Below, in pieces: positions 1-64,000 of a stretch of DNA of 64,000 bases. A program made the position numbers and the translations under genes. Source of the DNA: Chlorobiota bacterium (GTDB lineage Bacteria > Bacteroidota > Chlorobiia > Chlorobiales > Chlorobiaceae). Under the pieces are notes generated by a model, which was not told where the DNA came from, searched no databases, and saw nothing but the letters and a program-made list of their open reading frames with translations. The DNA lies in NCBI GenBank assembly GCA_016868665.1, contig VGGK01000011.1, positions 1 through 64,000 on the forward strand, written 5' to 3'. Within the stretch, counting starts at the first letter, position 1, and the number at the start of each line of letters is the position of its first letter.

Positions 1-126
1 GCTGCCATGTTTGCAGTTTTACCGGCAGAAGGGAGATCAAAAAGAAAAAACCAAATCAGATCAGAGGGTAGAATCCGATTTTACAGGTTGAAAGGGTCGC
101 CTCAGAACCTCATCGCTCAATTTAGG

Positions 127-132
127 TATAAT
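127..132 (+). promoter_or_regulatory. possible -10 element ahead of the SDR gene
   Basis: A perfect TATAAT lies 60 bases before the chosen SDR start. No convincing -35 hexamer is seen 16-18 bases upstream; a TTGAAA at 88-93 is too far away. It supports starting the gene at 175 or 193 rather than at the ATG at position 7, which lies upstream of it. Confidence 0.3.
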
Positions 133-192
133 AATATCATTGTTTGCAACGAATTATCCTGTCATACAAAAGTAATGAAAACCGATCCTCAC

Positions 193-894
193 ATGAATGA
201 AAACAGGGTTTTACTCATAACCGGTGCATCTTCCGGCATTGGTGCCGCAACAGCAAGAATTGCCGTCGAAAACGGATACCGTGTCGTTCTTGCTGCCCGA
301 TCATGCAGCAGGATCAACGCTATCGGGAACGAGTTGGGCTGCGATCATGCCATCGCAATACCCTGCGACGTCGCCGACTGGTCTTCGCAGGAAAAGATGA
401 TCAATAGAGCCCTCGAACGGTTCGGCAGAATTGACGCCGTCCTGGCCAATGCGGGTTTTTCAAAGGGCTCTCCGTTTTTCGGAGGCCGGGACAAACCCGA
501 AGAGTGGCGGGAAATGGTTCTTGTCAACGTTTTCGGAGCTGCAGCAACGGCAAGACTTACCCTGCCCGAGCTCGTGAAGACAAAAGGCCACTTTCTCATG
601 ACCGGATCCGTCGTCGGCCGGATAACCTCCATTCGGAACCTCTATTCGGCCACAAAATGGGCGGTAACCGGTATGGCGCATGCAATCCGTAACGAAATGA
701 CCGGCACCGGCGTCCGCGTGACGCTGATTGAACCCGGAGTGGTCGATACGCCGTTCTGGAATAATCTGCAGAAGCCGGGCACCCCTGAACTGAAAGCCGA
801 AGATATTGCCAATGCGGTAATGTACGCACTCTTTCAGCCTCCGCATGTCGATGTAAACGAAATCATAATCAGACCGGCGGGCCAGCCGCACTGA
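193..894 (+). CDS. short-chain dehydrogenase/reductase (SDR family)
   Basis: Classical SDR of about 233 residues that should catalyse NAD(P)-dependent oxidation or reduction of an unidentified alcohol/ketone in the cytosol. Seen in the sequence: the N-terminal Rossmann motif TGASSGIG, a later NAG (LANAG) motif, the catalytic Ser in MTGSVVG and the active-site YSATK (Y-x3-K). The open frame runs back to position 7, but those extra residues have no family similarity. ATG at 193 puts the Rossmann strand next to the N-terminus as usual; ATG at 175 is a possible alternative. A TATAAT at 127-132 fits either. The gene stands alone, about 150 bases before an alpha/beta hydrolase. Substrate cannot be told from sequence. 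Confidence 0.85.
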   Translation: MNENRVLLITGASSGIGAATARIAVENGYRVVLAARSCSRINAIGNELGCDHAIAIPCDVADWSSQEKMINRALERFGRIDAVLANAGFSKGSPFFGGRDKPEEWREMVLVNVFGAAATARLTLPELVKTKGHFLMTGSVVGRITSIRNLYSATKWAVTGMAHAIRNEMTGTGVRVTLIEPGVVDTPFWNNLQKPGTPELKAEDIANAVMYALFQPPHVDVNEIIIRPAGQPH

Positions 895-1046
895 TTGCCG
901 CACATACCAACCAATACACACATCAAAAAAGACAACAGCGAAAAAAACGACGGTAATACTTATCTTGCCTGCTGGATACTATTATACGCGATATGTCCTT
1001 ATCTGCAAATCACCTCGATTAACCTCATCGTAATCCGCTCCACACA

Positions 1047-1910
1047 ATGGCCCCACAGAACCGGTACATCACCCTGGGCGGTCACCGGCACCGCTATATC
1101 GAAACCGGTCGCGCGGAACATACCATTCTGCTCCTGCATGGCATTTCGTCATCGCTGGAGTTTTATGAACAGGTCATCCCGCATCTGTCGAAATCGTTCA
1201 GGGTGCTTGCCCTGGATTTTCTCGGATTCGGACTTTCCGACAAGCCCCGCAGAAAACAATACACCCTTGAACTGTACGCTTCGCTGATGCGGGAATTTCT
1301 TGAAAAAACCGGCAGTACGGGAGAAAATGTCTATGCCGCCGGACACTCCATGGGAGGAAAATATCTGCTCGCGTCAGCCTTGCTCTACCCCGGCACCTAT
1401 ACGAAAATAGTACTGAGCAATACCGACGGATTCATCCATGTCCCTTTCTGGGCCAGAAGCATAAGCCTTCCCGGCATACGCCATGTACTGAAAAAAGTGA
1501 TGACAGCAGAAACGGTATCGGAAAAAATGTATTCCACGGCATTTTTCGACCCTGCCATGGTCGACCCCGATTCCTATCGGAAAAACCTCGAAACAGCTCG
1601 CGACCGTGAGGCTTTCGACACCGTAATGGCCCTCAACAGCAATCTTATGAAGCTCGATCTCAACCGCTCGGGTCTGCGCAAAAAGCTCGGAGAACTGAAT
1701 ATTCCCGTTCTGATCATCTGGGGTGACCACGACCAGTACTTCTCTCCGGAAATCGCCCGCTCCGTGAACACGGAAATCCCCTGCTCAAACCTGATTATGT
1801 TCGACAACTGCGGCCACTCGCCAATGCTCGAATATCCCGAAAAGTTTTCAGTTGCCGTCAGGGAGTTCATTCTTAACGGCAAAAATCACCCGTATACACA
1901 ATGCTCATAA
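1047..1910 (+). CDS. alpha/beta hydrolase
   Basis: A 287-residue alpha/beta-hydrolase-fold protein without signal peptide, probably a cytosolic esterase or related hydrolase. Visible elements are the oxyanion-hole HG in LLLHGISSS, the nucleophile elbow G-H-S-M-G-G, a catalytic Asp candidate in WGDHD and the C-terminal His in NCGHSP. The spacing is typical of the RsbQ/MhpC-like branch. The last ten bases overlap the start of tmk (ATG at 1901), so the two genes are probably translationally coupled. The overlap does not reveal the substrate. Nothing about the residues looks degraded, and an active enzyme is expected. Confidence 0.85.
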
Positions 1911-2578
1911 CCTTCGAAGGCATTGACGGCGCCGGCAAATCGACGCAGATCAGAAAACTCCGGAAATGGCTTGCCGAACAGGAGGTCGAGGTGCTTGTCC
2001 TTCGTGAACCAGGAGGCACCGCAACGGCCGAAAAGATCAGGGATATCCTCCTTGAAAGCCGCGACAATATCAGCCCGATCGGTGAATTGCTGCTCTTCTC
2101 GGCAAGTCGCGCCGAACTGGTGCAGAAAGTCATTCTGCCCGCGCTTGAAACCGGAAAAACCGTGATTCTGGATCGGTTCTTCGACTCAACCACCGCTTAT
2201 CAGGGTTACGGCCGAGGCATTGACCGCCGGATGCTTCAGACCGTCATCGATCTTTCAGTTTTTTCGCTGCGGCCTGATCTGACGTTTTATCTCGATATTT
2301 CGCCTGAAAATGCCATGTTGCGGAAATTTTCGGAAAAATCGCTGCCCATTGCATTTGACGACACCGAACTCGACAGGATCGAGCGATCCGGACTGGATTT
2401 TTTCCGGAGAGTCAGACAGGGTTACCTCGATATTATAAAAGAAGAAGCAGAACGGTTCGTCGTACTCGACGCCCTTGATAAGCCGCAGACGCTGCATAAA
2501 CGAATCATCGAATCCGTAAGCCCTCATGTTCCAGGCAAACGCAACCCTTCGGAATCCTCAACCGGCGACGGGCGATAG
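1901..2578 (+). CDS. tmk: thymidylate kinase
   Basis: dTMP kinase that phosphorylates dTMP to dTDP with ATP, an essential step in making dTTP. The P-loop GIDGAGKST is at residues 7-15. The family signature [12 protein letters not shown] (D-R-[FYH]-x2-S-T) follows near residue 92. At about 225 residues it is slightly longer than the usual 205-215 because of a polar C-terminal tail rich in Ser, Gly and Arg, which is probably disordered. The start overlaps the upstream hydrolase by ten bases, and the next gene follows after 133 bases of AT-rich sequence. Identification is firm. Confidence 0.95.
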
Positions 2579-2711
2579 TATAAAAAGTATGAAACGGGAA
2601 CTTCCCTGTATGACGAAAATGTTAATAAAGAAAGTTTTTTAAAGCTTTTCTTCTCTTTTTGCGTAGATTGTTTTTCATTCTACCCGATCTTCACTTCCTT
2701 ACCGGTTACGC

Positions 2712-3974
2712 ATGCACGAAACGATTCTGAAAGAACAACAGCTCACTACATGCATCACGCCGATCACGCTGCAGGACATAAGAACGCTCAAGGAACTGTA
2801 CAGGCTGAAAGCCGAAACCCGCGAGCTGCGTGAACCGATAGTAAGAAACATCATCAAGCAGCGAGTCGTCGGAAGAGCATGCGTCGAATCGCTGAAAAAC
2901 GCACTCTACTCTCTCGAAACGATCTATATCGACGACGATACCGGCCAGAGGCTTCTCAAGATCGACGGGATGCGGCAGATCGAAGTGGATCTCACCTATG
3001 AAATACGCGAGCTTCAGAAAGACATCTACTACCTGGAGTACGGCGAAGACAAGTTTATCGACTATCTGGCAAAATTCATTCCCGGATTCCGCGGATATGT
3101 TAACCACGGCATCGATATGCTGCGCGGAAAACGCTTCAACGCCTTCGTCACAGACCGGGACGGCACCACGAACAACTATTGCGGGAGGTACCGGTCTTCC
3201 ATCCAGCCGATCTATAACGCGGTATTCATCAGTCGTTTCGCCAGAAACTGCTGCCGTTATCCGATTTTCATCACCTCGGCGCCACTGAAGGATTTCGGAA
3301 TCCTCAACGTATCGATCAATCCAAGCAATACATTTGTCTATGCGGGATCGAAAGGAAGGGAGTTCATCGATCTCGACGGTCACTTCAACAGTTTCCCCAT
3401 CGAGGATAACAAGCAGAAACTGATCAGGCTGCTCAACGACCGCCTTCATGTCCTGCTCCAGGACCCGAATTTCGAAAAGTTCAACTTCATCGGATCTGCC
3501 ATGCAGATCAAGTTCGGGCAAACCACCGTAGCGCGACAGGATATCAGCCGCTCCATCAAGGATGACGAATCCTCGGCATTTCTCGAGAAAGTGAAAAGCA
3601 TCGTCAGGGAAATTGATCCTGAAAACCGGAATTTCCGTATCGAGGACACGGGACTCGATATCGAAATCATCCTCACCATCGACGTCAACTCCGGAAACTC
3701 GGCCATAAAGGATTTCGACAAGGGAGACGGGCTTGCCTTCATTTCCGGCAAACTCGGCATTGATACCGCCAAAGGCCCTACGCTCGTCTGCGGTGACACA
3801 ACCTCCGATATCCCGATGCTGAAGAAAGCCGTGGAAATGTACGACGATGTCTGGGCGATCTTCGTCACCAGGGACGAAAAGCTGAAAAAACAGGTTGAAG
3901 AGATCTGTCCGAACAGCTATATCGTGCCCTATCCGGACATCCTGCTCACCATTCTCGGTCTCCTTTCACTGTGA
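2712..3974 (+). CDS. HAD-superfamily hydrolase, trehalose-phosphatase-like (HAD-IIB type)
   Basis: A 420-residue protein with an alpha-helical N-terminal region (about residues 1-135) followed by a HAD phosphohydrolase domain. Motif I is D148-R-D150-G-T. Motif II is the Ser in the FITSAP segment. Motif IV is G-D362-T-T-S-D366, typical of sugar phosphatases such as trehalose-6-phosphate phosphatase. It should remove phosphate from a sugar phosphate in the cytosol, but the substrate is inferred only from family and context: the next gene is a beta-phosphoglucomutase/GH65 phosphorylase fusion acting on alpha-glucosides. The two are 41 bases apart and likely co-transcribed. No glycosyltransferase (OtsA) domain is visible, so a trehalose-phosphate synthase label would be wrong. 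Confidence 0.7.
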
Positions 3975-4015
3975 GATTTTTACGTTAAATTCATACAAAC
4001 ATTCAACGAGTGACA

Positions 4016-7000
4016 ATGAGTAACGTCTTTAAAGGTGCAATATTCGATCTTGACGGAGTAATAACCGGCACGGCAAAAGTGCATAGCCTTGCCTGGGAAT
4101 CGATGTTCAACTCCTTTCTGAAAAGTTATGCCGAAGCAAACAACGAGCCGTTCGTCCCCTTTGACCCGGTGCATGACTATCACAAATACGTGGATGGAAA
4201 GCCGCGCATGGAAGGAGTCAGAAGCTTCCTTGCTTCGCGCGACATAGAGCTGCCGAACGGAGAGCTTGACGATATCCCCGAAAAAGAGACGGTCTGCGGA
4301 CTCGGAAACCGGAAAAACACGCTCTTTACAGAAATTCTCATCAAGGAGGGGCCCGAGGTCTATACCTCTTCGGTCGAATTGATCAGAAACCTTATCGCAA
4401 AAGGCATCCGCATCGGTATAGCTTCATCGAGCCGCAACTGCCGGATGATCCTGCAGCTTGCCGGACTCGAAGAGCTTTTCGAAACAAGGGTTGACGGTGA
4501 AGTTTCCATCGAAATGAACCTGAAAGGCAAACCGAATCCGGATATCTTCATCACAGCGGCAAAAAACCTCGGCCTCGAACCGCACGAGTGCGTCGTGGTA
4601 GAAGATGCCATATCGGGCGTGCAGGCTGGCTCAAGAGGCAATTTCGGACTTGTACTCGGCATCGCCCGCGAGATCGAGGGCACGAAACTCAAGGAAGAGG
4701 GTGCCGATATCGTCGTCAGGGATCTCGGTGAAATTTCAATCGAAGAGATCGAGACATGGTTCACCGAAGGGCTCGCAACAGATTGCTGGAACGTTACCTA
4801 CAGCAACTTTGCAGCAAAGGAGGAAAAACTCCGTGAAGCGCTCACATCTGTCGGCAACGGATACCTCGGCGTCAGGGGCGCCTATGAAGGATCGAAAGCC
4901 TCAAGCCACCACTATCCGGGCACCTACATAGCCGGAATCTACAACCGGCTCCCTTCCGACGTTCATGGTCAGACCGTATTCAACAACGATTTCGTGAACT
5001 GCCCCAACTGGCTGCCGATCGAGTTCAGGATCGGAGGGGGCGAATTCATCGATCCTTTCCAGCAGAAAATCCTCAGCTACCGTCAGAACCTCGATATCAG
5101 AACTGCGGTAATGGAACGTGAGATTGTCATCCAGGATAATCTCGGAAGAATCAGCCGCATCAGCAGCCGAAGGTTCGCCAGCATGGACAATCCTCACCGC
5201 TGCGCCCTTCGATTTGTCCTGCGTCCAGTCAACTATACTGCTACGGTCGAATTCCGTACGGCAATCGACGGCACGATTGAAAACAGGAATGTCGCCCGAT
5301 ACAGCGAACTCTCATCCGACCATCTCGAACACATATCGGCATCCGGAGAGGGCGATACGATCTGCCTGGAGGTAGAAACCAGCAACTCCCGATACAGTAT
5401 TGCGACAGCCTCGCGGATAAAAGTGATCTGTCACACCCGGGAAATTGCAGTTGAAAGGGCGACGGAATCGCGCGAACGCTACATCAGCCAGTCGTTCAGT
5501 CTTCTGCTAAGCCCCGAAAAAAGCTGCACCATCGAAAAACTGGTGGCAATTCATACATCCCTTGACGAAAAAGACAGCGAAAACCCCATGGCTGCGGCAA
5601 GGGAATCGCTGCAGCAGGAGGAGTCGTTCGAGACTCTCTTCGAGGCCCACAGCCGTGAATGGGAAAACCTGTGGAACCGCGCAGGGCTCTGCATCGAGGG
5701 CGACCGGTTCAGCCTGAAAGTACTGCGCCTGCACACCTATCACCTGCTTTGCGCCGCATCGCCTCACAATACATCGATCGATGCCGGCATGACCGCCCGG
5801 GGACTGAACGGAGAAGCATACCGCGGCCACATCTTCTGGGATGAGATCTTCATTCTTCCGTTCTTCAACAGAACATTCCCCGACATATCGCGAGCCCTGC
5901 TCATGTACCGTTACAGGCGCCTCGATGCGGCAAGGGAGTACGCCCGCGAAAACGGCTATCACGGGGCCATGTTCCCCTGGCAGACAGCCGATGACGGAAA
6001 GGAAGACACCCAGATCATCCATTTCAATCCAAAAAGCGGCACCTGGGGCCCCGATCTGAGCCGAAAGCAGCGCCATGTTTCCATCGCCGTCTTCTACAAT
6101 ACCTGGCGATACATCTACGATACTGACGACACCGGATTCCTCAATGAATTCGGCGCCGAAATGATGTTTGAAGTCGCGCGTTTCTGGGCCAGCATCGCAA
6201 ACTACTCCCCCGAATCGGGAAAATACCATATCGAAGGGGTCATGGGGCCTGACGAATTCCATGAAGCGCTTCCAGAAAGCGGCGAAGAGGGCGTGAAGGA
6301 TAACTCCTACACCAACATCATGGCTGTCTGGCTGTTCGAGAAAGCGATCGAAATCAGCGAAACCATTGACGAATCCGTCCTGAGAGCCCTTATGGAGAAA
6401 ATCCATCTCGGTTTCGACGAGCTGCAGAAATGGCGCGATATCAGCAGTTCCATGAACATCCTGATCGATCAGAACGGAATCCTCGAGCAGTTCGACGGTT
6501 ATATGGGGCTCAAGGAACTCGACTGGACACATTACCGTTCCAGGTACGGCAATATCCATCGGATGGACAGGATACTCAAAGCCGAAGGCGATTCGCCCGA
6601 CAACTACAAGGTTGCCAAGCAGGCCGATGTGCTCATGACGTTTTTCACGCTCTCCCCCGGCGAGGTTGCCCGTCTGCTGCATAAGAACGGTTATACCCCG
6701 CCTGATGCCTTGCGGCTCGTCAGGGAGAATTACGCTTACTACGAACCAAGAACAAGTCACGGCTCGACCCTCAGCAAGGTAGTTCACGCCATTATTTCGA
6801 GCTATCTTGATAACGGACACGAAACCGCCTGGAAATGGTTCTTCGAGGCGCTCAGAAGCGACATCAATGATACTCAGGGAGGAACAACCCAGGAAGGCAT
6901 TCATTGCGGAGTGATGGCCGGCACACTCGACACGGTTCTTCGCTATTTCGCCGGAATTTCGTTCTATGACGGCAAACTCAACGTCCATCCGAACCTGCCC

Positions 7001-7180
7001 GGTCACTGGAAAAAACTGCAGTTGAACGTCTGTTTCCGTAAAAACAGCTATACCATAACCATAGAAAAACACCTGGTTCGTGCACTGCTGACCAGATCCG
7101 AAACAGGAGAGGCCGGAGCATGCCTGGCTGGACAACACCTCACGCTTCAGGAGGGCACACCGGCTGAAATCGCTTCCTGA
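4016..7180 (+). CDS. beta-phosphoglucomutase / glycoside hydrolase family 65 phosphorylase fusion
   Basis: A 1054-residue bifunctional protein. Residues 1 to about 240 form a HAD-type beta-phosphoglucomutase: nucleophile and acid/base pair D11 and D13 in FDLDGV, a KPNPDIF segment and [12 protein letters not shown]. Residues about 255-1054 form a GH65 enzyme (beta-sandwich, linker, (alpha/alpha)6 barrel). Its general acid is E747 in [10 protein letters not shown], followed by KDNSYTN. GH65 members phosphorolyse maltose, trehalose, kojibiose or nigerose to beta-glucose-1-phosphate plus glucose. The fused mutase would convert the product to glucose-6-phosphate for glycolysis or storage. The frame also opens at GTG 4010, but ATG 4016 matches the HAD N-terminus. 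A terminator follows at 7195. The exact disaccharide is undetermined. Confidence 0.88.
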
Positions 7181-7194
7181 ACATATTGACAACT

Positions 7195-7230
7195 CCCCGG
7201 CAGGGCTGCAATGCTTTCCGGGGTTTTGTT
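7195..7230 (+). terminator. rho-independent terminator after the GH65 fusion gene
   Basis: CCCCGG (7195-7200) pairs with CCGGGG (7218-7223), and a T-rich tract (TTTTGTTCTTT) follows directly. The position is 15 bases after the stop codon and it precedes queA. Confidence 0.65.
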
Positions 7231-7298
7231 CTTTCAGAGCGAAATACGTATAATTTTTATTTTTCCATTTTTACTGGCGATTCATCGCTTCACCGCTT

Positions 7299-8339
7299 AT
7301 GCGCCTGTCCAATTTCAGATACATCCTGCCGAAAAACAAAATTGCCGAAGAACCGGTCTCGCCCCGCGACAAATGCAGGCTTATGGTGCTTAACCGCAGA
7401 AAAAAAGAGATCGAGCACAAGGTATTCGAGGATATTGTATCGTATTTCAAAAAAGGCGACCTGCTTGTCGTTAACAACAGCAGGGTTTTTCCTGCAAAAA
7501 TTTTCGGGCAGAAAGAGAAAACCGACGCCAAGATCGAAGTATTCCTTCTTCGCGTCCTGAATAAAGACGCCGGTCTCTGGGACGTGCTTGTCGATCCTGC
7601 CCGGAAGGTACGTGTCGGCAACAAAATCTACTTCGATGAGGACGTCGTAGCCGAAGTGGTTGACAATACCACATCCCGAGGCAGAACAATCCGCTTTCTT
7701 AACCCTGAAATCGACGTTTTCGAACTTGTCGAAAGAATCGGCCACGTCCCGCTTCCGCCCTATTTCACAAGAAAACCGAAGCAGTCGGACAAGGAAGACT
7801 ACCAGACGGTATACGCTTCGCAGACCGGAGCCGTAGTGGCCCCGATGGCCGGCATGCATTTCACGATGCCCCTCCTGCAGAAAATCCAGAAAATGGGCGT
7901 AAAAATCCTTCCCGTAACGCTGCATCCAAGTCTGAGCACCTTCAGCGCCATCGAAGTCGAGGATGTATCGAAGCACAAGATGGATTCGGAATATTTCAAT
8001 ATTCCCTACCAGACCGCCATGGAGATCAACGAAACCAAGATCAATAAAACCGGACGGGTCATCGCGGTCGGAACCACCACCTGCAGGGTTCTCGAAGCCA
8101 ACGCCACAGTTGACGGCAAAATCAAATTCGGACGGGGCTGGACCGACAAGTTCATCTATCCTCCCTACCAGTTCAAGGTCACCGATGCCCTCGTCACCAA
8201 CTTTCAGCAGCCTGAAACCACGCTGCTTATGGTTGTAAGCGCATTTGCCGAACACCGTCTGCTCATGGAAGCATACAAAACCGCGCTTAAAGGCGATTAC
8301 CAGTTCCTGGCATACGGCGATGCGATGTTCATCCACTAA
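7299..8339 (+). CDS. queA: S-adenosylmethionine:tRNA ribosyltransferase-isomerase
   Basis: QueA transfers and isomerises the ribosyl moiety of SAM onto 7-aminomethyl-7-deazaguanine in tRNA, giving epoxyqueuosine at wobble position 34 of GUN anticodons. The 346-residue length is typical. The N-terminus (LSNFRYILPKNKIAEEP) and internal segments such as VNNSRVFPA, THLHPSLSTF-like TLHPSLSTF, GTTTCRVLE and TNFQQPETTLLM are characteristic of the family. ATG at 7299 is the natural start. The gene lies 20 bases upstream of ispD on the same strand and probably shares its transcript, a housekeeping pairing with no obvious functional link. Confidence 0.96.
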   Translation: MRLSNFRYILPKNKIAEEPVSPRDKCRLMVLNRRKKEIEHKVFEDIVSYFKKGDLLVVNNSRVFPAKIFGQKEKTDAKIEVFLLRVLNKDAGLWDVLVDPARKVRVGNKIYFDEDVVAEVVDNTTSRGRTIRFLNPEIDVFELVERIGHVPLPPYFTRKPKQSDKEDYQTVYASQTGAVVAPMAGMHFTMPLLQKIQKMGVKILPVTLHPSLSTFSAIEVEDVSKHKMDSEYFNIPYQTAMEINETKINKTGRVIAVGTTTCRVLEANATVDGKIKFGRGWTDKFIYPPYQFKVTDALVTNFQQPETTLLMVVSAFAEHRLLMEAYKTALKGDYQFLAYGDAMFIH

Positions 8340-8359
8340 CCATTACCATCAGCTCTGTC

Positions 8360-9115
8360 ATGACCATCAGCGCCTCGGCAATCATCGCCGCAAGCGGAAT
8401 AGGCAAACGTATGCAGCTCGGTGACGGCCAGAGCAAGCAACTGCTTGAAATCGGAGGATACCCGGTCATCTGCCACACTCTGAAAGCATTCCAGAATGCA
8501 TCGACAATAAAAGCCGTCTATATAGCAACCAGGACTGAAAATATCGAAAATCTGCAATCCATGGCCAGGCAGTATGGGTTCGGCAAGATCAGGGCGATCA
8601 TAGAAGGCGGAAAAGAGCGCCAGGACTCCATAAGAAACTGTATCCGGTTCATCGAAAACGAGATGGCGACATCCGACGCCGACCCGGACATCATCATGGT
8701 TCATGACGGAGCGCGACCGTTCATCCGTCCATCGGAAATCGACGACATCTCGCGGCTTACAATGGAATACGGCGCCTGCGTTCCGGCAACGAAACCAAAA
8801 GATACCATAAAATTCATTGCCAGCGATCCCGGATACTTCGGCGAAACCCCCGACAGAAGCCGTCTGCTGCAGGTGCAGACTCCGCAGAGTTTTCGTGCCT
8901 CCCTGCTCATACAGGCTCATGAGCAGGGAGAACTCGAACAGTGGTATGGTACCGACGACGCATCGCTGGTCGAACGGTTTTTCCCCGAACAGCGCATTCG
9001 TGTTTATGAAACAGGCTACCACAACATGAAAATCACCACGCCGGAAGACGTCGAAGTTGCCGAAGCGATCTACCGGAGGCTCAATGCCGCCGAAGAGCCC
9101 TGCAGCGAAAAATAA
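8360..9115 (+). CDS. ispD: 2-C-methyl-D-erythritol 4-phosphate cytidylyltransferase
   Basis: IspD joins CTP and methylerythritol phosphate in the non-mevalonate isoprenoid pathway, which in green sulfur bacteria feeds carotenoids, farnesyl/phytyl tails of chlorophylls and quinone side chains. The N-terminal nucleotide-binding motif AASGIGKRM with Lys in SKQLLEIGG is clear. VHDGARPFI and TPQSF further downstream are typical family motifs. The 251-residue length is slightly above the usual 230. It follows queA by 20 bases. After its stop a short T-rich spacer leads into a tRNA pair with its own probable promoter. Confidence 0.95.
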   Translation: MTISASAIIAASGIGKRMQLGDGQSKQLLEIGGYPVICHTLKAFQNASTIKAVYIATRTENIENLQSMARQYGFGKIRAIIEGGKERQDSIRNCIRFIENEMATSDADPDIIMVHDGARPFIRPSEIDDISRLTMEYGACVPATKPKDTIKFIASDPGYFGETPDRSRLLQVQTPQSFRASLLIQAHEQGELEQWYGTDDASLVERFFPEQRIRVYETGYHNMKITTPEDVEVAEAIYRRLNAAEEPCSEK

Positions 9116-9128
9116 ATCGGGACGTCGG

Positions 9129-9156
9129 TTGTTTTTTTCTGATAGTTTCCTATATT
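9129..9156 (+). promoter_or_regulatory. probable sigma70-type promoter for the tRNA pair
   Basis: TTGTTT (9129-9134) and TATATT (9151-9156) are separated by 16 bases, and the first tRNA begins 16 bases after the -10 element. Spacing and sequence fit a housekeeping promoter. Confidence 0.5.
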
Positions 9157-9171
9157 AACAGCCCATCAACT

Positions 9172-9245
9172 GGTGAGATAGCTCAGTTGGTTAGAGCACA
9201 GGATTCATAACCCTGAGGTCGAGGGTTCAACTCCCTCTCTCACCA
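9172..9245 (+). tRNA. tRNA with CAT anticodon (elongator Met, or Ile if lysidine-modified)
   Basis: A 74-base cloverleaf with acceptor stem GGTGAGA/TCTCACC, D arm GCTC/GAGC, T arm GAGGG/CCCTC with TTCAACT loop, discriminator A, and no encoded CCA. The anticodon loop TTCATAA gives CAT. The anticodon stem CAGGA/CCCTG holds an A31-C39 mismatch at the loop-closing position. The normal G1-C72 pair rules out initiator tRNA. Choosing between elongator Met and the tilS-dependent Ile tRNA needs comparison with the other CAT tRNAs of the genome. Confidence 0.93.
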
Positions 9246-9275
9246 CACCGAAAAAATAACATCGTTCCCGTTCAA

Positions 9276-9348
9276 GCGGGTGTAACTCAGCTGGTAGAGT
9301 GTTTGCTTCCCAAGCAAAATGTCGCGAGTTCGAATCTCGTCACCCGCT
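9276..9348 (+). tRNA. tRNA-Gly (CCC anticodon)
   Basis: A 73-base cloverleaf: acceptor GCGGGTG/CACCCGC, D arm ACTC/GAGT, anticodon stem TTTGC/GCAAA with loop TTCCCAA (anticodon CCC), T arm GCGAG/CTCGT with TTCGAAT. The discriminator T is the usual glycine identity base. It follows the CAT tRNA by 30 bases and is probably processed from the same transcript. CCA is not encoded. Confidence 0.93.
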
Positions 9349-9400
9349 CCCGCCTTCATCCCGATCAAGTACCGGACCCGTTCAACACATCTCCCGTCAT

Positions 9401-9841
9401 ATGGACTCTGCCACAATATTCACGGTTCCGGCAACGCCGGATGAGATCAACGAAACCCAGATCGTCGAGGGCCAGATGGCTCGCCATATCGGCATTGAAA
9501 TCACAGAAGTCGGCTCTGATTTCATGGTCGCCCGGATGCCGGTCGATCATCGCACCATCCAGCGTATCGGTATACTCCATGGAGGCGCATCCCTGGCCCT
9601 TGCCGAAACCATCGGCAGCATCGCCGCATCATACTGCATCGATCGCGAAAAGCAGTATATCGTCGGTCAGGAAATCAACGCCAATCACATCCGACCGGTA
9701 AAAAGCGGATATGTCCACGCAACTGCAACTCCACTGCATCTTGGAAAATCCTCCCAGGTCTGGGATATCAGAATCCGGAACGAAGAAGGTAAACTTGTCT
9801 GCGTCAGCCGCTTCACCGTAGCGGTGCTCCGTAAACCCTGA
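9401..9841 (+). CDS. hotdog-fold acyl-CoA thioesterase, YdiI/MenI-like
   Basis: A 146-residue PaaI-type hotdog thioesterase. The segment HGGASLALAET, with catalytic Glu at residue 69, and the downstream EINANHIRP and LHLGKSSQVW match the YdiI/MenI pattern. In that branch the enzyme releases 1,4-dihydroxy-2-naphthoate from its CoA ester during menaquinone synthesis, and green sulfur bacteria make menaquinone-type quinones. Another aryl- or acyl-CoA substrate remains possible. The reading frame opens earlier at 9299, but that lies inside the tRNA-Gly gene. ATG at 9401 is the first sensible start and gives the normal family length. Confidence 0.85.
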   Translation: MDSATIFTVPATPDEINETQIVEGQMARHIGIEITEVGSDFMVARMPVDHRTIQRIGILHGGASLALAETIGSIAASYCIDREKQYIVGQEINANHIRPVKSGYVHATATPLHLGKSSQVWDIRIRNEEGKLVCVSRFTVAVLRKP

Positions 9842-9857
9842 CAGGACGGAGCCGAAC

Positions 9858-9875
9858 CGGGATAGCCCGTTTTTT
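9858..9875 (+). terminator. weak candidate terminator after the thioesterase gene
   Basis: CGGG and CCCG form a short four-pair stem followed at once by six Ts, 17 bases after the stop codon. The stem is short, so this is tentative. A second T-run follows near 9891. Confidence 0.35.
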
Positions 9876-9990
9876 CAGGCTGGGGTGGCCGTTTTTTTGA
9901 AAACTTTTCATACCTTGTAATTTCGCAGTTCAAGGGAACCGCACCTGGCGATTTCCCTGTTTTTTTACCACTTTTGCCGTTCATCAGGGT

Positions 9991-11400
9991 ATGCAGACCG
10001 AACAAGCCGAGATCGTCACAGCACCGTTTGCCCCCGCAGCAGGTTATTCAGAAGAGCTTCTGCAGCAACTCGCATCCCAACAGAAATCCAGAAAGAAGTG
10101 GTTGCTCATACAGCCGAAAAGCAGCACCAGCATGATGGTGGACTCCGGTACGGTCAGCATGCCGCTGAACCTCATCATGGTAGCCACGCTTGTGGGAAAA
10201 TTGTTCGATGTCACATTCATCGACGAACGGCTCGGCGACAGAATACCTGAAGACCTTTCCGGTTACGACATCATCGCCATCACATCCCGCACCCTGAACG
10301 CCAAAAAAGCATACAGTATCGGCGATGCCGCGCTGAAACAGGGCAAAACCGTCATTCTCGGCGGCGTGCATCCCACCATGCTGCACGACGAAGCATCGCA
10401 GCACTGCACGAGCGTCGTATACGGTGAAATCGAGTCCATCTGGACGGAACTCGCAACGGATATACTCAACGGCAGGATGAAGTCGGTGTACCGCGCCGGA
10501 ACCCTGAAGCCGATGAGCGGCATGCTCCGCCCCGACTTCACCTTTGCGCTCAACTCGAAAAACGCGAAAAAATACAGTTCTCTGATCCCGATTCTTGCCA
10601 CCAAGGGATGCCCCGTCGGCTGCAACTTCTGTACGACGCCCACCATCTACGGAAAAAACTACAGATACCGGGAGCTCGATCTCGTGCTTGACGAGATGCG
10701 CTATCATCAGGAGCGTCTCGGCAAACAGAAGGTCAATTTCTCCTTCATGGACGACAACATCAGCTTCAGGCCGAAATACTTCATGACCCTGCTTGAAGAG
10801 ATGTCGAAACTCGGCGTTCACTGGAACGCGAACATCTCCATGAACTTTCTCGACAAACCCGAAGTCGCCGAACTGGCCGGTCGTTCGGGATGCGACCTGC
10901 TCAGCATAGGATTCGAATCGCTCAATCCCGAAACACTCAAAAGCGTTCAGAAAGGCTCGAACCGACTCGGCAGTTACGAAAAGGTGGTCAGCAACCTGCA
11001 CCGGAACGGTATTGCCATTCAGGGGTACTTCATGTTCGGTTTCGATAACGATACCGAAGAGAGCTTCCAGCTCACGTACGACTTCATCATGAAAAACCGC
11101 ATCGAATTCCCGGTCTTTTCGCTTGTCACTCCTTTCCCCGGCACGCCATATTTCGACGAAATGAAATCACGCGTGCGCCATTTCGACTGGGATAAATACG
11201 ACACCTACCACTACATGTTCGAACCGAAGAAGATGAGCGGCGAGAAACTGCTCGAAAACTTCGTGAAGCTGCAGAAAGAGGTCTACAAAGGCAGCTCCAT
11301 CATGCAGCGCATGAAAGGTAAACCGCTGAACTGGGTCTGGTTCGTCAACTACATGATGCACCGCTTCACCAGAAAGCTCTCGGCAGAATACTATTACTGA
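9991..11400 (+). CDS. bchR: cobalamin-binding radical SAM protein, probable bacteriochlorophyllide C-12 methyltransferase BchR
   Basis: A 469-residue class B (B12-binding) radical SAM protein. Residues about 35-170 form the Rossmann-like cobalamin domain (LNLIMVATLVGKLF, ILGGVHPTM). The radical SAM domain follows with its [4Fe-4S] cysteines C207, C211 and C214 in GCPVGCNFC. In green sulfur bacteria this architecture is shared by BchE (anaerobic cyclase), BchQ (C-8 methylase) and BchR (C-12 methylase). I favour BchR because I recall that in Chlorobaculum tepidum bchR (CT1320) lies a few genes from ispD, as here, and the length fits. BchQ or an unassigned homologue cannot be excluded from sequence alone. 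It would act on chlorosome bacteriochlorophyll c/d/e precursors. Confidence 0.6.
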   Translation: MQTEQAEIVTAPFAPAAGYSEELLQQLASQQKSRKKWLLIQPKSSTSMMVDSGTVSMPLNLIMVATLVGKLFDVTFIDERLGDRIPEDLSGYDIIAITSRTLNAKKAYSIGDAALKQGKTVILGGVHPTMLHDEASQHCTSVVYGEIESIWTELATDILNGRMKSVYRAGTLKPMSGMLRPDFTFALNSKNAKKYSSLIPILATKGCPVGCNFCTTPTIYGKNYRYRELDLVLDEMRYHQERLGKQKVNFSFMDDNISFRPKYFMTLLEEMSKLGVHWNANISMNFLDKPEVAELAGRSGCDLLSIGFESLNPETLKSVQKGSNRLGSYEKVVSNLHRNGIAIQGYFMFGFDNDTEESFQLTYDFIMKNRIEFPVFSLVTPFPGTPYFDEMKSRVRHFDWDKYDTYHYMFEPKKMSGEKLLENFVKLQKEVYKGSSIMQRMKGKPLNWVWFVNYMMHRFTRKLSAEYYY

Positions 11401-11407
11401 AAAGAAA

Positions 11408-11932
11408 ATGCCGATGCGGAAACTCCCGGCAAAAAGTCTCAAATGGCTGAAAGGCTTCCACCTGATTGCTGTGGGCTTCTGGACAGGGGGCGCGCTGTCG
11501 CTGCTCTCGCTTTACTTCCTGAAAAACGGTATCACCGATGGAAGCGAACTCTACGGCATCAACCGGAGCATTCACCATATCGACATGAACATCGTGGTCA
11601 TCCCCGGAGCAATAGGATGCCTGCTCACCGGGTTCATCTACTCCCTCTTCAGCAACTGGGGGTTCTTCAGGCACACATGGATTACCGTCAAATGGATCAT
11701 CACGGTTTCTGCAATACTCTTCGGTACCTTCTTTCTCGGCCCCTGGGAAACAGCCATGATGGATATCTCCGGCAACATTGGCATCGCTGCCCTGCAGGAC
11801 CCCTCCTACCTCTGGAACCAGCGGATGAACCTGATATTCGGCTCGGTGCAGGTGCTCCTGCTCCTTGTCACGGTTTTCATCTCGATTTTCAAACCATGGA
11901 AACCGGAGGCAGGCTCACACCGAATCCGATGA
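11408..11932 (+). CDS. small integral membrane protein (DUF2269-like)
   Basis: A 174-residue membrane protein of unknown function that starts 7 bases after the radical SAM gene and should be co-transcribed with it. Four hydrophobic segments are visible: about residues 15-37 (after KWLKGFH), 57-78, 90-110 and 146-165. The opening KWLKGFHLIAVGFWTGG pattern (His plus WxGG) resembles DUF2269-type proteins, which are thought to bind haem or metal through such histidines. ATG at 11408 or 11414 could start translation. Its position behind a BchR-like gene is suggestive, but no pigment-related role can be read from the sequence. Confidence 0.65.
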   Translation: MPMRKLPAKSLKWLKGFHLIAVGFWTGGALSLLSLYFLKNGITDGSELYGINRSIHHIDMNIVVIPGAIGCLLTGFIYSLFSNWGFFRHTWITVKWIITVSAILFGTFFLGPWETAMMDISGNIGIAALQDPSYLWNQRMNLIFGSVQVLLLLVTVFISIFKPWKPEAGSHRIR

Positions 11933-12092
11933 CCTGAAACAAACCCTCACCATCGCAGTCGGATTTGCTGCAATGAGATGCATGGCAGGCATCAGTGGTG
12001 CAAAGCAGGAAAGGAACGGGCATCGGGATTTTTTTTATCCCGGATGATGGTTACATACAGACCGATTCGAGTGCACACCAAACCATGATGCA

Positions 12093-13388
12093 ATGCCTGA
12101 ACCGAAAGAAATAACCACCGGGGAACTGCTCCGCGCAACGGAAAGCCGATCGTCCATAATCATCGATATCCGTCCTATTGACGCATACAACGGATGGCAA
12201 ATGCGGGGCGAAAAGCGGGGCGGACACATCAGGGGAGCTAAAACCCTTCCCGCAAAGTGGGCATCCCTGCCTGAATGGAAAACAATCCTCGATTGCAAAC
12301 TGACAGGCCGAAAGGATGAAATGGTGCTGTATGGATATTGGCCAGAAGAAACCTCTGTAATGGCCGAACGGTTAAGGCTGAACGGATACGAAAAGATATG
12401 GGTATATAACGGATTTGTGAATGAATGGAGCAGCGATGACAGCAAACCAATGGAAAAGCTGCCCAACCACCACATGCTCGTTCACCCCGAATGGGTAAAC
12501 ACACTGATTTCCGGAGGCACTCCGCATGAATACCGGAACAACCGGTTTGTCGTCTGCCATGCGCATTACCGTAATAGAGAGGCTTATCTCGGCGGCCATA
12601 TTCCTGGGGCAATCGATATGGACACGCTTGCACTCGAGGCTCCCGAAACCTGGAACAGGCGTGCTCCCGACGAACTGCAGAAAGCGCTCGAACAGCATGG
12701 CATCACCTCCGACACCACCGTCGTGCTGTACGGCAAGTTCCTGAATCCAGACAACGACGACCCCTTTCCCGGCAGCGCCGCCGGCCATATCGGCGCTATC
12801 CGCCTTGCCTTTATCATGCTCTATGCCGGCGTGAAAGACGTGCGCGTACTGAACGGTGGTTACCGCTCCTGGGAGGATGCCGGTTATTCGATCAGCACGG
12901 AAAACGAGCCGAAACGGCCGGTTGCGACGTTCGGAACCGCAATACCCGCAAGACCGCAACTCGCCGTCGATACCCCCGAAGCAAAAGAGATCCTGCAATC
13001 CGACGATGCGGAACTGGTCTGTGTCAGAAGCTATCCTGAATACATCGGCGAAGTCAGCGGCTACAACTATATCAAAAAGAAAGGGCGCATACCCGGAGCG
13101 GTGTTCGCAGAATGCGGCAGCGACTCATACCACATGCAGAACTACCGGAACCTCGACCATACCACCCGCGAATACCACGAGATAGCCGATATATGGAAGA
13201 GATCGGGCATCGTTCCGGAAAAACGCCTCGCCTTCTACTGCGGAACCGGCTGGCGAGGCAGCGAGGCATGGTTCAATGCGATCCTGATGGGCTGGCCGCG
13301 CGTTGCGGTATACGACGGCGGCTGGTTCGAGTGGAGCAGCGATCCCGACAACCCCCGGGAAACGGGAATACCCGCAGGAAAACAATGA
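12093..13388 (+). CDS. eanB: EanB: trimethylhistidine (hercynine) sulfurtransferase, anaerobic ergothioneine synthase
   Basis: A 431-residue protein made of three rhodanese-like domains (about 5-118, 125-270, 285-428). Only the last keeps a catalytic loop, C383-G-T-G-W-R-G-S. Domains 1 and 2 have VLYGYW and VLYGKF with no Cys. Known EanB from Chlorobium limicola carries persulfide on C412 and replaces the C-H of trimethylhistidine with C-SH. Recalling its residues C184, C339, C370, C412, Y353, E345 and T414, all map here with one constant offset of 29: C155, C310, C341, C383, Y324, E316 and T385. A stop at 12045 and no earlier start codon make ATG 12093 the start. The E. coli YnjE family is a more distant relative with the same domain count. 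The methyltransferase gene follows 24 bases later. Confidence 0.88.
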   Translation: MPEPKEITTGELLRATESRSSIIIDIRPIDAYNGWQMRGEKRGGHIRGAKTLPAKWASLPEWKTILDCKLTGRKDEMVLYGYWPEETSVMAERLRLNGYEKIWVYNGFVNEWSSDDSKPMEKLPNHHMLVHPEWVNTLISGGTPHEYRNNRFVVCHAHYRNREAYLGGHIPGAIDMDTLALEAPETWNRRAPDELQKALEQHGITSDTTVVLYGKFLNPDNDDPFPGSAAGHIGAIRLAFIMLYAGVKDVRVLNGGYRSWEDAGYSISTENEPKRPVATFGTAIPARPQLAVDTPEAKEILQSDDAELVCVRSYPEYIGEVSGYNYIKKKGRIPGAVFAECGSDSYHMQNYRNLDHTTREYHEIADIWKRSGIVPEKRLAFYCGTGWRGSEAWFNAILMGWPRVAVYDGGWFEWSSDPDNPRETGIPAGKQ

Positions 13389-13412
13389 AATACCCTGACT
13401 GTTGAAGATTGC

Positions 13413-14420
13413 ATGATGGATTATTCCACAAAGGACACGACCGTGTGCGGTTCGTCCACGATCGTGAACCATCTGCCTGAAATAGGCCTGCAGAAGGCTG
13501 TTTCGGAAATCGTCGACGGGTTGCTTGCCTGCCCGAAGCGCATGTCATGCAAATATTTCTACGATACGGAAGGATCGAAGCTCTTCAACGAAATCACCCG
13601 TCTTCCGGAGTACTATCCTGCACGAACAGAAAAAGAGATTCTCCGGAAACTCCCCCTGAAAAATCTGATTGGTTCCGGCGATATCGACATCACCGAACTC
13701 GGCAGCGGAAACCACGCCAAAATAACCATCATTCTCGACAGACTATCATCGGAGCAACTGTCGCATATCCGTTACCTGCCGGTAGATATCAGCCGGTCGT
13801 CGCTTGAAACTTCGATCAGGGCGATTACAGGCAGGTTTCCCGGACTTTCGATACAGGGCATAACAGCCGATTACTACCATCAGATGCACCTCATTCCCGG
13901 AGAACGAAAAAAACTCCTCTGCTTCCTCGGCAGCACCATCGGCAATCTCGACAGGGATGATGCCATGAGCTTCGTCCGGAATATCGCAGAGAGCATGCAG
14001 CCCGGCGATGGCTTTCTCATAGGATTTGACCGGCTGAAGTCTGCCGCTCTGCTTGAAAGCGCATACAACGACCGGCAGGGACTTACCGCCAGGTTCAACA
14101 AAAACATTCTATGCGTCGTCAATCGCCTTATGCAGTCGGATTTCGACCCGGAAGATTTCGAGCACAGAGCATTCTACAATCCCGAACAAAGACGAATCGA
14201 AATGCATCTCGAAGCAAAAAGGGCAGTCCATGTGAAGTGCCCTTCTATGGCTATACCCCTTGACCTTCAGAAAGGAGAAACCATTCACACCGAAAATTCC
14301 CACAAGTTCGATGTAAACGATATTCAGACCGTCGGAGAGCACGCAGGGTTATCTCTCTACCGGATCTTTTCCGATAAAAACGAATGGTTCAGCCTGGCGT
14401 ACTATAAAAAAATGAGTTAA
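13413..14420 (+). CDS. eanA: EanA: EgtD-like L-histidine N-alpha-methyltransferase
   Basis: A 335-residue SAM-dependent methyltransferase of the EgtD family. It should trimethylate the alpha-amino group of histidine to make hercynine, the substrate of the sulfurtransferase encoded just upstream. Typical features are the N-terminal YFYDTEGSKLFNEIT region, the ELGSGN SAM-binding loop around residue 93, LCFLGSTIGNL, and a C-terminal region ending HEN-like HTENSHKF followed by WFSLAYY. Starts ATG 13413 and 13416 are adjacent. The gene is 24 bases downstream of eanB and ends in a GC-rich hairpin. No EgtB (FGE-sulfatase fold) gene is nearby, as expected for the oxygen-independent route. Confidence 0.88.
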   Translation: MMDYSTKDTTVCGSSTIVNHLPEIGLQKAVSEIVDGLLACPKRMSCKYFYDTEGSKLFNEITRLPEYYPARTEKEILRKLPLKNLIGSGDIDITELGSGNHAKITIILDRLSSEQLSHIRYLPVDISRSSLETSIRAITGRFPGLSIQGITADYYHQMHLIPGERKKLLCFLGSTIGNLDRDDAMSFVRNIAESMQPGDGFLIGFDRLKSAALLESAYNDRQGLTARFNKNILCVVNRLMQSDFDPEDFEHRAFYNPEQRRIEMHLEAKRAVHVKCPSMAIPLDLQKGETIHTENSHKFDVNDIQTVGEHAGLSLYRIFSDKNEWFSLAYYKKMS

Positions 14421-14426
14421 ATGCAG

Positions 14427-14450
14427 AGGGCGGCCTTTTGAAGCCGCCCT
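14427..14450. terminator. hairpin between eanA and the convergent CsgG-like gene
   Basis: AGGGCGGC (14427-14434) and GCCGCCCT (14443-14450) form an 8-bp GC-rich stem with an 8-base loop. It lies between two convergent stop codons and may end both transcripts, although the T-tracts are poor. Confidence 0.5.
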
Positions 14451-14463
14451 TCCGTATCACATC

Positions 14464-15186
14464 TCAATCATCAAGATCGATCGACTTCCTGGTCTTCTCC
14501 CTTCTGTTTCTGTCCTTCTGATTGTACTCATCCATACATCCGCTGTTTTTTCCCTCCACGAGAGAGCATTGAAGGTAATCGACTATTTCGATGATACAGC
14601 CCCTGATTGCTTTTCCTACCGGAGTATCCTTATACTGGTTGAGGTGACCGCCAAACCCGCCGCGGTAGACGCCTACCCTGATGCCGCTCGACTTCGACGT
14701 CGCTTCAACAGTACGGGCGTCATAGATCTCACCTGTTTCGACGTCGATCACTTTCAGATCAACTGCCATGTATGCCTTGTCCTGCTTTCCACCAAGGCTG
14801 ATGCCGCCATATGAGAGTCCGCCGCCGCCGCCGCTGGTATTGTGTTCAAAAGCGGAAACTGTGGCAGCAACCAGATATTTTGCCCCCGTAATCCTTCCCA
14901 GTTTAGAACGGGTAGCAGGATTGATTCTACCGGAAGATCCCAGGTCCTGTTCCCTGATAACCTCATCGAGTTCTCTCCTTTCGAGTATGCGAAAACTGTT
15001 GGTCGATGCGAGTTCCGAAATAAGCATATCCTGCAGCTCGGAGCCAACTCCGCCATGCCACCAGCTTGCATAAGTCCGGTTCGTGAACCGCAACACTCCT
15101 ATCCGGGGCTTTTCCTGGGCAAGCGCCTCGGAAACGATTGAAAGTGAAATCAGAAAAAGAAACAGCAGAACCGCTTTAAATCGCAT
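14464..15186 (-). CDS. secreted CsgG/curli-assembly-like protein
   Basis: A 240-residue exported protein. A signal peptide spans about residues 1-23 (hydrophobic LLFLFLISLSIV, cleavage after ALA). The mature part begins with KPRIGVLRF and has ELQDMLISEL, FRILERRELDEVI and GAKYLVAATVSAF, the pattern of CsgG-family proteins that bind curli subunits or form outer-membrane assemblies. No lipobox Cys is seen, unlike true CsgG lipoproteins, so it may be a soluble periplasmic relative. The frame opens at 15282, but ATG 15186 has a strong GGAGG ribosome site and a clean signal peptide. No other curli genes are nearby. Confidence 0.7.
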   Translation of the reverse strand: MRFKAVLLFLFLISLSIVSEALAQEKPRIGVLRFTNRTYASWWHGGVGSELQDMLISELASTNSFRILERRELDEVIREQDLGSSGRINPATRSKLGRITGAKYLVAATVSAFEHNTSGGGGGLSYGGISLGGKQDKAYMAVDLKVIDVETGEIYDARTVEATSKSSGIRVGVYRGGFGGHLNQYKDTPVGKAIRGCIIEIVDYLQCSLVEGKNSGCMDEYNQKDRNRREKTRKSIDLDD

Positions 15187-15522
15187 GATGAACCTCCAGT
15201 ATTGTTTAAATGAGAAAAAAAACTCACCGCGTTTCAATACAAAAATGCCCTGATGAACGAAGCAAACTTGAAGTCTGACCATTGAATAAGGTTACGTCCT
15301 GTCGTAAGGTATCACAGAAAAAAAGCAAAACCAAAGAACGGCAGACCTTTACTGTCTGATTTTGTTTTCCGCGCCCGAAGCATCCCTCAAGCATACATTT
15401 TAACTCTATGCGACTCCTGAAACCTGCCGGCAAAATAGACTTCGCAGGCAATCAGCAGCAGGTTCCCCCCCAGAGCAGCACGATGAACTCTATAAAGGTG
15501 ACCATTGGCCTTATCAACCCCG
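15187..15522. other. 336-base intergenic region
   Basis: This stretch between the CsgG-like start and the ThpR stop holds the ribosome site of the former and AT-rich sequence that may carry its promoter. I see no RNA gene, convincing small gene or repeat in it. Confidence 0.5.
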
Positions 15523-16080
15523 TTAATGGTCCGTATTCAAGGCAAAAAGAGCCTCACAAAGAACCCTGTACTCCGCACCGTCGGGTTTCAGGATGGATTC
15601 ATAGAGCGAAAGTCGCCTGAGACAGGCTTTCCATAACACCGGCACCTGCAGCTTCATCCAGCCGACATCAAGCCGATCATCGAATTTGATACGCGCAATC
15701 GTCAGATGCATAAGAAACATTCTCTCTTCGGTCGGCGCCAGAGACAGGCGGCCAATCAGTTCGCTGCGCAGTATTTCGAAAAACGGCGCAGCAGGACCTG
15801 TTGCCCAGAGAAGACGCGGTCTGGCCACCACCGGCCCGGGCGATACTGTGGTAAACAGCACATCGGACTGCGGAAAAAGGTCAGCAGTATCTCGAAGTGC
15901 GCCACATGCGTTCTCCGGCATATCTGTCTGCCAGGGAGGAATTATGGTAAGGTGCAGGTTTTCCGGTTTTATCCATCGTACATGCAGATCGGAATACCGC
16001 TTACGGAACTCCAGAACCTGTTCAACCAGCTCCTCCCCCGCCGGAATACCCACGAACACTCTTCTTGCGGCTGTTCCCAT
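15523..16080 (-). CDS. thpR: RNA 2',3'-cyclic phosphodiesterase (2H phosphoesterase)
   Basis: ThpR (formerly LigT) opens 2',3'-cyclic phosphate ends of RNA. The two signature H-x-T motifs of the 2H fold are present: HLTIIPP near residue 43 and HLTIAR near residue 124, each placed in its beta-strand. The frame continues upstream to 16149, but homologues begin close to the RRVFVGIPA strand, so ATG 16080 is preferred and gives 185 residues, the normal size. No strong ribosome site distinguishes the possible starts. The gene is monocistronic. Confidence 0.85.
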   Translation of the reverse strand: MGTAARRVFVGIPAGEELVEQVLEFRKRYSDLHVRWIKPENLHLTIIPPWQTDMPENACGALRDTADLFPQSDVLFTTVSPGPVVARPRLLWATGPAAPFFEILRSELIGRLSLAPTEERMFLMHLTIARIKFDDRLDVGWMKLQVPVLWKACLRRLSLYESILKPDGAEYRVLCEALFALNTDH

Positions 16081-16223
16081 GCGATTCAATTGTCCGTTAA
16101 TTATATTCTCTTCTTTTTCTGTCGCTTGCATCCCGAAATGCACGAACATGATGAACCCTCACCGGCCGGATAGATTATGGGGCGAAGGCCGACCGTCTGG
16201 AACCCCACAAATATCGCTATTTG

Positions 16224-17234
16224 TCAGTGCGAACTGCATGCTTCCTGTTTTTTCAGAAACTCCGTCCTTAAATACAGCCACTCGCTCCTGTCCATCTCCC
16301 ACTCGCAGTAAATCGCCACCCCAGCATAGTTCTCCGGCAGCACCCGATAGCTTTCCAGTCCGGCATCAATCCCTGAAAGCGCATTCGGCAGGTTCTCCGT
16401 TTCGATATTATGATACTCTGCGCCAGAATCGTCGTAAGCCGGAATGCCAAGCAGCACCTGCGTCTTGCCGGACCAGTCAAGCACCTTCACGGCCCAGTCG
16501 CTCATCAATTTCCTGTAAAGCCTTGGCGACCGCAGCGACGTATCATACATCATGGGAACAATCTGATCAGACCTTCGAGCCACCTCGGCATAATACAACA
16601 TGCTCCAGTGTACCTTCGAAAAAGGCCGGGAACCCATGGGTGGAGGATATGCCGCCACAGAAATGATTTTGCCCTGAGGAATTGCCCGCCGGAGCTCGTC
16701 AAGCAGCATAAGAAAAGATTCGCTGCCATCGGCTACAGGCTCGATATTGAGATGGATGCCTGAGAGCCGGGGATGGGTTTTCAGCAACGCAGCCGAAGAC
16801 GAAACGAATGTCTCACGCCACTCGGCTGAATCCGGAAAACACTGCTTATGCCAAACACCTCCAACCCATGGCAGAACCCTGAACCCTGAAAACCCGTCAA
16901 GGAACCGTTCAGTCTGAAGAGAATCTGCCGGAGCGATCCGTCCTTCAGGAGTGGAAGGGCAGAGGTGCGGAAAAACGTCTCTCACCCCATGCGCGGCAAG
17001 CAGAACCGCCAGCTTGCGTATGCTTTGGTCGTTACGGAAGCGTAACCGCTCAACCTTGTTCCGATCGAACCACGTATCGTCGCCGAGCCAGCCATGCTCG
17101 ATCCATATGCCGTTGGTATGAAGATCATGCCGCCCGTCGGCAACGGACCTGCACGATGACCACGCATGATAAGCAAGCGCGGCTAATGCCGGAATCGCCA
17201 ACAGCAACAGAATCGAACGCATGCCTCTTCGCAT
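16224..17234 (-). CDS. membrane-anchored or secreted TIM-barrel glycosidase-like protein (GH18-like)
   Basis: A 336-residue protein with an N-terminal hydrophobic segment (about residues 5-24, ILLLLAIPALAALAY) that acts as signal peptide or anchor. The rest reads as a TIM barrel. SGIHLNIEP resembles the GH18 catalytic strand DGxDxDxE, with the final Glu kept but Asn where the neighbouring Asp is expected. The segments ISVAAYPP and IVPMMYD match later GH18-like strands. Substrate is unknown, possibly a cell-wall or exopolysaccharide glycan. ATG 17234 is chosen because AGGAG lies seven bases upstream; the frame opens at 17303. It is divergent from the MITE region. Confidence 0.55.
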   Translation of the reverse strand: MRRGMRSILLLLAIPALAALAYHAWSSCRSVADGRHDLHTNGIWIEHGWLGDDTWFDRNKVERLRFRNDQSIRKLAVLLAAHGVRDVFPHLCPSTPEGRIAPADSLQTERFLDGFSGFRVLPWVGGVWHKQCFPDSAEWRETFVSSSAALLKTHPRLSGIHLNIEPVADGSESFLMLLDELRRAIPQGKIISVAAYPPPMGSRPFSKVHWSMLYYAEVARRSDQIVPMMYDTSLRSPRLYRKLMSDWAVKVLDWSGKTQVLLGIPAYDDSGAEYHNIETENLPNALSGIDAGLESYRVLPENYAGVAIYCEWEMDRSEWLYLRTEFLKKQEACSSH

Positions 17235-17376
17235 GATATGCTCCTGAAAATACAAGTTCCTCTCATTCCAGAAATAGCGAAATGCAGTCGAATTACCAAC
17301 CACCCCTTCCTACACGTTTGATAAGAATTCTTCTGCGAATGATGTTTCGCAACCCGATCCGCAGGCTCAGACATAA

Positions 17377-17519
17377 GGGCACCTCTATTTATTGTCGTGA
17401 GAAGCACGAGGGCAAGGCGGACGGAGCGGAGAAACCGGAGTGTACACCACAGTACATGAGGATTTCGAGCACCGCCCAACACAGCAATAGGGATTCGGAA
17501 CAAATAAATAGAGGTGCCC
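17377..17519. mobile_element. 143-bp MITE-like element with perfect terminal inverted repeats
   Basis: The ends are perfect 17-bp inverted repeats, GGGCACCTCTATTTATT at 17377-17393 and its complement at 17503-17519. A 4-base direct repeat ATAA flanks both ends (17373-17376 and 17520-17523), the expected target duplication. The interior has no credible gene but contains a smaller palindrome (TGTAC/GTACA near 17441-17456). Size, ends and duplication point to a non-autonomous element mobilised in trans by an IS transposase. No transposase gene is in the window. Confidence 0.8.
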
Positions 17520-17835
17520 ATAAGACTTCCGACAGTCAATAATGGCTATAACCGCATATTCTCTTTGTATACCATCCAGACTATGCAGTATATTTAACAA
17601 AGCAGTTTTCTTTTTTTCCGGTACGCCGTTTCAGCACATGACCCGATTGCCGGAAAAAAAGGCCTTCCCTGCAAAGAACAGGAATAGATTACCTTAAAAC
17701 CGCATTTGAGCGCCTCAGCGACTTCTGTCGGAGTTGTCATATCAAAATGCGCTTCAATGCAATACAGCAAGAGTTATCGGCCCTGTATCAGCCGGTTCTG
17801 ATACTTCCCTTTTTCAACAAGCATCAAAAAAAACA
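17520..17835. other. intergenic region downstream of the MITE
   Basis: About 316 bases between the element and the FIST gene start. A frame with a TTG start at 17734 extends the FIST protein upstream but has no family similarity and no spaced ribosome site. Apart from a T-run near 17608-17617 I see no definite feature. Confidence 0.4.
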
Positions 17836-19050
17836 ATGCAGAAAATCCATGCCGGCGTTGGGCTCAGCTATGCCTCCGATTCATTTCAGGCAGGAAAAAA
17901 CGCGGTAACCGATGCGCTCGAACGTATAAACGGTCAGATACCGCAGATACTGATTGTCTTTGGAGCCATGCGATTCGATCACCGCGAATTGCTTCGCGGA
18001 ATCCAATCGGTGACCGGTGATATTCCGCTTGTTGGAGGCACAACAGCCGGAGAAATTTCCACTCAGGGATTTTCGACAGACTCTGTGGTCGTTATGGCTG
18101 TCGCATCCGGCCAGCTTCGCTGTATTGCTGGAATAGGCCACAATATGAGCCGCAACGTCTATGCATGTACAAAAGAGATGATAAACGATATTCTCTCAAG
18201 GGATACCTTCGATCCTGACGCTTCGCTGCTCTTGTTCCCTAATGGCATGGGCGGCGACGGAACGCAGATTCTTGCTGGAATACACGACCTTCTCGGTGAA
18301 CATTTCGAAGTGGCAGGAGGTTATCTCGGCGATGACGAACGGTTCTCAATGACGTTTCAGTACTACAACGGCAGTGTCTATAAAGACGCGATAGTCGGAC
18401 TGATGATCTGCAAACAGGATGGCATACAAACAGGCACAGGCGTGAAAAGCGGATTCGAATCGATAGGCAACAGTTTTACCTGTACCGCTTCCGAAGGAAA
18501 CGTCGTTAAAGAGTTTGATCATGTGCGGGCATTGGATCTCTACAAGGATTTTCTGGGAGAAACACGATCTGAACGACTGCCAGGTATCTGCCTTGAATAC
18601 CCGTTCGGCATTATTGAACCCTCGCTCTCCGCCAAAGGTAATCATATGTTTCAGCTACGATGCGGCCTTGCCGTAAATCATGAAACAGGAACCATCTCCC
18701 TTGCTGCATCCATTCCCGAAGGAAGCGCTGTAACACTGACAACCGCCTCAAGGGGCGAAATAATAAAAGGCGCTCTCGATGCTGCGACTCAGGCAAAAGC
18801 ATGTCTTTCGGGCGCTGATCCCCGCTTCATCATCATGTTCAGTTGCGTCGGAAGAAAACTGGTTCTCGGCAGAAGAATACAGGAGGAAATTTCCGCAGTA
18901 AAGCAATGCTTTGGGGACGACATCCCGATTATCGGTTTTTATACGTACGGAGAAATCGGCCCGATTAACAAAATGAAAGCCGAATTAGCTACTGCAAAAT
19001 TTCATAACGAAACCGTAGTTCTCTGGGTAATCGGCGAAGAACAAGCATGA
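17836..19050 (+). CDS. FIST-domain sensory protein (FIST_N plus FIST_C)
   Basis: A 404-residue cytosolic protein of the FIST family, a sensory module thought to bind small ligands such as amino acids. The N-terminal FIST_N part covers about residues 1-195 (AGVGLSYASDSFQAG start, GGTTAGEIS, LLLFPNGMGGDG). FIST_C follows (residues about 215-380), with IIGFYTYGEIGP near the end, typical of the family. No signal peptide, transmembrane segment or output domain is present, so it must act through a partner. The hybrid kinase gene begins 35 bases downstream, making that the likely partner. ATG 17836 is chosen over TTG 17734. Confidence 0.82.
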   Translation: MQKIHAGVGLSYASDSFQAGKNAVTDALERINGQIPQILIVFGAMRFDHRELLRGIQSVTGDIPLVGGTTAGEISTQGFSTDSVVVMAVASGQLRCIAGIGHNMSRNVYACTKEMINDILSRDTFDPDASLLLFPNGMGGDGTQILAGIHDLLGEHFEVAGGYLGDDERFSMTFQYYNGSVYKDAIVGLMICKQDGIQTGTGVKSGFESIGNSFTCTASEGNVVKEFDHVRALDLYKDFLGETRSERLPGICLEYPFGIIEPSLSAKGNHMFQLRCGLAVNHETGTISLAASIPEGSAVTLTTASRGEIIKGALDAATQAKACLSGADPRFIIMFSCVGRKLVLGRRIQEEISAVKQCFGDDIPIIGFYTYGEIGPINKMKAELATAKFHNETVVLWVIGEEQA

Positions 19051-19085
19051 CCCCGACACTTAACTGTTAACCCCTTTAGACAGTT

Positions 19086-21662
19086 ATGAACGCAAAAGAT
19101 ATCCAGGCACTTCGAATTCGTCTGAACGAACTCGAACAGGAAGTATTGCAAAACCGACGCATCAAGGACGAACTGCTTGATAAGCAGAACGCTCTGAGGG
19201 AACAGAATGTCAAACTCATAAAAAAATCCATAGAGCTATCGGATTTTCAACGGCAGCTTGAGGATAAAAATTACGAGCTGGAACTCTCGCGAACCGAACT
19301 CGAAAAAGCGCTTGCCAATCTCAGCGAAAGTGAAAACACCCTCAGTACCATTCTTGCCAACAGTCCGGACATTATCATTGCCGTAGATCAGCGACACAAC
19401 GTCATTTATTTCAACCGGACATTTCCGGGAAACAATAAACCGCTCGATATCGGCAAGCATTTATGTGCATACATTATTAACGACAATCACGATCTCTACC
19501 ACGAAACCATCGACTCGGTTTTTCAGTCCGGCAGCCCGACGGTCCTTGAAAGCGAATTCAATCTGCCGGACAACGACACTATTTTTCTGGAATCAAGACT
19601 GGTACCCTGTATTATCGACGACAAGGTCTCATCGGTCGTCATGATCAGCTCGGATATCACGGAAAGGAAAAAAATAGAACAGGAACTGAAAAATACTCTT
19701 ACCGATCTTGAGCGTTTTAACCGGATCATGGTAGGTCGAGAAATCAGAAACATCGATCTTAAAACCGAGCTTGAGCAGCTGCGGGCGATGCTTTCGGCAA
19801 GCGGAAACGATCCATCAATATCAACCGGCCATAACAACAGGACAACTCTCGCAAGCAACCTGACAGATCCTCTTGCAACCGATTTATCCGACTGGCTATG
19901 TCCCATTGACCAGGCAAGCCTCTCCGCCCCTGACAATCCGGCTGACGATTATCTCTTCAGAAGCAGACAGCGGGCAGCCCTGCTTAATCTCATCGAAGAC
20001 GCCAATCTTGCCAGAAACCAGCTGCTCGAAACAAACATCAAACTTGAAGAGTCCGTCAGACGTACCGAAGAAATGGCTAAAGCCGCAAACGAAGCCACAA
20101 AGGCAAAAAGCCAGTTTCTTGCGAATATGAGCCATGAAATCAGAACGCCTATGAACGGCGTTATCGGCATGTCGGATATCCTTCTTGAAACCAGACTTGA
20201 CGCAGAACAGAAACGGTATGTCGAAACCATCATCAGCAGCGGAAAAAATCTGCTCAGAATCATCAACGACGTACTCGATTTCTCTAAAATCGAAGCCAAT
20301 CACCTTGAACTCGAACACTACGAGTTCAACCTGCTTGAACTTCTCGAAGACGTCTGCGGACTTCTGGGATTCGAAGCTTACGATAAAAACCTTGAACTGA
20401 TTCTCGTTACGGCAAAGAATCTGCCGTTTCATGTTAAAGGCGACCCGGCAAGAATCAACCAGATCCTTGTAAACCTTGTCGGAAACGCTATCAAGTTCAC
20501 GCATGAGGGAGAAATAACCCTCTCTGCCGATCTGCAGAAAGAAACCGAATCCCATGTCGTTATAAGGTTTTCTGTGCGCGATACAGGTATCGGCATACCG
20601 GCACATCGAATCTCATCGATTTTTGAACCATTCATTCAGGCCGACGGCTCAACAATCAGGAAGTACGGCGGCACCGGTCTCGGATTGGCCATATCGAACC
20701 ATATAGCAAATAAAATGGGCGACGGAATAACCGTCAAAAGCAACCTTGGGAAAGGATCTGTTTTTTATCTCGACGTACTGCTTGAAAAAGCCGCACCCGC
20801 CTCCGGGCCGGCGCCCTACTGTCCTGCACCTCCGCCCGGCATCACGATACTCATAATAAGCAGCAATGCCGCCGCAAGCAAAGCAATGAAACAACTGCTC
20901 GAAAATGAACAATGCGTCTGTACCATTGCCAGCGCATTTCATGATGCCGCAACAGCCATTAAAAACCAGAAATTCGACATCGTTCTTGTTGACATTCAGA
21001 ACGATAATCTGCTGGCAGATCAATTACCGGAATCCATGGATGAAGTGCCGTTGATTATTCTTGCATCAACAGGAAAAAGCGATGAAATAAGGAACCGGTA
21101 TGGAAATAAACACTTCAGACTGATCCTTAAGCCCCTTCACCGAAAAGAGTTATTCTCGGCTCTTGCCCTTGCCGCTGCAACCGGCACGCCCCGGAACGAC
21201 AATCATACCCGGACTGCAGCGAAAACAGGAGAAAGACCTGCAGAAATTGATAACGGTTATCGGATATTGCTTGTTGAAGACAGCAAGGTGAATCAGCAGG
21301 TAGCATCGGCCATGCTGAAACAGATGGGTATTGAGGCCGATATTGCCGAAAACGGATTCGAGGCGCTGCACAAACTCAGGGCGAACCATTACGATCTTGT
21401 TCTGATGGACTGTCAGATGCCGCAGATGGACGGATACGAAACAACAAAGCGGATTCGCAGCAACTCGGAACAATCGCTGAATCACGGAATTTTCATTGTT
21501 GCCATGACGGCTCACGCAATGAAGGAGGATCGGCAAAAATGCATCGACGCCGGTATGGACGATTATCTGGCAAAACCGATCAGAAAAACCGATTTCGAAC
21601 AGATTATCAGGAAACACCTGAATTATCTGCCATCCAACCATCCCGGTGATCCATCCAGTTGA
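19086..21662 (+). CDS. soluble hybrid sensor histidine kinase
   Basis: An 858-residue kinase with no transmembrane segment. The order is coiled coil (about 1-85), PAS (about 86-200), linker with a second coiled coil (about 290-345), HisKA with H350 in [12 protein letters not shown], and HATPase with N-box [13 protein letters not shown] and G-boxes DTGIGIP and [11 protein letters not shown] degenerate receiver follows (about 575-690) with D636 kept but SSN in place of the acidic pair. Last comes an intact receiver (about 720-845) with VEDSK, D775 in LMDCQMP and Lys in LAKP. It should autophosphorylate H350 and pass phosphate to D775. The upstream FIST protein probably supplies the signal. No separate DNA-binding regulator is adjacent. 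Confidence 0.92.
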
Positions 21663-21774
21663 CACAGTTAATCGAATGTCCTCGACACATTGCTCCTGAT
21701 GATTGCCAGGCTTCCTGGTTGATTTTCGGATTTCAGCGTTGTTTTCAAGGCCCTGCCGGAATCAGCCGATAAAC

Positions 21775-21803
21775 CCGGCAAGCCAGGACAGAAGGCTTGC
21801 CGG
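21775..21803 (-). terminator. hairpin after the Cache protein gene
   Basis: CCGGCAAGCC (21775-21784) and GGCTTGCCGG (21794-21803) form a perfect 10-bp stem with a 9-base loop, located 14 bases past the minus-strand stop. The following T-tract (GTTTATC) is weak. Confidence 0.5.
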
Positions 21804-21816
21804 AAGAAAATCATGT

Positions 21817-22593
21817 CTATGATTTTTCCTGGGCGATAAAGAAATACCAGCCGAGCGATTCGGATTTCCGGAATATCGCGATAATTTTTTTTCCGTTCAG
21901 CCTGTACTCGAATGTCCCCTGATTGCCGGTCATGATCTTTCTGAACTCATCCCCAAGGATTTCGTCCGCGACATCGTCGACATTTTTAAAGATCCTGCCG
22001 ATATAACGGTGAAGAACGATTTTCGCAGTAGGATCGAGGGCATAAAAATAGGTGCCGTCAGGCAGTACCAGATCCTCAGACACTAAATCTGATAGAAAAT
22101 GCACCCTCACGGAGACGCCGATTGCCGCGACCATCTTGCCGTCCCGGACGACCGGGCTGGCAACAATCACGGAGCGGTGACCGGTTGATTTGCTTATAAC
22201 GAGATCGCATTTCACATCATTCCCGGCCAGAAGCTCTGGAAAATAAGCTCGGTCTTTGAGGTTCTGGCTGGTCAGCCCCCCTGATTCGGTGCTGTAATAG
22301 CTGCCATCGGGCATCGCATACCATACCGTAGCATCAGTCGGCAGGTCCTTACTGAAATTCCGGAGTAAAGGTTCGATCGATTTCCATTTTCCCGACTTTG
22401 CTTCATTCGTCAGGGCAAGTGCCCTTGTTGTTCGAAAGATACCTGCGAAATGCTCCTCAACCATACCCTTGTACGCGCCCAATGCAACATTCGGATCGAG
22501 TCCGAGAACCGAAGGCTTAGCTTCCGCCGGCAATGCAAGGAATAATAAGGCGACGATGAGCGCTGAAGCAAGACGCATTAATTGCTTTGACAT
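21817..22593 (-). CDS. secreted stand-alone double-Cache domain protein
   Basis: A 258-residue protein with a clear signal peptide (residues 1-25, cleavage after AEA) followed only by a Cache-type sensor fold. Seen are VWYAMPDGSYYST, LKDRAYFPELL, GHRSVIVASPVVRDGKMVAAIGVSV and a second half ending in LGWYFFIAQ. These are the hallmarks of extracellular ligand-binding domains normally attached to chemoreceptors or histidine kinases. Here there is no transmembrane anchor and no output domain. It may be a free periplasmic binding component for a membrane receptor elsewhere, or a remnant of a larger receptor. The neighbourhood holds other signalling parts, including the hybrid kinase and a receiver remnant. 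Confidence 0.78.
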   Translation of the reverse strand: MSKQLMRLASALIVALLFLALPAEAKPSVLGLDPNVALGAYKGMVEEHFAGIFRTTRALALTNEAKSGKWKSIEPLLRNFSKDLPTDATVWYAMPDGSYYSTESGGLTSQNLKDRAYFPELLAGNDVKCDLVISKSTGHRSVIVASPVVRDGKMVAAIGVSVRVHFLSDLVSEDLVLPDGTYFYALDPTAKIVLHRYIGRIFKNVDDVADEILGDEFRKIMTGNQGTFEYRLNGKKIIAIFRKSESLGWYFFIAQEKS

Positions 22594-22704
22594 GAGAGAC
22601 CTCCTCTTGTTTGTTTGTCGCAGGAAAAGTACAGGGAAATCGGGGCAGGATCGATCTGTTCAAATACAGCAGGTAAGAACAGTTTCACGCTGTATTCAGC
22701 ATAT

Positions 22705-22941
22705 TTAAAAATAATTATTTAGTTGACAATAATATAGAATCAATGTTTGCATGACCATAAAGGCCTGCGAATTGGTCTGTGAATCTGAAACAGATGCGTA
22801 ATGAATGCAGTCATCCCTGTTCACTGAAAAAACCTGCTCAACGTCAAGAACAAGAATCGCAAGCCTGACGTGATCATTCTTCCGGATATTGTGCATTCTC
22901 TCGTAAGGCCTGATCGCCTCATGTCCGTCACGCTCAGGCAT
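22705..22941 (-). pseudogene. remnant of a response-regulator receiver domain
   Basis: The 78-codon frame begins MPERDGHEAIR, which matches the stretch just after the phospho-acceptor Asp of receiver domains (consensus MPxMDGxEaxR). About 30 residues later NRDDCIHYAS resembles the RxxCixAGMDDYL region near the domain end. The upstream half is out of frame: a stop lies two codons before the ATG, while another frame reads GAVM immediately upstream. The C-terminal Lys-Pro is missing and the tail is AT-rich. It is best read as a frameshifted, truncated fossil, although a small expressed protein cannot be excluded. The rest of the 22594-23077 interval shows no other feature. Confidence 0.45.
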
Positions 22942-23077
22942 GCATCACCGCTCCGGTGCCCTGGTTCATCGCACGACGAAACACTGTGAAGCTTATGTCG
23001 TTGCAGGGCATCCAGGAGAGTCGCGGGAGATAACCTGCATGACGCTCATGCGAAGCCGGGTGTGCTTGGAGGATGGA

Positions 23078-23416
23078 TCAGTCAAGCATGGCGGTCGTAC
23101 GGGCTGCCATGATGAAGTCGTTGCGATGGAGGCCGCCTGCCGAATGGGTCCACCACTCGACCCGCACCCTGCCCCATTCGGTAACGAGCTTCGGATGGTG
23201 CCCTTCACGCTCGGCAATCTCTCCAACGCTGAGGGTGAAATCGAGCGCGCGCCGGAAATCGGGAAAGGCGAAGGTGCGCACGAGGTGCGGCACCCCATCT
23301 TCGCTCGCCACCTCCCAGCCGGGAAGCTCCGGCAGCATCTGCGAAATCTCCTCGGCCGAAAGCCGCGAACCACCCTTTCGACACTCCTCGCAAGCCATTG
23401 TTTCAAATCCGCTCAT
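23078..23416 (-). CDS. pterin-4-alpha-carbinolamine dehydratase
   Basis: PCD/DCoH-family protein of 112 residues that dehydrates 4a-hydroxytetrahydropterin. The family pattern EGHHPKLVTEWGRVRVEWWTHSAGGL, with its His pair and the later His of THSAGG, is intact, followed by NDFIMAART. ATG 23416 has AGGAG six bases upstream; the open frame from 23464 is longer but lacks a ribosome site. The N-terminus contains CEECRKGG, unusual for the family and possibly a metal-binding extra. No aromatic amino acid hydroxylase is in the window, so the role may lie in another pterin context such as molybdopterin or tetrahydropterin recycling. Confidence 0.88.
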   Translation of the reverse strand: MSGFETMACEECRKGGSRLSAEEISQMLPELPGWEVASEDGVPHLVRTFAFPDFRRALDFTLSVGEIAEREGHHPKLVTEWGRVRVEWWTHSAGGLHRNDFIMAARTTAMLD

Positions 23417-23476
23417 GATATGCTCCTGTATGTTTTTTTTCCTCTCCATCTGTCGGTTTTCCATTCGAAAGAAGAG

Positions 23477-23520
23477 GCTGGATGGCTGGATAGCTTGTCA
23501 GCGAGATAGCTGGATGGCTT
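23477..23520. repeat. short imperfect GCTGGAT repeats
   Basis: The unit GCTGGAT appears three times with A/T variation (GGCTGGATGGCTGGATAGCT, then AGCTGGATGGCT after 11 bases). It lies between the pterin dehydratase start and the Na/Pi transporter stop. It looks like a small simple-sequence expansion rather than a gene. Confidence 0.45.
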
Positions 23521-23592
23521 AACCCGCAACTCGTAACACGCTTTTCCATATCTCAGTGTTCTTCCCCGGGTTTCGTGTTCAGCGCCCACTGT

Positions 23593-25293
23593 TCATGCGC
23601 TTCCCGTCCACTGACTTCCAGCCTCCTGATGAACGATACTTCTTGCTATGCTCTTGCAGTAGTGGTGGATCTCTTCGAAGGCGTGAAGGAGATCCATGTG
23701 GATATCGTGGGTCATGGCCGATTCAGGAAGTGTGCGGAGCCGTTGCAGATGGCGGGATTCGGCGGCGGCCGACAGTACCAGAAAATCGGGGTCGCCGTGC
23801 ATTACGTTCGATGCGTGCCTGGCGTTCATCTCCTGGATGGCAACGGTAAGCGTGGCGATCTCGCGGCAGACGAACTCCTGAAGGGCGGAAAGATCGGCTT
23901 TGCCTTCCGCGGTCATGCCGGAAGGCTGTTCGCGGGTTTTTTCAGGAAGTTTCTGCAGCAGCGATTCGATGCTGTCGCCGATGGCTTCCTGATCCTTGAC
24001 GATGTTCATGAGAGCGAACGCCTCGAGCGATTCCCGCTCTCCAAGTTCGTGTCGACTGATTGCGATAAGGTATGCTGAAACTCTCGATTCGAGATAATTT
24101 ACTTTTTCTTCCCTCATTCTTATCCCGCCGGAAATCGAGAGTTCCGGAAAAACCGTGTCCCTTGCCGCTTCGCTGCCGGTAAAGACCGGAAGCATGGCAC
24201 CTGCCATGCGTTCGAGGATCCGGTTCATACGTGCGGTTTCGGCCCGGGCATAGCTCAGGGCAAGCGACGGTGCAGAAAGCGCACTGTTGGTGATATACCA
24301 GACCGAAGGCTGGAGCCGGGTTTCCCCGGGATTGTCGGGTATGAGGCGGATCAGCAGTTTAGCCCATAAGGCGATAAACGGCAGAAACATAACCGCCATG
24401 AAAACATTATAGAGCGTATGGGCGTTGGCGATCTGGCGGGGAATGACTGTTCCCGGCAACCCCTCGGAGGGCGAAATCATGCGCACAAAATCGGCGTACA
24501 AAGGGATAACAAACAGAAAAATCGCGACTCCGGTGACATTGAACAGCACCTGCGCCAGAGCGACGCGCCGGGCCGGACGGAGCATGCCTGTACTGGCCAG
24601 CGATGCCGTGATACAGGTGCCGATGTTGGCGCCGAGCAGCATCGGAATGCCCGCTTCGAGCGTCAGCGTGCCTTGCTGGGCGAGCGTGATGACAATGCCG
24701 ATGAACGCTCCGCTGCTCTGCATCAGCGCGGTCAGCAGCATGCCGGCCAGAACGCTGTAGAGCGGATTTTCCATGTAGCGAAGGAGGTCGATGAACGGTT
24801 CGTACGAACGGAGCGGCACTACGGCTCCCGACATCAGGCTCATGCCGAAGAGAAAAAGACCGAACCCGTAGATCGCCTCTCCCGCATTGCGGAGCCCTTC
24901 CCTCCGGCTCGAGAGGTTCAGTACGAAACCGGCTGCAAATACCGGAAGGGCGTATTCATTGATGCGGAACGCAATGAGCTGCGCCATGGCAGTCGTGCCG
25001 ATTTCGGCCCCGAGAATGATGGAGAGCGCCTGTACGTAAGTCAAAAGATTCGACTGCACCAGTCCCACCAGCATCACCATGATGGTGCTGCTCGATTGCA
25101 CCATCATGGTGGCAAGCGCGCCTGCAAGCAGTCCCGTAAAGCGATTGTCGGTGATACGCGCTATAAAATCGCGCATGCGTCTTCCGGCTGCCTTTTTCAG
25201 GCCGCCGCTCATCACCCGGATACCGTAAAGGAAAAGCGCCAGTCCTCCGGCGAACGAAAGCGCTATAGGCACAAAGGAGATCTCGTTCTGCAT
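23593..25293 (-). CDS. Na+/Pi cotransporter family protein (NptA/YjbB type)
   Basis: A 566-residue inner-membrane protein of the PNaS family. The first roughly 310 residues hold about eight hydrophobic segments in two inverted halves, each with a QSSS/QSSG signature (MVQSSSTIM and LMQSSGAFI) that marks sodium and phosphate binding. The remaining roughly 240 residues are soluble and helical, resembling a PhoU-like domain (MREEKVNYLESRVSAYL). It should import phosphate with Na+, although YjbB-type members have been linked to phosphate export. The SRPBCC gene ends 12 bases upstream on the same strand, so the two probably form an operon. Confidence 0.9.
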   Translation of the reverse strand: MQNEISFVPIALSFAGGLALFLYGIRVMSGGLKKAAGRRMRDFIARITDNRFTGLLAGALATMMVQSSSTIMVMLVGLVQSNLLTYVQALSIILGAEIGTTAMAQLIAFRINEYALPVFAAGFVLNLSSRREGLRNAGEAIYGFGLFLFGMSLMSGAVVPLRSYEPFIDLLRYMENPLYSVLAGMLLTALMQSSGAFIGIVITLAQQGTLTLEAGIPMLLGANIGTCITASLASTGMLRPARRVALAQVLFNVTGVAIFLFVIPLYADFVRMISPSEGLPGTVIPRQIANAHTLYNVFMAVMFLPFIALWAKLLIRLIPDNPGETRLQPSVWYITNSALSAPSLALSYARAETARMNRILERMAGAMLPVFTGSEAARDTVFPELSISGGIRMREEKVNYLESRVSAYLIAISRHELGERESLEAFALMNIVKDQEAIGDSIESLLQKLPEKTREQPSGMTAEGKADLSALQEFVCREIATLTVAIQEMNARHASNVMHGDPDFLVLSAAAESRHLQRLRTLPESAMTHDIHMDLLHAFEEIHHYCKSIARSIVHQEAGSQWTGSA

Positions 25294-25305
25294 GGCTTTT
25301 CGGGA

Positions 25306-25773
25306 TTACCCTGGGTTCATCACGCCAAGAATCTCGCCTGTTCTTCTCTTTCTGTATGCGAAAACCTCGTCAAGGCGGCGGCTGACGATCAAGGCGTTGA
25401 CCATATCACCGAACGCTCCGAAAGGCATTACATAGTCGATCCGGTCAATCATCTCGACTCCACCGGGAATTTCCCGAAACTCGTGACGGTGAACCCAGCT
25501 TTCATAGGGCCCCGACTTCTGTCGGTCGACAAAAAGAAATGGTCGTTCGACACTGATTATTTCTGTTTCCCACTCGACCGGCAGCATCATGAACGGGTAA
25601 AGCGTATAGGTGATGAGCATGCCCTCGTAAATCTGCCGGCCTGGTAAGCCGTCGGTGATTCTGAAAAACATTTCAGGAGGGGTGATCCTTGAAAGGTTTT
25701 CCGGGGAAGAAAAAAAGTCCCATGCTGTTTCGATAGTTACCGGAATCCGCTGCAGATATTTCAGGGTATACAT
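25306..25773 (-). CDS. SRPBCC-family ligand-binding protein
   Basis: A 155-residue START/Bet v1-like protein (polyketide cyclase/SRPBCC). It opens with YTLKYLQRIPVTIETAWDFFSSPENLSRITPPEM, the characteristic first strand and helix. WVHRHEFREIPGGVEMIDRIDYVMPFG follows near the middle, and a long C-terminal helix ends the protein. Family members bind hydrophobic ligands in a deep pocket, and this branch is widespread as a protein of unknown role. It is cytosolic with no signal peptide. It lies 12 bases upstream of the Na/Pi transporter and is probably co-transcribed, but no functional link is evident. Confidence 0.8.
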   Translation of the reverse strand: MYTLKYLQRIPVTIETAWDFFSSPENLSRITPPEMFFRITDGLPGRQIYEGMLITYTLYPFMMLPVEWETEIISVERPFLFVDRQKSGPYESWVHRHEFREIPGGVEMIDRIDYVMPFGAFGDMVNALIVSRRLDEVFAYRKRRTGEILGVMNPG

Positions 25774-25937
25774 TTGACGTTCTATGATCTTTTTCAGATA
25801 TAACGGCAGGAAGGTCTAAAAAGTAGCTGGCAAGAACAGCTCAATGCGGCATTTTTTGCATCTTGCACTGTCGGGATGTCATCTTTTTTTACGATTTTGC
25901 CGACATCAGGCTCAAAGAACCGAAATAGCAGCTCTAT

Positions 25938-26360
25938 ATGACAAGGCCCTTGATAAAAGCCACCGTTGCCGCAATCATCGCCCGTTCGCCGGAAGAGCGT
26001 TCGACGATAGTGCTGACAAAAAGATCCGTGAACCCGTTCAATGGCTGCTGGTGCCTGCCGGGAGGGCATATCGATGCGGGAGAGAGCGCCGTTACGGCCG
26101 TCAGGCGCGAAGTTCAGGAAGAGACGGGACTCGATTTCGTCAACCCGGCGTTCCTCTGCTACAGCGACGAAATATTTCCGGCAGAGAATTTTCATGCCGT
26201 CGCGCTTGCCTTTCACGGAACCGCATGCGGCACTCTCCGCCTGATGCCGAACGAAGTCGAAGAAGCTGCCTGGTTCAGGCTTGAGGATGTTTTTTCGATG
26301 CCCCTTGCATTCAATCATGAATCGATTCTGAAACGCTATGCCGCACTGCTCGAGATCTGA
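25938..26360 (+). CDS. Nudix hydrolase
   Basis: A 140-residue Nudix protein. The Nudix box G-x5-E-x7-R-E-x2-E-E-x-G-L reads from GGHIDAGES through REVQEETGL and is complete, so a Mg-dependent pyrophosphohydrolase activity is expected. The rest resembles the MutT/NUDT1-like group acting on (oxidised) nucleotides or dinucleotide metabolites, without a substrate-defining motif. Its last 23 bases overlap the next gene (BtuF-like lipoprotein, ATG 26338), implying translational coupling. The link between the two functions is not obvious. Confidence 0.9.
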
Positions 26361-27216
26361 AAACCGGATTTTGTTTTTTTTGTTTTTATGTGCTGTTTTT
26401 CTCGTTGCCGGATGCCGGAAAGAAAATCCGGGATCGGATAAAACCGACAACAGGCCGAAAATCGTCAGCCTTGCCCCCAGCGTTACCGAAATGATCTTCG
26501 CTGTCGGTGCGGGCGATCAGCTCGCTGGCCGCACGTCGGCATGCGACTGGCCTGCCGAAGCCGAAAAGGTGCCGGTCATCGGCGCGTTCGGCAGGCCTTC
26601 CATGGAGATGCTCGCCTCCATACACCCTGACATCGTTATCAACGTCGATCTCGAAGACGAGCGCAACAGCGATAAAATAAGGGATCTGGGCATCCGCACG
26701 GAACGGATCGACTGCAGGACCCCGGACGACATCCCGGGGGCACTCCGTACGATCGGCAGACTCACCGGACATGAACGAAAAGCCGACAGTCTTGCCGCCG
26801 TCATCGAAAAAGGGTTAGCCAAGTTCAGAAACGACAACCTCCGACAAAAAGAAAAACCGCTCGTCTATCTTGAAATATGGGACGATCCGTTCTGGACCGG
26901 AGGAAAGGAGAGCTATACATCTGCCCTGATCGCATACGCCGGTGGCCGCAACATCGGAGACAGCGTCAGAAAGGAGTATTTCGAAATATCCCAGGAATGG
27001 GTCATCGAACAGAACCCCGAGGTGATAGCATGCATGTATATGTCCAAAGAGACGCCGGCGGCCGAAGGGGTACTGCGGAGACCGGGATGGCATCACATCG
27101 ATGCCGTAAAGCAGAAAAGGGTGTTCGATGGTTTCGACAACAGCCTTTTTCTTCGTCCCGGTCCGCGGGTACTCGAGGGAATAGCGCAGCTGCAAAGCCT
27201 GATTGAAAAAAAATAA
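26338..27216 (+). CDS. BtuF-like periplasmic substrate-binding lipoprotein (cobalamin/Fe-siderophore class)
   Basis: A 292-residue class III ABC-transporter binding protein. The N-terminus carries a lipoprotein signal with lipobox LVAGC near residue 26, so it should be anchored in the periplasm. The mature part starts [26 protein letters not shown] and continues with [24 protein letters not shown], a very BtuF-like pattern. A C-terminal segment reads [13 protein letters not shown]. Cobalamin is the most likely ligand and would suit an organism that needs B12 for radical SAM pigment enzymes, but haem or siderophore binding is possible. No permease or ATPase gene is adjacent. The gene overlaps the upstream Nudix gene by 23 bases. 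Confidence 0.8.
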
Positions 27217-27321
27217 GCGGCCGCGCCTCCTGTTTTTTCCGACACGTTCCCGGATAACGGTTGAATTGATTATCTTGAGGGCCTTAACTTCGATGAAGCC
27301 GCAATATAACAGCACGCCTGC

Positions 27322-28593
27322 ATGAAGAAATCGCCACTGGTCATCCTTCTCCTCACGGTCATGCTCGACCTGATCGGGTTCGGTATTGTGCTGCCTCTGC
27401 TTCCGACCTATGCCAAAGATCTCGGCGCAAGCCCGTTCATGATCGGCCTGATCGCGGCGATTTTCTCCATCATGCAGTTCATCTTTTCTCCGCTCTGGGG
27501 AAAGCTGAGCGACAGGATAGGGCGCCGTCCGGTCATGCTCATCAGCATATTCATTACCTCGCTTTCCTACCTGATCTTTTCCCAGTCCGACAACATCCCT
27601 TTGCTGATTTTCGCGCGAGGGCTTTCAGGAATCGGTTCGGCTAATATCGCGGCCGCCCAGGCCTACATCACCGACGTTACCGACAGCAGAAACCGTTCGG
27701 GTGCCATGGGCATGATCGGTGCGGCCTTCGGCGTGGGATTCATCATCGGTCCGCTTATCGGGGGCCTGCTCATGCACAACTACGGCATCGAAATGGTGGG
27801 CTATGTAGCTTCCGGGCTCATTTTCCTCGACTTCATCCTTGCCGTCTTCTTCCTGCCCGAGTCCAACAAGCAGGCAAGAAAATTCGATTTCTCCATGTTC
27901 GGCCGCAAGGGCGCAATCGCGACCGAACCCGTACAAACCGCATCTTTCCTGAAAACAAAGGCCGACGAGTACATCGAAGGACTGAAGCTCGCCTTCAGCT
28001 CGAAACCGCTTGCCCTCCTTATGATCGCAAACTACATTTTCACCTTCGCCATCGTGAATATGCAGGTGGCCTCAATTCTGCTCTGGAAGGAATATTTCGG
28101 TGCATCCGACCAGGAAATCGGCTATATCTTCGCCTATGTGGGTTTTTTCTCTGTCATCGTACAGGGCGGGCTTATCAGCCGTCTCATAAAAAAACTCGGA
28201 GAACACAAGCTCTTTCTCTGGGGTCATATCTTCACGTTCGCCGGCGTTTTCTTCGTGCCGTTTATCCCGCAGGATACGCTCTTTTCAGCAGGTCTTGTCA
28301 TCCTGCTCTGCTTCGCCATCGGCACAAGCCTGGTCGCGCCGATCAACCTTTCGATGATTTCGCTCTACAGCTATAAGCAGCAGCAGGGGCAGATACTCGG
28401 TCTATCCCAGTCCGTCAACTCTTTCGCCCGCATCATGGGCCCGTTCAGCGGCAGCATCCTGTACGGCATGAATTTTCACGCACCCTATATCGTTGCCGGA
28501 GCCCTTACCGTCATCGGCACGTTTATAGCTCTCGGGCTGTTCAAATATAAAATCGAAGCCCTTGATACGGCTGTCGAAAACGAAAGCATCTGA
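27322..28593 (+). CDS. MFS transporter, TetA-like drug/proton antiporter family
   Basis: A 423-residue major facilitator protein with about 12 hydrophobic segments. The motif A loop [13 protein letters not shown] between TM2 and TM3 is intact. [22 protein letters not shown] (TM4-5) and [13 protein letters not shown] (motif C-like, TM5) place it in the DHA1/TetA branch of H+-coupled exporters. A polar central loop of about 30 residues separates the two halves. The substrate is unknown. It lies 105 bases after the BtuF-like gene and 35 bases before an oxidoreductase gene on the same strand. Confidence 0.88.
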
Positions 28594-28628
28594 AAAGAAA
28601 CGAACCTGATGGCGAGGAAAAAGGCTAT

Positions 28629-29663
28629 ATGCGCATAGGAGTCATAGGAACCGGAAAGCTTGGCGAATTCCATACGAAACTGCTCGGGGAGATCGCCGCG
28701 GCTTCCTCTGACCTGACCGTTTCAGGCATCTACGACATGAACGCCCAACGGGCGGAAGAAATAGCATCGAAATACGATGTCCGGCGATTCGACTCCCTTG
28801 AAGAGATGTCGACAAACTGCGATGCGGCAATCATTGCCACAACAACCAGTTCCCATTTCAATATCGCCCGACGGATGCTGTCAGAGAAAAAACACCTCTT
28901 TATCGAAAAGCCGATAACCGCAACGCTCGAAGAGGCCGACGAACTGATCCGGCTTGAGGAGGAAAACGGTGTCCGCATCCAGGTCGGCCACATCGAGCGG
29001 TTCAACCCGGCACTCAGGGCCGTCGAGTCCTGGATAGGGGAACCGATGTACATCCAGGCCGAACGGCTGACCGGTTTTTCGCTCAGGGTAACCGACGTCT
29101 CCGTGGTGCTCGATCTCATGATCCACGATATCGACCTCGTGCTCTCCCTCATAAAATCAGACATCAGAAATATTTCCGCCTCCGGCGTCCGTGTCTTTTC
29201 GAACGAACTCGATATGGCGACGGCAAGAATCGACTTCGTGAACGGCGCTACGGCCAACGTTACCGCAAGCAGACTCAGCCGCAACAGAATCCGCAAGATG
29301 CGATTTTTCTGCAACGCCCCGAAAAGCTACGCATCACTCGACCTGACGAGCGGCAAATCGGAGGTATTCCGGCTGGTGCACCCTCTTGAAGCCTCCTCGA
29401 AAAATCCCGTCAGAACCTATGCTGCCCGCAAGATACTCGAGCAGTTCGGAGAGATCAGGGAAGCCATGAACGGTATGGTGCTCGACTACATCACCCCCGA
29501 CGTGCCGAAGACCAATGCGCTTCGGGACGAACTCGAACACTTCATCGATGCGATACGCAACGACAGGCCTGTGACGGTAAGTTCGAAAGACGGTCGAAGA
29601 GCCGTGATGGTGGCCGATCGCATAGCCGATGAAATTGCCGGCAATGCCGCACTCTGCGACTGA
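28629..29663 (+). CDS. Gfo/Idh/MocA-family NAD(P)-dependent oxidoreductase
   Basis: A 344-residue dehydrogenase with an N-terminal Rossmann domain (GVIGTGKLGEFH) and the family-defining EKP motif in FIEKPITATLEEAD, whose Lys takes part in catalysis. VGHIERFNPALRAVE and LMIHDIDLVLSL follow in the C-terminal beta domain; the HDID His-Asp pair is the usual catalytic region. Members act on sugars or sugar nucleotides, and in this branch a link to cell-envelope sugars is plausible but unproven. GAGG lies upstream of ATG 28629. The gene ends 22 bases before the tRNA nucleotidyltransferase start. Confidence 0.85.
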   Translation: MRIGVIGTGKLGEFHTKLLGEIAAASSDLTVSGIYDMNAQRAEEIASKYDVRRFDSLEEMSTNCDAAIIATTTSSHFNIARRMLSEKKHLFIEKPITATLEEADELIRLEEENGVRIQVGHIERFNPALRAVESWIGEPMYIQAERLTGFSLRVTDVSVVLDLMIHDIDLVLSLIKSDIRNISASGVRVFSNELDMATARIDFVNGATANVTASRLSRNRIRKMRFFCNAPKSYASLDLTSGKSEVFRLVHPLEASSKNPVRTYAARKILEQFGEIREAMNGMVLDYITPDVPKTNALRDELEHFIDAIRNDRPVTVSSKDGRRAVMVADRIADEIAGNAALCD

Positions 29664-29685
29664 ACGGTTCGAGGGGAAAAACAGC

Positions 29686-31122
29686 ATGCAGTCCATGAAG
29701 CGATTTACTGATTCCGACATTCCGGAAGTACTCTTCCGTATCGGAGACCTTGCCGACAGGGAAAACCTCCCCTGTTATCTCGTAGGCGGTTACGTCCGCG
29801 ATATGCTGATGCAGCGGGCGTGTACCGATATTGACATCATGGTTGTGGGCGATCCGGTCTCTTTTGCAAAACGTGTCAGAAACGGTTTGAACGGCAGAAA
29901 TTTCGTACTGTTCGAACGGTTCCGAACCGCTCAGTTCGAAATAACGGACAGCATTGCCGGCTCATTGAAAATCGAAATCGTGGGCGCGAGAAAAGAGTCG
30001 TACAATCCCGATTCCCGCAAGCCGATAACCGAAACCGGCACGCTCGAAGACGACCTTTCGAGACGGGATTTCACCATCAATGCGCTTGCAGTGAGCCTCA
30101 ACGCCCACGATCGGGGAACACTTATCGACCGCTACGGCGGACTCGACGACCTTGAGCAGGGTATTCTGAGAACTCCGCTCGAAGCCGAACAGACGTTTTC
30201 GGACGATCCCCTGCGCATGATGCGCGCCGCCCGATTTGCCGCACAGCTCGGCTTCAGGCCGGAGCCGGACATGGTAGCGGCGTTGAATGCCATGCACGAA
30301 CGCATCAGGATCGTATCGAGGGAACGCATCAGTCAGGAGTTCTTCAAGATCATGCTGAGCCCGACACCGTCCACAGGTCTCAAGCTGCTCCATGAAACAG
30401 GCATTCTCGGCGATATCCTTCCCGAAGTAACCGCTATGGCAGGCATCGAGCAGGTCGATGGCCTCGGCCATAAAGACACGCTTTACCACACGTTCCAGGT
30501 TGTGGACAATGTCGCCAGACACTCCGACAATCTCTGGCTGAGAGTATCCGCCCTGCTGCACGACATCGCAAAACCGGCCACAAAACGATTCACTCCTGCC
30601 TCCGGCTGGACATTTCACGGACATGAAGCCGTCGGTATCAGAATCGTATCGAAAATCTTCAAGTCGATGCGCTGGCCGCTCGAACCGCTCGACTACGTGC
30701 AGAAAATGGTGCGGCTGCACCACCGGCCGATCCCTCTGTCGAAGGAGGAAATCACCGATTCGGCCATCCGGCGGCTGATGTTCGATGCCGGAGAGGATCT
30801 CGACGACCTGATGAGCCTTTGCCGCGCCGACGTTACCAGCAAGAATCCCCGGAAGGTGATGCGCATCATGAAAAATTTCGGAAATGTCGAAGAAAAAATC
30901 GCCGAGGTTGCCGAGAAGGACCTGCTTGCCAGATGGCGGCCGCCTGTCGACGGCGCCGATATCATGCGCACTCTGGGCCTCAGCGAAGGAAAGATGGTCG
31001 GCATCATAAAAAGCCGGATGGAAAATGCCGTGATCGACGGCATCATCCCCTACGACCGCGATGCCGCCATCGCCTACATCCGTCAGGTCTACGATGAACT
31101 GCAGGGCGGATGCCGGTCATGA
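29686..31122 (+). CDS. CCA-adding-type tRNA nucleotidyltransferase / poly(A) polymerase family with HD domain
   Basis: A 478-residue class II nucleotidyltransferase. LVGGYVRDMLM and the metal-binding DIDIMVVGD (D-x-D) are the N-terminal catalytic motifs. RRDFTINALAV and DPLRMMRAARFAAQLGF follow, then an HD phosphohydrolase domain (ALLHDIAKP, FHGHEAVG). With both tRNA genes in this window lacking encoded CCA, a CCA-adding role fits well. Closely related members can instead be poly(A) polymerases or split A- and CC-adding enzymes. The open frame starts at 29629 within the previous gene; ATG 29686 is preferred because GAGGGG lies nine bases upstream. Confidence 0.85.
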   Translation: MQSMKRFTDSDIPEVLFRIGDLADRENLPCYLVGGYVRDMLMQRACTDIDIMVVGDPVSFAKRVRNGLNGRNFVLFERFRTAQFEITDSIAGSLKIEIVGARKESYNPDSRKPITETGTLEDDLSRRDFTINALAVSLNAHDRGTLIDRYGGLDDLEQGILRTPLEAEQTFSDDPLRMMRAARFAAQLGFRPEPDMVAALNAMHERIRIVSRERISQEFFKIMLSPTPSTGLKLLHETGILGDILPEVTAMAGIEQVDGLGHKDTLYHTFQVVDNVARHSDNLWLRVSALLHDIAKPATKRFTPASGWTFHGHEAVGIRIVSKIFKSMRWPLEPLDYVQKMVRLHHRPIPLSKEEITDSAIRRLMFDAGEDLDDLMSLCRADVTSKNPRKVMRIMKNFGNVEEKIAEVAEKDLLARWRPPVDGADIMRTLGLSEGKMVGIIKSRMENAVIDGIIPYDRDAAIAYIRQVYDELQGGCRS

Positions 31123-31230
31123 CCGGCATCCGCCCGTCCCGGTGCATGAGGATATCTGGTTTTTCTTGACGCAGTGCGTTATATTCAGGACATTGCTGCA
31201 AAGAGTACGATAACCTAAACCGATACCACG

Positions 31231-32535
31231 TTGATTGAACGTTATTCACCAAAAGACATGTCGGCGATCTGGACCGAAGAAGCGAAATTCCAGCGCTGGC
31301 TCCAGCTTGAAATCGCCGCAGTCGAAGCCCGGATGGAAGCCGGCCTCGTTCCTGAAGATGCCCTCCTGACCATACGGGAGAAAGCCGCCTTCAAAGTCGA
31401 TGAAATCCTTGAAATCGAAAAAGAGACCAAGCATGACGTCATAGCCTTTCTGACCAATGTCGCAGGCAATGTCGGCCCGGCGTCGCGCTATATCCATGAA
31501 GGTCTGACATCGTCCGACGTTGTCGATACCTGCCTTGCCATGCAGATGCGCGACGCCGGAACCATCCTTATCGCCGATATCGAAAATCTTGTCGATGTGC
31601 TTGCCCGTCGGGCCGTGGAATTCAAGTATACGCTTGAAATGGGACGTACCCACGGCATTCATGCCGAACCGACCACATTCGGGCTGAAACTGCTCCTGTG
31701 GCGCCAGGAGATGCTGCGAAACCTCGAGCGCATGAACAATGCCGTCCGGACGGTTTCGGTCGGCAAGATTTCCGGTGCGGTCGGCACCTATCAGCATCTC
31801 TCGCCGGATATCGAAGCGGCCGTCTGCCGGAAACTCGGACTCGAACCATCGCCGATCTCCACGCAGATCCTGCAGCGCGACCGTCATGCGGAATTCGCGA
31901 CAACACTGGCGATAATCGCTTCATCCATTGAAAAGTTCTCCGTTGAACTTCGTCATCTTCAGCGCACTGAAGTCCGCGAAGCCGAGGAGTTCTTCAGCAA
32001 GGGGCAGAAAGGAAGTTCGGCAATGCCGCACAAGCGAAACCCGATCACCTTCGAACGGCTGACCGGTCTGGCTCGCGTCGTACGTTCGAACTCTATTGCC
32101 GCAATGGAAAATGTTGCACTCTGGCATGAACGCGATATTTCGCACTCGTCGGTCGAACGCGTCATCATGCCCGACTCCACGATTGCGCTCTGCTACATGC
32201 TTCGCACCTTCAGCGATTCTCTCGAAACCCTGCTGGTCTACCCGGAACGCATGGAAGAGAACTTCAACTCCTCCTACGGTCTGACGACTTCGCAAACCCT
32301 GCTGCTCGCTCTTACTGGAAAAGGACTGACTCGCGAAGAAGCCTATCGGATGGTACAGCGTAATGCCATGGAGAGCTGGGCCGGAAAAATCCACCTGCGG
32401 GATCTGGTGCTGCAGGACGAAGAGCTGCTGCAGCATATATCTGCCGAGGAGATCAACGACCTCTTCAGCTTCGAGAACATTCTCGGAAAACTCAGGACGA
32501 GCGTCGATATCATATTCAAACGCAACGGACTGTGA
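31231..32535 (+). CDS. purB: adenylosuccinate lyase
   Basis: PurB cleaves fumarate from SAICAR and from adenylosuccinate in purine synthesis. The lyase signature [11 protein letters not shown] is present with its flexible catalytic loop, as are [12 protein letters not shown] and [10 protein letters not shown]. The 434 residues match the family. Translation appears to start with TTG at 31231, which yields the family-typical MIERYS opening; the first ATG (31258) would remove eight conserved residues. A strong hairpin terminator follows 8 bases after the stop. The gene is monocistronic. Confidence 0.95.
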
Positions 32536-32543
32536 GCATCAGG

Positions 32544-32580
32544 AACAAACAACCGGGAGATCACCCGGTTGTTTGTTTGT
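32544..32580 (+). terminator. strong hairpin terminator after purB
   Basis: AACAAACAACCGGG (32544-32557) pairs with CCCGGTTGTTTGTT (32564-32577) across a 6-base loop, a 14-bp perfect stem. The right arm and tail are T-rich (GTTTGTTTGT). Confidence 0.75.
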
Positions 32581-32697
32581 CGTGCTGATTTTTTGTAAAT
32601 TGGAGTTCGTTTTTTCCGGAGGTCAATCTGCCGGCCCTATCCGGATCGGCGCGACGTCTCTCACGTTGCGCAACAACAGCAATCACTCGTATAACGT

Positions 32698-32730
32698 TTG
32701 TAATTACAAGTTATTACGTATGTTAATAAC
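32698..32730 (+). promoter_or_regulatory. candidate operator upstream of the rseC-rnf operon
   Basis: A perfect 12-bp palindrome TTGTAATTACAA (32698-32709) is followed by further AT-rich repeats: GTAATTAC (32700-32707), GTTATTAC (32710-32717) and GTTAATAAC (32722-32730). The first two repeats are ten bases apart, one helical turn. The block ends 20 bases before the rseC ATG. A dimeric regulator site is plausible, but its protein is unknown. Confidence 0.4.
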
Positions 32731-32750
32731 CGTGGGAGATCGTTTGCCCT

Positions 32751-33146
32751 ATGTATGCCCGTGTCGTGACAACCAGTAAGAATACAGCTGAAATTCAACT
32801 CGTCTGCACCGATGCATCCCCGGAAACCATGCATTGCGGAGCCTGCAGCATGGGGCAAAAGCCTGCAGTGAAGGCAGAGACCGTGCTTGCCGAAAACAGC
32901 ATCGGGGCCAAGGCTGGCGATCTGGTCGAGTTTGCCGTCAGGGAGCACGGTGAACTCAAGGCGGCCGCCCTGCTGTTCATCCTGCCGCTTACGGTGTTCA
33001 TTATCGTACTCGGCATTGCGGGTTCGGCCGGTCTCGGCTTGTGGCAATCGTTCCTTGCCGGTACTGCGCTGCTTGGAGCCACGTTTCTCGTACTGCAGAT
33101 GATGCTGAAACACAAAACCTATTACTACATTGCAGGAATCAAATAA
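32751..33146 (+). CDS. RseC/RsxC-operon-type membrane protein (SoxR-reducing system family)
   Basis: A 131-residue RseC-family protein. It has a soluble N-terminal part with a Cys cluster (MHCGACS) near residue 30 and two transmembrane helices (about 73-92 and 99-117). RseC relatives are commonly encoded with Rnf/Rsx complexes and in E. coli affect sigma-E and SoxR reduction, while their direct role in Rnf is unclear. It starts the operon: rnfB begins 6 bases after its stop. A palindromic candidate operator lies just upstream. Confidence 0.82.
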
Positions 33147-33152
33147 TCGCTT

Positions 33153-33992
33153 ATGATCAGTGACGCATTCATACCGGCAGTATCGAGTCTCGGAGCCGTA
33201 GCCCTTGCCCTCGGACTCATCATCCATTTCGTCTCGAAAAAGTTTCATGTCGAAGAGGATCCGACCGTCAAGCTTGTAAACGGCATTCTGCCGGGAGTGA
33301 ACTGCGGGGCTTGCGGTTTTCCGAGCTGCGGACAGTTTGCCGAAGTGCTTGTCGAAACAAGAAATTCAGCAATGACCTGCCCGGTCGGCGGCGCCGATCT
33401 TGCTGCGAAACTCGGCGAAGCGCTCGGCATGACGATGGCGGAACCCAAACCGCAGCTTGCCGTGCTTCTGTGCCAGGGAAACAATGATGTTGCGCGCCAG
33501 ACGGCCGAATATCTCGGCATACAGGACTGCTGGGCCGCAACCCAGGCCTTTGCCGGCCCGAAACAGTGCCGCTACTCATGTATCGGTCTGGGAAGCTGTA
33601 TCGCATGGTGTGATTTCGGAGCCATGCGCCTGGAAAACGGCCTGATCGTCATCGACAACGATCTCTGCACGGGATGTGCGGCCTGCATTCCTGCCTGTCC
33701 GACAGGGGTTCTTGTCATGCAGGACAAGAAAGCCTCACGCTATTTCATTGCATGCAATTCCCGCGACAGGGGCGCCGCGACAAAAAAAGCCTGCGATGCA
33801 GGATGCACCGCCTGCCAGAAATGCGTCAAGGTATGCGAAGACAATGCAATCGTCATCGAGGAGTTCCTTGCAAGGATCGTTCAGGATAAATGTACGGCGT
33901 GCGGCAAATGCATCGAGGTATGCCCCACGAAGGTCAACTGCATCAGGCTCGAAAACGACCTGAAAGCCGTTAAACAAAAACAGGCATCATAA
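33153..33992 (+). CDS. rnfB: Rnf complex subunit B (ferredoxin-type iron-sulfur protein)
   Basis: RnfB receives electrons from ferredoxin. The 279-residue protein has an N-terminal membrane helix (about 5-27) and then a [4Fe-4S] motif with C51, C54 and C59 in [10 protein letters not shown] plus a Cys near 76. A middle region has Cys in YSCIGLGSC, and two ferredoxin repeats ([24 protein letters not shown]) follow, with a further CTACQKC-like cluster between. The start codon is 6 bases after rseC, and the stop abuts rnfC (no gap). Order B-C-D-G-E-A differs from the A-B-C-D-G-E order of proteobacteria. Confidence 0.95.
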
Positions 33993-35318
33993 ATGAAGAC
34001 GTTCAGAACAGGAGGGATTCATCCTCCGGAGAGCAAACTAACAGGAAACAGCCCGATAGAGGTCATGCCGCTGCCTTCAGAACTGGCCATTCCGCTCAGC
34101 CAGCATCTCGGAAAACCGGCAAAACCTGTCGTTAAAATGAACGACGAGGTTAAAAAAGGGCAGCTCATAGGCGAAGCGGACGGATTCATCTCGGCTAACG
34201 TCCATGCAAGCACGAGCGGCAAGATCAAGGCGATCAAACCTCACCCGCATCCGGGAGGACAGTATGCCATGACCGTATTCATCACGCCTGACGGAAAGGA
34301 TGAATGGGCTGAAGGGCTCGAGTGCGCTCCGGCTGACTGGAAACGGTTGTCGAAACAGGAAATCCTCAGAAAAATCAAGGATGCCGGCGTCGTCGGCATG
34401 GGGGGCGCCGGATTTCCCACAAATGTGAAGCTCTCTCCTCCTCCCGATAAAAAAATCGATACCCTCATTCTCAACGGAGCGGAGTGCGAACCGTTCCTGA
34501 CCGCCGATCACAGACTCATGGTGGAATCTCCTGAAGATATCGTGACCGGCCTTGAAATCATGGCTTCCCTTTTCGATGGTCCGCTGAAAATTGCCATCGG
34601 GATCGAATCGAACAAACAGGATGCCATCGAGACGCTCCAGCGATATGCGCTGCCCAAACAGATCGAGGTTGTTTCGCTGAAAACAAAATATCCCCAGGGT
34701 GCGGAAAAACAGCTTATCAATGCAATCACGGGCAGGGTTGTCGGCGAAGGCGAACTGCCGTTCGACAAGGGATGCATCGTTCAGAACATCGGCACCGCCG
34801 CCGCTGTCTGTGATGCGGTCTGCAGAAACAGGCCGCTGATAGAACGGGTGCTTACGGTCTCCGGCATGGAGATCTCCCGCAAAAAAAACATCAGCGCCCG
34901 TATCGGCACGAGTTTCAGCGACATCATAGCGTTCTGCGGCGACATGTCGGAAAAAACCAACCAGATCATCTCCGGCGGCCCGATGATGGGCAAGGCTGTC
35001 TTCTCGCTCGACGTTCCGGTCGTAAAAACGACATCGGGCATCCTGTTCATCAATAACCCGGCTCTCGGCAAATCGATGGAACGAACCTGCATCCGGTGCG
35101 GCCGGTGCGTCGAGGTCTGTCCCCAGGGACTTGCGCCGTGGCTGCTGGCCAACGTTGCGCAGCTCCGTCACTTTGACGAGATACAGACTCTCGGCCTGGC
35201 AAACTGCACGGAGTGCGGAAGCTGCACCTATGTCTGCCCGTCGGGACGCGAGCTCGTCCACTGGATAAAATATGCCAAAGCGCTCGTCGCCAACCGGCAG
35301 AAAAGAAAATCAGCGTAA
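33993..35318 (+). CDS. rnfC: Rnf complex subunit C (NADH- and FMN-binding)
   Basis: RnfC is the peripheral subunit that exchanges electrons with NAD(H). At 441 residues it is the size of clostridial-type RnfC. The N-terminal part contains GGIHPPESK and a barrel-sandwich-like region ([17 protein letters not shown]). The NuoF-like Rossmann part holds [13 protein letters not shown] and NGAECEP for FMN/NAD. Two [4Fe-4S] motifs close the protein: [12 protein letters not shown] and [12 protein letters not shown]. It starts directly after the rnfB stop and is followed by rnfD after 17 bases. Confidence 0.96.
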
Positions 35319-35335
35319 AACCACAGTCCACTCTC

Positions 35336-36313
35336 ATGCAATCAGTCAAACTTAAAGTTTCCTATGCGCCGTTCGTACGCACAAAAGACTCGATCGAGTC
35401 TGTGATGTACAACGTCGCCCTTGCGCTTGCACCGGCAACCGTCATGTCCATCTACCTTTTCGGCATGCGGGCGCTGCTGGTGAACCTCGTCTGCATCGCA
35501 AGCTGCATCGGGTTCGAATGGCTGATGGATACCATCAGAAAAAAGCCGGCATCCTGCCTTGACGGCAGCGCCTTCGTCACCGGACTCCTGCTTGCCCTGA
35601 ACGTTCCCTCCAACCTTCCGCTCTGGATGCTCGTTATCGGCTCCTTCATTGCCATTGCCGCCGCCAAGCATGTTTTCGGAGGTCTGGGGCACAACGTTTT
35701 CAATCCGGCGCTCGTAGCCAGGGTTTTTCTGCTTGTCTCTTTTCCCGCGGCGATGACGAGCTGGCCCGTACCGTTTGCGGTCGATATGGAAACCGCGGCC
35801 TCGCCGCTCGGTATTCTGAAGACCGACGGCGTGGAAGCTGCAATGAAGTCGCTTGATCTGATGAGCGGTTTTTACGGCACCATGAACGGCAGCATGGGCG
35901 AAACATCCTCGCTCGCTCTGCTCGTCGGAGCCGGATGGCTCTTTTACAAACGCTACATTACCGTGTATATACCGTTCACCCTGCTCGGTTCCGTATTTCT
36001 CTTCACCGCAATTTTTCACCTGATCGACCCTGCGGCATACGCACCTCCGCTCTTCCACATGGTAACCGGCGGACTCCTGCTCGGAGCATTCTTCATGGCT
36101 ACCGATATGGTAACTTCGCCCCTCTCGGTACGCGGACAGATTATTTTCGGACTCGGCTGCGGCCTCCTGACGGCCGTCATCCGCCTCTGGGGAGGTTACC
36201 CGGAGGGCATTTCGTTTGCCATCCTCATCATGAACGGCTTCGTGCCGCTCATCGACAGCTGGGATCTCAACGACAGAAAGGCAATCCATCAAAAGAAGTT
36301 ACAAACAACATGA
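35336..36313 (+). CDS. rnfD: Rnf complex subunit D (membrane flavoprotein)
   Basis: RnfD is a polytopic NqrB-like subunit carrying covalent FMN and thought to form part of the ion path. The 325-residue protein has about nine hydrophobic segments. The [12 protein letters not shown] segment (T190 in GETS) corresponds to the flavin-attachment region of clostridial-type RnfD, where proteobacterial forms have [18 protein letters not shown] is a conserved segment. The open frame extends back to 35213 inside rnfC; ATG 35336 is the real start. The stop overlaps the rnfG start as ATGA. Confidence 0.93.
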
Positions 36314-36855
36314 GGCCCATAATTACACTTACGATAGTCGGACTGATCGCGGCGGCACTGCTCGCAACAGTCGAGGATCTGACCCGCGAACCCATTGCGC
36401 TTGCAAAAGCCGAAATGAAGCGGAAGGCTATCGAGGAAATATTTCCTTTCGGCATCGACAGCCTGAAAAACGTCGAGACTCCGAAAACGAAATTCTACGA
36501 AGCCTACGATAAAAAAGGGGTACTGAAAGGTATAGCAGTGGAATCGGCCACGACCCTCGGCTACAGCGGAAAAATCGAAATCCTGCTCGGCGTCTCCCCG
36601 GAAAAGAAGATTTTCGACTATAAGGTTGTCTATCACCTCGAAACGCCGGGCCTCGGCGACAAGATAGACAAGCCGAAATACAAGGAGCAGTTCCGCGGAA
36701 GGGCTCTTGAGGGAACCGTCTGGAAAGTGAAAAAAGACGGCGGAGAAATCGACGAACTGACCGCAGCAACCATCTCTGCCAGGGCCGTTACCGATGCCGT
36801 GGAGCGCGGTCTGAAATACATCAACGAGCAATATCCAAACAGCGAAGGAAAATGA
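36310..36855 (+). CDS. rnfG: Rnf complex subunit G (covalent FMN protein)
   Basis: RnfG is a single-span protein with a periplasmic FMN-binding domain. The 181 residues start with a membrane helix (about 3-22). The flavinylation signature D-x2-[TS]-[GA]-A-T-x-[TS] is present exactly as D148-E-L-T-A-A-T154-I-S, so ApbE should attach FMN to T154. The apbE gene lies about 7 kb away in this window. The start ATG 36310 overlaps the rnfD stop, and the stop overlaps rnfE as ATGA, showing tight coupling. Confidence 0.95.
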
Positions 36856-37454
36856 ACGAAGCACTAAATATTCTCACCAGGGGATTTGTCCGCGAAAACC
36901 CGGTCACAAAAATGCTGCTCGGCCTCTGCCCCGTGCTTGCCGTTACCACATCGGCGGTCAACGGGCTTGGCATGGGTCTTGCGACGACCTTTGTGCTGCT
37001 CGGCTCGAACATCGTCATCTCCCTTACTGCAAAGGTCATTCCGGATACCGTGAGAATCCCGGCTTTCGTGCTGGTGATCGCTACCTTCGTGACAATCGTC
37101 GATCTGCTGATCAAGGCATACTCTCCCGAACTCAACCAGGCTCTCGGCATCTTCATCCCGCTGATCGTGGTCAACTGCATGATACTCGGACGGGCCGAAG
37201 CGTTCGCCAGTCGGAACGGCATCTGGTACTCCGTCATCGACGCTGTCGGCATGGGTATCGGCTTCACGCTTGCCCTCTTCGTACTTTCGGCATTCAGGGA
37301 AGTTCTCGGGTCCGGCACCATATTCAACATGCCGCTGGTTGGAGAGGATGCGAGCACCATTCTGGTCTTTGCGCTGCCTCCGGGAGCCTTTGCCGGCCTC
37401 GGACTGATCATTGCCGGCCTCAACGCACTTGAAAAGAAAAAGGGAGGTAAATAA
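36852..37454 (+). CDS. rnfE: Rnf complex subunit E
   Basis: RnfE (NqrD-like) is a membrane subunit of about six helices that with RnfA forms the inverted-repeat core holding an iron-sulfur centre. The 200-residue sequence has [24 protein letters not shown], with the cluster-ligand Cys in GLCP, and [17 protein letters not shown] with the second Cys. Both are family hallmarks. It overlaps rnfG by four bases (ATGA) and rnfA by one base. Confidence 0.95.
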
Positions 37455-38032
37455 TGCAGGAATTGTTTCTGGTCATCATCAGCGCGGTATTCGTCAACAA
37501 TGTGGTATTCGCGCGCTTTCTCGGCATCTGCCCGTATCTCGGCGTCTCGAAAAACCTCGATACGGCCATTGGTATGGGCTTTGCCGTCACCTTCGTCATG
37601 ACTGTTGCTACAGCCATCACGTATGTCCTGCAGAAGGCTGTGCTCATTCCCTTCGGGATCGAGTTCATGCAAACCGTCATGTTCATTCTGGTCATCGCCT
37701 CGCTGGTGCAGCTCGTGGAAATCGTCCTCAAAAAGGTCAGCAAGTCACTCTACAGCTCGCTCGGCATCTATCTGCCGCTCATTACCACAAACTGCGCGAT
37801 CCTCGGCATGGCGCTTATAGCCATCCAGGAAGATTACGATCTCCTTACCTCGGTAGTCTTCGCTTTTTTCTCGGCCATGGGCTTTATTCTGGCCATCGTC
37901 ATGTTCGCAGGTATCCGCATCAAACTCGAAGAGGCGGACGTACCGGCACCGTTCAAAAACGTGCCGATCGGATTCATTTCGGCGGCTATTCTCTCGCTTG
38001 CCTTCATGGGATTTTCGGGTCTCGTCAAATAA
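37454..38032 (+). CDS. rnfA: Rnf complex subunit A
   Basis: RnfA (NqrE-like) pairs with RnfE. The 192-residue six-helix protein contains [19 protein letters not shown] and [16 protein letters not shown], each with the conserved Cys that ligates the intramembrane [2Fe-2S] centre. It is the last gene of the operon. A hairpin 16 bases after the stop separates it from the convergent mrp operon. Confidence 0.95.
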
Positions 38033-38047
38033 GTCCCGCAGAGATAT

Positions 38048-38070
38048 GAACCTGAGAGCGCCTCAGGTTC
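38048..38070. terminator. bidirectional hairpin between the rnf and mrp operons
   Basis: GAACCTGAG (38048-38056) pairs perfectly with CTCAGGTTC (38062-38070) around a 5-base loop. It sits between convergent stop codons and overlaps the mrpG stop (38069-38071) by two bases. T-tracts are poor on both sides. Confidence 0.5.
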
Positions 38071-38416
38071 ACTTATCCTCACTCCTCATATTTTCAGGAT
38101 CCTCGGCCAGCTCGTCGATTTTCGTGTGCTTCCAGAGCGGAACGCGATCGTAGTAGGCCGCCCTGCCGATTATATGCGCGGCTACGGGAGCGGTAAGAAA
38201 AAGAAAGACAATAATCGATATGGCGCGCGCCGCTATGGCGATATCGAACCAGTAGAGCACCGTGCCCGCAAGCACCAGACCGATGCCGAGCGTCGACGCC
38301 TTGGTCGTGGCCGACATCCTCGTATAGAGGTCGGGCATCCTGAAAATGCCTATTGCCGAAAGCAGAATGAAAACCGTTCCAAGCAGCAGCAGTATGCCTC
38401 CGAGGGTCTCTCTCAT
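38069..38416 (-). CDS. mrpG: Mrp Na+/H+ antiporter subunit G
   Basis: MrpG/MnhG, 115 residues with three hydrophobic segments. The start LGGILLLLGTVFILLSAIGIFRMPDLYTRMSATTKASTLG is the hallmark of the family (FRxPDxYxRxHAxTKxxTLG). It is the last gene of a seven-gene operon and its start overlaps the mrpF stop by four bases. The small subunits are needed for assembly and activity of the hetero-oligomeric antiporter. Confidence 0.94.
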   Translation of the reverse strand: MRETLGGILLLLGTVFILLSAIGIFRMPDLYTRMSATTKASTLGIGLVLAGTVLYWFDIAIAARAISIIVFLFLTAPVAAHIIGRAAYYDRVPLWKHTKIDELAEDPENMRSEDK

Positions 38417-38685
38417 CGTTTTTTTCCTTTACCGAGATAAAATGCGAACGCCACCGTTCCGAGAAACGCCAGAATGGCGACGATAATGCCCACATCGAGA
38501 AATGTTGTCGAGTTGTTTTTTATGGAATAAACCGCAATGAACGCAATGGCGTTGGCCGACAGGAGGTCAAGCGCCACCACCCTGTCGGCAATCGAGGGGC
38601 CGATGACAAGCCGGACGAATATGACAAGAATGGACAGGCCGATGAGAGCCACAGCCGTGTCAACCGAGAAGTCGATAATAGTCAT
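38413..38685 (-). CDS. mrpF: Mrp Na+/H+ antiporter subunit F
   Basis: MrpF/MnhF, 90 residues with three membrane helices. RLVIGPSIADRVVALDLLSANAIAFIAVYS is the typical MrpF core with its conserved Asp. The start overlaps mrpE and the stop overlaps mrpG, both by four bases (ATGA). Confidence 0.94.
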   Translation of the reverse strand: MTIIDFSVDTAVALIGLSILVIFVRLVIGPSIADRVVALDLLSANAIAFIAVYSIKNNSTTFLDVGIIVAILAFLGTVAFAFYLGKGKKR

Positions 38686-39155
38686 CTGAGCAGATCGAGC
38701 AATCGTTTTTCAAGACCTTCCTTCAGTTCCCTGCGGAATGCATCGGCATTGGTGACGTAGAGCGCATGAACATAGAGCGTTTTTTTATCCCGCGAGACAT
38801 CGAGACTGAGCGTTCCGGGAGTGAGGGTAAGCAGATTGGCGAACAGGGTAATCTCCATGTCGGTCCGTGCATCGAGCGGAAAAGCGATTATTCCTGGTTC
38901 CATGTAATCTTTCGGCGTAAGAATATCGAAAGCCACCTTGAGATTGGCAATGATCAGTTCCTTCATGAAAAACAGAAGAAACATGAAAACAAGAGGAATT
39001 TTCCTGAAATAGGCATCGCCACCCAGCGCCGGACGCGATATCCACAGAAGAAAATAGCCGATGACCATGCCGGCAGTAAATGAGGGAATTGAGGCGTCAC
39101 CGGTCAGCAGCGTCCATCCCATGGCCAGAAGTATGTTGTAGAGCAGATGGTTCAT
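38682..39155 (-). CDS. mrpE: Mrp Na+/H+ antiporter subunit E
   Basis: MrpE/MnhE, 157 residues. Two N-terminal hydrophobic stretches (about 1-40) are followed by a membrane-near segment with [17 protein letters not shown] and then a soluble tail containing [16 protein letters not shown], the conserved family block. The start overlaps the mrpD stop by four bases. Confidence 0.93.
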
Positions 39156-40675
39156 TCCTTCCTCCCGAGTATCGGCGTGATGTATGACTCCGGATCGAGC
39201 AACTGGACGGCTGCAGATTCGGCAATACGGAAAACCGGTTCAAAAAAGATCCCGAACAAAATACTCGCAAGAGCGAGCAGGATGACAGGCGAAACAAGCA
39301 TCAGTTTACCGGCCGTACCCATCGATGCATAGCGGTTCGGGGCATCTGCAGCCACCGTCTGCGGCTGTTCCTTCCAGAACGCCTCGTTCCAGATTTTCAT
39401 CATCGAAAACAGAGTCAGCAGGCTGACGAAAATCGCGACTCCGGTAACAATGTACTCTTCTGCCCCCAGACCAGCCTTGATGACCACGAATTTCGCCCAG
39501 AAACCCGAAAGAGGGGGAATTCCGGCAAGAGCGAGCGCTGAGACAAGAAAAAGCACAGCGACAAACGGATAACGGGCATATACTCCTCCTGACTTTTTGA
39601 GGTCAAAGGTGCCGGTAATGCGCTCGATCATGCCGCTGATGTAGAACAGATTGGTTTTGGCTATGATGTTGTGCACGATATAAAAGAGAGCGCCTGCAAT
39701 CGCAAGCGGCGAATGCAGGGCAAGCCCGAAAATCATATAGCCGATCTGACTGACAATATGAAAGGAGAGCAGTTTGCGGATATCGTACTGAGCGACGGCT
39801 CCAAGAACACCGATGAGCATGGTCAGGGCCGAGGCGACAAGCAGCACGCCGTTGATGAAACCCGATTCATGCGGGAAAACCGTGGTAAAGAAACGGATCA
39901 GCGCATAAACGCCCACCTTGGTCAGGAGGCCGGAAAAAATAGCCGCTACAGGAATCGGTGGCGTATGGTAGGAAGCGGGAAGCCAGAAAAAAAACGGAAA
40001 AACGGCTGCCTTGACGCCGAACGTGATCATGAACAGTATGGATACGATGGCAAGAAGCTCTTTCTGCTCAAGCTGCGGAGAGATCCGTGCAAGATCCGCC
40101 ATATTGAGGGTGCCCGCAATACCGTAGAGAATACCTGCGGCTGCAAGGAAAACCGACGACGAGAGCAGGTTGATGGTGACATACTTTATGGCTCCCTCGA
40201 GCTGTGCGGGCGTGCCGCCAAGCACAAGCAGCACGAAGGATGAAATCAGCATGACCTCGAACCAGACATAGAGATTGAAAACGTCACCGGTCAGAAATGC
40301 CCCGTTGATGCCCATCATGAGCAGCTGGAGAAGCGGATAGTAGAAGAACTTCTCCCGTTCCTTATCGATGACGGCAAACGAGTAGATCACGGTGGTGAGC
40401 CCTATCAGGGCGGAAGCCGCAATCATGACGGCCGAAAGCAGATCGGCGACCAGTGTGATGCCGAAGGGCGCGCGCCACCCTCCGGCCTGCATCGTGAGCA
40501 TACCGCCGGAAATCACGGCTCCAAGAATCCAGACAGCGGCGGCAAGCATAAGGGTCGAAGATACAAGACCGATGATGCGCTGCAGCGGCACCGAGCGGCG
40601 GAAAAAGATCATCGCGATTGCGCTTGCAAGCGGAAGCAGTACGGGAATAATGATTATCTGGTTTATCTGGTTCAA
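39152..40675 (-). CDS. mrpD: Mrp Na+/H+ antiporter subunit D (NuoN/NuoM-like)
   Basis: MrpD/MnhD, 507 residues and about 14 membrane helices, homologous to the proton-pumping subunits of complex I. The key Glu in WFEVMLISSFVLL and Lys residues in GVKAAVFPFFFWLPASYHTPPIPVAAIFSGLLTKVGVYALIR are in place. The reading frame begins with TTG at 40675, three bases after the mrpC stop; no in-frame ATG precedes the first helix. Confidence 0.94.
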   Translation of the reverse strand: MNQINQIIIIPVLLPLASAIAMIFFRRSVPLQRIIGLVSSTLMLAAAVWILGAVISGGMLTMQAGGWRAPFGITLVADLLSAVMIAASALIGLTTVIYSFAVIDKEREKFFYYPLLQLLMMGINGAFLTGDVFNLYVWFEVMLISSFVLLVLGGTPAQLEGAIKYVTINLLSSSVFLAAAGILYGIAGTLNMADLARISPQLEQKELLAIVSILFMITFGVKAAVFPFFFWLPASYHTPPIPVAAIFSGLLTKVGVYALIRFFTTVFPHESGFINGVLLVASALTMLIGVLGAVAQYDIRKLLSFHIVSQIGYMIFGLALHSPLAIAGALFYIVHNIIAKTNLFYISGMIERITGTFDLKKSGGVYARYPFVAVLFLVSALALAGIPPLSGFWAKFVVIKAGLGAEEYIVTGVAIFVSLLTLFSMMKIWNEAFWKEQPQTVAADAPNRYASMGTAGKLMLVSPVILLALASILFGIFFEPVFRIAESAAVQLLDPESYITPILGRKE

Positions 40676-40678
40676 CGC

Positions 40679-41038
40679 TCACTCCCTGGGCAGTTCATCG
40701 GTTTTTTTCATCAGATCGAGATCCTCGGTTCCCAGCGTGAGCCAGGTACGCTTGAAGAGCACGATGGTAAAAGCCTGCACGCCGAACCCGATGACAATCG
40801 CCGTCAGGATAAGTGCCTGGGGCAACGGGTCGGCAAACTCGCCGCCGAGCACGGCGGATCCTTCGGGGACGAATGCCGGAACCCCCTTCGTCAGCCTGCC
40901 GACCGTGAATATGAGCAGATTGGCCGCATGGCCGAGCAGAATCAGGCCGAAAATCACCTTGACCATGCTCCTTCTCAGAATCAGAAAGATTCCGGCGGCA
41001 TACAGGCATCCTATAACCAAAGCTAACAGGAACGTCAT
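40679..41038 (-). CDS. mrpC: Mrp Na+/H+ antiporter subunit C (NuoK-like)
   Basis: MrpC/MnhC, 119 residues, three helices, related to Nuo[34 protein letters not shown] and [21 protein letters not shown] are standard; the latter contains the conserved PQALxLTAIVI segment. Its start overlaps the mrpB stop by four bases. Confidence 0.94.
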
Positions 41039-41451
41039 TGGCGGTCTTCCTCGGCAAGTGAAAAAATGATTTTCAGGGTTATACCAAGAACAAGAAAATA
41101 GACCCCGGTATCGAAAACAAGCGGTGTGCCTACCTTTCCCAGCAGGGGAATACCCGTGTCGATCCAGATGCCGGTCATAACGTCGCCCCCTGCAGCAAGA
41201 CCGGGCAATGTGCTTGATAGTGCAAGCAGAAGACCCGCGGAAATCAGATGAAACGGATCGATGGCAAGCAGTTTCTCGGCCTTGCCGATACCGTTGGCGA
41301 TGAAATAGAGGGCATATGCCGCTGCGGCGACGAGCCCGCCCACAAATCCTCCTCCAGGTTCATTGTGGCCCCTGAAAAGAAGAAAAACGGAAAACATCTG
41401 CAAAAGCAGCAGCAGATATTTCGAAGCCGTTGCAAGAATAATCGAATACAT
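41035..41451 (-). CDS. mrpB: Mrp Na+/H+ antiporter subunit B
   Basis: MrpB/MnhB, 138 residues and four helices. [27 protein letters not shown] is the conserved core (GHNxPGGGFxGGL). The C-terminal half has [16 protein letters not shown] with the family Asp. Its ATG overlaps the mrpA stop by one base. Confidence 0.94.
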
Positions 41452-43766
41452 CAGGAACGCTCTCCTTTTATGACAAGCTTGAGCATGGCGAACACGCCGA
41501 TTGCGGCAATTGCGAGCACGGTTATTTCTCCAAGCGTGTCGATCGCCCTGAAATCCACGAGTATGACATTGACGATATTGCGACCTTTCCCTTCAGGCAG
41601 ACTTGTTTCGGCAAAATAGCGTTTCAGGCCGGAATCGAGTTCACCCGATGCCGTCAGCAATACCATGATCGTCATGAAGATGCCTGCCGAACCGGCAATG
41701 ACAGCATCCCTGATACGGGAGAGTGTCGAGGAATAGGTAGAAAATCGAGGCAGCCGGTAGAGCACAAGAACAAAAAGGATCACGCTGAGCGTTTCGATTG
41801 CGAAGGTGGTAAGGGCAAGATCCGGAGCACCATATAGAATGAAGATGATGCCTATCGAAAAGCCCATGACGCCCAGAGCGATAACGGCTTTCAGCCTTGA
41901 AGTCGAGGTAATCAGCAGCAGAATCGAGACAAGGATGATCGAAACGATTGCGACCTCGTAAAAGGTGACCTCACCCGCAGGAAATGGTGGCAATACGGAA
42001 ACGTTTCCGGCAATGGCCGAAGCTCCGAGAGCCACCGCAGTGACGACGATAACGATAACGTAATTGCGAAGGCTGCCGTTCTGCACGATACGGGTCTGCG
42101 TCCTCGCGACTCGCTGCAGGCCATCGAGCACGGCATCATACCACGCGGAGGGTTTCAGGATCGGAAGCAGATGGCGGTCGTTCAGCAAGGGCAGCATCCT
42201 GAAGCGCAGAACGTAAAAGAGGATGCCGCAGAAAAGCGTCACAAAACTCAGGAGCAGCACCTCGTTGAAACCGTGCCAGAGTTTTATCCTGAACGTGAGC
42301 GTATCGGCAAGCACGACGGATGCGAACCGGTCGAGCATGGAGCCCAGGAAAAAATCGGGAAAAAGGCCCGCCAGGAGGCCAAGCAGGGCAAGGCATGCCG
42401 GACCGGCAAGAATGGAGAGGGACGCTTCGTGAGGTGTCGAAGGCAGCTGACGCATCTTTCCTGTGAACGGGCGTATGCCCGCAAGCAGGGTGATCATGAC
42501 GAGAAGTCCGTTTGCGGCAACAGCAGCAACGACGAGATACTGCCCCCAATCCTCGAGTTCAAGGATCGAGGCATAGAGCGTTTCCTTGCCGATGAACCCG
42601 ACAAGGGGAATAACTCCCATCATCGATAATGAGGCGAGCATTGCCGTCGCCATGGTAAAGGGCATCGCCCGTCCCAACCCGCCAAGCAAACCGACATCTC
42701 TGGTGCCGGCCGAATGATCGATAGTGCCGGCAACAAGAAAAAGCGTACCTTTATAGAGCGAATGCGCAACCAGATAGATAAAAAAAGCCTTGATTGCATG
42801 TTCCGAGCCGATACCGATCATCATGCAGAGCGTTCCCAGAACGCTCACCGTGGAATAAGCAAGCAGCTTCTTGAGGTCGGTCTGGCTGAATGAGAGTACA
42901 GCTGAACCGATCATTGTCAGCGCTCCGAAGACGAGAAGCGTATCCTGCCAGAACACCGTGCCGCCGAGCACGTGGTTCATCCGGGCAAGCAGGTAGATGC
43001 CCGCTTTCACCATCGTGGCGGAATGCAGGTATGCGCTAACCGGCGTCGGTGCCGCCATGGCGTTCGGCAGCCAGAAATGGAATGGAAACTGGGCGGATTT
43101 CGTAAACGCTCCGATCATGAAGAGAAGAGCAATCGCGGGATAGAGCGGAGAGGAGACAATGCTATCGTGCTGCAGGTAGAGTTCGGAGATCTCCATCGTA
43201 CCGGACAGGCCGGAAAGAAGGATCAGACCTGCAAGAAGCGCCAGTCCCCCGCCGCCGGTGACAAGCAGCGCCTGCAGCGCCGATTTTCTGGACTGCAGGT
43301 CATGATGGCTGAATCCGATAAGAAGAAAAGAACTGATGCCGGTCAGCTCCCAGAAAACGAACATGGCCGCCATATTGTCGGAGAGGACGAGACCGAGCAT
43401 CGAGGTCATGAAAAGAGAGATCGAAAAGAAAAACCTCGGAGCCTGTTTGTAGTGCTGCATGTAGGTTCCGGCATAGAGAAAAACGGCGGCGCCCACGAGG
43501 GTGATGATCAGGGCGAAGGTAAGACTCAGCCCGTCAAGGAGAAAGGAGAGGTTGACGCCAAGCGAAGGCACCCAGAAAATGGTTTCCCGGACAATCTCTC
43601 CGGCGGCAATGCGAGGATAGTAAGAAATTAAACCGGACAGCAATGCAAGAGGAGGCAGCACTGCAACCAATCCGAAATACCTCCTTATCCTCCCGTAAAG
43701 GAACGGCATGGCGGCAGAAACGACAAACCCGGTCAGCAGCAGATAAAACAAAAACATCTCCTCCAT
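41451..43766 (-). CDS. mrpA: Mrp Na+/H+ antiporter subunit A (NuoL-like, with fused C-terminal region)
   Basis: MrpA/MnhA, 771 residues, the largest subunit, homologous to NuoL. The N-terminal two thirds holds the antiporter core: LLDGLSLTFALIITLVGAAVFLYAG, FWELTGISSFLLIGF with its key Glu, and SAQFPFHFWLPNAMAAPTPVSAYLHSATMVKAGIYLLARM with Lys and His residues of the ion path. The C-terminal 200 residues carry the MbeD/DUF4040-type region (VIALGVMGFSIGIIFILYGAPDLALTTFAIETLSVILF). It heads the A-B-C-D-E-F-G operon and diverges from apbE across 228 bases that must hold both promoters. Confidence 0.95.
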   Translation of the reverse strand: MEEMFLFYLLLTGFVVSAAMPFLYGRIRRYFGLVAVLPPLALLSGLISYYPRIAAGEIVRETIFWVPSLGVNLSFLLDGLSLTFALIITLVGAAVFLYAGTYMQHYKQAPRFFFSISLFMTSMLGLVLSDNMAAMFVFWELTGISSFLLIGFSHHDLQSRKSALQALLVTGGGGLALLAGLILLSGLSGTMEISELYLQHDSIVSSPLYPAIALLFMIGAFTKSAQFPFHFWLPNAMAAPTPVSAYLHSATMVKAGIYLLARMNHVLGGTVFWQDTLLVFGALTMIGSAVLSFSQTDLKKLLAYSTVSVLGTLCMMIGIGSEHAIKAFFIYLVAHSLYKGTLFLVAGTIDHSAGTRDVGLLGGLGRAMPFTMATAMLASLSMMGVIPLVGFIGKETLYASILELEDWGQYLVVAAVAANGLLVMITLLAGIRPFTGKMRQLPSTPHEASLSILAGPACLALLGLLAGLFPDFFLGSMLDRFASVVLADTLTFRIKLWHGFNEVLLLSFVTLFCGILFYVLRFRMLPLLNDRHLLPILKPSAWYDAVLDGLQRVARTQTRIVQNGSLRNYVIVIVVTAVALGASAIAGNVSVLPPFPAGEVTFYEVAIVSIILVSILLLITSTSRLKAVIALGVMGFSIGIIFILYGAPDLALTTFAIETLSVILFVLVLYRLPRFSTYSSTLSRIRDAVIAGSAGIFMTIMVLLTASGELDSGLKRYFAETSLPEGKGRNIVNVILVDFRAIDTLGEITVLAIAAIGVFAMLKLVIKGERS

Positions 43767-43994
43767 AGTCGAATGGGCAGCGCTCCGTTGAAGATCCCTT
43801 GCAATACCGTCCTGATTGCGTCAAAAGATCCCTCTGGGAGTAACACCCGTAATGACAAGCCTGTAGTTCGGTACATAAACATGAAGTTACCTGAATATAA
43901 TAACATACATTCCAAATCGATGCAAATCGGCCGATGAGCGGTTTTATTTGTTATTTTCAAAGCCGTCGGTCATGGCAATAAAATACATTCAGAC

Positions 43995-45035
43995 ATGCTT
44001 ATCCGCTCACTGCAACGCTGCCCGATCTTCCTGTTCTGCCTGTTGCTGCTTGCATGCGAACAAACAGGCCTCGACCATCGGATCTATGAACAGGAAAAGG
44101 TGCTGATGGGCACGGTGATGAAAATAAAGGCCGAAGCGCTTCGGCAGGATGAAATGAAAACCCGTGAAGCATTCGACGATGCATTCAGGCTTATCGCCGC
44201 TCTCGAATCGGACCTGAGCGAATGGCAGGAAGTTAGTCCGGTATCGCTGGTCAACAGGAATGCCGGCATAAATCCGGTCGCCGTCCCTGAACCGGTTGTA
44301 ACAGTCACCCGCAAATCCCTTGAGATCGCACTCATCTCCGATGGCGCATTCGACGTCACCTTCAGGCCACTCGGCAGACTCTGGAATATCAGAAGCCGCA
44401 AAATGCCGCCACCAGTGGACAGCGTCGCCGTCATCCGCAGACTTGTCGATTACCGGCTGATCGAACTCGATACCCTCCGCAGCACGCTTTTCCTGAAAAA
44501 AACCGGAATGGAAATCGGATTCGGAGGAATCGCCAAAGGGTATGCCGCCTGGAGGGCAGGCGAACTTCTGAAGGCTCGCGGCATCGGTAATTTCATCATC
44601 AATGCGGGAGGCGACCTTTACGTGCACGGAAGCAAAAACGGCAGCTACTGGAGTTCGGGAATTACTGACCCGGACAATAGAACAGGGGGCAAACCCCTCA
44701 TTGCATTCCGGATATTGAAACCCTGCGGCATAGCGACAAGCGGAAACTACGAAAACTACTTTATATGGCAGGGAAAGCGCTACCACCACATCATCGACCC
44801 CTCAACCGGTTATCCGGCGGAGGGAATCAAAAGCGCCACAGTGTTTTCCGACGATCCCGCGAAAGCCGATGCCTACGCAACCGCATTCTTCATCCTTGGC
44901 TACGACAAAGCGCTGGATATTATCGGAAAAGACCCGAAAACGGCTTTCATTCTCATCGATAAGGATAACCGGATCCTGCGAAGCCCCAACCTCGGACGGT
45001 ATATCGCAATCCCCGACGGTCAGTCCGGTTTCTGA
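43995..45035 (+). CDS. apbE: FAD:protein FMN transferase (ApbE), lipoprotein
   Basis: ApbE transfers FMN from FAD onto a Thr of target proteins such as RnfG, RnfD and NqrB/C. The 346-residue protein has a lipoprotein signal with lipobox LLLLAC near residue 20 and so acts in the periplasm, where RnfG's flavin domain lies. Family motifs visible are [46 protein letters not shown] and [18 protein letters not shown]. It lies about 7 kb from rnfG with mrp between, divergent from mrpA. Its last 16 bases overlap the 3' end of pgi on the other strand. Confidence 0.94.
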
Positions 45036-46669
45036 CGGCTTTTCCTGTATCGGTTTATCAGCGCGTTGGTCGAGCTGTCATGACCTGTAACATCCAGCGA
45101 TCCCTGCAGTTCGGGAAGAATGGCTTTTGCAAGCTGTTTGCCGAGTTCCACCCCCCACTGATCGAACGAGTTGATCTGCCAGACCACACCCTGAACAAAC
45201 ACCTTGTGCTCGTAGAGCGCGATGAGGCTGCCGAGGGTAAAGGGATTGAGTTCATCAAGCACAAGCGTGTTCGTGGGACGGTTTCCGGGGAAAACCTTGT
45301 GCGGCGCAAGCATGGCGATCGATGCGGCATCGTATCCGGCTGATTCAAGCTCCCGGCGTGCTTCTTCCGCGCTCTTTCCCTTCATCAATGCCTCGGTCTG
45401 CGCAAAACAGTTAGCAACAAGCATGTCATGGTGCTCGCCAAGCGGATTAAGGCTCTTGAGCGGCAGAATGAAATCCGCAGGAATGAATGCGGGGCTCTGG
45501 TGCAGAAGCTGGAAAAAAGCATGCTGGGAGTTTGTGCCCGGTTCTCCCCAGATCACCGGACCGGTTGCATAATCGACGATATTTCCGCTGCAGTCCACCC
45601 TTTTTCCGTTACTCTCCATATCAAGCTGCTGCAGATAGGCGGGAAACCGGTGCAGATACTGGTCATAGGGAATGACCGCGTGGGAAGCGGTCTGAAAGAA
45701 GTTGTTGTACCAGACTCCGAGCATTGCCATGATTACCGGGATATTTTCTTCGAGCGGAGCAAGCAGAAAGTGCTGATCCATTGCGCAGCCGCCTGCAAGG
45801 AGTTCCGAGAACCGGTCGAAACCAAGAAACAGCGCAATGGAAAGCCCTATCGACGACCAGAGGGAATACCTGCCGCCGACCCAGTCCCAGAAACGGAACA
45901 TGTTCGACAGATCGATACCGAACTCCGCGACCTTTTCACGATTTGTCGACACTGCAGCGAAATGCCTGGCGATATGCCGCTCGTCTCCGGCATGGCCGAG
46001 AAACCATTTCCGGGCGCTCAGGGCGTTGGTAAGGGTCTCCTGGGTTGTAAACGTTTTCGACGCAATGATGAACAGCGATGTTTCGGGATCGAGAGCCTTG
46101 AGGGTTTCGGTAATATGCGTTCCGTCGATATTCGAGACGAAATGCGCCCTTATTGCGCCATGCGCAAAAGGCTTGAGCGCTTCGGTAACCATATAGGGAC
46201 CGAGATCGGAGCCGCCTATGCCAATATTGACAACATCGGCTATCCGTTTGCCGGTGTATCCTGTCCAGTTTCCCGAAACAACCCTGTCGCAAAACGACTT
46301 CATCTGATCGAGCACGTCAGCCACCTCCGCAGAGACATCGATCCCGTCCACCACAAGCTTGTATCCCGAAGGTCTGCGCAGTGCCGTATGAAGTACCGCA
46401 CGTTTTTCGGTTATATTGATCGGATCTCCCCCGAACATCCTCTCTCTCTTTTCTTCGACCTCTGCCGTGCGCGCAAGATCCATAAGCAGCGTCCTGGTGG
46501 CATCCGTAATCCGGTTCTTCGAGTAGTCGAGCATAATTCCCGCTGCCTGAAGCGAAAAACGTTCGGATCTGGCCGGGTCATCAGCAAACAGCTGACGCAT
46601 CGACAAAGAAGCAATTTCCTTGTTGTGAAGCTGCAGGGAGTTCCAGGCGGCACTTTTCGAAATATTCAT
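45020..46669 (-). CDS. pgi: glucose-6-phosphate isomerase
   Basis: Pgi interconverts glucose-6-phosphate and fructose-6-phosphate. At 549 residues it is the long bacterial/eukaryotic type. Signatures include [48 protein letters not shown] and [24 protein letters not shown]. It would connect the beta-phosphoglucomutase product of the GH65 fusion and reductive-TCA-derived gluconeogenesis with glycogen. Convergent with apbE, it shares 16 bases at the 3' ends. Confidence 0.96.
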
Positions 46670-46705
46670 AGAGGTACAGGCTAACGGTTTAACATTAATT
46701 ATACA

Positions 46706-47119
46706 TCAACAGGGAAAGCAGCGAAGCGTAAGGGTAAAACCGTCCGCATCCCTGCGGGCTTCGATGATTTCGGCATAACGTCGAATGATATGGACGCCCC
46801 GCCCCGACGTTCTTTGCAGGAAGTCCGTTTCTGTCGGGTCGGGAAGATCTTCGGGTTTGAATCCGTTGCCGCAATCCCGAAGACTGACGAGGAGGGAGCC
46901 TGATGCATCTTCGACAACAAATGTCACGACAACCGGAAGCACTGCCTGTCTGCGATTGCCGTGCACTATAGCGTTGACAAACGCCTCTTTCACTGTCAGC
47001 TCCAGAACCGCACGGAAATCCTCTCCGAACCCGGAGACATGGCAGATATCGGCGATCTCCTGACGCAATGCCTCATACTCCGCGTCCTGACTTTTCAGCA
47101 CGACGATGCGGCTTCCCAT
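46706..47119 (-). CDS. RsbW-like anti-sigma/serine-threonine kinase (HATPase domain)
   Basis: A 137-residue GHKL ATPase of the anti-sigma factor kinase type. The N-box reads ELTVKEAFVNAIVHGN and the G1 box LRDCGNGFKPEDLP. TSGRGVHIIRRY is the G2-like region. Such proteins phosphorylate anti-anti-sigma factors and hold back a sigma factor, or act in phosphorelay modules with PP2C phosphatases. No STAS antagonist or phosphatase gene is adjacent, so its partners must be elsewhere. It lies upstream of pgi (36 bases) on the same strand and could share its transcript. Confidence 0.85.
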   Translation of the reverse strand: MGSRIVVLKSQDAEYEALRQEIADICHVSGFGEDFRAVLELTVKEAFVNAIVHGNRRQAVLPVVVTFVVEDASGSLLVSLRDCGNGFKPEDLPDPTETDFLQRTSGRGVHIIRRYAEIIEARRDADGFTLTLRCFPC

Positions 47120-47252
47120 TAATTATAAACAGATGAATGAATCACGGATCAACCCGTGAATTTACCACAATGCCAGAGTCTTCACAACAAATCGAACCAA
47201 TATGATTGAGCTTTAATTTATTAGTCTGATTTGATTATTTTACTAAAACTTT

Positions 47253-47281
47253 ATTACAGATTTGTATCTTTGCATTATAAT
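47253..47281 (+). promoter_or_regulatory. probable promoter of amtB-glnB
   Basis: A perfect TATAAT (47276-47281) is preceded by ATTACA (47253-47258) with 17-base spacing, 72 bases before the amtB ATG and within an AT-rich stretch that contrasts with the GC-richer coding sequence. No sigma-54 (GG-N10-GC) element was found in the same interval. Confidence 0.5.
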
Positions 47282-47353
47282 TTTATATTTAAAGCAAAAT
47301 CAGACATGAATTTTCAACCACAAACAACTTCTTAACAGTAAACCGTCATCAGT

Positions 47354-48679
47354 ATGAAACGTCTCAACCTGAAACCGGGAATGCTCCTGCCGGGAGTACT
47401 GCTCGGTGCCGCAATGTTCAGTCCCCCCCTTTTCGGCGCAGAACCCTCGGCCGATGCCGTCAACGCCTATGCGATCGACAACTTCTTCCTGTTCATCTGT
47501 GCAGTCCTCGTCCTGTTCATGCAGGCGGGCTTCGCGCTGGTGGAAACCGGCCTCAACGCGGCGAAGAACGCTGTCAACATCATGTTCAAGAATCTTATGG
47601 ACCTTTCGATAGGCGCCATCCTGTTTTACATCGTCGGCTATGGCCTTATGTACCCGGGTGAAGCCTTCAGCGGAAGCTGGTTCGGTTTCGGAGGTTTCGG
47701 CATCGGCACCGACGCCCCTGAAATTGCCGGCGGCAATCTGCACCCTGCAGTTGACTTCCTCTTTCAGGTAGCCTTTGCCGCAACTGCGGCAACGATCGTC
47801 TCCGGCGCAGTGGCTGGCAGGATGCAGTTCAAGTCATATCTGATCTACTCTGCCGTACTGACCTCTCTGGTCTACCCGATCAGCGGTTTCTGGAAATGGG
47901 GTGGAGGCTGGCTGAACGAGCTTGGATTCTATGATTTCGCCGGATCGCTTGTGGTCCATGCCCTTGGAGGCTTTGCTGCCCTTGCCGGCGCCATCGTGCT
48001 CGGACCTCGCATCGGCAGATTCAATGCGGACGGTTCACCCAATGCGATGCCGGGTCATAATCTCGCGCTCAGTACGCTTGGCGTTTTCATTCTCCTTATC
48101 GGCTGGTACGGATTCAACCCCGGCAGCCAGCTTGCTGTGGTAGGCGGAGACAACACCAATGCCGTCATGCTCATTGCCGCAAACACCACCCTTGCGGCCT
48201 GTGCCGGAGCATTGGTTGCCATGATCTTCGCATGGGCGCTCTATAAAAAGCCGGACCTGACCATGGCGCTCAACGGTTTGCTCGGCGGACTTGTAGGCAT
48301 CACGGCCAACTGCGATTCGGTTACCTATAACGAAGCGCTTATCATCGGCTCGGTAGCCGGTATCCTTGTCGTACTGGGCATCAAACTGCTCGATATACTC
48401 AAAATCGACGATCCTGTAGGCGCCTGGCCCGTGCATGGCCTGAACGGCATCTGGGGAGGCATAGCAACCGGCATTTTCGGCGGTCACCCGATCATGGCCC
48501 AGATCATCGGCTCGGCGGTCATTCCGCTCTGGGGCTTCGCCACCATGCTGGTACTCTTTTTAATCCTGAAAGCCGCAGGCATCCTTCGCGTCACCAAAGA
48601 GGAAGAAATGAAAGGTCTCGATATCTCGGAACACGAAGAGGAAGCCTATTATGGATTCGAGATCTTCACAACACAGTAA
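47354..48679 (+). CDS. amtB: ammonium transporter Amt
   Basis: Amt/AmtB-family channel, 441 residues: an N-terminal signal peptide (about 1-29) and then 11 expected helices. The twin-His pore lies in GSLVVHALGGFAALAG and GAWPVHGLNGIWGG; the Phe gate and AMxRP-like region also fit, for example MQAGFALVETGLNAAKNAVNIMFKN. It imports NH3/NH4+ when ammonium is scarce. The PII gene follows 21 bases downstream, the classic arrangement in which PII plugs the transporter when nitrogen is plentiful. Confidence 0.96.
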   Translation: MKRLNLKPGMLLPGVLLGAAMFSPPLFGAEPSADAVNAYAIDNFFLFICAVLVLFMQAGFALVETGLNAAKNAVNIMFKNLMDLSIGAILFYIVGYGLMYPGEAFSGSWFGFGGFGIGTDAPEIAGGNLHPAVDFLFQVAFAATAATIVSGAVAGRMQFKSYLIYSAVLTSLVYPISGFWKWGGGWLNELGFYDFAGSLVVHALGGFAALAGAIVLGPRIGRFNADGSPNAMPGHNLALSTLGVFILLIGWYGFNPGSQLAVVGGDNTNAVMLIAANTTLAACAGALVAMIFAWALYKKPDLTMALNGLLGGLVGITANCDSVTYNEALIIGSVAGILVVLGIKLLDILKIDDPVGAWPVHGLNGIWGGIATGIFGGHPIMAQIIGSAVIPLWGFATMLVLFLILKAAGILRVTKEEEMKGLDISEHEEEAYYGFEIFTTQ

Positions 48680-48700
48680 CGACAAAACCGGAGCTTACGC

Positions 48701-49042
48701 ATGAAATACATTGTAGCAATGATACAGCCCCATAAACTGCCTGACGTGAAAGCGGCGCTTGCAGAAGTGGGGGTAAGAAAAATGACGGTGACCAATGCTC
48801 TCGGCTGCGGTGCTCAGGGAGGATACACCGAGGTCTACCGAGGTGTTCCGAGCGAGGTCAACCTGCTTAAAAAGGTCAAGATCGAGATTGGCGTGAACGA
48901 AGAGTACGCGGACAAAACCGTCAAGGCGATCATCAAAGGCGCCAAGACAGGCGAGATCGGTGACGGAAAGATCTTTGTCTTCGATCTTCCCCAGTGCATC
49001 CGCATCAGAACGGAAGAGACCGGCCATGACGCAATAGGCTGA
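48701..49042 (+). CDS. PII-family nitrogen regulatory protein (GlnK/GlnB)
   Basis: A 113-residue PII trimer subunit that senses ATP/ADP and 2-oxoglutarate and should control the adjacent transporter. The body aligns without gaps with E. coli GlnB ([25 protein letters not shown]). In the T-loop Q39 and Y46 are kept, but position 51, the uridylylated Tyr in enterics, is Ser, and position 49, the Ser phosphorylated in cyanobacteria, is Val. Covalent control by GlnD would thus be impossible at the usual site. The C-terminal [18 protein letters not shown] is standard. A TorF-like porin gene follows. Confidence 0.92.
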
Positions 49043-49128
49043 CGATTTTTCTTGATAACCACGTGCATCTCTCATCATCAGAAGGGATGCACAAAACCAC
49101 ACAACAACTGAAAACAGGAGTTACATTG

Positions 49129-49803
49129 ATGAAAAAAACAGTTACTATCGCCTCACTTGCCGTAGCGCTTTTCGCGGGAATGGGCAGCACCGCACAGGCA
49201 GAGGGCTTCAAGATCGGCGCTGACGTCGTCAGCAGCTACGTGTTCAGGGGCGGCGAACTCGGCGACTCTCCGGCAATCCAGCCGAACCTTTCCTATACCT
49301 TCCCGGGAATCGGTGTTGTGGTAGGCGCATGGGGTTCATATGCGATAGCGGAAGATGACGGCGATCGGTACAAGGAGATAGATCTCTATGTCACCGTACC
49401 GGTAGGTCCGTTCAGCATCACTCTGACCGACTATTATCTGCCAAATGATGGTGATGCATTTGATTACAGCGATGATGGGCCCAATACCCTCGAGGCAAGC
49501 ATCGGGTACAGCCATGAAAACCTCGGCCTTCTGGCCGCGATGTTCATTGCCGGTAATGATTACGACAACGCGAAATACTTTGAAGCCAGCTACAAGTTCT
49601 ACGACAAGGACGGCTTCTCGGCAAAAGCCGTTGTCGGAGCCGGTGACGAAGATTACTATGGCGACCAGTACGGAATAGAGGAAAGCGACACTATTGCACT
49701 CGTCAACACCGGTATTTCAGTATCGAAAGACCGCTATACCGCTTCGTACATATACAATCCGGATACCGAAAAATCGCATCTCGTCTTCATGGCATCGTTC
49801 TGA
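49129..49803 (+). CDS. TorF-family putative outer-membrane porin
   Basis: A 224-residue exported protein with a signal peptide (about 1-24, cleavage after AQA) and a mature part made of alternating beta strands ending in Phe (LVFMASF), as in outer-membrane barrels. The start KIGADVVSSYVFRGGELGDSPAIQPNLSYTF is the TorF/Gcw_chp signature (SxYxFRG). ATG 49129 follows an AGGAG site; the open frame from 49063 adds unlikely residues. Placed after amtB and PII, it may help nitrogen compounds cross the outer membrane. A terminator hairpin follows. Confidence 0.8.
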   Translation: MKKTVTIASLAVALFAGMGSTAQAEGFKIGADVVSSYVFRGGELGDSPAIQPNLSYTFPGIGVVVGAWGSYAIAEDDGDRYKEIDLYVTVPVGPFSITLTDYYLPNDGDAFDYSDDGPNTLEASIGYSHENLGLLAAMFIAGNDYDNAKYFEASYKFYDKDGFSAKAVVGAGDEDYYGDQYGIEESDTIALVNTGISVSKDRYTASYIYNPDTEKSHLVFMASF

Positions 49804-49839
49804 TAGAACTTCCTGTTCTTTTTTCTCCGTGTGTGTAAA

Positions 49840-49872
49840 ACAGAAAAGGAGCCGCTTGCGGTTCCTTTTCTG
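49840..49872. terminator. hairpin terminator between the porin and the convergent GNAT-like gene
   Basis: ACAGAAAAGGAGCCG (49840-49854) pairs with CGGTTCCTTTTCTGT (49858-49872, one G-T pair) around a short loop. The arms are themselves A- and T-rich, which suits termination from either side. Confidence 0.65.
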
Positions 49873-49904
49873 TTCTGTGATCGTTATGGGTATCCCCCGT
49901 TGCC

Positions 49905-51038
49905 TCAGATGGACTTCTCGTAAATCACGTACTCCTTGTATGGCCTGCCTCCTATCACTTTCGCCAGCTTGCTCATGGCCTCGTTGGATTTCAGCACCCA
50001 GCTCATTTCGCTTGCAAATACCCCGTGCTTGCCGCCGTAATCGGCAATCCATGTATTGAGGATGCTGTCGATTCCCTTATTCCTGTATTCGGGAAGCACG
50101 CCCATGACGATGGTCCTGACCATGTTTATGTTGCGTTTATACCAGAGATATTTTATCAGTCCCCATGGAGTCAGCGGATTCCCGTTGACATGTTTCAGTG
50201 CCTGGTTGATATCCGGCAATGAAAGCGAAAAACCAATAGTTCTTCCGTTGCGATCTTCGACAAAATAGACGTAATGCGGATTTGCTATCGGCTTGAGGCT
50301 TTTGGCAAGACAATCGAACTCCCTGTCGGTCATGGGAACGAATCCCCAGTTCTTTTCCCATGCTCCGTTGTAGATCTCCCGCATATTGTCGATCTCGCGG
50401 TCGAAATGCTTCATATCAAGCACACGGACGGATAGTCCCTCCCGTTTCATCACATGCTGCGAAATACGGCGCAGACGTTCAATATCGATCAGCTTCTGGT
50501 CGATATACCATGCCAGAAGTTCCTGGCCGATATGGTGCCCCGCCTTCTGAACGAGATCGTTGTAATAGGGCGGATTATAGAGCATAAGAAAGACCGGGGA
50601 ACTGTCGAATCCTTTGACAAGCATGCCGCACTGATCGTTCATCGAAGGACTTACCGGTCCTCGCATGGTATCGAGCCCCTTATTCCGAAGCCATCCGGCA
50701 GCTGCGTCGAACAGGGCGTCGGCGACCGCCTGATCATTGAAACACTCGAAAAATCCCCAGAACCCGACGCGATCCTCGTGAATCTCGTTATGCCGCCTGT
50801 TCTCGACGGCAGCTATCGTACCTGATAGTTTTCCATCCTTCCAGGCCGTGAACATGGCAAGATCTGCATGGTCGTAGAGCGGATACACCTCCTTGTCGAG
50901 TGTTTTCATGTAATCGGAGATCACCGGAGGAACCCAGTATCTGTTCAGTTCGGGATCGCTGCGATAGACCTGCCAGGCGAAAGTGATGAACTGTCGGCGC
51001 TCTTTCTTTGTCCTGACCTGCCTGATTTCGATCGTCAT
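49905..51038 (-). CDS. GNAT-like acyltransferase of unknown substrate
   Basis: A 377-residue cytosolic protein seemingly made of two GNAT-like halves, a shape also seen in FemAB-type proteins. The N-terminal half has FITFAWQVYRSDPELNRYWVPP and GFWGFFECFNDQAVADALFDAAAGWLRNKG. The C-terminal half has RTIVMGVLPEYRNKGIDSILNTWI, which fits the acetyl-CoA-binding motif A (V-x-P-x-[YF]-R-x-[KR]-G). A PVSPSMNDQCGMLVKGF segment is distinctive. Proteins like this are common in Bacteroidota/Chlorobiota and uncharacterised. It is separated from neighbours by terminators on both sides and probably expressed alone. Confidence 0.65.
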   Translation of the reverse strand: MTIEIRQVRTKKERRQFITFAWQVYRSDPELNRYWVPPVISDYMKTLDKEVYPLYDHADLAMFTAWKDGKLSGTIAAVENRRHNEIHEDRVGFWGFFECFNDQAVADALFDAAAGWLRNKGLDTMRGPVSPSMNDQCGMLVKGFDSSPVFLMLYNPPYYNDLVQKAGHHIGQELLAWYIDQKLIDIERLRRISQHVMKREGLSVRVLDMKHFDREIDNMREIYNGAWEKNWGFVPMTDREFDCLAKSLKPIANPHYVYFVEDRNGRTIGFSLSLPDINQALKHVNGNPLTPWGLIKYLWYKRNINMVRTIVMGVLPEYRNKGIDSILNTWIADYGGKHGVFASEMSWVLKSNEAMSKLAKVIGGRPYKEYVIYEKSI

Positions 51039-51062
51039 ACGGCTTCAGGTGATGGGGTTGAA

Positions 51063-51090
51063 GAAAAAATCCCCCTCGAAAGGGGGAATC
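51063..51090 (-). terminator. terminator of the DUF2892 gene
   Basis: Reading the minus strand, CCCCCT and AGGGGG (51071-51086) form a 6-bp stem closed by a TTCG loop and followed by a T6 tract (51064-51069). The stop codon of the small membrane gene is 26 bases upstream. Confidence 0.7.
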
Positions 51091-51115
51091 GGTCACGTAC
51101 GGCGGAAACAGCCGC

Positions 51116-51319
51116 TTATCTGAATGCTTCGCCCGGAGGAACCCCCGCGGCTTTGAGGATTTTTGCCAGAGGGCAGAAACCGGTGAAGGCTGCCTGAAAC
51201 AGATTCAGGCCGACAAATCCGGTAAACCAGAGCCAGTTCTGGTTGTGGTATATCGAAAGAAGTATGCTGGCAAGCACAAAACAGCCGGCGACTGCAAAAA
51301 CGAGACGATCAATATTCAT
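51116..51319 (-). CDS. small two-helix membrane protein (DUF2892/YgaP-like)
   Basis: A 67-residue inner-membrane protein with two hydrophobic hairpin segments (about 7-23 and 30-46). The sequence [20 protein letters not shown] plus [27 protein letters not shown] matches DUF2892, the membrane part of YgaP, where TGFCP is the characteristic block. Elsewhere it is fused to or encoded near rhodanese domains, but none is adjacent here; the only rhodanese protein in the window is EanB, far away. The gene is followed by a good terminator. The DAHP synthase gene ends 18 bases upstream on the same strand. Confidence 0.8.
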
Positions 51320-51337
51320 GGCGTTTTTATAGGTTAG

Positions 51338-52405
51338 TTATGATGATACTGCTTTTGAAACGAGCTTGCTCATGATATCCGCCCCCTGGCGGAGCATGCG
51401 TTCAGTCTCCTCCCAGGAGATGCACTCATCGGTAATGGAAACGCCGTAGCGGAGCTTGTCGGGATCTTCAGGAAAAGGCTGATTGCCCGAACAGATGTTA
51501 CTCTCGATCATGACGCCGGCAATGCTCCTGTTGCCCGCCTGTTTCTGTTCGAGAATATTTTCCCAAACCTTCAACTGCTCGACATGCTTCTTGCCTGAAT
51601 TGGCGTGACTGCAATCGACAAGAAGGGTCTGGGAAAGACCGGCTTTTTCAAGCAGGGCTTCGGCTTCGGCAATGCTGTCGGCATCATAGTTCGGTGAAAG
51701 CCCTCCCCTCAGAACGAGATGGCCGCAGGGATTTCCTTTTGTGGTAATGACGCTGCTGAACCCGTCCTGATCGATTCCAAGAAAACTGTGCGGGTGCATC
51801 GCCGAACGGATGGCATCGACAGCGACGCCGAGCCGTCCATCCGTGGAGTTCTTGAACCCTACCGGCATCGAGAGGCCGCTGGCCATCTGCCGGTGAGTCT
51901 GTGATTCGATGGTTCTTGCTCCTATAGCTGCCCAGCTTACCACATCGGCGACATACTGGGGAGTAATGGGATCAAGGAACTCTGTCGCTGCAGGCAGCCC
52001 CATCGTATTGATATCGATCAGCAGCTTGCGGGCATAATAGAGGCCATGCTCGATGTCATAAGAATCGTCGAGGTGCGGATCGTTGATGAAGCCTTTCCAG
52101 CCGACCGTTGTTCGGGGTTTTTCGAAATATACCCTCATCATGATGCAGAGATCATGCCGAAGCTCGCTTCTGAGCACCGACAGTCTTTTTGCATAATCAA
52201 GGGCCGACTCTACATGATGAATAGAGCAGGGCCCGACTATGACCAGCAACCGTTCATCGGTTCCGTTCAATATATTTTCAACCTCGCGACGTCCCGAACT
52301 GATGGTCATTGCCGGCATATCACCAACAGGAAGCTTTTCCTTGAGCAACCTTGGAGATGAAAGCCTTTTAATGCGCGAGACTCGCAAATCGTGTAACTGT
52401 TCCAT
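51338..52405 (-). CDS. 3-deoxy-7-phosphoheptulonate synthase (DAHP synthase, AroFGH type)
   Basis: First enzyme of the shikimate pathway, joining PEP and erythrose-4-phosphate. The class I-alpha signatures are present: [38 protein letters not shown] and [10 protein letters not shown]. The 355 residues equal the E. coli enzymes. Which aromatic amino acid feeds back on it cannot be read safely. ATG 52405 is chosen; the frame also opens at a TTG five codons earlier. It diverges from serA across 282 bases that contain a long perfect hairpin. Confidence 0.94.
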
Positions 52406-52615
52406 TCTCTTATACCGCAACTGATCTTGTTACCGTTATTTTATTGCTTCTGAAGATAAAAAAAACCCGAATATATAATCGGCAAAAGACCCAATAAATT
52501 CCGTATCCCGGCAACTGCGCATGATGCATCCTTTACAATGCCACGAATAGCCTTCGTCCACGAATTCCTGTATCGCAAACCAGTAAAAAACATATATTAA
52601 CAATCGTGGTGAATA

Positions 52616-52652
52616 CCATGTATCCCGCTCCTTACAGGAGCGGGATACATGG
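52616..52652 (+). repeat. perfect 16-bp inverted repeat upstream of serA
   Basis: CCATGTATCCCGCTCC (52616-52631) and its exact complement (52637-52652) flank a 5-base loop (TTACA), 35 bases before the serA ATG. There is no T-tract on either side, so it is not an ordinary terminator. It could be a leader hairpin that affects serA transcript start, stability or translation. An in-arm ATG makes a leader codon possible. Confidence 0.7.
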
Positions 52653-52687
52653 CATAGTTCCCTTGAAATCCCAATCAGAAACAAAAC

Positions 52688-54268
52688 ATGAAAGTACTGA
52701 TCACTGACGGTGTCGATCCGCAATGCGGCGAAATTCTTGCTCGTAACGGTTTCGAGATTACTGAAAAGCCGAAAATAAGCAAGGAAGAGCTCAAGGAGAT
52801 TATAGGCGAATTCGACAAACTGATCGTCAGAAGCGCCACGAAAGTCACCTCGGAGATCATCGAATGCGGTAAAAACCTCAACCTTATCGGACGTGCCGGC
52901 GCGGGCGTGGATAATATCGATATCGAAGCGGCCACCCGTCACGGCATCATCGTCATGAACACCCCTGGCGGCAACACGGTTTCTGCGGCGGAACACGCCT
53001 GCGGCATGCTGATGTCGGCGGCACGTATGATCCCCCAGGCAACAGCGGAACTCAAGGCCGGTCTCTGGAACAAAAAGAAGTTCACCGGCATAGAACTCGA
53101 GGGCAAGACCATTTCCATTATCGGACTCGGTAAAATCGGACGGGAAGTGGCATCCCGCATGCAGGCATTCGGCATGAAAACCATCGCCTACGACCCCATG
53201 ATTCCGGATGAATATGCGGCTCACCTCAATATCGAACTGCTCCCTCTCCATGAAAATTTCAGCCGCGCAGACGTCATCACCATTCACTCGTCGCTGAACG
53301 AATCTACCCGCAACCTCATTTCCAACGAAACGTTCGGTCTGATGAAAGACGGTGTCATCATTGTCAACTGCGCCCGGGGAGGAATTGTGAACGAAGCCGA
53401 CCTTGCCGATGCGATTATATCCGGAAAGGTCGCAGCGGCAGCACTCGACGTCTTCGAATCCGAACCGGTCGAGCCTGACAATCCGCTGCTGAAACTCGAA
53501 AAGGTGATAGTTACGCCGCACATCGCCGCATCGACCAATGAAGCCCAGCAGAAAGTAGCGGTACAGATTGCCGAACAGATTGTCGAATGGAAGCAGAAAG
53601 GGCGGCTCGAAGGAGCGGTCAACGCTTCAGCTGTTGAACTCTCGCAGGCTCCCGGAGTAAGCGCATACCTTGCTCTGGCAGAAAAACTCGGATCCTGCCT
53701 GGCTCAGATCACCGACCTTGACGCCCATGTCATGACCATCAGGACATCCGGAGAATACCTGCAGAAATTCAGCGAAGTCATAGCGGCAGCAGCGCTCAAG
53801 GGGTTTCTCGATGTACGTCAGTCGGACGGAACCAACTACATCAACGTTTTTACGATGGCCGAAGAACTGGGAATATCCCTCGAGCAGAAATTCGAGAAGG
53901 AAAATCCCGACTATACCAATCTTATAAGGGTTGAACTGGAAAACGGCACAATGAAACGCATGATCGGCGGCACGGTATTCGGCGATCACGCCATCAGGAT
54001 CGTCATGATCGACCAGTTCCTGATGGAATTCAAGCCCGAAGGAAATATCATCCTCTACAATAACATCGACAAGCCCGGCGTCATTGCGCACGTAACCCAG
54101 CTGCTGCTGCAGCATAACCTCAACGTTGCCTATGTCGCGCTATCGAGGGATGAAGAAAAAAAGCTTGCCATGACGGCTATTGTCGTGGACGGAGAGGCTG
54201 AACCTGCCCTGCTCGACGAAATAAACCGGGTAGACGGCGTGTCCGACGCCTCCATCGTTACGCTTTGA
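52688..54268 (+). CDS. serA: D-3-phosphoglycerate dehydrogenase (long form with ACT domain)
   Basis: SerA oxidises 3-phosphoglycerate with NAD+ as the first step to serine. The 526-residue long form has a nucleotide-binding domain with GLGKIGREVA, the substrate Arg in NCARGGIVNE and the catalytic His in TPHIAASTNEAQ. Then come an intervening allosteric domain (about 320-450) and a C-terminal ACT domain (about 452-526, NIDKPGVIAHVTQLL), the usual site of serine control. A long hairpin precedes the gene and a strong terminator follows it. Confidence 0.96.
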   Translation: MKVLITDGVDPQCGEILARNGFEITEKPKISKEELKEIIGEFDKLIVRSATKVTSEIIECGKNLNLIGRAGAGVDNIDIEAATRHGIIVMNTPGGNTVSAAEHACGMLMSAARMIPQATAELKAGLWNKKKFTGIELEGKTISIIGLGKIGREVASRMQAFGMKTIAYDPMIPDEYAAHLNIELLPLHENFSRADVITIHSSLNESTRNLISNETFGLMKDGVIIVNCARGGIVNEADLADAIISGKVAAAALDVFESEPVEPDNPLLKLEKVIVTPHIAASTNEAQQKVAVQIAEQIVEWKQKGRLEGAVNASAVELSQAPGVSAYLALAEKLGSCLAQITDLDAHVMTIRTSGEYLQKFSEVIAAAALKGFLDVRQSDGTNYINVFTMAEELGISLEQKFEKENPDYTNLIRVELENGTMKRMIGGTVFGDHAIRIVMIDQFLMEFKPEGNIILYNNIDKPGVIAHVTQLLLQHNLNVAYVALSRDEEKKLAMTAIVVDGEAEPALLDEINRVDGVSDASIVTL

Positions 54269-54288
54269 GCTATCCAATGCTGCGGAAA

Positions 54289-54331
54289 GCAACAAAAAAA
54301 ACCTGCTGTGAAAAGCAGGTTTTTTTGTTGC
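54289..54331. terminator. bidirectional terminator between serA and the ArsA-like gene
   Basis: GCAACAAAAAAAACCTGCT (54289-54307) pairs with AGCAGGTTTTTTTGTTGC (54314-54331) except for one unpaired A. The A- and T-runs inside the arms give a U-tract in either direction, and the hairpin lies between convergent stops. Confidence 0.85.
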
Positions 54332-54366
54332 TCACGAAAAGACTGGATACTCCCGAATCGCCAGAC

Positions 54367-55551
54367 TTATTTAGTAAAATCGATGCTGAGCCATTTATCC
54401 TCGAACGAAGCTCCTGTTGACTCCATACCTGCAAGGAAAATCGGCAGTGCCACTATTTTCTGGTAATCGCCGATACGGATGGTAAGATCGTCGCCCATTT
54501 TAAGAATTTTGGGCTCCATGCCCATATTTTCCATGAACGGCAACCTGACGCGAACCTTGTAGTGGCCGTCGGATACCTTGCTGATGTCTATAGGATCCTC
54601 CTTGAAAAACACATCAAGAGGATTTCTGTCCTCGTATACCTTGGCGCCAACCTTGCGAAGCATCTCAAGGCCGACCACTTCACTCTCGAAAAGCGGTACC
54701 TCAGCAATGGGAATGGGAGCAAATGCATCCTCGATCTGCTCGATGTATTTCTGCTGGATGCTGCGCCATTTCTGGAAATAGGGGTCGGTGCTCTGATCCG
54801 GCATGACTCGGTTGATGGTTATACTGTCAACCGTAATACCGTACAGGTTCAGATAGGTCAGCGCTCGCATTGACTCCTTGATAACCATCTTCTCGGGGTT
54901 CATGACAAGGCGGACGGTGGATTTGCTTCCGTCGGCCAGAAGATCGATAATGCCCTCGGTCGAAGAGAACAGATTGTCGACCTTTTCATAGACCTCTTCA
55001 GGTGCCACGAAATCGTCGATTTTCTTGATTTTCTTTGAAAGAGGACGGATAACAGGCTTAACCATGTATTTTTCGACGTTGCGGATGAATTTGATGAACC
55101 ATCCGAACGTTTCCGGAAGCGAAAGCAGACGGAGAGTTTCGCCGGTTGGAGCGCAGTCAACGACGAGAAGATCGTAATCTTTCTGTTCTTCGTTGTAACG
55201 CTTGATATAGGATAGCGAGAAGAGCTCTTCCATACCGGGAAGCACGCCCATTTCTTCGGCATAGACGCCTTCAATGCCTCGGGACGCCATAAGTTGAGCA
55301 AAATGCTCTCTGACAACGTCCCAGTTGAGATTGAGATCGCCGAAAACGCTGACTTCCTGAGCCCAGAGGTTTTCGGCAACCTTGACGGGCGATGGGCCTA
55401 ACTGTACATCGAGCGAGTCACCAAGACTGTGAGCCGGATCGGTGGACATAATAAGGGTTTTATAACCCATGTCCGCAGCCTTCAGTGCCGTAGCCGCCGC
55501 GACAGAGGTCTTGCCTACGCCGCCCTTTCCGGTAAAGATGATATTACGCAT
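54367..55551 (-). CDS. ArsA/Get3-family ATPase
   Basis: A 394-residue single-domain ArsA-type ATPase. The deviant Walker [10 protein letters not shown] is at residues 8-16, [17 protein letters not shown] is the switch I/A-loop region and [17 protein letters not shown] the switch II. The C-terminal 80 residues (about 315-394) form a beta-rich extra domain resembling the small heat-shock-like domain found in this branch. Green sulfur bacteria carry several such paralogues and their role is not settled; no arsB, arsR or arsC gene is nearby, so arsenic export is not supported. Tail-anchored protein handling or a chlorosome-related role are guesses. Confidence 0.85.
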
Positions 55552-55755
55552 ACGTTTTTTTAATCACTTTTTGAAGAATTGATAAATCGGTTCCGATCAG
55601 CCTTTGTTCTCCCTCAGTCGAGCAACATGAAAAGGCTCAAGATAATAAAATTATCGGTTAATGGAACATCAGAAAGGAAACAATTAACAGCGTAAAAAAT
55701 GGTTCCCGACCGGACGGCCCGCAATTGCTCCGCCGGAGGAAGAACAACCGTTCGT

Positions 55756-57573
55756 TCAGCGTGACGCTACTCTCAGCTTCTGGCCCGGCTGAATCGCCTT
55801 TTTCCTGACGATACCATTCCACTCGGTAAGCTGCCCTACGCTCACACCATACCGATCGGCTATCGAAAACAGGGTATCTCCTTTTCTGACTTTGTGAAAC
55901 CTTACGGTTGCGGACGAACTCTTATTCGGGGAGGCTTTTTTTGCGGCTCCACTGACCGTTATTTTCTGGCCGGGCTGAAGCGACATATTTCCCCTCAATC
56001 CATTCAATTCGGAAATCTCTTCTATACTCATGCCATACACCCTTGCAATGGAAGTGACGGTCTCGCCGCGCTGAACCGTATGCTGACCGAGCCGATCCTT
56101 TATTGCGGCCTGCGGTGCGGTTTTCATCCGGGACTCCCCTCCAGATGTGTCGGCGGCAGAAAGAACGGCAGCGCCGGAAATCGCATCGTCGCCTGCAAAA
56201 ACAACCAGCTGCTGACCAGGCGAAAGAGTGGTGTTCCTGAGGTTGTTCCAGCGAACGATCTCGCTTGGCTCGCAACGGTAATAACGGGCAATCATACCGA
56301 GATCCTGACCTTTTCTGACGTAATGAATTTTGCGTACCGATTTTGTGCCGTCAAACTGCGTTACGGGAACCGGAGAAGATGACTCGAAACTCTGTACGCG
56401 TGCAAGAAGCTGCTCGCGCTCGAGCACGCTTTTCGACTTATAAGCGTAGATTTCCTGCTCCCTTCGCTGAAACTGCCCGATGTGGCGGCGAGGAAGCCTG
56501 AGTACGTTTGACGAGTAATCGTTACCGGGAATTATCCCGAGCTTGTACTGGGGATTAAGAAACTGGAGATCCTGCATCGAGACCCCTATCGTTTCGTTTA
56601 TCTGCTCGAAAGAAAGCATCTTGGACACACGCAGCGTATCGATGTCGTGGTAGAGGTATCCGGGTTCGACAGGAGTGATATTATGCTCCTTGTAATAATT
56701 CATGATGTAGTTGACGGCAATGAATGCCGGCACGTATCCCCTGGTCTCGGCAGGCAGAAAATCCCATATCGCCCAGTAATCCTTGACACCGCCGGCTCGA
56801 CGAATGGCCTTGTTGACATTGCCGGGACCGGAATTGTAAGCCGCGAGAGCGAGAAACCAGTCCCCGTAGATTTTGTAGAGATCGCGGAGATGTCGGCTGG
56901 CAGCGAGCGTGGCTTTGTAAGGATCGTAACGGTCTTCGACGAAAGAAGAAGATTCGAGACCGTACATTTTTCCGGTACCGTACATGAACTGCCATAAACC
57001 CTTTGCTCCGGCTCGGGATACCGCCGTAGGATTGAGCGCCGACTCGACGATAGCCAGATATTTCATCTCGATGGGAACGTTATATCGGTCAAGATGCTCT
57101 TCAAAGAGAGGAAAATAAACCTTGCTCAGACCAAGGATCTTCGCTGTGCTGTTCCGCTTGTCAACAGCGTAAACCCTTATGAATCCTCTGACATGTTCGT
57201 TGAATACAAGATCAAATGGGGTTTTGCGATCAAGGGCGGCTATCCTTGCGGCATAGACCGAATCGCTGTACTGGGGAACAAAATGCGAAGGAAACCCGGG
57301 CTTTGCAGGCATTTTTGACGAGGTGGAAAAATATTCATCCTTGAAATAAGTGGCATAGACAAGACTGTCGAGAATTTCCGCTACAGAAGATTTCGCGGCA
57401 GAATAATCACCATCGCGCCCCTTCGATTCCCTCGCGAATCCCGGATGCATGGTATTATGGCAAAAGAGCATCGAAACAAGAACCGCACATACTCTATACA
57501 GAAACCTTATCTTCACAGGAAATCCGGTGTTAAGGGGGGTATTGTAAAAAACTCCTACAGGGAGGAAAAGCAT
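55756..57573 (-). CDS. MltD-like lytic transglycosylase with three LysM domains
   Basis: A secreted murein transglycosylase of 605 residues. After the signal region comes an SLT domain (about 150-300) with catalytic E177 in [23 protein letters not shown] and [20 protein letters not shown]. Three LysM peptidoglycan-binding repeats follow at about 412-455, 493-537 and 557-602, each of the HxVxxGDTLxxIA..GxxxxxLxxWN form. It cleaves glycan strands to 1,6-anhydro products for wall remodelling. ATG 57573 gives a long N-terminus; GTG 57516 ([12 protein letters not shown]) would give a more classic signal peptide. Confidence 0.93.
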
Positions 57574-57713
57574 CCCTTATGAACTAACATAAAAACAGTA
57601 ACTGATTATTACAAACAAGCACGGCGCTATTTATTCATGCAATGCCCATGCACTGCACGCATGAGGGCAGTTTTGCCGGACAGGCCTGCCGCATGAGATT
57701 CCTTAAAGTAATA

Positions 57714-58445
57714 TCAGTACCTGATCTCCCACAGAAAAAGGCCCCCGGGTGATGCGGGCACAAGAGAAAACCTTCGGGTTCCGGTTTCTAGTACTGATTG
57801 CAGCTCTTCGGCAGGAAGCTCTCCTCTCCCGACCGAAATCATTGCGCCGACCAGATAACGCACCATGGAACGAAGAAACCGGTTCGCAGCAATACGAAAA
57901 ACAAGATGCTCTTCTTCTCCGGTCCATGTACAGGCTGTCACATTGCAGAACATACCGTTTTCAGCATGAGGTTCCTTTGACAGAACGGAAAAATCATGCG
58001 CCCCCAGCACAAGACCGGCTGCCTGCTGCATTGCCGAAAGGTCGAGGGTACCTCCGGAAAAGCCGGTAAACCTCTGCCGCAAGGCGGATGGCTGTTCAAC
58101 AAGAAAATACCGGTACTCCCGCTCTTTGGCACTGTACCTGGCGTGGAAATCCGGCGAAGCGACAACCGCCCCGCGAATCCTGATGGTTACGGGCAGCAGT
58201 CCGTTTAGCGCATGAACAAGCCTGCGAAGTTCGATCGACGATGCGGTCTTGAAGTTCGCGACCTGAGCGCGGGCATGAACACCCTTGTCCGTCCTTCCTG
58301 CGGCCGTCAGTTCGATCTGCTCCCGGAGAATCCGCCGCAATAGCGTTTCAAGCTCCCCCTGAACGGTGGGAATTCCCCCTGACTGGCGCTGCCAGCCGCA
58401 ATAATCCGTTCCGTCATACTCAACCTCCAGACATATGTTTCTCAT
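57714..58445 (-). CDS. truA: tRNA pseudouridine(38-40) synthase
   Basis: TruA converts U38-U40 in the anticodon stem of many tRNAs to pseudouridine. The catalytic Asp is D53 in AAGRTDKGVHA. The opening LEVEYDGTDYCGWQRQ and the later FRIAANRFLRSMVRYLVGAMISVGRGE are family hallmarks. At 243 residues the length is normal. The gene is divergent from the GH13-like gene with 32 bases between starts, so their promoters must overlap or lie inside the genes. Confidence 0.96.
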   Translation of the reverse strand: MRNICLEVEYDGTDYCGWQRQSGGIPTVQGELETLLRRILREQIELTAAGRTDKGVHARAQVANFKTASSIELRRLVHALNGLLPVTIRIRGAVVASPDFHARYSAKEREYRYFLVEQPSALRQRFTGFSGGTLDLSAMQQAAGLVLGAHDFSVLSKEPHAENGMFCNVTACTWTGEEEHLVFRIAANRFLRSMVRYLVGAMISVGRGELPAEELQSVLETGTRRFSLVPASPGGLFLWEIRY

Positions 58446-58477
58446 AAAAGGGAAATCGCTATCTTGTTACGGATATT

Positions 58478-60418
58478 TTGTTCAATAACACCTCTTCATC
58501 AGTGCAACATACTCATCTTGAAACACTTCTGCATCGTCTCCGCCAACTCCGGGAGACACCGAACGGAAAACCCTACCACGTACCGAAACTCTGGACCGGC
58601 GATCAGACCGGAGTCGAAGCCGTTCAGCCAGGCCCCTATTATGCGGAAATCGTCGAAAAAATTCTCGATCACCCCGGTTCCATTTCTTTCGACAGGGATC
58701 AGAACCGCTCATGGAGCCGACATGCCGTTGTCTATAACCTCTTCGTACGACTCTCCACAGCGTTTGACCACAACCTTGACGGCAATATCGCCGTCCCTCC
58801 CCTTTCTTCCGGCTTCAGAGAAACCGGCACCATCCTGAAGGCTATCGCTCTCCTGCCATACATCGACTCTCTTGGTGCCGACACGGTCTACCTCCTGCCG
58901 CTCACCTCTATCGGCATGGTCAACAGAAAAGGAAATCTCGGATCGCCATACGCCGTAAAAGATCCGTTCACAATCGATCCGCTGCTCGACGAACCGGCAC
59001 TCGGACTCACTGCGGACTTCCTCCTTAAAGCATTTGTCGAGGCCGCGCACCTGCTTGGCATGAGGGTGGTTTTCGAATTCGTTTTCCGCACGGCGGCTAT
59101 CGACAGCAGCTGGATAACCGATCATCCTTCATGGTTTTACTGGCTGTGGGAAACCGAGGCAGCAAAAGCTTACGGTCCTCCGATTTTCGACGCCGCCACC
59201 CTGAACACCATATACGAAAAGGTGGATAAGCATGACCTCCATAGCCTTCCCGCACCCTCTGCCGACTATACCGGAATGTTCGCTCCTGCTCCCGGGAGCG
59301 TCAGAATTGAAGACGGAACCGTCACGGGTACCGGTACAGACGGAAATCCCTGCCTTGTCGCAAGCGCCTTTTCCGACTGGCCGCCCGACGACCGCCAGCC
59401 GCCCTGGACCGACGTCACCTACCTGAAGATGCACAACCATCCCGACTTCAACTACATTGCCTATAATACCATCCGGATGTATGACTCGGCCCTGGAAAAT
59501 CCGGATACCTTCAACAGGGAACTTTGGGAGACCATCGCCTCAATTATCCCGTGGTATCAGGACAACTATGGCATAGACGGCGCCATGATAGACATGGGCC
59601 ATGCGCTTCCTGAACAGCTTAAAAAAAGGGTTGTGGAAACAGCGCGCCGGAACCGGCCGGATTTCGCCTTCTGGGACGAAAACTTCGATCCCACGCCGGA
59701 TGTTCGCGACGAAGGATTTGATGCGGTATTCGGCTCGCTGCCCTTCGTTATCCACGATACGGTTTTCATCAGGGGGTTGCTGAACCACCTCAACAGAACC
59801 GGCGTCGCCCTGCCTTTTTTCGGTACCGGAGAAAACCATAACACTCCGAGAATATGCCACAGGTGGCCCGGCATGGAAACCGGGCGGAACCGCGCGGCAT
59901 TCGTTTTCGCTCTCTCGGCCGTGCTTCCGGCCATACCGTTCATCCACTCCGGTATGGAACTCTGCGAATGGCACCCGGTCAACCTCGGACTGAACTTCGA
60001 CGATAACGACCGGGCCAGATTCCCTTCGGAAACACTGCCGCTTTTCAGCGCATACAGTTACGACTGGAACGACGCAAACAATCAGCAGCCGCTCAACACC
60101 CATATCAGCAAGATCCTCTCGATACGGAATCGGTATGCCGAACTTATTCTTTGCGGCGAGAGCGGATCCATCATCCTGCCATATGTCAGCGAACCGGATC
60201 TTTTCGCGGTGCTTCGCAGAAACGGAAACCATGCCCTGCTCTTTATAGGCAACAGCAACGGCGAGGAGGAAAGAACCGGCACCATCGAATTTTCGTTCGC
60301 TGACGCAACACTACGGGATCTTTTGGAACAGCAGGATCACGAGGTGGCCGAACACAGGCTCACCATCACCTGCCGACCTGGACAATGCATGCTTTTTGAA
60401 CTCCCCCGGCAGAATTGA
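58478..60418 (+). CDS. GH13 (alpha-amylase family)-like protein with altered catalytic residues
   Basis: A 646-residue TIM-barrel protein of the alpha-amylase clan. The first part (about 85-235) shows [12 protein letters not shown] and [18 protein letters not shown], as in region I. The nucleophile strand reads DGAMID372MGHA with Met where GH13 has an invariant Arg two residues before the Asp. The acid region is FWDE401NF. The third carboxylate motif NHD reads ENHN455TPR with Asn. A beta-sandwich C-terminal domain follows. It may be a non-catalytic relative or have altered chemistry on a glucan. It begins with TTG 58478 (GTG 58502 possible). The sugar kinase gene follows 55 bases later. Confidence 0.7.
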
Positions 60419-60473
60419 ACCATGAAATCGTTATCTTGAGATTTTACGTTAACCCTGAAAAAATCATACAATC

Positions 60474-61385
60474 ATGTCCATTCTCGTCGTCGGCTCACTT
60501 GCATTTGATGATATCGAAACGCCTTTCGGCAGCTCCCCGGATACTCTTGGAGGATCGTCGACCTATATCGCTCTGTCAGCGAGCTACTTTACCGATGACA
60601 TCAACATGGTTGGCGTGGTCGGCTCGGATTTCACCAATGAACATTTCAATCTGCTCCATTCGAGAAACATCAATACAAAAGGAATCAGGAAAGTGGAGGA
60701 CGGAAAAACATTCCGCTGGGCAGGAAGGTACCATTATGACATGAACACCAGGGATACGCTCGACACCCAGCTTAACGTGTTTGCCGATTTCGATCCGCAT
60801 GTGCCGGAACAGTACCGCACATCGAAATTCGTCTGTCTCGGCAACATCGATCCCGAACTCCAGTTCAAGGTTCTCGACCAGATTACCGCTCCTGAACTGG
60901 TCATCTGCGACACCATGAACTTCTGGATAGAAGGCAAACCCGAAGAACTGAAAAAAACGCTCGAACGCGTCGATGTCTTCATTATCAATGACAGCGAGGC
61001 ACGCATTCTCAGCGGCGATCCGAATCTGGTCAGATCGGCAAGAATAATCCGCGAGATGGGCCCGAAGATTCTGATCATCAAAAAAGGAGAACACGGTGCG
61101 CTGCTCTTTACCGACAGCGGCATTTTCGCCGCACCGGCATTTCCGCTCGAATCCATTTACGATCCGACAGGAGCCGGCGACACCTTTGCCGGCGGCTTTA
61201 TCGGCCACCTCTCCCGCTGTGAAAACATTACGGACCTTGAACTACGCAAGGCTGTACTGTACGGCAGCGCAATGGCAAGCTTCTGCGTCGAAATGTTCGG
61301 AACCGAACGGGTAGCAGGGCTGGATCTGCTGGAAATTGAGGATCGTTACCAGAGCTTCCTCGACCTTTCGAGAATAGAGGCATAA
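60474..61385 (+). CDS. PfkB-family carbohydrate (or nucleoside) kinase
   Basis: A 303-residue ribokinase-fold kinase. The N-terminus VVGSLAFDDIETPFG and the G-G motif GGSSTYIALSASYF are typical, as is the C-terminal signature DPTGAGDTFAGGF with the catalytic Asp. INDSEARILSG is the mid-family NxxE-like block. The substrate is unclear: sugar, adenosine and other hydroxymethyl compounds are all possible. A close PfkB group in this phylum is often annotated simply as sugar kinase. It is downstream of the GH13-like gene. A long-stem hairpin follows its stop. Confidence 0.85.
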   Translation: MSILVVGSLAFDDIETPFGSSPDTLGGSSTYIALSASYFTDDINMVGVVGSDFTNEHFNLLHSRNINTKGIRKVEDGKTFRWAGRYHYDMNTRDTLDTQLNVFADFDPHVPEQYRTSKFVCLGNIDPELQFKVLDQITAPELVICDTMNFWIEGKPEELKKTLERVDVFIINDSEARILSGDPNLVRSARIIREMGPKILIIKKGEHGALLFTDSGIFAAPAFPLESIYDPTGAGDTFAGGFIGHLSRCENITDLELRKAVLYGSAMASFCVEMFGTERVAGLDLLEIEDRYQSFLDLSRIEA

Positions 61386-61405
61386 CCATACCTTCCCCGG
61401 AGCGC

Positions 61406-61441
61406 TCAGCGAGGAGACTGCTTTATAAGCCTCCTCGCTGA
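61406..61441 (+). repeat. hairpin between the PfkB kinase and SSS symporter genes
   Basis: TCAGCGAGGAG (61406-61416) and CTCCTCGCTGA (61431-61441) form an 11-bp perfect stem with a 14-base loop, 20 bases after the kinase stop. No T-tract follows, so it may be a weak terminator or an mRNA-stability element. Confidence 0.55.
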
Positions 61442-61470
61442 AACTAAACGGCCCCAAGACAACACCATAT

Positions 61471-63237
61471 ATGGAACAGTTCACCTTTCCTGACTACGCG
61501 ATCATAGCCGGCTATATTGTTCTTACACTCATCATCGGCCTGATGTTTTCAGCGCGGGCATCGAAAAACGTAGGCGAATTCTTTCTTTCCGGACGCAAAC
61601 TTCCCTGGTGGCTTGCCGGAACCGGTATGGTGGCGACAACCTTTGCTGCCGATACTCCTCTGGCTGTGGCCGGTTTTGTGGCAAAAAACGGAATTGCCGG
61701 CAACTGGGTCTGGTGGACATTCGTGTCGGGCGGGATGCTCACCGTTTTTTTCTTCGCACGCCTCTGGAGACGAGCAAATATCCTCACCGACCTTGAATTC
61801 ATCGAATTGCGCTACAGCGGAAAGGCGGCATCGTTTCTCCGGGGATTCAAGGCCGTCTATTTCGGGCTTTTCATCAACGCAGTCATCATCGGATGGGTGA
61901 ACCTCGCCATGTTCAAGATCATCCGGATCATGATGCCGGAACTGAACCCCGAACTCACCATCGTCGCGCTGGTGGTTCTTACGGCATTCTATTCCGGACT
62001 TTCCGGACTCTGGGGCGTATCGGTTACCGATGCCGTTCAGTTCGTCATCGCCATGGCCGGATGCATCGTCCTTGCCGTTCTTGCCGTCCAGCACCCGTCA
62101 GTCACTGCCGCCGGCGGCCTGAAAGGAGCGCTCCCCGCATGGATGTTCGATTTTTTTCCGTCGTTTTCAACCGCACCGACAAACCTGAACGATACGGCGG
62201 GAGCTTTAGCCCTGCCGTTCGCCTCGTTTGCCGCCATGGCGTTCGTGCAGTGGTGGGCGTCCTGGTATCCCGGGTCCGAACCTGGAGGCGGCGGGTACAT
62301 TGCCCAACGGATGATGAGCGCAAAAGACGAAAAACACTCGCTGCTTGCAACGCTCTGGTTCACCGTCGCTCACTACGCAATCAGACCATGGCCGTGGATC
62401 GTCGTCGGGCTGGTCAGTCTCGTCATGTTTCCCGACCTCCCCGCATCACAAAAGGAGGACGGCTACGTCTATGTCATGAAAGCCGTACTCCCTCCCGGAC
62501 TGAGAGGACTCCTTGTCGCGGCATTTCTTGCGGCATACATGTCAACGCTCGCCACGCACCTGAACTGGGGCACCAGTTACCTCATCAACGATTTCTACAA
62601 GCGTTTTATCAGAACTGAAGGCGACAGCCGGCACTATGTGATGGTATCGAAAACCGTAACCGCCCTGACAGCGCTGTTCGCTCTCTACATCACTTTTTTC
62701 GTGCTCGAAACCATAACCGGAGCATGGGAATTCATCATTCAATGCGGTGCGGGAACCGGCTTCGTGCTCATCATGCGCTGGTTCTGGTGGCGACTGAACG
62801 CATGGAGCGAAATCACTTCCATGGTTGCACCGTTCATTGCCTATGGCTGGCTCACGTCCATGACCGGCATAACCTTTCCGGACTCGCTCTTCATCATCGT
62901 GCTGTTCACCATCTCGTCAACCCTTCTGATCACCTTTCTCACTCCCCCGACTGAAGAAGAGCGGCTCCGGTCGTTCTACCGCACGACAAGGGTCGGCGGA
63001 GCACTCTGGAAGAAAATAGCGGCGACAATGCCCGAGGTGGAATCAGACAAGGGATTCGGCCGGCTGTTCCTCGACTGGTTTTTCGGTATCGTTCTGGTCT
63101 ACTCGACCCTTTTCGGAACCGGAAAGCTCATATTCGGAGAACCTGCAGCCGCAGGACTCTACTTTACGGCCGCAGTTCTTTCGGGATGGCTGATATACAG
63201 CGATCTGAACCGGAGAGGATGGAACAACCTGCAATGA
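61471..63237 (+). CDS. sodium:solute symporter (SSS family)
   Basis: A 588-residue Na+-coupled symporter with about 13-14 membrane helices. The opening YAIIAGYIVLTLIIGLMFSARASKNVGEFFLSGRKLPWWLAGTGMVATTFAADTPLAVAG is the SSS signature region (SxRxxxxxEFFLSGRxLPWWL). Trp-rich loops and an EPGGGGYIAQRMMSAKDEKHS segment are distinctive. Substrate cannot be told: sugars, amino acids and organic acids are all seen in the family. The long C-terminal half resembles large SSS members in Bacteroidota and Chlorobiota. Its stop overlaps the maf start (ATGA). Confidence 0.9.
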   Translation: MEQFTFPDYAIIAGYIVLTLIIGLMFSARASKNVGEFFLSGRKLPWWLAGTGMVATTFAADTPLAVAGFVAKNGIAGNWVWWTFVSGGMLTVFFFARLWRRANILTDLEFIELRYSGKAASFLRGFKAVYFGLFINAVIIGWVNLAMFKIIRIMMPELNPELTIVALVVLTAFYSGLSGLWGVSVTDAVQFVIAMAGCIVLAVLAVQHPSVTAAGGLKGALPAWMFDFFPSFSTAPTNLNDTAGALALPFASFAAMAFVQWWASWYPGSEPGGGGYIAQRMMSAKDEKHSLLATLWFTVAHYAIRPWPWIVVGLVSLVMFPDLPASQKEDGYVYVMKAVLPPGLRGLLVAAFLAAYMSTLATHLNWGTSYLINDFYKRFIRTEGDSRHYVMVSKTVTALTALFALYITFFVLETITGAWEFIIQCGAGTGFVLIMRWFWWRLNAWSEITSMVAPFIAYGWLTSMTGITFPDSLFIIVLFTISSTLLITFLTPPTEEERLRSFYRTTRVGGALWKKIAATMPEVESDKGFGRLFLDWFFGIVLVYSTLFGTGKLIFGEPAAAGLYFTAAVLSGWLIYSDLNRRGWNNLQ

Positions 63238-63830
63238 TCCGCCAAATGGAAACGCCGAAGCTTGTACTTGCTTCGCAGTCGCCGAGAAGACGGGAACTGC
63301 TCTCGCTGCTGGCCATCCCCTTCACCACCCTGGCAGTCAATACGGATGAAACCTTCGACTCCCGGAAAACCATTGAAGAGAATGTGCGGGAGATCGCCAT
63401 GCAGAAAGCGGAAGCTGCCGGAAAGGTCTATAAAGGATCCCAACCTGCCGTATTCATCGGAGCGGATACGGTAGTCGTTCAGGAAGAGTCCGTTCTCGGC
63501 AAGCCCTCGACATACGATGAGGCATTCCGAATGCTGCAGAACCTTCAGAATGCTACCCACAAGGTGCATACCGGTTTTGCCGTCGTCTCGGATTCGCATC
63601 GGCACTGCGAATGCGTAACGACCTCGGTAACCTTCGAACCGATGGACGATCGGGAGATCGAGCGCTACCTCGAAAAAATGAAGCCCTACGACAAGGCCGG
63701 TTCCTACGGCATCCAGGACCCGATTATGGCCTGTTACGTCCGACGCATCGATGGCTGTTATTACAATGTCGTCGGACTGCCGGTTTCCCGACTTTGCCAT
63801 GCAATGAAAACCTTCATCCCCGGCCTGTGA
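63234..63830 (+). CDS. maf: Maf-family nucleoside triphosphate pyrophosphatase
   Basis: Maf proteins hydrolyse dTTP/UTP or modified nucleotides to monophosphates and influence division-septum formation. The signature [11 protein letters not shown] is at residues 11-21 of the predicted protein. VFIGADTVV with its metal-binding Asp and the [10 protein letters not shown] block identify the dTTP/UTP branch. ATG 63234 overlaps the SSS stop; ATG 63246 is also possible, and the open frame from 63186 is not supported. The stop overlaps the miaA GTG. Confidence 0.94.
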
Positions 63831-64000
63831 CCATTGCCGAGACAGCAGCCGGCTTTCCGGAAAAACCGGTGCTCGTCATTACCGGACCGACTGCGTCCGG
63901 AAAAAGCGCTCTGGCACTGAATATCGCAAGAATGCTCGATGCCGAGATCGTTTCCGCAGACTCTCGGCAGATATACCGGGAACTCACCATAGGCTCGGCC
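63827..64000 (+). CDS. miaA: tRNA dimethylallyltransferase (5' part, cut by window end)
   Basis: MiaA transfers a dimethylallyl group to A37 of tRNAs reading UNN codons. The 58 residues in the window contain the P-loop GPTASGKS (residues 20-27), [27 protein letters not shown] with the conserved DSxQxYR motif, and a Thr/Ser-rich surround typical of the family. Translation starts with GTG 63827, whose last two bases are the first two of the maf stop. The gene runs beyond 64000. Confidence 0.92.

Follow-up and report, generated by a model that had tools for sequence, protein, structure and literature searches.

An adjacent eanB-eanA gene pair in a Chlorobiaceae genome, predicted to specify oxygen-independent ergothioneine synthesis

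The DNA analysed here, a 64,000-nucleotide stretch of a Chlorobiaceae genome (hereafter the window), contains two adjacent genes that, judged from their sequences, very probably constitute an oxygen-independent ergothioneine pathway of the Chlorobium limicola type. The first gene, eanB (positions 12093-13388, plus strand), begins with an ATG and encodes a 431-residue protein with three rhodanese domains, predicted to be a polysulfide:hercynine (trimethylhistidine) sulfurtransferase, that is, an ergothioneine synthase. The second, eanA (13413-14420, plus strand), also begins with an ATG; its 335-residue product is a predicted EgtD-type, SAM-dependent L-histidine N-alpha-methyltransferase. A spacer of 24 bp (13389-13412, plus strand) separates the stop codon of eanB from the start codon of eanA, an arrangement compatible with a single transcript, and the spacing is also 24 bp in a syntenic relative (locus L008). 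The original prediction had placed the two reading frames 24 bases apart, and its placement is exact.

A GC-rich inverted repeat (14425-14455, no strand assigned) lies between eanA and a convergent csgG-like gene and probably marks the transcription end shared by the two. The hairpin has a folding energy of -19.8 kcal/mol (z of -4.4 against shuffled sequences). It lacks a strong T tract and was not listed by a terminator scan that demands a T run. A promoter scan gave no sigma-70-like candidate upstream of eanB, a weak negative as the scan covers one promoter type only. The GC content of eanB (0.55) and eanA (0.50) is unremarkable next to that of the window (0.525), so recent transfer is not indicated by base composition.

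The assignment of the first gene is supported by overall similarity, tree position, adjacency to eanA and co-occurrence with EgtD-type genes, all of which point to an EanB orthologue. The predicted protein comprises three PF00581 stretches and, in a gap-free alignment of 424 residues, is 69% identical to C. limicola EanB (6ktv/6h98). A phmmer search of all PDB sequences returned C. limicola EanB at 703 bits (E = 1e-210), followed by YnjE at 287 bits and then by ordinary rhodaneses; eight different EanB sequences of C. limicola head the list (E from 1e-210 to 5e-208), with YnjE next at 1e-84. Residues Y324, C383 and R388 align with Tyr353, Cys412 and Arg417, named as catalytic in EanB (PMC10903977), the persulfide cysteine lying in a CGTGWRG motif. 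In a tree built without two-domain rhodaneses, EanB-type sequences are set apart from YnjE and from three-domain rhodaneses of Fusobacteriota and Clostridia (support 100/99), and the window protein forms one EanB clade, again at 100/99, with those of genome G049, C. limicola and a Frasassi sequence. Rooting on two-domain rhodaneses was discarded, since a long-branch artefact then placed the root on the branch leading to the window protein (length 5). Twelve columns are fixed (at least 97%) in 94 EanB-type sequences, a set that takes in distant Bacteroidota proteins (52-56% identity) whose EanB activity is only putative, and are absent from all five YnjE-type ones. The window protein has the EanB residue at 12 of the 12 (F108, H156, H158, T186, P219, A230, G231, Y346, N350, G389, N395 and P402).

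It had been proposed that seven residues of the first protein correspond to residues of C. limicola EanB with a uniform offset of 29, and that this uniformity is strong evidence of orthology. All seven (C155, C310, E316, Y324, C341, C383 and T385) are present and align, gap-free, with identical residues of C. limicola EanB, and the offset, which is fixed by the Y353 and C412 of the literature, holds. It reflects an N-terminal extension: in the C. limicola-like locus (L009), the methionine aligned with Met1 of the window protein is preceded by 29 codons of the longest reading frame. The numbering of the PDB constructs runs at +32, that is, +29 plus three extra construct residues. The argument drawn from the offset is nevertheless unsound. 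Four of the seven residues (E316, Y324, C383 and T385) occur at the same aligned positions in E. coli YnjE, and among 82 EanB-type sequences C155 is found in 20, C310 in 72 and C341 in 78. Since C155 is not conserved in EanB proteins and four other residues are shared with YnjE, a uniform offset alone cannot separate the two. The separation rests on overall similarity, the tree and the twelve diagnostic columns.

The product of the second gene scores 354.3 bits against TIGR03438, the EgtD equivalog (cut-off 290.9; E = 5e-106), and 335 bits, full-length, against PF10017; it is the sole PF10017 gene of its genome. Its Y67, N178, Y218, M264, E294 and S296 match Y56, N166, Y206, M252, E282 and S284 of M. 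smegmatis EgtD, the pocket positions of the EgtD structures. In a tree, window EanA groups with C. limicola-like EanA, the Chlorobiaceae sequences forming a clade at 99/95. The earlier identification as an EgtD-type histidine methyltransferase is thus borne out by both the equivalog score and the tested pocket residues, and these residues, adjacency and co-occurrence support the assignment of the predicted protein as an EanA orthologue. The accompanying expectation that annotation pipelines would mislabel both genes proved half right: no NCBIfam equivalog for EanB scored on the window protein, while TIGR03438 would name the second gene L-histidine N-alpha-methyltransferase.

Among 86 Chlorobiaceae genomes, EanB and EanA are encoded in the same three (the window's own, G049 and G027), adjacent in each, and neither is found in the other 83. 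This count agrees with a statement in PMC6282198 that EanA is limited to a few Chlorobiaceae. The window and the corresponding G049 locus (L008) have a common gene order, queA-ispD-thioesterase-B12-type radical SAM-small membrane protein-eanB-eanA-csgG-like, where names other than eanB and eanA were assigned by reading the proteins. The radical SAM protein of this neighbourhood (9991-11400), of the B12-binding type, is 92% identical in the relative; its matches to several NCBIfam models, HpnJ and BchE among them, all score far under the cut-offs. The csgG-like gene could be traced in 22 of 61 genomes of the same genus. Inspection of 12-14 kb around it in four genomes lacking the pair (a fifth, G046, had the gene on a 3-kb contig) showed the window's other flanking genes to be absent there, so that these four neighbourhoods yielded no clean empty site. 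As the EanB and EanA proteins of Chlorobiaceae each form a clade (100/99 and 99/95), the simplest reading of the sequences is that one ancestral Chlorobiaceae pair was later moved or lost many times.

Outside this family, 216 stretches in a species-level genome collection encode EanB relatives; the best 80 of the 216 are mainly from Bacteroidota. An EgtD-family gene is present in 55 of these best 80 loci, and in 53 of the 55 it either lies downstream of eanB on the same strand or is fused to it; 9 of the 25 loci without one end within 1.3 kb downstream of eanB. In each of the 10 genomes searched in which eanB is unlinked, a single EgtD-family gene lies elsewhere. No other independent evidence speaks as strongly for a two-step pathway as this strict co-occurrence. 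Five of the best 80 loci, in Bacteroidales-type MAGs, encode EanB and EanA as a single-frame fusion (L032:5983-8232, L049:5983-8013, L050:5983-8313, L061:5983-8214 and L069:829-3132). The methyltransferase half of the L032 fusion is above the EgtD cut-off; the L049 frame reaches near the contig end. The titles and abstracts searched contain no mention of such a fusion.

Several other features of these loci were observed. In many Bacteroidota the usual partner of eanB belongs to a second, divergent EgtD-family clade, about 32% identical to window EanA (L017, L018, L021, L023, L024, L026-L028, L036, L038, L039, L046, L053, L054 and others). Its members have Ser or Asn at the position of M. smegmatis M252 and score around the TIGR03438 cut-off of 290.9 (286 and 294), and their histidine methylation is putative. 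Seven loci carry, near the pair, a gene for a fused permease and OpuAC binding protein (L036:6626-8179, with an adjoining ABC ATPase gene, L011, L018, L038, L039, L051 and L078). The nearest solved relative of this fusion is the "Osmoprotection protein" 8dp6/8dp7 (309 bits), presumably the H. pylori ergothioneine transporter EgtU; EgtUC structures match it too. A pyridine nucleotide-disulfide oxidoreductase gene directly follows eanB in five loci (L011:7302-8678, L014, L035, L044 and L051), in three of them lying between eanB and the methyltransferase gene, and its product may serve the pathway as a reductase of persulfides or disulfides. Finally, Bacteroidota loci recurrently have, roughly 1 kb downstream of eanB, a gene for a protein with Rieske and glutamate-synthase domains (L024:3456-5063 and 10 others).

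The anaerobic ergothioneine pathway of C. limicola was described in 2017, and recombinant EanA and EanB of this organism make hercynine and ergothioneine in vitro (Burn et al. 2017, as cited in PMC6282198). By analogy, window EanA would methylate the alpha-amino group of L-histidine at the expense of three SAM, yielding hercynine. C383 of EanB (C412 in C. limicola) would take sulfane sulfur from polysulfide as a persulfide and hand it on to hercynine, at C-epsilon of the imidazole ring, giving ergothioneine, with Y324 (Y353) acting as acid/base and R388 (R417) assisting. That the two genes encode functional EanB and EanA is a prediction in which we place high confidence; we infer that both proteins are expressed and active, that polysulfide is the donor in the cell and that ergothioneine accumulates.

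Two alternatives bear on the identity of the enzymes. The first protein could be a YnjE-type sulfurtransferase, of the molybdopterin-synthase or thiosulfate:cyanide type, adjoining a methyltransferase gene by coincidence. YnjE of E. coli does rank next among PDB relatives and has in common with the window protein the three rhodanese domains, the CGTGWR persulfide loop and, at the same places, the Tyr, Glu and Thr corresponding to Y324, E316 and T385. However, it is only 39% identical and lacks H156/H158, Y346, N350, G389, N395 and other EanB-fixed residues, and no EgtD partner is encoded nearby. Given that the window protein scores 416 bits lower against YnjE than against EanB, falls inside the EanB clade at 100/99, matches all twelve diagnostic columns and strictly co-occurs with EgtD, this alternative is extremely improbable. 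Best similarity and tree position are both those of EanB and a YnjE identity for 12093-13388 was rejected; alignment had been the check suggested at the outset, and its result, residues included, came out for EanB. It is nearly as improbable that the methyltransferase uses an amino acid other than histidine, with EanB adding sulfur to some other heterocycle. The EgtD family does contain many uncharacterised proteins, and among the Bacteroidota partners of EanB some are of the divergent class, in which Ser replaces M252. Window EanA, however, keeps M264, E294 and S296 (equivalent to M252, E282 and S284), exceeds the EgtD equivalog cut-off and groups with C. limicola-like EanA.

A further alternative concerns the end served: the enzymes may act as predicted and yet not feed an ergothioneine pool, their role being, for example, to supply hercynine for export, to provide a short-lived carrier of persulfide, or to furnish ergothioneine at very low levels for use solely under light or oxygen stress. 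According to PMC6282198, ergothioneine did not rank as a major thiol of the tested Chlorobiaceae, and a bacillithiol/N-methyl-bacillithiol system is universal in the family. The window's genome (G000) has bshA, and so a separate thiol route is encoded and the main thiol is probably bacillithiol or its N-methyl derivative; a search of this genome found no EgtU-like transporter. Against this, none of the thiol-tested strains is among those listed as eanA carriers in the same source, and the strictness with which the genes are paired speaks for two steps leading to one and the same product. We regard this alternative as unlikely, though much less so than the preceding two, and a measurable ergothioneine pool in ordinary growth of the organism as reasonably likely. 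The genome gives no match to TIGR03440 (egtB) at E<=0.001, so the aerobic ergothioneine route is absent. It does contain dsrA, a gene of sulfur oxidisers, which fits both a sulfur-oxidising metabolism and the use of polysulfide as the donor. More speculatively, and with rather low probability, ergothioneine might serve a few Chlorobium species not as bulk antioxidant but, beside bacillithiol, as a metabolite dedicated to light or oxygen stress or to the handling of sulfane sulfur.

The pathway itself was already known and EanB structures have been solved; the present analysis extends it to another Chlorobium lineage, whose gene pair is complete and of clear orthology. Because the two genes are seldom present (3 of 86 Chlorobiaceae genomes) but strictly inherited together, carrier strains, rather than those used before, suit the question of whether green sulfur bacteria make ergothioneine in vivo. 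Such strains are also suited to asking what an anaerobe uses ergothioneine for.

Compared with known systems, the window pair is closest to EanA and EanB of C. limicola (Clim_1148/Clim_1149; PDB 6h98 and the 6ktv series), with the same domain make-up and catalytic residues. The C. limicola-like locus L009 likewise has eanB followed directly by eanA, at another chromosomal site and with other neighbours than in the window and L008; between the window and L009, EanA diverges more (52% identity) than EanB (71%). EgtD of Mycobacterium (Mycolicibacterium) smegmatis is 38% identical to window EanA, which keeps all of its tested SAM and histidine pocket residues save for a conservative change of F142 to Tyr; the mycobacterial enzyme pairs with the O2-dependent EgtB, whereas window EanA pairs with EanB. 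The metallopterin-dependent ergothioneine synthase (MES) of Caldithrix abyssi likewise transfers sulfur to trimethylhistidine independently of O2 and is encoded beside an EgtD, but is unrelated to EanB and uses cysteine as sulfur donor (PMC9516567).
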